From NCBI GenBank assembly GCA_005880875.1, contig VBJI01000005.1, positions 1 to 39,587 of the forward strand: a DNA stretch of 39,587 bases. The letters are read 5' to 3'. A program made the position numbers and the translations under genes. This DNA comes from Chloroflexota bacterium (lineage in GTDB: Bacteria > Chloroflexota > Dormibacteria > CF-121). Positions within the stretch are counted from its first letter, which is position 1; each line of letters opens with the position of its first letter. Under the pieces are notes generated by a model. That model did not search any database, was not told the origin of the DNA, and saw only the letters and a list, made by a program, of their open reading frames with translations. Below are positions 1 to 39,587 of this stretch, in pieces.

Positions 1-27
1 CGACCGCGAGCGTCACCACGGTTGGGC

Positions 28-861
28 TCAACCCGCCTGCTCCACGGCGGGCCACTGCACACGGGCGCCGAGTTTCTCGAGATACCGGATGTCGATCACC
101 GTCTTGGGGGCTTCGTAGTCGGCGCCGTTGAAGCCGTGGTAATCCGTGCCAACGGTCATCAGGAGTCCGTGCCGGCCGGCCAGCTCCTCGTAGACCGGAA
201 TCTGCTCGGCTCGATGGCGCCGGGTGTAGACCTCGAGGCCGTCGACCAGCGGCAGGACCTCCTTCATCAAGTCCTGATCGGGCACAGAACCCGGATGGGC
301 ATGGACCGCCAGCCCGCCGGCCGCGTGGATGGCATCGACGGCCTCGCGTGGCGAGGGGATCGGGGCGTAAAAATCGGCGGGCATGAAGTCGACGGCTTTT
401 CGAGCGCTGTCCCAGGCGTCGGTCTCGGTCATGAGCCCGTGTTGCAACAGCACTTTGAGCACCGCCCCCGGCATGACGGTCGGCTTGTAAGCGAAGGCCT
501 CGAGGCCGAGTCCCCGGCCGATCCCCTGTTCGTCCAGCACCTTCAGCCAGGCCTGGACCTGTCGGCGAAACACGCCCTGGGTCCGGGCGATCAGCGACAG
601 CAACTGAGGATGGGCAACGTCAACCCCATGGCCCAGGATGTGGCGCATCTGGTTGGGTGGATAAGTCGTCACCTCGAGCGCCGGGATATAACCGAGGCCC
701 CGGCGATGCGCCACCGACCGGGCGCGCTCGACCCCGTGGAAAGCGTCGTGGTCGGTCAGGGCCATGACCCGCACGCCGCGGTCGGCGGCCAGGTGAGCCA
801 CCTCATCCGGGTCGCGCCAGCCGTCACTCACCGTGGAATGCATGTGAAGATCGGCCAGCAC
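28..861 (-). CDS. PHP domain metal-dependent phosphoesterase
   Basis: N-terminal DLHMHSTVSDG...ALTDHD motif typical of PHP phosphoesterases (TrpH/YciV-like); GTG start. Confidence 0.9.
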   Translation of the reverse strand: MLADLHMHSTVSDGWRDPDEVAHLAADRGVRVMALTDHDAFHGVERARSVAHRRGLGYIPALEVTTYPPNQMRHILGHGVDVAHPQLLSLIARTQGVFRRQVQAWLKVLDEQGIGRGLGLEAFAYKPTVMPGAVLKVLLQHGLMTETDAWDSARKAVDFMPADFYAPIPSPREAVDAIHAAGGLAVHAHPGSVPDQDLMKEVLPLVDGLEVYTRRHRAEQIPVYEELAGRHGLLMTVGTDYHGFNGADYEAPKTVIDIRYLEKLGARVQWPAVEQAG

Positions 862-987
862 GGGCTAAGTCTACCGGGGCGTTTTCGGCCGGGGTCCGAA
901 AACCTGCCATCGAACAGTGACGGATTTTGCCGGATCCACCGTTGGGGATGAATAAGAGCAGTCGGCAACCGGTTTTATCAAGGGTTG

Positions 988-1233
988 ATGGAGATGCTTG
1001 GAGAGCTCGAGCTGATTCGGCTAATCGAAGACAACGATTACCCGGCGCGTCTGATCGAAGCCGGCGTGGTCTGGGTGGAGCTGGAAATTACCGACGCAAA
1101 AACCAATGCCGTTCGCCGCGAGCGGCTTTCCAAGTCGGCCTTTGCCGACCTCATCCTCGACTGGCGGGAGCGGCGGAAGCGCGACCTCCGCGAGCTGGGT
1201 CCCGCCCTGCGCAAGATCGGAATCGCGGCCTGA
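988..1233 (+). CDS. Small hypothetical protein (~81 aa)
   Basis: ORF with charged, helix-like composition (ELELIRLIEDNDYPARLIEAGVVWVELEITD); its stop directly abuts the convergent BI-1 stop. Confidence 0.5.
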   Translation: MEMLGELELIRLIEDNDYPARLIEAGVVWVELEITDAKTNAVRRERLSKSAFADLILDWRERRKRDLRELGPALRKIGIAA

Positions 1234-1786
1234 CTAATTCCTTCTTCCGAAGATCCGTAAGAGGATGAGGAAGAGGTAGATGAAGTCGAGGTACAGACTG
1301 CGCGCCAGCAGCAGGGCATTGTTGTCGCCGGCTCGCTGGGACTTGACCCGCCAGACGGCGTAGAAGGTCAGCCCGACGAAGACGGCCCCAGGCCGCCAGG
1401 TTGATGCTGGTCAGGTAGACGACCGCCGCCGCGACCAGGAAGATGCCGACCGTGCCCAGCAGCGCGTTGCCGACAACGTCCGGCTGGTTCTGGACGTAGA
1501 TGGCCACCACGGGTGCGATGAAGAGGCCCTCGACCACCGAAAAGACCGCAAAGAGCGCGATGGCAAGGGTCTGGTTGGACCGGGACGCCCATTGGATGCC
1601 GAAGATCAGGGCGATAGCGACGATGAAAAAGATGAACGGAGAGACGCCGACCATAAAGCCGGCCGTATACAGGTAATAGCCCCCGGCTGTCAGCGCGAGG
1701 GATAGCCCCAACCATCCGAGCACGCGGCTGAGCAATGACCGCTCAACCTGGGTCTGGCTCTGGAGCATCTCGTGCGGCAGCATCAA
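1234..1786 (-). pseudogene. Bax inhibitor-1/YccA family membrane protein, interrupted (internal deletion + frame change near 1391)
   Basis: N-terminal part MLPHEMLQSQTQVERSLLSRVLGWLGLSLALTAGGYYLY...YLTSINLAAWG; C-terminal part in another frame GAVFVGLTFYAVWRVKSQRAGDNNALLLARSLYLDFIYLFLILLRIFGRRN*. Confidence 0.75.
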
Positions 1787-1847
1787 TCGAACCTTACCCG
1801 AAGGAGTTGCGGCTTACGCTATCGCGTTTTCTTATACTGACCATTAC

Positions 1848-2810
1848 ATGAGGACGACTCGGCCGCGCGCCGGATTGCTGGCGGCGGTCGCCGCGCTCGT
1901 GGTCGCCGGCTGCGGAAATGGGCCGGCCCTCACGCTGCCAACGCCAACCCCCAGCCGGCCCGGACCGGCCATGGTGCAAATCGAGAACTCGATCCTGGCC
2001 CGGCCTCAGGCCGGGCTCCAGCAGGCCGACCTCGTCTACGAATATCTGGCCGAGGGTGGCATCACCCGGATGACCGTGATCTATTTCAAGCCCTCCGGAA
2101 GCCAGCGGATCGAGCCGGTGCGCAGCGCCCGCCCGGTCACGATCAAGCTCTGGCACGCCTACCACGGCGTCGTCTTCTTTTCCGGTGCCAACCAGCATGT
2201 GCTGGACGCGATCGCGCAGCAGCAGATCCCGGCCCTGACCGAGGGCAGCGACGGCGGCATCTACTTCTCGCGCGACCCCAGCCGGCGTGCCCCGCACAAC
2301 CTCTATACCGATGGGGATCGTCTGCGCCAGGGTCTGAGCAAGCACGCACCCCAGATCACCTACCAGCTACCGAAACCCGGGGTGCCCGCGGCCAGCCCGG
2401 CTCCCGCCGTCGCCAACCGCATCGTCTTCGACCAGACGAACGCGCACCGAGTGACCTACACGTACTCGGCGAGCGACGGTGCCTATGTCTACGGAACCGA
2501 GACCGGGCCGCTGGTTGACGCGGACAGCGGGCAGCCCATCAAGCCGGTCAACGTCGTCCTGGTCCAGGTCTCGCACCACGATGCGGGCTTCACCGACGTG
2601 CTCGGTGCGCCCGCGGTCGACTTCGACCTGCAGGGCACCGGCCCGGCCGATCTCTTTACCCAGGGCCATCGCTACCCGGCGAAATGGGACCTGAGCAATC
2701 CGGAGCTTCCCCTGAGAATCCTCGGCGCCGACGGCAAGCCGATGCCGCTGCCCGCCGGCCTGACCTGGATCCACCTCGTGGACCCGGGAACGCCGATCAC
2801 CGTCTCCTGA
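1848..2810 (+). CDS. DUF3048 domain-containing lipoprotein (YerB-like)
   Basis: Lipobox-like VVAGCG; MVQIENSILARPQAGLQQADLVYEYLAEGGITRM is characteristic of DUF3048. Confidence 0.85.
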   Translation: MRTTRPRAGLLAAVAALVVAGCGNGPALTLPTPTPSRPGPAMVQIENSILARPQAGLQQADLVYEYLAEGGITRMTVIYFKPSGSQRIEPVRSARPVTIKLWHAYHGVVFFSGANQHVLDAIAQQQIPALTEGSDGGIYFSRDPSRRAPHNLYTDGDRLRQGLSKHAPQITYQLPKPGVPAASPAPAVANRIVFDQTNAHRVTYTYSASDGAYVYGTETGPLVDADSGQPIKPVNVVLVQVSHHDAGFTDVLGAPAVDFDLQGTGPADLFTQGHRYPAKWDLSNPELPLRILGADGKPMPLPAGLTWIHLVDPGTPITVS

Positions 2811-2814
2811 CACA

Positions 2815-2830
2815 CGCGGGAAATCCCGCG
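2815..2830. repeat. Short palindrome CGCGGGA-AA-TCCCGCG (dispersed family)
   Basis: 7-bp perfect arms; related copies at 34741, 34774 and 19851. Confidence 0.6.
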
Positions 2831-2920
2831 ACCCTGATGACGTAGACTCGCATCAACAGGCGCTCGAAGGCCGGCTTCCGCAAGGGGCCGGCCGCTCCTT
2901 GTGCCCTAAATGGAGGACCG

Positions 2921-3385
2921 ATGGTCATCACCACGCGCTTCGAACTGGCCGTGCCCGTCGATGCTGCGTGGACCTACCTGCTCGACGTCGAGAAGATCGC
3001 GAGTTGCGTGCCGGGCGCTTCGCTCACCGGGGTGATCGATGACAAGACGTATGCCGGCAAGATCGAAGTCAGATTGGGTCCAATTGCGGTCTCCTACAAG
3101 GGCCGGATCACCCTGGAAAGCGTCGACGCGACCAGCCACACGGTGCGGATCAAGGGCGAGGGCGCCGAGGACCGCGGTCGCGGCGGCGCCACCGCGACCA
3201 TGACGGCGCAGCTCGAAGCCAATGGGCCAGCGACCAACGTCGTCATGAACACCGACCTGGCGGTGAGCGGCATCGTGGCTCAGTTCGGCCGCAGCACGAT
3301 CATGCAGGAGGTGGCCCAGCGGATGACCCAGCGGTTCGCCAGCTGCGTGGAGCAGCAGCTGAAGGCCGCGACCCCCGCCAGCTGA
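2921..3385 (+). CDS. SRPBCC family protein, CoxG-like (CO dehydrogenase subunit G family)
   Basis: FELAVPVDAAWTYLLDVEKIASCVPGASLTGVIDDKTYAGKIEVRLGPIAVSYKG matches the CoxG pattern. Confidence 0.85.
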   Translation: MVITTRFELAVPVDAAWTYLLDVEKIASCVPGASLTGVIDDKTYAGKIEVRLGPIAVSYKGRITLESVDATSHTVRIKGEGAEDRGRGGATATMTAQLEANGPATNVVMNTDLAVSGIVAQFGRSTIMQEVAQRMTQRFASCVEQQLKAATPAS

Positions 3386-3942
3386 TCGCGGGGATTCTCC
3401 TGGCCGCCGGCCAGTCGCGCCGGTTCTCGCCACGCCAGAAGGTGCTCGAGGCCTGGCGCGGTGAGCCGCTGGTGCGCCGCGCTGCGCGCCACCTGGTTGA
3501 TGCCGGCCTCGAACCTATCGTGGTCGTGATTTCGGATGACGCTCGTTTCGCGGATGCGCTCGCCGGCCTGCGGCTGCTGGTCGTGAAGAATCCCACCCCC
3601 GAGCTCGGGATCAGCACATCGATCGCGACCGGGCTTGGCCTTCTGCCCGAGACGACGGAGGCGGCATTGATCGGGGTCGCCGACCAGCCGCAGCTCAACG
3701 CGGACGCGATAGTCGAGCTGGTCCGTGCATTTTCTCCAGGGCGGATCGTCGTCCCGCGCTACGGCGACCATCGAGGGAACCCACCGATCTTCGATCGGCG
3801 CTTCTTCCCCGATCTGCTGCGGCTGCAGGGCGATCGCGGCGGTCAGGGGGTGATCGCGGCGAACCCGCAGGCGGTCATCGAGGTCAACCTCAAGGCGGCG
3901 ATGGGCGACGACGTCGATCGCCCGGAGGAATGGCCGGCTTAG
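3382..3942 (+). CDS. MobA/MocA-like nucleotidyltransferase (molybdenum cofactor cytidylyltransferase family)
   Basis: GILLAAGQSRRFS, GVADQP motif, PRYGDHRGNPPIFDRRFFPDL. No ATG/GTG before the conserved N-terminus; likely starts at CTG overlapping the coxG stop (CTGA), start uncertain. Confidence 0.8.
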   Translation: MIAGILLAAGQSRRFSPRQKVLEAWRGEPLVRRAARHLVDAGLEPIVVVISDDARFADALAGLRLLVVKNPTPELGISTSIATGLGLLPETTEAALIGVADQPQLNADAIVELVRAFSPGRIVVPRYGDHRGNPPIFDRRFFPDLLRLQGDRGGQGVIAANPQAVIEVNLKAAMGDDVDRPEEWPA

Positions 3943-4079
3943 GCGGTGGCGACGCGCAGCTGGGTGAAGCTGGCGGAGAGCGCCCAGAGGAAGCTTCCCA
4001 GCAGGATCGCATCGAGCCGCCACCCGTAGATGCTTCCCGCGGTGATCATGTTGTCGAGAAGCGAATGCAAGCTGCTCAT
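3939..4079 (-). CDS. 46-aa small protein, hydrophobic C-terminal half
   Basis: MSSLHSLLDNMITAGSIYGWRLDAILLGSFLWALSASFTQLRVATA*; SD-like AAGGA 7 nt before ATG. Below the size cutoff of the supplied ORF track. Confidence 0.5.
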   Translation of the reverse strand: MSSLHSLLDNMITAGSIYGWRLDAILLGSFLWALSASFTQLRVATA

Positions 4080-4159
4080 GTGATGTTCCTTGGGTTGAAT
4101 TCAGGATGGCAGCCATCGATGAGTACACGATCGGAGCCGGATTAGAGGAAGCTGAGAAG

Positions 4160-4675
4160 ATGCCGGCGAAGCTAACCAGCCGACTCGCCGAGGTTTCCGA
4201 CGCCCCGGTCATCGCCATTATTTACAACGAGGGGATCGAAGACCGGGTGGCGACCTTCGAGACCGAACTCAGAACGGCCGAGGCAATCGCGGAACAGTTG
4301 CAGGCGCGCGCGGCGACCCACCCCGCGACGGTGGTCGAGCGCGATGGCCGCGTCGTAGGCTTCGCCTGGACTGGCGAGTACCGGCCGCGACGGGCGTACG
4401 CGGGGGTGGGCGAAGTCTCGGTCTACGTCGCCAGGGTGGCGCGCGGTCAGGGAGTCGGCCGGCTCGCGCTCGCGGTACTGATCGACGCGGCTGAGGCGCG
4501 GGGCTTCTGGAAGCTCGTCTCGCGGATCTTTCCCGAGAACGTCGCCAGCCGGCGCCTCTGCGCCGGACTCGGCTTTCGGGAGGTTGGTGTCTACCGGCGT
4601 CACGGCCGGCTGGACGGTACTTGGAAAGATTGCGTGATCGTGGAGCGGCTGCTGGGAAGCGCGGCGGACGATTAG
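4160..4675 (+). CDS. GNAT N-acetyltransferase, phosphinothricin/arsinothricin acetyltransferase-like
   Basis: IYNEGIEDRVATFETE..., VSVYVARVARGQGVGRLAL, GFREVGVYRRHGRLDGTWKDCVIVERLL. Confidence 0.85.
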   Translation: MPAKLTSRLAEVSDAPVIAIIYNEGIEDRVATFETELRTAEAIAEQLQARAATHPATVVERDGRVVGFAWTGEYRPRRAYAGVGEVSVYVARVARGQGVGRLALAVLIDAAEARGFWKLVSRIFPENVASRRLCAGLGFREVGVYRRHGRLDGTWKDCVIVERLLGSAADD

Positions 4676-5685
4676 CCCGCGGACCGAACCCCCGGCATTG
4701 TCTCGGCGTCGGTGGTCGCCACCAGTTGCAGGAAGCGCTCAACCAGGGAGGCATCCCACTGTTTCCCGGCCCCTTGCGAGAGTGTCTGCACCGCCTCGGC
4801 TTTGGACCGGCGTCGGCGATAGGGCCGATCGTTGGTCATGGCGACGAACGCGTCGGCGATCGCGATGATCCGCGCGAACAACGGGATGTCGTCGCCGCCG
4901 AGGCCGTCGGGATAGCCTGCCCCGTCGATCCGCTCGTGATGGTGGCGGACCGCCGGCAGCAATTGGTCGGATCGCGGCAGGGCGCCCAGGATCTCCTCGC
5001 TCACCACCGGGTGACGCTTCACCTGGCCGAACTCCGCGGGATCGAGGCGGCCTTCCTTGGCCAGCACACCGACCGGAACGCTAAGCGTACCGACGTCGTG
5101 CAGCAGGGCCGCCTTGTAGAGAGGCGTGAGCTGGTCATCAGGGAGCGCGATGGCGCTCCCGAGCTGCATCGCCCAGTGCGCCACCTTTTCCGAGAGACCG
5201 CTGCTGCTGTGATCGCGATCCTCGACGGCGCGAGCGAGAGTGACCACGACGCCCTCGAGGTTATTGAGCTGGGTTACGAGCCGCCCGATCCGGAGTTGAG
5301 AGCGGGCCAGCGTGAGGATCGCCGTTCGGTCCACGGGCGCGCTGGCGACATCATCCGCACCGGCCTGCAGGGCGCGCTCCCGCTGCAACTCGTCATCGCC
5401 GTCGATCAAGAGGATGACGGGAGTGTCCCGGGTGGCGGGCGCCTGCTTGATGGCGCGGCAGACTTCGAAGCCATCCAGATCGGACAGCAACGCGTCGCAG
5501 ACGACCAGGTCGCAGGCGTGGGCCGTCAACAACCGCAGGGCGGCGGCACCGTCGGAGGCGGTGATGACGCGGTACCCGGCGGCCTCCAATGCGGCGCGCA
5601 GTCGGGTCGCGCCATCCGGATCGGCGACAGCCACGAGGATCGTCGCGGGCGAGATGTTCGCCCGCGCGGTCTGGGACGCGATCAT
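4672..5685 (-). CDS. Receiver-like + HD-GYP domain protein
   Basis: REC-like N-terminus (DLVVCDALLSDLDGFEV), HD-GYP signature ALLHDVGTL...RHHHERIDGAGYPDGLGGDDIPLFARIIAIADAFVAMTNDRPYR. 4-bp overlap with the upstream XRE-TPR gene. Confidence 0.9.
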   Translation of the reverse strand: MIASQTARANISPATILVAVADPDGATRLRAALEAAGYRVITASDGAAALRLLTAHACDLVVCDALLSDLDGFEVCRAIKQAPATRDTPVILLIDGDDELQRERALQAGADDVASAPVDRTAILTLARSQLRIGRLVTQLNNLEGVVVTLARAVEDRDHSSSGLSEKVAHWAMQLGSAIALPDDQLTPLYKAALLHDVGTLSVPVGVLAKEGRLDPAEFGQVKRHPVVSEEILGALPRSDQLLPAVRHHHERIDGAGYPDGLGGDDIPLFARIIAIADAFVAMTNDRPYRRRRSKAEAVQTLSQGAGKQWDASLVERFLQLVATTDAETMPGVRSAG

Positions 5686-6974
5686 TTCCCGGGTTTGAGC
5701 AGAGTGGGGAGCTTGCTGAAATCCCGCTCGGCGGCCATCCGCATGAAGGCGAAGGCACGGTTCTGGTCACCGCGAGCCCGAAGCAGATCGGCGTACATGG
5801 CGCACACCTCGGCCAGCTTCCCCGCGGCGTTGCGTTCGGCCAGCAGCCGGAGCGCCAGTCTGAATTTCCGGTTTGCGACCGTGGGATGTCCGAGGCGCTC
5901 GGCCGCCATTCCTTCGAAGGCGGCAGAAACGGCCTGGTGGAGGTGATCGCCGGATCGAGCGGCGGCTTGCTGGCTCTCGCGAGCCAGCGCCAGCGCGTCC
6001 GTGGCCCGGCTGTCGTCGAGCGCGTAACGTGCGAGCTCGCCGGCGGCGACTCCGATCTCGAAGTCATCTGTCAGTTCGCGAGCTCGTTGCAGGCACCGCC
6101 GTTGGAGCGCGGTGGCTTCCCGCTTGCGTCCGGCCGCATAGTGGACGTCCCCCAGGTTGTTGAGGATGCGGTTAGCCGTGCGTTCGTGCCGGATCCTCGA
6201 GTGCAGCTCGAGCGCACGATTGCAGTGTTCCAGCGCGCGGTCGAGTTCTCCTACTTCGCGTGCTGCCACTCCCAGCGCCATGTGCGCGTTCGCGATCCGC
6301 AGCAAGCTCTCGGCGTCCGTCGCCGCGTCGAGCGCTCGGACCAAGTAGGCTATCGCCGCTGAGGGCTGGCCCAGGCGGAAGCTGCAGGTCCCGAGGTTGG
6401 TCAAAACCCGGGCGCGCAGCTCAGGATCGCCATGGCGGCAACGGTCGAGCCAATCGAGCGCGCGTCGATCTGCCTCGATGGCGCCGTTGTAACGCTCCTC
6501 GATCTGCAGAACCGTGCCGATCTCGGCGTAAATCGAGGCGTTGAGCTCGGGATCATCACTGGGAGCGGTGGCCGCCGCATCTTGTAAGGTCGTAAGGGCC
6601 TCCGGGTTCTGGTGAAGCTCCGACAGCGCCACGCCCCGAATCCTGTGAAGGTCAGCCCGCTCGTTCGCGGTGGCGGGCAGCACCCACGCCTCGGCCACGA
6701 TGTCCAGTGCCCGGGCAGGCTCGTCTGCTTGAACGGCCAGCTGCTCGCTTTTACGGAGCAGCGTCAATTGCTGGGGCGGCTGATCCGGCACGAAGTAGGA
6801 AAGGGGCTTACCCAATCGCTCCGCGATCACCCGAAGTTTGGGGAGCGACGGTGTCGCATGGTTGCGCTCGACCTGGCTGATGAACCCCTTGGTGGCGACT
6901 CCCCGCGCGAGCTGCGCCTGAGTTAGACCGCTCGCCAGACGGGCTTCGCGAAGACGCTCCCCGACCGAGTTCAT
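5682..6974 (-). CDS. XRE-family HTH + TPR repeat regulator
   Basis: VGERLREARLASGLTQAQLARGVATKGFISQVERNHATPSLPKLRVIAERLGKPLSYF HTH followed by multiple TPR repeats. Confidence 0.9.
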   Translation of the reverse strand: MNSVGERLREARLASGLTQAQLARGVATKGFISQVERNHATPSLPKLRVIAERLGKPLSYFVPDQPPQQLTLLRKSEQLAVQADEPARALDIVAEAWVLPATANERADLHRIRGVALSELHQNPEALTTLQDAAATAPSDDPELNASIYAEIGTVLQIEERYNGAIEADRRALDWLDRCRHGDPELRARVLTNLGTCSFRLGQPSAAIAYLVRALDAATDAESLLRIANAHMALGVAAREVGELDRALEHCNRALELHSRIRHERTANRILNNLGDVHYAAGRKREATALQRRCLQRARELTDDFEIGVAAGELARYALDDSRATDALALARESQQAAARSGDHLHQAVSAAFEGMAAERLGHPTVANRKFRLALRLLAERNAAGKLAEVCAMYADLLRARGDQNRAFAFMRMAAERDFSKLPTLLKPGK

Positions 6975-7022
6975 GCGACGCCTTCGAGTATAGCCTCACT
7001 AAACCATGTCACGGAAAGTATA

Positions 7023-7051
7023 TTGACAACAAATTGAACCGGGTGTTAAAT
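7023..7051 (+). promoter_or_regulatory. Sigma70-type promoter TTGACA-N17-TTAAAT for the small peptide gene
   Basis: Perfect -35 (7023-7028), 4/6 -10 (7046-7051), 17-nt spacer. Confidence 0.6.
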
Positions 7052-7068
7052 ACCGGCTGAGTCGGTCG

Positions 7069-7100
7069 GGGCACCCGGTCCACCCAGAAGGAGGGTGCCC
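7069..7100 (+). promoter_or_regulatory. Leader hairpin GGGCACCC/GGGTGCCC around the SD, abutting the start codon
   Basis: 8-bp perfect inverted repeat (7069-7076, 7093-7100); SD AAGGAGG 7088-7094. Confidence 0.6.
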
Positions 7101-7181
7101 ATGTACCGGTTGACCGCGCTCATCGTTTCTGTCGTCGCCGCTATCCTCGCCGTCGCCGACAGTTTTCCCAGTCCGCGCTAG
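7101..7181 (+). CDS. 26-aa putative secreted peptide precursor
   Basis: MYRLTALIVSVVAAILAVADSFPSPR*; strong SD, own promoter and terminator; hydrophobic core and AVA signal-peptidase-like site. Confidence 0.6.
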   Translation: MYRLTALIVSVVAAILAVADSFPSPR

Positions 7182-7201
7182 CGGGTTCCGGGGGCTCGGA
7201 C

Positions 7202-7231
7202 GGGCGCTTGTCATCCGACAAGCGCCCTTTT
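7202..7231 (+). terminator. Rho-independent terminator of the small peptide gene
   Basis: 11-bp perfect stem GGGCGCTTGTC/GACAAGCGCCC, 4-nt loop, TTTT. Confidence 0.85.
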
Positions 7232-7256
7232 CGCACCCTTGGTTAAGGGGCGAGGG

Positions 7257-11470
<4,214 letters not shown>

Positions 11471-11493
11471 GCGCTTGCCCCTAAACTTAGCGC

Positions 11494-11922
11494 ATGGCAG
11501 AGCATCATCCACCGGATGGCGGCGACCGCACGACTCAGCATCAGCCTTCGGATGGCGGCGAACGCGTCCGTGAGGTCATCCGCGACGGATTCACGATCAT
11601 GCTCGGCGCGGCCAGCTGGGCATTCGATCAGGGCGATCGGCTCGTCGATACCTGGATGCAGCAGGGTCAGGTCAGCCGCGAACAGGGTCGCCGGCGGTTT
11701 GAGGAGTTCGCCAGCCGGACGCGCCAGGCCGGCGAGGATCTGGGCCGTCGAGTCCAGGACAGCGTCAAGACCGCCAGGTCATCGATGCCGCTGGCAACCC
11801 GCGACCAGGTGGCCGACCTCGAACGCCAGGTTGCGGAGCTGACCCGCCAGATCGAGTCAATGCGTTCGTCTACGGGCGCATCACCGTCGAGCTCGACGGG
11901 ACGAGGGCGCACAGAGACTTAA
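11494..11922 (+). CDS. Phasin-like coiled-coil protein
   Basis: GRRRFEEFASRTRQAGEDLGRRVQDSVKTA...DLERQVAELTRQIESM resembles phasin/granule-associated coiled-coil proteins. Confidence 0.55.
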   Translation: MAEHHPPDGGDRTTQHQPSDGGERVREVIRDGFTIMLGAASWAFDQGDRLVDTWMQQGQVSREQGRRRFEEFASRTRQAGEDLGRRVQDSVKTARSSMPLATRDQVADLERQVAELTRQIESMRSSTGASPSSSTGRGRTET

Positions 11923-11991
11923 CCGCACAGTTGCGGCGTCGAGCGGCTCGCGGCGCGCTCGCGCAGAATTCCATCGCGCTCGCATGCTCGC

Positions 11992-12065
11992 ACGAGCCGC
12001 CTCCGCCGCCTGTGCTCTTTCGCGCGAAAGCGCGGCGGCCTGACGGCCGCTAAAGCGCGGCTCGT
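11992..12065. repeat. Nested inverted repeats in a convergent intergenic region
   Basis: ACGAGCCGC(11992-12000)/GCGGCTCGT(12057-12065) enclosing palindrome CTTTCGCGCGAAAG (12017-12030) and GCGGCC-TGAC-GGCCGC (12035-12050). Confidence 0.6.
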
Positions 12066-12085
12066 CCTGTGAGCTCGCTGACCTG

Positions 12086-14206
12086 CTAACCACCATGCTT
12101 CTTGTGGTGGCCGCCGTTGCCGCCAGCACCTCCGCCGCAGTCTTCCTCGCACACCTGTTGTGGCGGCTGCTGGGATTGGGCCACCTGCTCGGTGCCGGGC
12201 AGGAGATAAGCGACGTAGCCGTTCATGTTGACGGCGTGGAGGCCGTCGGGCACGGCATACCAGCTGTCGGGCTGGCCGCTCAGGGCCTCGGTCATGAATC
12301 CGTGGAAAATCGGGGCCGCGCCGACGATGCCACTGACGTGCTGCATCGGGGTGTGGTCGGCGTTGCCGACCCAGACCGCCACCGCCAGGTTGGGGGTGAA
12401 GCCGACCGTCAAATTGTCGCGGAAATCATTCGTGGTTCCGGTCTTCGCCGCCACATGATGCCCGGGGATGACCAGGTCGCTGTTACGTCCGAACTCGAGC
12501 GCGCGGTTGTTGTCGTTTGACAGCATGTCGGCCATGATGAAGCTGACCTGCGGACTGAGCGCGACCTTGCCGCTGCCCGGATCGTAGCGATACAGCGTCC
12601 CGCCGTCGTGGGCGACGATCTTCAGGATGCCTTGCGGATGGCGATAGGTCCCCTGCGCGGCCAGGGTGCTGGCGCCCGCTGCCATATCGATCAGCGGGAC
12701 CTCATAGCCGCCCAGTGTCAGGCTCGGCTGGTAGGCGCTGGTCGGTTGGGTCAGCGTTTCCACGCCCATCCGGCGCGCGACATCGACCACGTGGTCGATG
12801 CCGGTGCCGAGTTCAACTTTCACCGCTGGGATGTTGAACGAATTACCCAGCGCGTGCGGAAGCGGCTGCCAACCGTGGTAGGAGCCGTCGTAGTTCTGGG
12901 GCGTGTAGCTGCTCCCATCCGGCATTTGCACGCGCAGCGGCGCGTCGAGCACCCAGGAGCCCATCGTGAACTTCCCCGACTCGATCGCGGCGGTGTAGGT
13001 GAACATCTTGAACGCGGAGCCCGGCTGGCGGGGAGTGACTGCCATGTTGTACTCACCGCCCGGCACGTCGGCGCCGGCGGATCCCGCCATGGCCAGCACC
13101 GCGCCGGTCTTCGGATCGACGGCGACCAGCGCCCCATCCGTCACATGCTGCCCCTGCAGCGCCATGACTTTCTCACGCACCTGGCGCTCGGCGATCGACT
13201 GCAGGTTCCAGTCGAGCGAGGTCACCACCGTGAGACCACCGTTTTCGAGCAGCTCCTGGCCATAGGTCTTCTCCAACTGCGCCGCGATCCAGTGGACGAA
13301 GCCGGGTGCCTTGACGTCGTCCGCGTTTGAGGGCTTTTGCAGGGCCAGCTTCTGCGCGTAGAGCGCCTTTGCCTGCGCGGCGCTGATGTCGTGCGCCTTG
13401 ACCATCGCATCGAGGACGACCCGCTGCCGCTGCTTCGCGCCGCTGGGGTTGGTAAACGGATCGAGCTCGGTGGGAGCCTGGGGCAGGCCGGCCAGGAAGC
13501 TCGCCTCCGCCAGGGATAACTGGCTGGCCGGCTTGCCGAAATAGGTCTGGGCTGCGGCCTCCACCCCGTACGACCGGTTTCCATAGAAGACGCGGTTCAG
13601 GTAAGCCTCGAGGATCTGCGCCTTCGAGTACTGGTGCTCGATCTCGACCGCGAGGATCGCCTCGTCGAGCTTTCGCAGGATGGAGCGGTCTCCCGAGAGA
13701 TAGATGTTCTTGACGAGCTGCTGGGTGATCGTGCTTCCGCCCTGGTTGAAGCGCAGATGGATCAGGTCCTCGAGCCCAGCCTGACCGGTGCGGAGCAGGT
13801 TCAGGCCGCCGTGCTGGTAAAAGGTGCGGTCCTCCACCGCGACCGTCGCCTGCCGCATCGCCGGGGCCACCGCATTCAGGCGCACGATGTGGCGCCGTTC
13901 GGATCCCTGGTGGATCTCCGCCAGCAGGATGGTCCCGGTCCGGTCGTAGATCCGGGTCGACAGCGGGAGCCGGGCCGTGCTCAGGTTCGAGGTCGACGGC
14001 AGCCCGGCCGAGACGTACAGCAGCCCGGGCAGGGCGACGAGCAACACGGCCAGGAGCGCCGCCGGCACCAGCATCCAGGGATGGATGCGCCAGCGGAACC
14101 GGCTGGCGGGCGCGACCGTTCGGCCACAGCTCGAGCAATATCGACTGTCGGGCTTGAGCTTGTATCCGCAGCTCGGGCAGAACGATCCGGCTGTGGTCGC
14201 CATCAC
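12086..14206 (-). CDS. Class A penicillin-binding protein (transglycosylase/transpeptidase) with N-terminal zinc ribbon
   Basis: FCPSCGYKLKPDSRYCSSCGRT; TM; VEDRTFYQHGG, QGGSTITQQLVKN (GT51), PGSAFKMFTY, KTGTTNDFRD (transpeptidase). Confidence 0.95.
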   Translation of the reverse strand: MMATTAGSFCPSCGYKLKPDSRYCSSCGRTVAPASRFRWRIHPWMLVPAALLAVLLVALPGLLYVSAGLPSTSNLSTARLPLSTRIYDRTGTILLAEIHQGSERRHIVRLNAVAPAMRQATVAVEDRTFYQHGGLNLLRTGQAGLEDLIHLRFNQGGSTITQQLVKNIYLSGDRSILRKLDEAILAVEIEHQYSKAQILEAYLNRVFYGNRSYGVEAAAQTYFGKPASQLSLAEASFLAGLPQAPTELDPFTNPSGAKQRQRVVLDAMVKAHDISAAQAKALYAQKLALQKPSNADDVKAPGFVHWIAAQLEKTYGQELLENGGLTVVTSLDWNLQSIAERQVREKVMALQGQHVTDGALVAVDPKTGAVLAMAGSAGADVPGGEYNMAVTPRQPGSAFKMFTYTAAIESGKFTMGSWVLDAPLRVQMPDGSSYTPQNYDGSYHGWQPLPHALGNSFNIPAVKVELGTGIDHVVDVARRMGVETLTQPTSAYQPSLTLGGYEVPLIDMAAGASTLAAQGTYRHPQGILKIVAHDGGTLYRYDPGSGKVALSPQVSFIMADMLSNDNNRALEFGRNSDLVIPGHHVAAKTGTTNDFRDNLTVGFTPNLAVAVWVGNADHTPMQHVSGIVGAAPIFHGFMTEALSGQPDSWYAVPDGLHAVNMNGYVAYLLPGTEQVAQSQQPPQQVCEEDCGGGAGGNGGHHKKHGG

Positions 14207-14231
14207 ACTAGTGCAAACGCAAAGCGATGGC

Positions 14232-14258
14232 TGAGATGTCCGGTATGGCTACATCTCA
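14232..14258 (-). promoter_or_regulatory. 5' leader hairpin of the PBP gene
   Basis: TGAGATGT-N11-ACATCTCA between a TATAAT -10 (14271-14276, minus) and the PBP start codon. Confidence 0.45.
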
Positions 14259-14296
14259 TTGGTGGCTTAGATTATAGCGAGAGGCTCACCAACCGC

Positions 14297-14830
14297 TCAG
14301 ACGATGGTGGCGCCGAGCACGCCCTTGAGATGCGAGAGCGCCCACTGCTGGACCTGGTCGCCCGGGTGCCCCGGGCCGTCAAAGGTCTCGACCGCCCGCG
14401 CCGGGACGACCACCCGATAATCGCGGTTTCGCAGGTCGGCGATCGTGTGGAGGACGCAAATGTCGGTCTCGACCCCGATCACCGTGACCCGCTGCGGGCC
14501 GGCCGCCCGCAACCGGGCCTCGAGGTCGGTTTCGAAGAATCCGGAGTAGCGCCGCTTGCGAATCAAGGTCGATCCGGCGAGCATCGGCTGAAGCTCGGGC
14601 ACCACCTCGGCCTCTGACGTGCCGCGCACGCAGTGAACCGGGAAGATCTCGAACTCGCGGTCATTGGGGTCGTGGGTGTCGGCCAGGAAGATGAGCTGGT
14701 CGCCCGCCTGCTTGCGGCCCTCGGCGACCTCGCGAACGCGTGGGATGGCCGCATCACAACGAGGCGAAGCCAGGTTGCCGTGTTTGCAGAAGCCATTGAC
14801 CATGTCGACGACGATGGTGACGTCCGGCAT
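14297..14830 (-). CDS. Isochorismatase-family cysteine hydrolase (nicotinamidase-like)
   Basis: VVDMVNGFCKHGNLASP, RKRRYSGFFETDLE, VIGVETDICVLHT (Asp-Lys-Cys); overlaps the NAPRTase gene. Confidence 0.88.
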   Translation of the reverse strand: MPDVTIVVDMVNGFCKHGNLASPRCDAAIPRVREVAEGRKQAGDQLIFLADTHDPNDREFEIFPVHCVRGTSEAEVVPELQPMLAGSTLIRKRRYSGFFETDLEARLRAAGPQRVTVIGVETDICVLHTIADLRNRDYRVVVPARAVETFDGPGHPGDQVQQWALSHLKGVLGATIV

Positions 14831-15918
14831 CAGGTCACGGGTTCAAGTCGCGGGTTGGGTCGATATCGCCGGCCAGCCTTGGCGCAGGGGTGGCCCTCGA
14901 CCATCACGACGTCCGCCGTGAAGTCATAGCTTCCCTGGAAGAAGGCGCTGCCCACCCCGTAGGCGTCGACCGGCACCCGCTCGCGCTCGAAGCGTTCGAT
15001 CTTCTCGACGTTGAAGCCACCGCTGGCCACGATCTTCACCTGTTCGAACCCCTCGCGATCGAGCGCGCGGCGGACCAGGGTGCACAACTGCGGGTTGACG
15101 CCGCGCGGATCGAAATCGCCCATCAGCTTCTGGATACTGACGTCGACCATCGTTTCGGAGGTGTCCAGGCGGACGCCCCAGAGCCGATCCTTGAGCGCCC
15201 GCGCCACCTCGAGCGAGGTGCGGACGCAGTCGTTTTCCCAGTCGACCAGCACGACGAGGTTGATGCTCGGATCGACGAACTCGGCGTACTTCTGGGCGGC
15301 GAGCACGGTGTCGCCCTGGTAGGCGCCGATCAGGGAGTGGGGAACGGTGCCGGTGCCCTTGCCGCCCCACCAGGAGGCCTGCGCGTCGGTCGACACGCCG
15401 ATGGCGCCCGACACGTGCGCGGCGTAGCCATCCCCGGTTTGCACCAGGTGGTGGTCGTGACGGGCGGGAAAGAAGATGATCTGCTTTCCCTTCGCCGCAT
15501 CGACCACCCGACGCACGTTGGTGGCCACCTTGGTGCGCCGGGAAAGCACGCCCAGGTAGACCGTCTCCAGGCGGGCGAACAGGGTGTAGTCGCCCTCGAT
15601 CGTCATCGCGCTCTCCCAGGGCGCGATCGCGTCCCCGTCATAGAGCGCGTGCACCCGGAGCTGGGAGAAGTCGTCGGAGCAAAGCTTGAGGATCGCGATC
15701 GCCTCGTCCATGCCGCCGATCACCGAGTAATTCTTCTGGAAAACCTGCATCAACACCTGTGGATGCTGCCGGTCGGCTTGGAGCACGTCGACAGTGCGAT
15801 TGAAGTACACGTCGCTGTAATAGCCCTCCCGGATTCGCTCGACGGGCAGTCGAAAGACCGACGGGTCGAGGCGTTCCCGCCGCCTGATCGGCGCGTCGGT
15901 GAGGGCGTTGCTGGCCAT
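14830..15918 (-). CDS. Nicotinate phosphoribosyltransferase family
   Basis: YYSDVYFNRT, PARHDHHLVQTGDGYAAHVSGAIGVSTDAQASWWGGKGTGTVPHSLIGAYQGDT; VRLDTSE; IVASGGFN. Confidence 0.9.
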   Translation of the reverse strand: MASNALTDAPIRRRERLDPSVFRLPVERIREGYYSDVYFNRTVDVLQADRQHPQVLMQVFQKNYSVIGGMDEAIAILKLCSDDFSQLRVHALYDGDAIAPWESAMTIEGDYTLFARLETVYLGVLSRRTKVATNVRRVVDAAKGKQIIFFPARHDHHLVQTGDGYAAHVSGAIGVSTDAQASWWGGKGTGTVPHSLIGAYQGDTVLAAQKYAEFVDPSINLVVLVDWENDCVRTSLEVARALKDRLWGVRLDTSETMVDVSIQKLMGDFDPRGVNPQLCTLVRRALDREGFEQVKIVASGGFNVEKIERFERERVPVDAYGVGSAFFQGSYDFTADVVMVEGHPCAKAGRRYRPNPRLEPVT

Positions 15919-15968
15919 CGTGCTGATGTTACCGGCCCTTACGACCCCATCCGGCCGAGCTCGCTCGG

Positions 15969-16781
15969 TTAGCTCGCGCCGATCCTCCGGTACCGCTGGT
16001 AGCGCTGTTCCAGCAACTGATCGACGTCGAGCCCTTCCAGCTCGCCCAGGTGACGCCGCAACGCGGCGCCCGCCGCGTCCGCCGCCACGCCGTAGTCGGT
16101 CTGCGCGCCGCCGGCCGGTTCGGGCACGATCTCATCGGCCAACCCCATCCGCTTCAGGTCCGCAGCGGTGAGTTTCAGGGCTTCGGCCGCCTCCACCTTG
16201 CGGGCGATGTCCCGCCACAGAATGGAGGCGCAGGCCTCCGGCATGGCGACGCTGTAGATCGAATGCTCCATCATCAGCAGCCGGTCGCCGACGCCGATGC
16301 CGAGGGCGCCACCGCTGCCGCCTTCGCCGATCACCAGCGTGACGATCGGCACCCGCGCCTGGGCCAGCGCGACCAGGTTCTCGGCGATCGCCCAGGCGAT
16401 GCCGCGCTCCTCCGCTCCCGCTCCCGGAAACGCGCCCGAGGTATCGACAAAGGCGAAGATTGGGAACTGGAAGCGCTCGGCCTGGCGGATGAGGCGAAGC
16501 GCCTTTCGGTATCCCTCGGGATTCGCCATCCCGAAGTTGCGCATGGCCCGCTCCGCCGTCGTCCGACCTTTCTGCTGCGCAATCACCATCACGGTTCGAT
16601 GATCGAAGGCGGCCGGCCCGCCGATGATGGCGTGGTCGTCGCCATAGAGCCGGTCGCCATGGAGCTCGAAGAAATTGCTGAAGAGCGCGTGGATGTAGTC
16701 CAGGGCATAGGGACGATCGGGATGGCGGGCGAGCTCGACCTGCGCCCAGGTGGCCGCCGCCAGCGAGCCGTTGTCCGTCAC
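15969..16781 (-). CDS. accA: Acetyl-CoA carboxylase carboxyltransferase subunit alpha
   Basis: ARHPDRPYALDYIHALFSNFFELHGDRLYGDDHAIIGGPA; RNFGMANPEGYRKALRL. Confidence 0.95.
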   Translation of the reverse strand: MTDNGSLAAATWAQVELARHPDRPYALDYIHALFSNFFELHGDRLYGDDHAIIGGPAAFDHRTVMVIAQQKGRTTAERAMRNFGMANPEGYRKALRLIRQAERFQFPIFAFVDTSGAFPGAGAEERGIAWAIAENLVALAQARVPIVTLVIGEGGSGGALGIGVGDRLLMMEHSIYSVAMPEACASILWRDIARKVEAAEALKLTAADLKRMGLADEIVPEPAGGAQTDYGVAADAAGAALRRHLGELEGLDVDQLLEQRYQRYRRIGAS

Positions 16782-17692
16782 GGGCGGATGTGGGCCGCCG
16801 CTTGGGCGGCCGCGCGGGCCTGTCCTTTCAGCTCGAAGTCGGAATGAAAGCCGTCGCGGGTGTAGAGGTCCAGCAGCTGCCGAATGACGGCGGGCAGCTC
16901 CGGCCGGGGCACCACCAGGTCGATCATCCCGTGCTGCCAGAGGAATTCCGCGGTCTGGAAGCCCTCCGGGAGGGTCTCGTAGGTGGCCTGCTGAATCACC
17001 CGCGCGCCGGCGAAGCCGATCATCGCCCCGGGTTCGGCGACGATCACATCGGCGAGCGAGGCGAAGCTAGCCGTCACCCCGCCCATGGTGGGGTCGGTGA
17101 GCAGCGAGATATAGGGAATCCCCGCGGCGCCCAGCCGCCCCAGGGCGGCGGCGGTCTTCGCCAGCTGCATCAACGACAGCATTCCCTCCTGCATCCGGGC
17201 ACCCCCCGACGCGGAGATGATCAGCAGCGGGACGCGGCCCTGCAGAGCGCGCTCGATGCCGTTGGTGATCTTTTCTCCGGTGGCGGCCCCCATGCTGCCC
17301 CCCATGAAGGCGAAGTCGAGGCAGACGATGACGATGCGGTGCCCCGCCAGCGTGGCCTCGCCCCAGCTCACCGCCTCGTTCGCGCCGGTCGTGGCACGAC
17401 TCTGCTCGATCCGCCGGGTGTACGGCTGCGAGTCTTTGAAACCCAGTACGTCTTTGGCCGTGATCGCCTGGTCTTCTTCGTTGAACGAGCCGGGCTCGAC
17501 CAGCATCGCGATCCGCTCCGGAGCGCGAAGCCGGAAGTGGTAGCCGCAGCGATAACAGACGCCCAGGGCGGCGGTCAGCCGTGCCGGTTCGAGCGAGGTG
17601 TCGCATTTGGGGCAGGTGAGCCGATCGACCTCCTCACCAACACCGGCGCGAGGCGACGGCAGGGCGACGTAACGCGTTTTAGGCCGAAACAC
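16778..17692 (-). CDS. accD: Acetyl-CoA carboxylase carboxyltransferase subunit beta
   Basis: Zn finger CPKCDTSLE...CYRCGYHFRL; SASGGARMQEGMLSLMQ. Confidence 0.96.
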   Translation of the reverse strand: MFRPKTRYVALPSPRAGVGEEVDRLTCPKCDTSLEPARLTAALGVCYRCGYHFRLRAPERIAMLVEPGSFNEEDQAITAKDVLGFKDSQPYTRRIEQSRATTGANEAVSWGEATLAGHRIVIVCLDFAFMGGSMGAATGEKITNGIERALQGRVPLLIISASGGARMQEGMLSLMQLAKTAAALGRLGAAGIPYISLLTDPTMGGVTASFASLADVIVAEPGAMIGFAGARVIQQATYETLPEGFQTAEFLWQHGMIDLVVPRPELPAVIRQLLDLYTRDGFHSDFELKGQARAAAQAAAHIRP

Positions 17693-17695
17693 GGG

Positions 17696-18679
17696 TCAGG
17701 CCGCGACCCGGACGGGCGCGCCTTCCCACTCGATGACGCAGGCTCCCCAGGTGAGTCCCGCGCCAAAGCCGACCAGGACGACCTGGTCGCCCTTTACCAG
17801 GCGACCGGCATTGAGCGAATCCTTCAACGCGAGTGGGATGGAGGCGGTCGAGGTGTTGCCGTAGTTGGCGATGTCGTTGACCATGACGTCCGCACCCACG
17901 CCCAGCCGCTTGCCGGCCGCTTCGATGATGCGGGCATTGGCCTGGTGCGGCACGATCAGCTTGACGTCTTCCAGCCGGACGTTGGCTTTTTCCAGCGCTT
18001 GCAGGGTGGCCTGGGCGAGGATCTCGGTCGCAAAACGAAAAACCTTGCGGCCGTCCATGCGGATCTCGGGCCGGCCTCGACCTTCGGGACCGTCGGTGCC
18101 GGGCGCGACATAGATAAGGTCGCCGCCGGAGCCGTCCGCGCCGAGAACGCAGGACTTGATGCCGGCGCTGCCCGACCCTGGTCCCAGCACCACGGCCCCG
18201 GCGCCGTCACCGAAGACGACGCAGGTACCGCGGTCCTTGAAGTTGATGATCTTCGTCAGCGTCTCGCTGCCGATCACGATCGCCTGCCGGGCCTCACCGC
18301 CGCTGACGAAGCGGTCGGCCACGCTCATGGCGTAGAGGAAGCCGGTGCAGGCCGCCTGCACGTCGAAGGCTGGACCATGCGCGCCCAACCGCTGCTGGAC
18401 CCGCGAGGCGACCGATGGAAACATCGAGTCCGGCGTGGAGGTGCTGCACACGATCAGGTCGGTATCCTGCGGGCGCAGCCCGGCGGCCGCCAGCGCATCC
18501 TGCGCCGCTTCAGCGGCCAGGTCGGTGGCGGTCTCGTCGACCGCGGCAATCCGGCGTTCCACGATACCGGTGCGGTCGCGGATCCACGTATCGGACGTCT
18601 CGACCATCTTTTCGAGGTCGGCGTTGGTCAGGATGCCGGACGGAACGTGGCTGCCGACCGACTTGATGCTGGTAAGCAT
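17696..18679 (-). CDS. fabH: Beta-ketoacyl-ACP synthase III
   Basis: SVGSHVPSGILTNADLEKMVETSDTWIRDRTGI; DVQAACTGFLYAM; PHQANARI; YGNTSTASIP. Confidence 0.97.
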   Translation of the reverse strand: MLTSIKSVGSHVPSGILTNADLEKMVETSDTWIRDRTGIVERRIAAVDETATDLAAEAAQDALAAAGLRPQDTDLIVCSTSTPDSMFPSVASRVQQRLGAHGPAFDVQAACTGFLYAMSVADRFVSGGEARQAIVIGSETLTKIINFKDRGTCVVFGDGAGAVVLGPGSGSAGIKSCVLGADGSGGDLIYVAPGTDGPEGRGRPEIRMDGRKVFRFATEILAQATLQALEKANVRLEDVKLIVPHQANARIIEAAGKRLGVGADVMVNDIANYGNTSTASIPLALKDSLNAGRLVKGDQVVLVGFGAGLTWGACVIEWEGAPVRVAA

Positions 18680-18850
18680 GCGTCTCCCCGGCTAAAAGTC
18701 TGAACAGTATATACCGGCCTCATTGAACTGGTTACGGCTTTTCACGATCCGTAAACAGGGCCGTCTTGGGCGGCTCGCCGGGTTTAAAAGGGCGCCCCGC
18801 CGGGGTATGTGAGCGACCGAAAAACCAGTTGACCAAAGGAGGTCAAAGCC

Positions 18851-19357
18851 ATGAGCAGTGTGATTCGTTGGTCACCAATCAGTGACCTGATGTCTCTCCA
18901 TAGCGCCATGGATCGCCTGTTTGGCGATACCTTCGGTCTGCCGGGCCAGTCACGGACCGTCGGCGCGGTCGGCGAAGGCTATCTGCCGCTGGACGTCTAC
19001 CAGACCGACAGGGAATGGGTGATCCGGGCCGCGGTGCCGGGCATCGATCCAGGCGCGGTCGAAGTCACCTTCGACGGCGGGCAGATCAACATCAAGGGCG
19101 AGATCAAGCCGCCGGCGAATACTCAGCCCGAGCACTACTGGCTGCGCGAGAATTTCTACGGGAAGTTCAGCCGCCAGGTGACCCTGCCGGAGGACGCGCT
19201 CGGCGAGCAGGCGAAGGCCGAGTTCCTCAACGGCATGCTGATCCTCAGGTTGCCGAAGGCTCAACCGGCAAGGCCGAAATCGGTGAAGATTCCGATCAGC
19301 GGCGGGACCGGCACCAACAGCGAGCCCAAGCAGCTGGAGACGCCCGGCCGGAAATAG
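18851..19357 (+). CDS. Hsp20/alpha-crystallin small heat shock protein
   Basis: LPLDVYQTDREWVIRAAVPGIDPGAVEVTFDGGQINIKGE; SD AAAGGAGG. Confidence 0.93.
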   Translation: MSSVIRWSPISDLMSLHSAMDRLFGDTFGLPGQSRTVGAVGEGYLPLDVYQTDREWVIRAAVPGIDPGAVEVTFDGGQINIKGEIKPPANTQPEHYWLRENFYGKFSRQVTLPEDALGEQAKAEFLNGMLILRLPKAQPARPKSVKIPISGGTGTNSEPKQLETPGRK

Positions 19358-19377
19358 GCTGCCGATCCGAACGCAAC

Positions 19378-19402
19378 AAAGCCGCCCTTGCCGGGCGGCT
19401 TT
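19378..19402. terminator. Bidirectional terminator hairpin
   Basis: AAAGCCGCCC-TTGCC-GGGCGGCTTT between convergent genes. Confidence 0.85.
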
Positions 19403-19408
19403 ACTGTC

Positions 19409-19819
19409 TTAGCCGAGGACCGTGACCTGGAAATGGCGCTCGCGCGGCCCGTCGAATTCCGCGATGTAGATCCCCTGCCAGCGGCCCAGCGCCAGCCGGC
19501 TGTTGCGCACCGGGATGGTCTGCGACGTGCCGATCAGGCTCGCCTTGATGTGCGCGGCGGCATTGCCTTCGGCATGCCGGTAATGGTTCTCCCAGGGAAC
19601 CAGCGCCTCGAGGCTGGCCATGACGTCGGCCCTCACGTCGGGGTCGGCATTCTCGTTGATGAACACGCCGGCGGTGGTGTGGGAGACGTACACGTGGCAG
19701 AGGCCCGTGTGCACCCCGCTCTCGGCAACCGCCCGCGCCACCCGGTCGGTGACGTCGATGACCTCATCGTGCTCCCGCGAGCGGACCGTCATCGTATCGG
19801 TTCGGGCTGGAGTTGACAC
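19409..19819 (-). CDS. YjbQ/UPF0047 family protein
   Basis: VSHTTAGVFINENADPDVRADVMASLEALVPWENHYRHAEGNAAAHIKASLIGTS; start GTG 19819 or ATG 19792. Confidence 0.93.
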   Translation of the reverse strand: MSTPARTDTMTVRSREHDEVIDVTDRVARAVAESGVHTGLCHVYVSHTTAGVFINENADPDVRADVMASLEALVPWENHYRHAEGNAAAHIKASLIGTSQTIPVRNSRLALGRWQGIYIAEFDGPRERHFQVTVLG

Positions 19820-19850
19820 CCTGGCGTCCAACGCGATCGTAACAATCCAT

Positions 19851-19865
19851 GCGGGGAATCCCCGC
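19851..19865. repeat. Palindrome GCGGGGA-A-TCCCCGC (related to dispersed family)
   Basis: 7+1+7 architecture like copies at 34741 and 34774, with compensatory changes in the arms. Confidence 0.5.
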
Positions 19866-19886
19866 AAGCCCCTGAACAACTGGATA

Positions 19887-21908
19887 ATGGCCGACGTGTC
19901 TCGCGACCTGCCGATCGGCAACGGCGCCCTGCTCGTCAACTTCGATCACAACTACCAGCTGCGCGACATCTATTACCCGCGGGTCGGCCAGGAGAACCAC
20001 ACCAGCGGCGAGCCCTGCCGCTTTGGGATCTGGGTCGATGGTCGTTTCGCCTGGCTCGATGACCCTGCGTGGTCGAAAAACCTCGTCTACCTGCCTGACA
20101 CGCTGGTGACCAACGTCACGGTCTCCCACCCGGATCTCCTGGTCACCGTGACCTTCAACGATGCCGTCGACCTCGGCCGAGACGCCCTCTTCCGGAGGGT
20201 GAAGGTCCAAAACGACGGCCCGGAGCGGGAAGTCCGGCTGTTCTTTCACTTCGACTGGCACATCTACGGCACCGAGGTGGGCGACACCGTCATGTATTAC
20301 CCGGCGGTCAAAGGACTCGTCGCCTACAAGGGACAGCGCTGCTTCGCCGCCTGCGCCATGGTGGGCGATCGGTTCGGTCTCGACGGCTATGCCTGCGGCA
20401 AGAAAGACGTGGGCGGCGCTCAGGGCACCTGGCGGGACGCGGAGGACGGCGAGCTCGGGAACAACCCGATCGAGCAGGGTTCGGTCGACATGACGCTCGC
20501 CCTGAAGCTCGGTCGCATCCCATCGGGGCAGGCCCAGGCCGCCTATCAGTGGTTGATCGCGGCGCGCAACTTCGCCGAGCTGCAGACGGTCGCGGACGTG
20601 GTGACGCTGCGCGGGCCGGAAGCATTCCTCACTCGCACCCGTTCCTACTGGACCGCATGGGTGAACAAGGAGGACCGGGAGTTTGCCGACCTGTCGCCGC
20701 GGGTGGCCGAGCTCTATCGTCGTTGCCTGCTGGTGGTCCGTACCCAGGTCGACGCCGGCGGCGCCGTGCTGGCGGCGAATGACGCCGACGTCGTCAAGTT
20801 CGCGCGCGATACCTATAGCTATATGTGGCCGCGGGACGCCGCCCTGGCGGTCTATGCCATGGACCAGGCCGGCTACGTCGACCTGCCGCGCCGCTTCTTC
20901 GAGCTCTGCGCCCGGATCGTCACCAAGGAGGGGTACTTCCGGCATAAGTACACCCCGGCCGGGGATCCGGGCAGCAGCTGGCATCCCTGGGTCGACGCCA
21001 CCGGCAAGCCGCAATATCCGATCCAGGAGGACGAGACCGGGCTGGTGCTCTTCGCGCTGTGGCAGCACTACGATCGCCATCGCGACTTCGAGTTCTTCAA
21101 GGCCTACTACCGGCCGCTGATCATCCTCGCGGCTGATTTCCTGGCCGGCTACATCGATCCGGTGACCGGCCTGCCCGAACCCAGTTACGACCTCTGGGAA
21201 GAGCGGCGGGGCGTGATGAGCTTCACGGCGGCCGCGGTCTGGGCGGGCCTCAAGGCTGCCGCCAACTTCGCCCAGCTCTACGGCGAGATGACGCTGGCCG
21301 ACCGCTATCGGGCAGCGGCCGACGGCATCCAGGTGGGAGCCCGTCGCTTCCTGTTCGACCCGGAGCTCAACCGGTTCATCCGGCGGATTTACGTACGACC
21401 CGACGGGACCACCGCGCGAGATCTCACCATCGATTCGAGCGTCTACGGGCTCTGGTACTTCGGCATGTTCGCGGCGGACGATCCGATGATCGTCAGCACC
21501 ATGACCTCGGTCTATGACCGGCTCTGGTGCAAGACCGAGGTCGGCGGTATTGCCCGTTACGAGAACGACTGGTACTACCAGGTGAGTCAGGACATCGCCA
21601 ACGTTCCGGGTAATCCCTGGTTCATCTGCACCATGTGGTACGGCCAGTGGGTCGTCAGCCAGGCGAAGTCGGTCGACGAGCTGCAGCGCGCCCACGACAT
21701 CCTCGAGTGGGTGGCCGGCGCCGCGCTGCCCAGCGGCGTGCTCGCCGAGCAGCTCAACCCCTACTCGAAGGCGCCGCTCTCCGTCTCGCCCTTGACCTGG
21801 AGTCACGCCACTGTGGTCTCCCTGGTGCACGAATATGTGCGCAAGCGCAAGGCCTTGCTCGCGGCCCCGGCGGCGGCGCCCCGTTCCACCGATCTCCAGC
21901 CCGCCTGA
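19887..21908 (+). CDS. Glycoside hydrolase family 15 (glucoamylase-like)
   Basis: MADVSRDLPIGNGALLVNFDHNYQLRDIYYPRVGQENH; DTYSYMWPRDAALAVYAMD; YDLWEERRGVMSFTAAAVWAGL. Confidence 0.92.
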   Translation: MADVSRDLPIGNGALLVNFDHNYQLRDIYYPRVGQENHTSGEPCRFGIWVDGRFAWLDDPAWSKNLVYLPDTLVTNVTVSHPDLLVTVTFNDAVDLGRDALFRRVKVQNDGPEREVRLFFHFDWHIYGTEVGDTVMYYPAVKGLVAYKGQRCFAACAMVGDRFGLDGYACGKKDVGGAQGTWRDAEDGELGNNPIEQGSVDMTLALKLGRIPSGQAQAAYQWLIAARNFAELQTVADVVTLRGPEAFLTRTRSYWTAWVNKEDREFADLSPRVAELYRRCLLVVRTQVDAGGAVLAANDADVVKFARDTYSYMWPRDAALAVYAMDQAGYVDLPRRFFELCARIVTKEGYFRHKYTPAGDPGSSWHPWVDATGKPQYPIQEDETGLVLFALWQHYDRHRDFEFFKAYYRPLIILAADFLAGYIDPVTGLPEPSYDLWEERRGVMSFTAAAVWAGLKAAANFAQLYGEMTLADRYRAAADGIQVGARRFLFDPELNRFIRRIYVRPDGTTARDLTIDSSVYGLWYFGMFAADDPMIVSTMTSVYDRLWCKTEVGGIARYENDWYYQVSQDIANVPGNPWFICTMWYGQWVVSQAKSVDELQRAHDILEWVAGAALPSGVLAEQLNPYSKAPLSVSPLTWSHATVVSLVHEYVRKRKALLAAPAAAPRSTDLQPA

Positions 21909-21976
21909 GCCCAATCCTCAGCACTCGGGCCGAGACCCGATGTTTGACCGATCCTCGCTTTGCTATCCTCGACTCC

Positions 21977-22567
21977 GTGCGCGGCGTGATCGCGGCGATC
22001 AAGGCTGATTTCGGCTGCCTGCTCGTGGCCGCGCTTTTTATCATCATCATGGCGTCCACCATCGTCTTCACCGTCGCCAGCGCGATCGCGCTCTTCCAGA
22101 GCGTCAAATTCATCCAGCCGAATGCCACCTACGAGGACCCGCCAGCGTTCAAACCGGTGGGGGATCTCGCGATTCCGACCAATTACGCGGTCGGTTCCAC
22201 CACGGTGATCATCGACAAACGAGTGGTGATCAACCGTGATACCGACGGCTTTTATGCCATCAGCCTGATCTGTACTCACCTGGGCTGCACCCCGCGCTAC
22301 TTTCCCGATGTGACGAGTGACCTTGTCAACGCGGGCACCCAGATCTCGAAGGACCCCGACACCGGCCAGCTGGCCACCAGGGCAAACCCGATCCTGCCCG
22401 GTTTCAAGTGCCCCTGCCATGGCAGCCGCTATTTCCGAGACGCCGACAACTTTTTCGGTCCGGCGCCGCGCCCCATGGACCGGGTCCACATCGAGCTGGC
22501 CAAAGACGGCAAACTGTTCATCGACCGCTCGATCGTCGTGGATCATCACTACCGCTTGAAGGTCTAG
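21977..22567 (+). CDS. Rieske 2Fe-2S protein of cytochrome bc complex
   Basis: TM segment then CTHLGCTPRYF...CPCHGSRYF; GTG start. Confidence 0.92.
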   Translation: MRGVIAAIKADFGCLLVAALFIIIMASTIVFTVASAIALFQSVKFIQPNATYEDPPAFKPVGDLAIPTNYAVGSTTVIIDKRVVINRDTDGFYAISLICTHLGCTPRYFPDVTSDLVNAGTQISKDPDTGQLATRANPILPGFKCPCHGSRYFRDADNFFGPAPRPMDRVHIELAKDGKLFIDRSIVVDHHYRLKV

Positions 22568-22585
22568 AAGACACCAGGAGGGTTC

Positions 22586-23317
22586 ATGAAGGTCATCCGT
22601 GGCGCGGTCGATGAAATGTGGTCGGTCATGGAGCAGATGGTGGGATCGATCTTCCGCCATGGCCTCCCGCTGACCGACAAGATCGCGGCGCGCACCGCCC
22701 TGACCAACTTCGTGCTTCACATCCACCCGGTCCGCGTCCGGCGATCGTGGATCCGGATGTCCTATACCCTCTGCCTGGGAGGACTCTCGTTCTTTCTTTT
22801 CATCGTGCTGACCGTCACCGGTCTCTACCTGATGTTCTATTACGTCCCTTCCATCAACCACGCCTACCAGGACATGCGCGACCTGCAGTTCGTGGTCACC
22901 TTTGGTGGGCTGATCCGCAACATGCACCGCTGGGCCGCGCACGCGATGGTGATCACCGTCTGGTTGCACATGGCGCGGGTCTTCCTGACCGGCTCGTACA
23001 AGAAACCGCGGGAGTTCAACTGGGGCGTGGGGACGTTGCTGCTGCTGATCACGCTGCTGCTCAGCTTCACCGGCTACCTGCTCCCCTGGGACCAGTTGTC
23101 GATCTGGGCGGTGACGGTCGGCACGAACATGGCGAAGTACGCGCCGATTGCCGGCCCGTACACCCGTTACCTGATGCTCGGTGGCCACGCGGTGGGGGAC
23201 GCGACCCTGCTCCGCTTCTACGTGATGCACGTGGTGGGATTGCCGCTCATCGGCTTCCTGCTAATGGTCGTGCACTTCTGGCGGGTGCGAAAAGATGGTT
23301 TCAGTGGAGGTCTCTAG
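22586..23317 (+). CDS. Cytochrome b N-terminal (b6-like) subunit
   Basis: [26 protein letters not shown]...[37 protein letters not shown]...[10 protein letters not shown]. Confidence 0.96.
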
Positions 23318-23323
23318 GGTTTA

Positions 23324-23866
23324 GTGGCTACTGAGGCGCGCGACCGGATCGCCGCCCGCGACCGGGTGGAAGCCCGCCGGCGTCAGGTCGACGCGCCCTC
23401 CACGCTGCGGGACGACAGCGACGACGAAATGATCGTCTCGTTTCCCGAGTTCGTCTTCAAGGAGTTCATCGCCATGGTGGCGATGACGGTCTTCCTGGTC
23501 CTCGTGTCGATCTTCCTGCAGGCGCCGTTGCTGGGGCAGGCCAACCCGGGGGTGACGCCCAATCCGTCCAAGGCGCCCTGGTACTTCCTGGGGCTGCAGG
23601 AGCTGCTGTCGCGATTTCCGCCGCTGATGGCGGGGGTCGCCTTTCCCACCTTCGTCATCGTGCTGATGATCCTGGTGCCCTTTCTGGACCGCAATCCGAG
23701 CCGCCGGCCATCGGAACGGAAGGTGGCCATCATTCTCTTCGCGCTCTACATGGCCATCGTGGTCGCCCTCGTCATCATCGGCACCTTCTTCCGTGGTCAT
23801 GAGTTCATCTGGAACTGGAGCTGGGTGCTCGGCAACCCGCAGACCTGCGGAGGCAAATCGTGCTAG
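23324..23866 (+). CDS. Cytochrome b C-terminal (subunit IV-like)
   Basis: PNPSKAPWYFLGLQELL; multiple TM helices; GTG start. Confidence 0.9.
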   Translation: MATEARDRIAARDRVEARRRQVDAPSTLRDDSDDEMIVSFPEFVFKEFIAMVAMTVFLVLVSIFLQAPLLGQANPGVTPNPSKAPWYFLGLQELLSRFPPLMAGVAFPTFVIVLMILVPFLDRNPSRRPSERKVAIILFALYMAIVVALVIIGTFFRGHEFIWNWSWVLGNPQTCGGKSC

Positions 23867-24891
23867 GCCGGGTGTTCCTCGTGGTCAGCGTTGGCTTCAT
23901 GGTGTTGCTGGGCTACGCCTTTTATCAGGACTTCAACCGGCCGTGGCTGCCGATCCAGCAGGCCTACGCGCAAAAATACGGGGCCGATTTCCCCATCCAG
24001 GTGCAGCAGCTGTTCCCGCGGGTCCAGGTCAACAATCAGTTCGTGGTCGAGCGTTGCATCACCTGTCACGTGCCCGACGTCCAGAAGATCGGCCCGCAGG
24101 AGGCGGCGAACCGGCTGGGCCCGAACCATCCATCGGTGATCAATGACGCCGTCTTTGCCAAGTATGGCCAGGACACCCTGCTTTGCCGGCCGGTGGCCGC
24201 GGCCAGCGCCTCGGCCAGTGCGTCGCCAAAGGCCTCGGTAAAGCCGACGACCTCGGCCAAGCCGAGCGCTTCCGCCGCCCCCTCGTCATCGGCCGCGCCC
24301 GGCGCCGCGACCTCGCCCGCTCCGTCGGCCTCGGCCTCGCCCTCCGCCTCACCGGCGGCGACCACGGCGGCCAGCTGCTTCGACCCGCGGGCACAGCCCT
24401 ATTACGTGCTGGACGCGAACGGCAAAGTGGTCAACGATCCGACCACCAACAAGCCGATCACCGCCCAGCTGACCGGCTTCATCCCCAACGCCTACAAGGG
24501 GCTGGGCATCGACGAGAGCGGCTGCATCATCTGCCACAACGGCAATCGCCAGGCCACCGCCGAAGCCGGCGCGCATCAGAACCTGGTCCCCAATCCATTC
24601 GCGGTCGCCGACAAGGCGCCGCAGCTGTACGAGAACAACTGCGCCCAGTGTCACGGGGCGCTGGGTGAGGGTGGCAAGGGACCGCCCCTCAACGACCAGA
24701 ACCGACTTGGCTTCTTCAGCGACGACTACTACTACCGTTGCATCTACCTGGGGAATACCGGCGAGGAGCACCTGGGGACGATCATGCCGCCCTGGGGGGC
24801 CAAGAAGCTGCTGCCGGCCCCGATCAACGACAACATCAATCTGCTGGTGCACTGGATCCGGATGTGGCAGCAGTACTCGAGCCTGCCATGA
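23860..24891 (+). CDS. Membrane-anchored triheme cytochrome c with Ala/Ser/Pro linker
   Basis: Three CxxCH motifs: CITCH, CIICH, CAQCH; ~60-residue ASP-rich linker. Confidence 0.9.
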   Translation: MLGRVFLVVSVGFMVLLGYAFYQDFNRPWLPIQQAYAQKYGADFPIQVQQLFPRVQVNNQFVVERCITCHVPDVQKIGPQEAANRLGPNHPSVINDAVFAKYGQDTLLCRPVAAASASASASPKASVKPTTSAKPSASAAPSSSAAPGAATSPAPSASASPSASPAATTAASCFDPRAQPYYVLDANGKVVNDPTTNKPITAQLTGFIPNAYKGLGIDESGCIICHNGNRQATAEAGAHQNLVPNPFAVADKAPQLYENNCAQCHGALGEGGKGPPLNDQNRLGFFSDDYYYRCIYLGNTGEEHLGTIMPPWGAKKLLPAPINDNINLLVHWIRMWQQYSSLP

Positions 24892-24928
24892 ACCACCCCG
24901 TCGAATCTTCGATTCTCCGGGGACCCCG

Positions 24929-25060
24929 ATGAGACGACAGCAGCTCAGGAACCTGATCGGCACGGCGTTCGCGTTCATCGTCCTGGCCGGTTTGACCGCG
25001 CTCGTCATCCTCTCCGAGAACCTGCTCGACGTCACCAAGGCGCACAAGGCGGGCGGCTGA
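24929..25060 (+). CDS. 43-aa single-TM small protein
   Basis: MRRQQLRNLIGTAFAFIVLAGLTALVILSENLLDVTKAHKAGG; stop overlaps the next start (TGATG). Confidence 0.6.
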   Translation: MRRQQLRNLIGTAFAFIVLAGLTALVILSENLLDVTKAHKAGG

Positions 25061-25194
25061 TGGTCCTGCTGCTCGTCGAGTTGCTCAACCTGACCCGAGA
25101 TCCCGGTGTGGGCGACTTCTTCTTCGTGCTGGTCTGGGCCGTCTGCAGCCTGTTGCTGGTCGCCTACTACTGTTATCGGATGTTCCAGCGGTAA
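25060..25194 (+). CDS. 44-aa single-TM small protein
   Basis: MVLLLVELLNLTRDPGVGDFFFVLVWAVCSLLLVAYYCYRMFQR*; translationally coupled to the preceding ORF; not in the ORF track. Confidence 0.6.
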   Translation: MVLLLVELLNLTRDPGVGDFFFVLVWAVCSLLLVAYYCYRMFQR

Positions 25195-25209
25195 ACCGCT
25201 TCAGTACCC

Positions 25210-25608
25210 GTGGTCGAGCCGCACCCAGCCCCCGTCCTGACCCCGCCGAGGCGAGGCCCCAGCGTCCGTATCGCCACCTGGCTCTCACTGATTCCGGGCC
25301 TCGGGCAGCTGTACAACCGCCAGCCCAAGCGGGCCGCGGTGTTCCTGCTGGGCGTCGTCGCTCTCTTTTTGCTCACCCTCAACATTCCGGGTGCCACCGC
25401 GGAGCTGCTCGCGTTTTGGAAGCCGCGCGGCAACGCCATGGTGATGCTCTCGCTGCTGGTGGAGATGCTTTCCCTGCTGCTCTTCATGGCGACATTTCTG
25501 CTGGCGTTGATCGGTTGGTACGACGCGATGCACGATGCGCGGCGCACGGCGCAGGAGATCAATGGCCTGCGGACCCCGGGCGGCCGCTGGTGGCTCTTTC
25601 ATCGATGA
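25210..25608 (+). CDS. Small integral membrane protein (IPGLGQLYNRQ motif)
   Basis: SLIPGLGQLYNRQPKRAAVFLLGVVALFLLTL; several TM segments. Confidence 0.75.
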   Translation: MVEPHPAPVLTPPRRGPSVRIATWLSLIPGLGQLYNRQPKRAAVFLLGVVALFLLTLNIPGATAELLAFWKPRGNAMVMLSLLVEMLSLLLFMATFLLALIGWYDAMHDARRTAQEINGLRTPGGRWWLFHR

Positions 25609-25627
25609 CCGCGATCAGTACACTGTC

Positions 25628-26644
25628 GTGAGCGTGATGCCTCGTCGACTGTTGCTTGGCATGCTTCCCGCGGTCGGCGTCGCCGCGGCTCTCGTTCCAC
25701 TCCCCGCCGGCGCGGTCGACGTCAGCCCACTCAACTGCGCCGGTCCACAGGCCTGCGACATCGTGAACATCTATGCCGGCATCTTCTGGATCGCGATGGC
25801 GGTGCTGGTCATCGTCGGCGGGCTGATCGTCTACGCCGCGCTCCGTTTCCGGCGCAAAGACGACGTCGAGCCGCCGCAGGTTCACGGCAACGCCCGGCTC
25901 GAGCTGTTATGGACGGCGGTCCCGGTGGTGATCGTCGCCTTCCTCTTCGTCCGAACCACGCTGCGGATGGACTACGTCCGCAACGGGCCACCGCCGCAGG
26001 TAACGGTCCAGGTCACCGGCGTCCAGTGGGCCTGGGGCTTCAAATACTCCAACGGCAAGAGCAACTTCAGCAAGCTGACGATCCCCGCCGGTCAGGTGGT
26101 CAGGCTCGAGGTGACCAGCCGGGACGTGCTGCATTCGTTCTGGGTGCCGCGACTGGGGGGCCAGGTCTACGCCATCCCCGGACAGATGAACCACGGCTGG
26201 ATCGAGGCCAGCCAGCCGGGCCAGTATTTCGGACAATGCAACGAGTTCTGCGGCCTGGATCACTACTCGATGACGCTCGAGGTGGACGCGGTGACGCCCG
26301 CCCAGTATCAGGCGTTCCTGAGTGGCGCGCCGCCGCCAGGCGCAGGCCCGCCGCCGGCGCAGAAAGCCAACGGGGTCACGGCGGCCGCCAACGTCGCCGA
26401 GACCGATGAGCTGAAGTTCCAGCCGTCGAGCGCGACTGTGAAGGTGGGTGACGTCGTGCAATGGACGAACACGGGCAACTCGGTTCACAGCGTGACCTTC
26501 GATAATCAGCAGGTGCCCAGCCTGGACACCCAGAACGGCGGTGAAAAGTACGAGGTCAAATTCCTGAAGCCCGGCACCTACCACTACATCTGCACCTATC
26601 ACGTCACGTCGGGGATGACGGGCACCATCACGGTGAGCGGATGA
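25628..26644 (+). CDS. Cytochrome c oxidase subunit II with additional C-terminal cupredoxin domain
   Basis: CuA motif FGQCNEFCGLDHYSM; C-terminal type-1 Cu-like HSVTFDN...HYICTYHVTSGM. Confidence 0.93.
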   Translation: MSVMPRRLLLGMLPAVGVAAALVPLPAGAVDVSPLNCAGPQACDIVNIYAGIFWIAMAVLVIVGGLIVYAALRFRRKDDVEPPQVHGNARLELLWTAVPVVIVAFLFVRTTLRMDYVRNGPPPQVTVQVTGVQWAWGFKYSNGKSNFSKLTIPAGQVVRLEVTSRDVLHSFWVPRLGGQVYAIPGQMNHGWIEASQPGQYFGQCNEFCGLDHYSMTLEVDAVTPAQYQAFLSGAPPPGAGPPPAQKANGVTAAANVAETDELKFQPSSATVKVGDVVQWTNTGNSVHSVTFDNQQVPSLDTQNGGEKYEVKFLKPGTYHYICTYHVTSGMTGTITVSG

Positions 26645-26662
26645 TGAAGGAGATCAGAACCA

Positions 26663-28300
26663 ATGGCTAGCATCGCGCTACCGCGGCCAGCGGCCGCCCG
26701 TCGCAACGTCCTGCTCGAGTGGTTGACCACGGTCGATCACAAGAAGATCGGCATCCTCTACCTGTATACGACCTTCTTCTTCTTCCTGGTGGGCGGCATC
26801 ATGGCGCTCCTGATGCGGACCCAGCTGTCCGTCGGCGGCAACGATTTCCTGACGCCCAAGCTCTACAACCAGATCATGACCCTGCACGGCACCACCATGA
26901 TCTTTTTGTGGATCATCCCGGTCTTCTCCGGCTTCGGGAACTATTTCGTCCCGCTGATGATCGGGGCCCGCGACATGGCGTTTCCGCGGATCAACGCCTT
27001 CTCCTTCTGGTTGATTCCGCTGGGCGGCCTCACCATGTACAGCGGGCTTTTGACCCAGACCGGCGCGGCGGCGGCCGGCTGGACCGGCTACGTGCCGCTT
27101 ACCGAAAAGGCCTATGCCGTTGGCCTCGGCCAGGATCTGTGGATCCTCGGCCTGCACATTCTGGGCATCTCGTCGATCATGGGCGCCATCAACTTCCTGG
27201 TGACGATCCACAACATGCGCACCGGGGGGATGACCTGGTTCCGCCTGCCGCTCTTCGTCTGGTCGGTGGAGATCACGGCGGGCCTGACGCTGCTCGCCAG
27301 TCCCTTCCTCGCCGGCGTGCTCGCCATGGTGCTGATGGACCGCCAGCTCGGCACCCACTTCTTCAACCACGGCTCGGACCCGCTGCTCTACCAGTTCATC
27401 TTCTGGTTCTATTCGCATCCGGCGGTCTACATCATGATCTTGCCCGCGTTCGGGATCGTCTCCGAGGTCATCCCGGTGTTCAGTCGCAAACCGATCTTCG
27501 GCTACCGGGCGATGGCCTTCTCGATGGCGGCCATCGGCGTCCTCGGCTTCATGGTCTTCGCCCACCACATGTTCACCACTGGCCTGCCGCTCTCGCTCCA
27601 GGAATTCTTCATGGGAACCACCGCCCTGATCGCGGTCCCTTCCGGGGTGAAAGTGCTCAACTGGCTGACCACCCTGTGGGGAGGGTCGATCAAGTACACG
27701 GCGGCAATGCTGTTTGCCGTGGCATTCGTCCTGATGTTCCTGGTGGGGGGTGTCGACGGCGTCTTCTTGGCGTCGCTGGCGACCGACTACCAGATCCACG
27801 CCACCTACTGGGTGGTCTCGCATATCCACTATGTCCTCTTCGGTGGCAGCGTCTTCGGGGTGTTCGCGGGGTTCTTTTACTGGTTCCCCAAGCTCACCGG
27901 CCGCTATCTCAACGAGTCCCTGGGCAAGCTCCAGTTCTGGTTGCAACTGGTCGGCTTCAACGTCACCTTCATGCCGATGCACTTCCTCGGGCTGGAAGGG
28001 ATGCCGCGGCGGATTGCGGTCTGGCTGCCCAACCGCACCGATTGGGCGCCCTGGAACCTGATGGCGAGCATCGGGGCGTTCGTGATCGCGCTCGCGGTGC
28101 TGATCTTCCTCGTCAACTTTGCCATCAGCGTCCGTGGCGGGCGGCGGGCCCCGGCGGACCCCTGGCAGGGCAACACCCTCGAGTGGGCGACGACCTCGCC
28201 ACCCCCGGCCTACAACTTCGACACCATCCCGCCGGTCCGCAGCGGGCGTCCGCTTCGTGACCTGCGCCGGGGCGTGACGGCGGCCGCCGAGCACGCCTGA
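26663..28300 (+). CDS. ctaD: Cytochrome c oxidase subunit I (A2-like YSHPAV motif)
   Basis: WLTTVDHKKIGILYLY; FWFYSHPAVYIMILPAFGIVSEVIPVFSRKPIFGY; HIHYVLFGGSVFG. Confidence 0.97.
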   Translation: MASIALPRPAAARRNVLLEWLTTVDHKKIGILYLYTTFFFFLVGGIMALLMRTQLSVGGNDFLTPKLYNQIMTLHGTTMIFLWIIPVFSGFGNYFVPLMIGARDMAFPRINAFSFWLIPLGGLTMYSGLLTQTGAAAAGWTGYVPLTEKAYAVGLGQDLWILGLHILGISSIMGAINFLVTIHNMRTGGMTWFRLPLFVWSVEITAGLTLLASPFLAGVLAMVLMDRQLGTHFFNHGSDPLLYQFIFWFYSHPAVYIMILPAFGIVSEVIPVFSRKPIFGYRAMAFSMAAIGVLGFMVFAHHMFTTGLPLSLQEFFMGTTALIAVPSGVKVLNWLTTLWGGSIKYTAAMLFAVAFVLMFLVGGVDGVFLASLATDYQIHATYWVVSHIHYVLFGGSVFGVFAGFFYWFPKLTGRYLNESLGKLQFWLQLVGFNVTFMPMHFLGLEGMPRRIAVWLPNRTDWAPWNLMASIGAFVIALAVLIFLVNFAISVRGGRRAPADPWQGNTLEWATTSPPPAYNFDTIPPVRSGRPLRDLRRGVTAAAEHA

Positions 28301-28313
28301 TTCCACGGCCGCG

Positions 28314-29958
28314 ATGAAGGCGCTTCGCGGGTTGAGTCTGGCGACCGCGGTCGTGACCTATGCCCTGGTCGTGCTGGGCGGCGTGGTACGGGTCTCCGGC
28401 TCCGGGCTGGGGTGCCCGGATTGGCCGCTCTGCCACGGGCGCCTGCTGCCGCCGCTCAACCTGCACGCCATCATCGAGTACTCGCACCGGACCACGACGG
28501 TGCTGGCCACCACGCTTATGGTCCTGACGGCCGTGATGGCCTGGTTGTGGTTGCGCCGCCGACGCGACCTGGTGACCGGGGCGACGCTGGCCCTCGGGCT
28601 GCTGGTCGTCCAGATCACGCTCGGCGCGATCACCGTCAAGCTCGAGCTGCCCCCGATCGTGGTGCTGGTGCACCTGGCGAACGCGATGGCGCTGCTGGGT
28701 GCGGTCTCCGTCACGGCCGTCGCCGCGATGACGACTCCAATCCGCGGACGACATGACGTCGTGGCCATGCGCTGGGCCAGAGCGGCTGCCGCCGGCACCT
28801 ACCTCCTGATTGTCAGCGGCTCGCTGGTGGTTGCCAGCGGCGCCAGCGGGGCCTGCGATGCCTGGCCGCTCTGCGGTGGCGGCTTCAGCCTCGCGTTCGA
28901 TGGGCGACCGTCGATTCAGATCCTGCACCGCGCGCTGGCGGGCCTGATTGGGTTGCTCGTCGTGATCAGCCTGCTGATGGTCATGGCCCGCCATCGCCGC
29001 GAGCCGGCGGTACGCGGCACGGTCGCCCTGACGCTGGCGGCGCTCGCCTTCCAGGTGGCGGTGGGTGCCGCCGTCGTAACCCTGCATCTGCCGACGCCGC
29101 TGCGGGCGCTGCACCTGGCGCTGGCCGGAGCGGTCTGGGTGGGAACGGTCGCGCTCGCGGTGATCGCGGCGCGTTTGCCGCCGGTCGGCGACGCGATCGA
29201 TTTCCAGCGCGACGTCCCCGCCGCCCGATCCGCTCGGGAGGTGGTGCTCGACTACGTCAGCCTCGCCAAGCCCCGCATCATTCCGCTGCTCTTGATCACG
29301 GCGCTGGGCGGCATGATGATGGCCCGCCGCGGCTGGCCATCGACCGGACTCGTCGTCCTCACCCTGCTGGGGGGCGCGCTGGCGGCCGCGGGCGCGGCGG
29401 CCATCAACTGTTGGATCGACCGCGATATCGACCGCACCATGATGCGCACCCGGCATCGTCCGCTTCCCGACGGACGGATCGCTCCCAGCCACGCGCTCCT
29501 ATTCGGCATCGGGTTGGGCCTGGTGGCGTTCCTCGTCTTGGCCTTCTGGGTCAACGTGTTGGCGGCGACGCTGGCGATTGGCGGCCTGCTCTTCTACGTC
29601 TTCGTCTACACGGTCTGGCTCAAGCGCTCGACGGCCCAGAACATCGTCATCGGCGGGGCGGCCGGGGCGGTGCCCCCACTGGTCGGGTGGGCCGCCGTGA
29701 CCAACCAGCTGGACCTGACGGCGCTCTACCTCTTCGCCATCATCTTTCTGTGGACGCCGCCGCACTTCTGGGCGCTGGCGCGCGCTCGGCCGGCTGTACC
29801 TGGTCGGGGCGGTGGTGCTCGGTGGTGGTTTTTTGGGATTGGCGATCATAAACTGGCGGGCTCGGCGTCAGCGCTGGTCACGCTGGCTGTTCGATTACTC
29901 GATCGCTTACCTCGCGCTCTTGTTCGGGGTGATGGTTGCCGACCGCATGGTTGGATAG
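28314..29958 (+). pseudogene. CtaA (heme A synthase) - CtaB (protoheme IX farnesyltransferase) fusion, interrupted near 29785
   Basis: CtaA: GGVVRVSGSGLGCPDWPLCHG; CtaB: DYVSLAKPRIIPLLLITALGG, NCWIDRDIDRTMMRTRHRPLP, LWTPPHFWALA; C-terminus LGRLYLVGAVVLGGGFLGLAIINWRARRQRWSRWLFDYSIAYLALLFGVMVADRMVG* in another frame. Confidence 0.85.
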
Positions 29959-29969
29959 GATGAGGGGCA

Positions 29970-30086
29970 ATGCATAAGGACGAGGCTCGACGAAACATAC
30001 GGCTGGGGACGTTGCTGTTCGTCACCGCGGTGATCATGCTCGGGCTGTCATTCGCCTGGGCACTGATCTACAACAACTTCGGCTGA
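29970..30086 (+). CDS. 38-aa single-TM small protein
   Basis: MHKDEARRNIRLGTLLFVTAVIMLGLSFAWALIYNNFG*; ATGA overlap with the next ORF; not in ORF track. Confidence 0.6.
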   Translation: MHKDEARRNIRLGTLLFVTAVIMLGLSFAWALIYNNFG

Positions 30087-30307
30087 TGGCGGAGCCCGAG
30101 TCGACGGCACACGAAGAGGGACACGAGGCCTTTCACCTTCCGCCGCCGAGCCTCTGGCCGCCCGTGCTCGCTCTCGGGATCGCGTTCATCCTGACCGGGC
30201 TCATCGTCACCCCGGTGCTGCTGGTGGTCGGCATCATCCTTGCGGTCGTGGCGTTCGGGCTGTGGGTGCGCGCGGCGCGGCGCGAGTTCGACGAGCTGCC
30301 CGAATAA
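30086..30307 (+). CDS. 73-aa membrane protein, possible cytochrome oxidase small subunit
   Basis: HLPPPSLWPPVLALGIAFILTGLIVTPVLLVVGIILAVVAFGLWVRAARREFDELPE; oxidase gene neighbourhood. Confidence 0.7.
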   Translation: MAEPESTAHEEGHEAFHLPPPSLWPPVLALGIAFILTGLIVTPVLLVVGIILAVVAFGLWVRAARREFDELPE

Positions 30308-30412
30308 GGTAGACACCTGATTCTCGCCCGCCAAAGGCGGTTGGCATTGCGGCGCGGCGACGGCGCCTCGTAAACTCATCCGGGACCAAGTCCGTTTCGC
30401 AAGGAGGCAATC

Positions 30413-30811
30413 GTGATCGTGTGGAAGATGGCGGTCGTCGTCGCCGGGAGCGCCCTGATGCTCACCGCGTGCGGTGGCGGTGGCAGCACCGGCAGCTCGG
30501 GCGGTAGCGGCTGCAACCAGACCGGCGGTAGCACCAGCGGAACCGGAACGCAGGTGGTCAAGCTCAACCCCGATCCGAACACGGTCGGCCGCTTCGACCC
30601 CAGCCCCGTCAATGTCAAAGTGGGCGATACGGTCGAATGGGACTGGGTCGACAGTTCCGCCCCGCACACCGTCACGGCTGACGATGGAAGCTTCGAGTCA
30701 TGCACCCAGAATGCCGGCTTCAAATTCGTGGTCACCTTCAGCAAGGCGGGCGACGTCAAGTACCACTGCTCCATCCACGCCCAGATGATCGGCGAAGTGA
30801 AAGTCGGGTAG
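30413..30811 (+). CDS. Plastocyanin/azurin-like cupredoxin lipoprotein
   Basis: Lipobox LTACGGGG; VKVGDTVEWDWVDSSAPHTVTAD...YHCSIHAQM; GTG start with AAGGAGG SD. Confidence 0.9.
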   Translation: MIVWKMAVVVAGSALMLTACGGGGSTGSSGGSGCNQTGGSTSGTGTQVVKLNPDPNTVGRFDPSPVNVKVGDTVEWDWVDSSAPHTVTADDGSFESCTQNAGFKFVVTFSKAGDVKYHCSIHAQMIGEVKVG

Positions 30812-30815
30812 ATCC

Positions 30816-31217
30816 ATGTGGCGGCTCGCCGCGCTGGTCAGCGCGGTCTGGCTGGCCAGCTGCGGCGCCGCGGCGCAACCGGACGATGCGGCGATCGCCG
30901 CGGACTTCCACAACCATCAGTCGAACGTCGAGGTGACCGCCGAGGGGACCGTGGTTCGATTGCTTGCGGATCGAACAAGTAGCACCGGGACCCACGAGCA
31001 ATTCATCATCAAGCTGAGCTCGCAAAACCTCACCATCGAGGTCGAGCACAACATCAGCATCGGGCGGCGGGTGCCAATCGCCGAGGGTGATCACGTGATC
31101 GTTCACGGCGAGTATGTCTGGGACTCGAAGGGCGGCCTGATCCACTTCACCCATCACGATCCACAGGGCACGCACGAGGGTGGTTACGTCGAGGACAGCG
31201 GCACGACCTACGACTGA
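30816..31217 (+). CDS. DUF3465-like protein
   Basis: NHQSNVEVTAEGTVVRLLADR...GDHVIVHGEYVWDSKGGLIHFTHHDPQGTHEGGYVE. Confidence 0.75.
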   Translation: MWRLAALVSAVWLASCGAAAQPDDAAIAADFHNHQSNVEVTAEGTVVRLLADRTSSTGTHEQFIIKLSSQNLTIEVEHNISIGRRVPIAEGDHVIVHGEYVWDSKGGLIHFTHHDPQGTHEGGYVEDSGTTYD

Positions 31218-31244
31218 GGCGTCGCCGGCAGTCTCGGGGCGGTG

Positions 31245-32012
31245 TCAGACCAGGCGAACCCGTTCGACCTCACCGGCGACCACGGCGAGGCGAGTCCCGT
31301 CGGCGGTCCGCACCAGCAGCGCCCCATCGCCTCCGATGTCCTCCGCGATGCCGCGGATCAGTGCGCCGTCGCGCTGAAACGTAACCGGCCGGCCCAGCAT
31401 CGAGCTCCGGCTGCGCCAGCCGGGCACGATCCAGTCGACGCCCTCTCGATCGGCGCGGTCGTAGGCGTTGGCGAGGTCGTTGAGAATCGCCGCCAGCAAC
31501 GCCTCGCGCTCGACCGGGTGCCCCAGCTCGACTCTGAGCGAGGTGGCGCCCTCCGGAAGGTCATCGGCCGATTGGTTGACGTTGACCCCGACACCGAGGA
31601 CGACGGCCGGTCCGGCCGGACGCTCGAGCAAGATGCCGGCGAGCTTTCTGCCGTTGAGCAGGACATCGTTCGGCCACTTGAGATCCGGCGCCGCGGCAGT
31701 CGAGACCTCGATGCCGCCCGCCACCGTGATGGCCGCCAGCAAGGACAGCAGAGGGAGGACATCGATCGGTGGGCGCAGGACGGTGGAAAACAACAACGCC
31801 TGACCCTGCGGTGCGATCCAGGATCGGCCCTGCCGGCCCCGACCCCCTCGCTGGAAGTCCGTCACGATGGTCCAACCCTGCCCGGCCCCTTGCATCGCCG
31901 CTACCCGAGCCGAATCCTGGGTGCTGTCGCAGGCCGGCTCGTACTGCAGCGACCATTGGATTTCGCCGATGGCGAGGCGAGTGCGCACCCGATCCAGGTC
32001 GAAATGGCTCAT
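31245..32012 (-). CDS. birA: Biotin--[acetyl-CoA-carboxylase] ligase
   Basis: ACDSTQDSARV; TDFQRGGRGRQGRSWIAPQGQALLFS; LKWPNDVLLNGRKLAGILLE; GVGVNVNQ. No N-terminal HTH. Confidence 0.93.
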   Translation of the reverse strand: MSHFDLDRVRTRLAIGEIQWSLQYEPACDSTQDSARVAAMQGAGQGWTIVTDFQRGGRGRQGRSWIAPQGQALLFSTVLRPPIDVLPLLSLLAAITVAGGIEVSTAAAPDLKWPNDVLLNGRKLAGILLERPAGPAVVLGVGVNVNQSADDLPEGATSLRVELGHPVEREALLAAILNDLANAYDRADREGVDWIVPGWRSRSSMLGRPVTFQRDGALIRGIAEDIGGDGALLVRTADGTRLAVVAGEVERVRLV

Positions 32013-32917
32013 TGCAGCACCGGGGTCGTCAGCGTGTGCTCCCGGCTGGCCAACTGCACGGTCACGATTCCGGCCACGATCAGGGCCGCGCCCGCGACCT
32101 GCAGCGGATGCAACCGGTCGCCCAGGACCAGGAAGGCGATCAGGCCGGCGAACACCGGCTCGGCGGTGGCGACAATGCCGGCCGATGAGGGGCGGATGGT
32201 GCGAAGCGCGATCACGAAGAGTGCATGGGCCGCCAGCGTCCCAACCAGCCCGACCAATGCCATCACGATCCAGATGCGCCAATCCATCGGTAGCCCGGTA
32301 CGGGTGACGGCGTCGAAGGCGAGCCACAGGATACTGCCGCTCCCGAACCCGTAGAGCAGGATGGTCCAGGTATCGAGTCGCCGCGCCAGCGTCGAGGCTC
32401 TCAAAATGTAGAAGGCAAAGAAGGCCGCCGACACGAGACCCAGCATGACACCGGGCAGGTTGACGCGGAAGAGCGCGGGCTGATACGCGCCGACGGCGAA
32501 GAACGCGCCGATCAGCACCAACCCCAGGGCTGTCCAGACCCGGGCACCGACCGCCTGGCGGCGGTGATAGCGCTCGAACGCGGTCACCGCCACCAGTCCC
32601 AGGTACTGAACGAGAAGCGCGACCGCGATGTTGATCCGGGCAATCGTCAGGTAATAGCTGAGCTGGACGCCAGCCAGCCCCACGCCCCCGAAAACCGCCA
32701 GCGCCGGCAACTCGCGGCGGCCGACGCGAAGCAGGCTCGGCCGCAGCAGCAGGAGCGAGAGGAAGAGCCAGGTAAAGGCCGCCCAGATCCGAAGTTGAGC
32801 CAGCACCAGCGGCGAATACCCGAGCTTGAAGAGCGCCTTGACCAGGTTGCCGCCTGCCGCGAACAGGAGGGCGGAGGAGACCACCAGGAGGTAGCCGGCC
32901 GGCGAGTTCTTGACCAA
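32009..32917 (-). CDS. EamA/DMT superfamily transporter
   Basis: ~10 hydrophobic helices, GIVATAEPVFAGLIAFLVLGDRLHPLQVAGAALIVAG. Confidence 0.88.
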   Translation of the reverse strand: MVKNSPAGYLLVVSSALLFAAGGNLVKALFKLGYSPLVLAQLRIWAAFTWLFLSLLLLRPSLLRVGRRELPALAVFGGVGLAGVQLSYYLTIARINIAVALLVQYLGLVAVTAFERYHRRQAVGARVWTALGLVLIGAFFAVGAYQPALFRVNLPGVMLGLVSAAFFAFYILRASTLARRLDTWTILLYGFGSGSILWLAFDAVTRTGLPMDWRIWIVMALVGLVGTLAAHALFVIALRTIRPSSAGIVATAEPVFAGLIAFLVLGDRLHPLQVAGAALIVAGIVTVQLASREHTLTTPVLQ

Positions 32918-32952
32918 TTCGATGGTTGAAAGTAATCTAGCGTTCGGGAAGC

Positions 32953-33303
32953 ATGGCTCGGACCCTCTCGACCGGGCGCATGATCGAGCAGACCTCGGTC
33001 CAGATCTCGGCGCTCCGCGAGCGGTGGCACGCGGAACGCGAGCTCCGCTATGCCCGACGGAACCGGATCCGTCATATCGACCGGCTCCTGGACGAGCTCG
33101 AGATGCTCAATATCGCCGAGGAGACCCAGCTTCCGGCCGATCTGGCGCTGCGCGTACAGCGGCTGGCCGCCGAGATGGAGCATCCGCTGGGCAATCGGGC
33201 GCCCGAGGACCTGACGATCGGCGAGTCCATGGATTCCCTGTACGACCTGCAGGATGGGCTGATGCTGACCCTCGAAGGCGTCGAGGACGAGGAAGAGCCC
33301 TAG
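32953..33303 (+). CDS. Hypothetical protein (116 aa)
   Basis: Charged helical ORF; divergent from EamA. Confidence 0.55.
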   Translation: MARTLSTGRMIEQTSVQISALRERWHAERELRYARRNRIRHIDRLLDELEMLNIAEETQLPADLALRVQRLAAEMEHPLGNRAPEDLTIGESMDSLYDLQDGLMLTLEGVEDEEEP

Positions 33304-33531
33304 AAAAATCGCCGCGACCGGCTAATGCTTCGGCTGGGTCGGCTTGTCCTTGCCGGAAAGCGGGACGAGCGCCATCGTCGACGCGAAGCCGGTGACAACC
33401 AGGCGGCGTTGCATGGCACGACCCAGAAGGAGCATGGCGGTCACGCCCTGATGATCCAGCAGCGCCGATGGCAACTGGGGGAAAGGCTCGGTCGCAGGGT
33501 GCGCACAGCTTGGTGGCGCCGCGCTGACGGT

Positions 33532-34734
33532 CTAGCGGGCGAGGTTCTCCACGATGGTCGCGATCCCCTGGCCGACCCCAATGCACATGGTGGCCAGCCC
33601 GTAGCGGGCCTTGCGACGGCTGAGCTCGTGCACCAGCGTGGCGATGATCCGGACGCCGCTGGCTCCCAGCGGATGTCCCAGCGCGATGGCGCCGCCGTTT
33701 GGATTGACCCGCTCGGGGTCGAGCTCGAGGTCACGCATGCAGGCGATCACCTGCGAGGCGAAGGCCTCGTTCAACTCGACGAGGTCGAGATCGCCGGCCT
33801 GCAGCCCGGCGCGGGTCAGGGCCTTGCGCGTCGCGGGAATCGGCCCGAGACCCATGCACGATGGATCCACGCCGGCGCTGGCCGCCGCCACGACCCGCGC
33901 GATCGGGCGAGCCTTCAGCCGGTTGGCGTGCGATTCCGACATCATCACCAGGCAGGCGGCTCCGTCGTTCAACGGCGAGGAATTGCCCGCCGTCACGGTC
34001 CCGTCTTTTTCGAACGCCGGCTTGAGCCCCGCGAGTTTTTCAAAGCTGGTGTCAGCCCGCGGTCCCTCGTCCTTCTCAAACGCCGACCCATCGGTCAAAC
34101 CGACCGGCACCAGTTCGTTGCGGAAGTGGCAGGCGGCCTGCGCCGCGATCGCCTTTTGATGACTGTGTAGTGCCCAGCGATCCTGCTCCTCCCGGCTGAT
34201 CGCGTAGCGGCGGGCGACCACTTCCGCGGTCTGCCCGAGGCTGATCGGCGGATACTGCTCGGCGAGTCGCGGATTGATCATCCGCCAGCCGATCGTGCTG
34301 TCATACAACGTTTGCGGGCCGCGGGCGAACTCCCGGTGGGGTTTCTCCAGGATGTAAGGCGCGCGCGTCATACTCTCGACCCCGCCCGCGAGAAAACACC
34401 CGCCGTTCCCGGTCTCGATCTCTCGCGTCGCGGAGACGACCGCCTGCATCCCAGAACCGCAGAGGCGATTCATGGTGGCGGCCGGGATGTCGACCGGAAG
34501 CCCCGCCAGCAGCACGGCCATCCGGGCGACGTTCCGGTTATCCTCGCCCGCCTGGTTTGCATCACCGAAGTAGACGTCCTCGATGCCCGCCGGGTCGAGC
34601 TGATTGCGCCGCACCGCCTGCGCCACGACGAGGGCCGCAAGATCGTCCGCTCTGACGTCCTTCAGCGCCCCGCCGTAGCGCCCGATGGGGGTTCGCAGCG
34701 CATCGACGATGACGGCGGTTTCCACGAAATTCAT
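33532..34734 (-). CDS. Thiolase (acetyl-CoA C-acyltransferase family)
   Basis: RTPIGRYGGALKDVRADDLAALV; NRLCGSGMQAV; NEAFASQ; NPNGGAIALGHPLGASGVRI. Confidence 0.95.
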   Translation of the reverse strand: MNFVETAVIVDALRTPIGRYGGALKDVRADDLAALVVAQAVRRNQLDPAGIEDVYFGDANQAGEDNRNVARMAVLLAGLPVDIPAATMNRLCGSGMQAVVSATREIETGNGGCFLAGGVESMTRAPYILEKPHREFARGPQTLYDSTIGWRMINPRLAEQYPPISLGQTAEVVARRYAISREEQDRWALHSHQKAIAAQAACHFRNELVPVGLTDGSAFEKDEGPRADTSFEKLAGLKPAFEKDGTVTAGNSSPLNDGAACLVMMSESHANRLKARPIARVVAAASAGVDPSCMGLGPIPATRKALTRAGLQAGDLDLVELNEAFASQVIACMRDLELDPERVNPNGGAIALGHPLGASGVRIIATLVHELSRRKARYGLATMCIGVGQGIATIVENLAR

Positions 34735-34740
34735 GCTACA

Positions 34741-34788
34741 CGCGGGAATCCCGCGACCCTGACGTCCGCTATACGCGGGAATCCCGCG
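34741..34788. repeat. Tandem pair of palindromes CGCGGGA-A-TCCCGCG (34741-34755 and 34774-34788)
   Basis: Two identical 15-bp palindromes spaced 33 bp apart in the divergent intergenic region. Confidence 0.75.
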
Positions 34789-34816
34789 AGCGTGAACGTA
34801 AAATCAGGGCGAACTG

Positions 34817-36214
34817 ATGAGCGAGTTAGCCCGGCGGTACGACGCGGTGAACCTGGTCGCCGATCCACTGCACGGCTACATCAAAATCACCAAGCGGGCT
34901 CGCGGCGATAGCGAGGCCGCGGAGCAGGACCTGCTCGACCATCCCTGGCTGCAGCGCCTGCGGCGAATTCATCAGCTGCAGTCGGCCTGGTGGGTGTTCC
35001 CCGGTGGCGAGCATTCGCGGTTTCAGCACGCGCTGGGGGCGATGCACCTCAGCGGCGGGTGGGCGGGGCAACTCTATCCCAACCTCTCGGCGCTGCACCC
35101 CAACGTACCGTCGGCGGCCTGCGTCGAGGAGACACTCCGGGTGGCTGGGCTGCTGCACGACATCGGGCATGGGCCGTTCGGCCATTTCTTCGACCAGAAT
35201 TACCTCGACCGCTACGCGATCGACCACGAGATCATCGGCCGCGTCCTGATCGAAGGCGAGCTGGCGTCCACCATCACGGCGCTCCGCGCCAGCCCGAGCG
35301 GCCCGTTCGGACCGGGTGAGCGCATCGACCCACGCTGGATCGCCGAGCTGATCGCCGAACCGCCGCTGCCCGACCCCGTGCCGGGTTGGGTGCGGGCGCT
35401 GAAGCCCATTCTCAATGGCATGTATACCGCCGACAACCTCGATTACGTGCCACGGGACGCCTACATGTGCGGCGTCAAGGTCGGACCGGTCGACATCGAG
35501 CGTTTGCTGCATTACTCATTCCTGGACCCTCAGGGGATGCTGCTGCATCAGCATGGCGCCCAGGCGCTGCTGCTCTTTCTGAACGCCCGCCTCTACCTCT
35601 ACAACAACATCTATTACCACCGCACCGTGCGGCGCATCGACCTCCATATGCGGGAGATCTTCCGGGAGACGATCGAGCGGATTCTTCCCGGCAACCCGCT
35701 CGACCAGCTCGACAGATACCAGGAGCTGACGGACTGGTCCCTGATCGACACCGTCGACGGCTGGCGGCACCAGGGAGGCCGCGCCGCCGCGCTCTCAAAG
35801 GAATGGAGCCGCATCGTCCGTCGCGAGCTCAAGTGGCGGCTGATCTTCGAGGATTATTACGAGTTCTCCAACCTGGAGGACAGCTTTCTCTATCCGGAAC
35901 CCGCGGTCTACGTCCGGCGTATCCGAGAGGCGCTCCCGCCGTCGCTCGCCAAGGCATCCTTCGAGGTCGACCTGGCTTCGGTCGATCCGAGGCCGCAGAA
36001 TCCCTTCAACGACCCCTTCCCGGTCGCGATCTACAACCCGGTGAGCCGGTCGGTCGAACGCAGCGCGGTCGCGGACCTGTTCCGCCGGCTGCCGATCCGC
36101 ACCACGTTGCTGCGGGTCTTCACGGACGAGACCGCGCGGGTGGACGAGCTGCGGCAGGCCGTCGAGCGGGCGCTGTACCGGCGCGATTCGAGCCTGACGG
36201 AGGCGGTGCCCTGA
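34817..36214 (+). CDS. HD domain phosphohydrolase (COG1078-like)
   Basis: DPLHGYIKI; DHPWLQRLRRIHQLQSAWWVFPGGEHSRFQHALGAMHL; GLLHDIGHGPFGHFFD. Confidence 0.92.
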   Translation: MSELARRYDAVNLVADPLHGYIKITKRARGDSEAAEQDLLDHPWLQRLRRIHQLQSAWWVFPGGEHSRFQHALGAMHLSGGWAGQLYPNLSALHPNVPSAACVEETLRVAGLLHDIGHGPFGHFFDQNYLDRYAIDHEIIGRVLIEGELASTITALRASPSGPFGPGERIDPRWIAELIAEPPLPDPVPGWVRALKPILNGMYTADNLDYVPRDAYMCGVKVGPVDIERLLHYSFLDPQGMLLHQHGAQALLLFLNARLYLYNNIYYHRTVRRIDLHMREIFRETIERILPGNPLDQLDRYQELTDWSLIDTVDGWRHQGGRAAALSKEWSRIVRRELKWRLIFEDYYEFSNLEDSFLYPEPAVYVRRIREALPPSLAKASFEVDLASVDPRPQNPFNDPFPVAIYNPVSRSVERSAVADLFRRLPIRTTLLRVFTDETARVDELRQAVERALYRRDSSLTEAVP

Positions 36215-37465
36215 TGGCGATCCAGCCGCAGGAGGCTTCGCGGTGGACACGTGTGGTTCACGCTCAAGGACGCGTCGGCGGCGGTCGGCGCCGTGATCTT
36301 CAGCAGTACGGCGCGGCGACTGCCGTTCCTGCCCGAGAATGGCCAGGAACTCGTGGTGACCTGCCAGGTCGATTACCACGTCCAGTACGGTCGCGTCAAC
36401 CTGGTGGTAAGCAAGCTGGACTATGACGGGGCGGGGAAGCTGCGGGCGGCGATCGAGCAGCTCAAGCGCCGTCTCGAAGCGGAGGGCGCGTTCGCGACAG
36501 CGCGCAAGCGGGCGCTGCCGTTTCTGCCGCGCTGCATTGCCCTGATCACCTCGCCCAGCGGCGCTGTCATCCACGACCTGCAGCAGACGGTTTGGGAACG
36601 GTTTCCCAATATGCGGCTCGTCCTCTACCCGGCCCTGGTGCAGGGCACCGCGTCGCAGCGAAGCCTGGTAGCGGCGCTGCGTCAGTGTGACCAGGACCAG
36701 CTGGCCGACGTCGTCATCGTGGCCCGGGGCGGCGGGAGCTTCGAGGAGCTGATGGCGTTCAACCAGGAAGCCGTGGTGCGCGCCGTCCAGGCCATGCGGA
36801 TTCCGGTCGTCACGGCGCTGGGCCATACGTCCGACCGGACCCTGGCCGACCTGGTGGCCGACCGGGAGGCGCGAACCCCCACCGCCGCCGCCGAGATCGT
36901 GGTGCCGAAAAAATCGGATCTCCTCCATCACCTCGAGGAGCGCCGCCAACGGCTCCAGCGAGCCGGGTTGATCTTCCTGATCGGGCCGGCACACCAGCTG
37001 GCGCTCCGGCAACAATCGCTGGCCCGCCTGGCCCGTGACCTTCACCAGCGCCGGCGTGAACGGATCGCCCATCTCGACGGCATGCTTCGCCAGCGTGACC
37101 CGCGCGAGGTGCTGCGACACCGCGAGCGTTCGTTACTGGAGTGCGGCCGACGATTGGCGCAGGTGCGTGACGCGACGGCGCAACGGATCGCGGGCAGCCG
37201 CCTGCAGACGGCAGGGCTGCGCGAGCGGTTGGTAGGCCTCGCCGGACGCGGTCTGCGCGAGCGGCTGGGCGTGCTGCAGAGCCGGTCCGCGCGGCTCGGC
37301 GCGCTGGCGCCGGAGCAGACGCTGAAGCGTGGTTACAGCATCTGCACAGATGCGGGCAGCGGCAGCATCATTCGCGAGGCAGTTCAGGCCCGGCGCGGGC
37401 AGGCGGTCAGGGTTTTGCTATCAGCCGGCCGGCTCGACGCCAGCGTCGACGAGGCGGTCGAGTGA
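36214..37465 (+). pseudogene. xseA: Exodeoxyribonuclease VII large subunit, N-terminal deletion + frame change near 36240
   Basis: GHVWFTLKDASAAVGAVIFSSTARRLPF; LPRCIALITSPSGAVIHDLQQTVWERFPNMRLVLYPALVQG; VARGGGSFEELMAFN. Confidence 0.88.
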
Positions 37466-37752
37466 GCGTGGACGCGTCGCTTACCTATGAGCAGGCGCTG
37501 GCGCAGCTGGATACGACCCTGCGGGCCTTAGAGGAGGGCAAGCTCAGCCTGGAAGATGCGATTGCGGCCGTCGCGCGCGGCCGCGAATATCTCGAGCTCT
37601 GCGAGCGCAAGCTGGAAGAGGCGCGGCAGCGGATCGAGAGCCTGCCGGTGCGCGAAGAACCGCTTACCGGGGAAGACGCGCCGCATCCGGCGACGGTCGC
37701 CGAGTTGCGTGGACGTACTCCGGATACGCCGCAGGGGGAAATCCCCTTCTAG
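37462..37752 (+). CDS. xseB: Exodeoxyribonuclease VII small subunit
   Basis: LTYEQALAQLDTTLRALEEGKLSLEDAIAAVARGREYLELCERKLEEARQRI. Confidence 0.93.
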   Translation: MSVDASLTYEQALAQLDTTLRALEEGKLSLEDAIAAVARGREYLELCERKLEEARQRIESLPVREEPLTGEDAPHPATVAELRGRTPDTPQGEIPF

Positions 37753-38282
37753 GGATTTTCTTCGGGTTCGGGTGGGGCCTCGCGCTCGACCTCCGGTCGC
37801 TCGGTGGGACTCGAACCCGGCCGGAAAACGCCCCATTCGTTGAGTGACCGGCGGAGCATTTCCGGCGTGGTCTTGTAAGCGGCGGCCAGTTGCTCGAGGT
37901 CGTCACTGCGAAAAGTCACGACCGGGGTGTTGAAGTCCTGACGCTGCTGCTGCAGCCTCGCCACGTGACGGGCGAGGATCGATCCCTGGCGTTCCGGGAG
38001 TCCCTGAAGCTGGCTCAGGTCGATCGCCATCTTTGGCGGCAGCGCGGGCTCCCCGGCGCCTTCCATCTCTTCCGGAAGGAGCTGATTGACCGGGACGCTG
38101 TACAGGGTGGCGATCTGATGCAGCCGGGTGACCGAGATATTGCGGTCGCCGCGCTCATAGGCGGCGAGCAGCGAGCCCTTGAGGCGTTTATTCGAGAGGA
38201 CCTCAACCTGCTGCAGCGTCAGGCCGCGCTGCTTCCGTAGGCTGCGCAGCCTGGCCCCCACTTTTCGCGAGTACCCGTCCAT
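37749..38282 (-). CDS. BldD-like XRE-family regulator with C-terminal c-di-GMP-type motifs
   Basis: VGARLRSLRKQRGLTLQQVEVLSNKRLKGSLLAAYERGDRNISVTRLHQIATLYSVPVNQLLP; C-terminal QRQDFNTPVVTFRSDDLEQLAAAYKTTPEMLRRSLNEWGVF. Confidence 0.85.
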   Translation of the reverse strand: MDGYSRKVGARLRSLRKQRGLTLQQVEVLSNKRLKGSLLAAYERGDRNISVTRLHQIATLYSVPVNQLLPEEMEGAGEPALPPKMAIDLSQLQGLPERQGSILARHVARLQQQRQDFNTPVVTFRSDDLEQLAAAYKTTPEMLRRSLNEWGVFRPGSSPTERPEVEREAPPEPEENP

Positions 38283-38413
38283 TGGAGTCCCCCTTGACTG
38301 ACTGTGACCAGTCTAGCTCAGAATGCGACGTGGACAGAAATTTTCGACACCTCGAAGCCGGAGGGTGGCGGGGGGCTCGTTCTCAAGGAACGACACCACC
38401 TTCCGTGGCCGTC

Positions 38414-38442
38414 ATTATGGAGTGTGGAGGGCGCCCTGTCAA
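38414..38442 (-). promoter_or_regulatory. Sigma70-type promoter TTGACA-N17-CATAAT upstream of bldD-like gene
   Basis: -35 TTGACA (38437-38442), -10 CATAAT (38414-38419), 17-nt spacer with palindrome GGGCGCCC. Confidence 0.7.
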
Positions 38443-38453
38443 GTCCTGCTTAC

Positions 38454-39587
38454 TCACGCATCGAGGCTACTTAACGCCCCAGCGTAAGTGCTGGATCCCC
38501 GACCCGCTTCGTAGGCCTGGCGGAAATGGAGCGCCGCCTGGGCGGCATCCCCCTCGGCCTCCAGCGCGCGGGCGAAATCGTAGGTGACCCGGGCGCGCAG
38601 GTCCGGGTTGTCGATGGTCACGGCGACCTCGAGGGCGCGCTCGAAGTGGCGGTGCGCCGCGTCCCGGCGGTCGAGGGCGTGGGCGACTCGTCCCGCCGCG
38701 CGGTGGACGGCCACCACCGCCAGAGGATCGTTCGCGCGGGCCAACAGTTCGATCGCCTCGTCGATAAGATCGCTGGCCCGCCCCAATTCTTTGCGCTCCA
38801 GAGCGGACTCAGCCATGCCGGCGACCAGATGCGGGAGAAGCTCGCGCTCGTCGATACGGCGCAGCTGCTGGGCGCCTTCGGTGAACAGTCGCTCGGCCTC
38901 GACGGCCCGCCCCTGCTGCAGCAGCATGTCCCCCATGTTCAGGCGCAGCTGCCCGGTCATGCGCACGTCGCGGAGCGTCTCGAAGATGCGCAGTCCCTTC
39001 TGGGCATAGGACAGGGCCCGAGCGTACTGGCCGGTCTGGCGCAGCGACAAGGCCAGCCCTTCGTAGATTCCGGCCAGCGCCGCCATGTCGAGCACCTGCT
39101 CGGCGGCGGTCATCGCCGATTCGTATGCGCTGATCGCCTCGATCGGCTGGCCGGCGACGTAATGAAGATTCGCGCGGTGGCCGAGGATCCGAGCCTTGAG
39201 GGCCGGATCTTGAAGGCCAGCGGACTCGTAGCACTCGAAGGCTCGATCGAACCATTGGCCGGCGGCGTGCGGCCGCCGCTGCAGGTAATGAACGCTGCCC
39301 ATGCGGTCATACAGCTCCGCCAGCAGCTGATGGGCCTTCGATCGCTCCGCGGCGGTGATCGCCTCCTCCAGCAGCGGCCTGGCATCCTCCGGCCGGCCCA
39401 ACTTCAACTGCGCCGTCGCCAGTGTCAGCTGCCCCCGAGTCCGCAGGTCGAGGGGCAGCGGGCGAGCCAGGAGTCGCGTCATCAGCGACTCGGTCCGGGT
39501 CGGCTCGCCACGGTGAAGGCCGAGCTCCGCTTCCGCCAGCGTCAGCTCGAGCGCGGCCGTCGAGTCGCCCGGGTCTTCCAGGAAATA
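38454..39587 (-). CDS. TPR repeat protein, C-terminal part; probably a second XRE-TPR regulator truncated by the window edge
   Basis: TPR repeats; frame stays open to 39587 and begins YFLEDPGDSTAALELTLAEAELGLHRGEPTRTESL, aligning with the post-HTH region of the 5682-6974 protein (YFVPDQPPQQLTLLRKSEQLAVQADEPARA). Confidence 0.75.
   Translation of the reverse strand, partial: YFLEDPGDSTAALELTLAEAELGLHRGEPTRTESLMTRLLARPLPLDLRTRGQLTLATAQLKLGRPEDARPLLEEAITAAERSKAHQLLAELYDRMGSVHYLQRRPHAAGQWFDRAFECYESAGLQDPALKARILGHRANLHYVAGQPIEAISAYESAMTAAEQVLDMAALAGIYEGLALSLRQTGQYARALSYAQKGLRIFETLRDVRMTGQLRLNMGDMLLQQGRAVEAERLFTEGAQQLRRIDERELLPHLVAGMAESALERKELGRASDLIDEAIELLARANDPLAVVAVHRAAGRVAHALDRRDAAHRHFERALEVAVTIDNPDLRARVTYDFARALEAEGDAAQAALHFRQAYEAGRGSSTYAGALSSLDA

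Follow-up and report, generated by a model that had tools for sequence, protein, structure and literature searches.

A predicted RRNPP-like peptide pheromone gene beside an HTH-TPR regulator in Chloroflexota

In the 39,587-nucleotide stretch of Chloroflexota DNA analyzed here (the window; contig C91 of a MAG that is 75% complete), a 26-codon reading frame lies divergent from a gene for an HTH-TPR regulator, and it raises the question of whether so small a frame is a gene at all and, if so, whether its product is a signal read by the protein next door. The micro-ORF (7101-7181, + strand; ATG at 7101, stop codon TAG at 7179-7181) is preceded by the Shine-Dalgarno sequence AAGGAGG (7088-7094, + strand), which ends six bases 5' of the ATG and is conserved, and it stands 126 bp from the regulator ATG at 6974; all of these elements are where the initial annotation had placed them. 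The encoded peptide, MYRLTALIVSVVAAILAVADSFPSPR, consists of MYRLTALIVSVVAAILAVA followed by DSFPSPR, the predicted mature heptapeptide (7158-7178, + strand), which would be released after an AVA site of the signal-peptidase-I type. The n-region has a single Arg, and this residue, the hydrophobic core, and the AxA site are the features that our home-made criteria for a Sec/SPI secretion signal, as expected of RRNPP(A) propeptides, look for.

Orthologues of the regulator (58 to 81% identity) are present in nearly all members of its own genus and in two other genera of the same family. A divergent micro-ORF with a Shine-Dalgarno sequence, a promoter, and a downstream terminator hairpin was found at 15 of 15 readable loci, the window included; at a 16th locus (L017) the contig stops just 3' of the promoter, so that micro-ORF counts have n = 15. 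The frames keep the same length (26 to 28 codons), Shine-Dalgarno sequence, and tail length in every case, and the 15 peptides share an Arg within residues 1 to 4, a hydrophobic core, an [A/S]VA motif (L[A/S]VAD), and a seven-residue tail of the form D-[S/T/G/I]-x-[P/S]-[G/S/C]-[G/P]-[R/K/H], that is, D-x-x-(P)-x-x-[R/K/H]. The differences among them bear a coding signature: 0.285, 0.186, and 0.433 at codon positions 1, 2, and 3 (third-position excess, permutation p = 0.00075), with a pooled pN/pS of 0.52 by Nei-Gojobori counting. The initial annotation had proposed giving up the gene if the start, AxA site, and C terminus proved unconserved in orthologous loci or if coding constraint was missing; all three are kept and the constraint is there. 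Because micro-ORFs of this size fall below the usual gene-calling cutoffs, they are probably unannotated.

The promoter reads TTGACA (7023-7028)-N17-TTAAAT (7046-7051) on the + strand, with an alternative -10 box, TAAATA (7047-7052), at a spacing of 18. TTGACA is kept in 15/16 orthologous promoters (L014 has TTGACT), and the -10 box aligns better across orthologues as TAAATW, shifted one base 3'. Beyond the stop codon, an intrinsic terminator (7202-7231, + strand) comprises an 11-bp stem (7202-7212/7217-7227), the loop ATCC, and TTTT; its hairpin is conserved in the orthologues, most of which have longer T-runs. Both elements had been named in the initial annotation, and both sequences are present and conserved, but a strict consensus scan called neither the promoter (TTAAAT lacks an A at position 2) nor the terminator (four T only), so that the support for them comes from conservation and not from consensus. 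Between the stop codon and the terminator (7182-7201) we also observed a conserved GGTTCCGGGG stretch, GGTTCCGGGGG(C)TxGGA-like in the readable orthologues.

Two AGTATA elements, 30 bp apart (6987-6992 and 7017-7022, assigned to neither strand), complete the intergenic region. The second (AGTATATTGAC) abuts the -35 box and is present in all 16 orthologues, while the first appears there as AGTATA or GGTATA; they are candidates for an operator and/or for -10 boxes in the promoter that would drive the divergent regulator. When the putative operator AGTATATTGACA was sought genome-wide, the single occurrence was the intergenic site itself. Directly 5' of the ATG, the arms GGGCACCC/GGGTGCCC (7069-7076 and 7093-7100, + strand) would form an 8-bp leader helix that holds the Shine-Dalgarno sequence partly in its loop and partly in its stem. 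In the orthologues, 95% of cells are paired, two pairs show compensatory changes, and the covariation score is reached by 2 of 500 shuffles, a count biased toward structure because the arms were aligned by hand. Covariation is confined to this short helix; the RNA fold of the whole leader plus the coding part is unexceptional (z = -1.1). An inverted repeat, ACCGGGTG-N-CACCCGGT (7038-7079), was also seen to span the -10 region, its first arm lying 5' of the -10 box; it is largely conserved in orthologues and apparently covarying (for example, GGCGGGTG/CGCCCGCC in L015). Its right arm is common to the leader hairpin, so that if both structures exist as RNA, only one of them could form at a time.

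The predicted receptor (5682-6974, - strand) is a 430-residue protein with an XRE-type HTH and nine TPRs. Pfam identifies HTH_3 (residues 8 to 61) and TPR, and an AlphaFold2 model built from the regulator and nine orthologues shows an HTH plus nine TPRs with a pLDDT of 84.6, the HTH region being less certain. Searching the PDB with this model by Foldseek returned LGN first (E = 6e-10) and Rap proteins next, from E = 3e-8, among them RapJ:CSF (4gyo; TMq, 0.63 to 0.64), RapI, and Rap-phi3T with pheromones; because the best structural matches are the eukaryotic LGN TPRs, the TPR likeness is not specific to RRNPP. The protein is nonetheless an HTH-TPR regulator, as originally described, and its model resembles Rap-pheromone complexes. 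Sequence matches to solved RRNPP proteins are weak (E = 2e-4 to 5e-3), PlcR and ComR matching in the HTH only (PlcR, E = 2e-4) and Rap in the TPRs only (E = 5e-4), which indicates the architecture of an RRNPP receptor and leaves common descent unproven. Matches in a viral fold library were for the most part generic TPR proteins or proteins with other repeats, with no AimR-named entry among those listed, and a plasmid search for related receptors gave no convincing homologue outside the phylum.

The pairing extends well beyond the orthologues. Regulator homologues of the same class at 23 to 54% identity also have a Shine-Dalgarno-led micro-ORF upstream, divergent in the closest paralogues and co-directional in others, where its stop codon lies about 100 to 200 bp 5' of the conserved regulator start. 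Under strict criteria (a Shine-Dalgarno sequence, a basic residue, an 11-residue stretch with hydrophobicity above 2.2, a small-x-small site, and a tail of 4 to 16 residues), such a frame was present in 55 of the 87 upstream regions taken from homologues of the regulator within this Chloroflexota class, the 87 regulators being related and the counts therefore not independent. The same criteria were satisfied by 19 of 2,804 random 650-bp intervals (0.68%) and by 1 of 1,740 shuffled upstream regions (0.06%), the shuffle being the cleaner control because the random intervals are mostly coding. Recurrence in 15/15 orthologues against a background of 0.7% or 0.06% confirms that the micro-ORF is real and beyond chance. 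A relaxed, uncontrolled search added about 15 more, for a total of 70/87. The other 17 regulators yielded no micro-ORF, even under the relaxed criteria, and 13 of these belong to one 15-regulator clade; a nearby micro-ORF is thus not always needed, and this clade serves as an internal control. Three further peptide clades, each taken independently, showed the coding signature as well (p = 0.00035, 0.0025, and 0.00015).

Among other Chloroflexota families, outside this class, comparable longer propeptides were found at about 6 of 27 loci inspected. Longer or repeated-unit propeptides lie beside related regulators at L130, L131, L149, L152, and L155, the one at L152 containing two PVDPGYPQ units. 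In the large genomes of family f17, related regulators mostly stand without a clear upstream micro-ORF. Taken together, the evidence shows dozens of predicted peptide-sensor pairs in Chloroflexota, a family and not one locus.

The C-terminal tails of these peptides are mostly uniform in length. Exactly seven residues follow the last Ala-type site in 48 of 63 single-unit propeptides, and Pro occurs in the tails of 59 of the 63. Among 59 distinct peptides, 44 have seven-residue tails, versus a mean of 6.6 (maximum of 16 in 2,000 trials) after shuffling of the final 15 residues. Tail type tracks the receptor tree clade by clade: DxxPG[GP][RKH] and DIMPGWK/EIWPGWK, EVWPNPx, xIGPTP, DSTGPGI, and xVPxCC. 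In the sister group of the EVWPNP receptors, the precursors carry two or three [DE]-x-WPN units, and the window genome itself has one of these tandem precursors (AEIWPNGPEFVIGEIWPN, on contig C99). In tandem precursors it is the tail motif that is multiplied, and not the hydrophobic part, which points to the tail as the functional product. The Cys-rich clade (xVPxCC) gave no codon-position signature (p = 0.64). Its tails (VPCC, PPCC, and PGCCL; L069, L081, L086, L087, L088, L093, L096, and L099) may imply a disulfide-bonded or otherwise modified pheromone. The window also holds another receptor homologue, belonging to the EVWPNP clade (38454-39587, - strand; 85% identity to the L051 regulator), whose 5' end and peptide gene are lost off the contig end; in relatives, the peptide gene lies immediately upstream.

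These regularities bear on three other explanations of the locus. The transcript could be a structured regulatory RNA or an attenuation leader in which the reading frame is incidental, and the covarying hairpin around the Shine-Dalgarno sequence and the conserved stretch in the 3' untranslated region would suit such a role. An incidental frame, however, would not account for the codon-phase bias, the pN/pS below 1, and the constant ORF length; the unit is divergent and has a complete terminator of its own, and equivalent peptides occur with unrelated flanks in other clades. We therefore give this explanation hardly any credence.

The remaining two accept the peptide as real and differ in what it does. 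Small membrane toxins are hydrophobic peptides of 20 to 30 amino acids, and their genes often have an XRE regulator next to them; the peptide could thus be a small effector resembling a bacteriocin or a type I toxin, whether secreted or active on membranes, with the HTH-TPR protein merely regulating its gene. Its size and hydrophobicity, its own promoter and terminator, and its XRE neighbor all fit. Against this stand tails that are constant in length and clade specific in sequence, the tandem WPN tail units of the sister clade, the fact that the short tails are not strongly cationic, and an adjoining region free of immunity or export genes, which together make an effector highly improbable. 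Alternatively, the ligand might act in cis: either the precursor or what is left of its signal peptide would be sensed inside the producer as a report on secretion or translation status rather than on population density. That a signal peptide can yield a ligand is known from the sex pheromones cut out of lipoprotein signal sequences, and gene adjacency and the leader hairpin at the Shine-Dalgarno sequence suggest tight control of expression. Yet the hydrophobic part is not multiplied in the tandem precursors, and in two clades (C and D) the tails are better conserved than the signal part, so we regard sensing in cis as highly improbable.

What the receptor might control is suggested by its other neighbor, a receiver plus HD-GYP response regulator of the c-di-GMP phosphodiesterase type (4672-5685, - strand; Pfam HD_5 and Response_reg). 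The start of this gene overlaps or directly abuts the receptor stop codon, and it adjoins the receptor in 16/16 orthologous loci (55 to 82% identity), although it was not found at the two PGWK paralogue loci. From this arrangement, the HD-GYP gene is a probable co-transcribed output of the receptor, and the adjacency in all 16 loci suggests that the pair may tune c-di-GMP. Also encoded in the genome are signal peptidase I and five oligopeptide-permease-type SBP_bac_5 proteins. On the far side of the micro-ORF, and convergent with it, a UPF0182 gene (7257-10000, - strand) is split over three frames, although in relatives it is open over about 945 to 1,023 amino acids; it lacks about 41 residues at two sites, one near 8530 and one near 9430, and the split appears to reflect either an assembly artifact or a pseudogene.

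We consider it very likely that the micro-ORF encodes a pheromone precursor whose heptapeptide, DSFPSPR, is read by the neighboring HTH-9TPR regulator to control the shared operator and c-di-GMP turnover. The precursor would probably leave the cell through Sec, with signal peptidase I cutting behind AVA to free DSFPSPR, which would build up outside and then be taken up by an oligopeptide permease. Inside, it would bind the concave groove of the regulator and alter, in one direction or the other, its action at the putative DNA target, the shared intergenic operator, thereby affecting the regulator/HD-GYP operon, and with it c-di-GMP turnover, as well as the peptide gene. That the peptide is the ligand of the TPR protein was the proposal of the initial annotation, and it has gained support from the recurrence of short ORFs beside the regulators across about ten receptor clades, from the clade-specific heptapeptides, and from the HTH-9TPR model. 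The best reading is thus an RRNPP-like pheromone/receptor system outside Bacillota, in which we infer export, import, and binding.

It is also likely that this locus belongs to a phylum-wide pheromone superfamily of Chloroflexota, with several HTH-9TPR receptors per genome, each having a separate heptapeptide code that signal peptidase I frees directly or that comes from tandem-unit precursors, and one of them wired to c-di-GMP via a co-transcribed HD-GYP protein; relative to RRNPP, this superfamily would be either a deeply diverging branch or a product of convergence. If so, a largely uncultured soil phylum has multiple short-peptide codes, for which about 60 concrete candidate peptide sequences are ready for synthesis and testing. 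The Chloroflexota receptors would also connect peptide sensing with c-di-GMP and offer an outgroup for the unresolved RRNPP root.

Our search of an open-access literature collection returned no report of RRNPP-type signalling in Chloroflexi/Chloroflexota, a provisional result. The described range of RRNPP(A) is Bacillota and their mobile elements (PMC10075063, PMC12700828, PMC11343458), whereas the loci here are in Chloroflexi MAGs; "RRNPP-like" is therefore the right term, and to call the system an RRNPP member would go beyond what is established. Among curated families, the Streptomyces HTH/TPR regulators of the NsdA type give a weak TPR match (NCBIfam NF053720) that is far below the cutoff and lower than those of the AfsR and HaaT TPR regions, and a single literature search found no peptide partner for NsdA. 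The HD-GYP protein resembles RpfG-type response regulators in its receiver and its HD-GYP domain with a HHERIDGAGYPDG motif, encoded downstream of the receptor, but its genetic partner is a peptide/TPR pair, and no sensor-kinase gene was seen adjoining.

NprR consists of an HTH and nine TPRs, the same domain order and TPR count as our AlphaFold2 model, although no specific sequence match to NprR was found, and NprR was absent among the 50 Foldseek matches listed. Nine-TPR folds have been discussed for the RRNPP family (PMC12700828). Relative to RRNPP(A) systems (NprR/NprX, PlcR/PapR, PrgX/PrgQ, Rgg/SHP, Rap/Phr, and AimR), the pairs described here differ in their Chloroflexota host, in their weak sequence similarity to solved receptors, in a predicted product that would be freed by one signal-peptidase-I cut and need no further trimming, and, in the window clade, in genetic coupling to HD-GYP. 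There are also likenesses. RRNPP(A) is recognized by a small propeptide of 10 to 100 amino acids encoded beside the receptor gene (PMC10075063), and here a predicted propeptide of 26 residues lies 126 bp from its predicted receptor in all readable orthologues. That receptor, at 430 residues, falls within the 250-to-500-residue range of the cytosolic HTH-TPR receptors and has nine TPRs in a Rap-like superhelix and the N-terminal HTH found in all of the family but Rap. Its predicted ligand is a short C-terminal product with Pro, as is PapR7 (ADLPFEF; PMC6568020), and the tandem-unit precursors of its relatives have counterparts among the tandem pheromone precursors of RRNPPA systems (PMC11343458).
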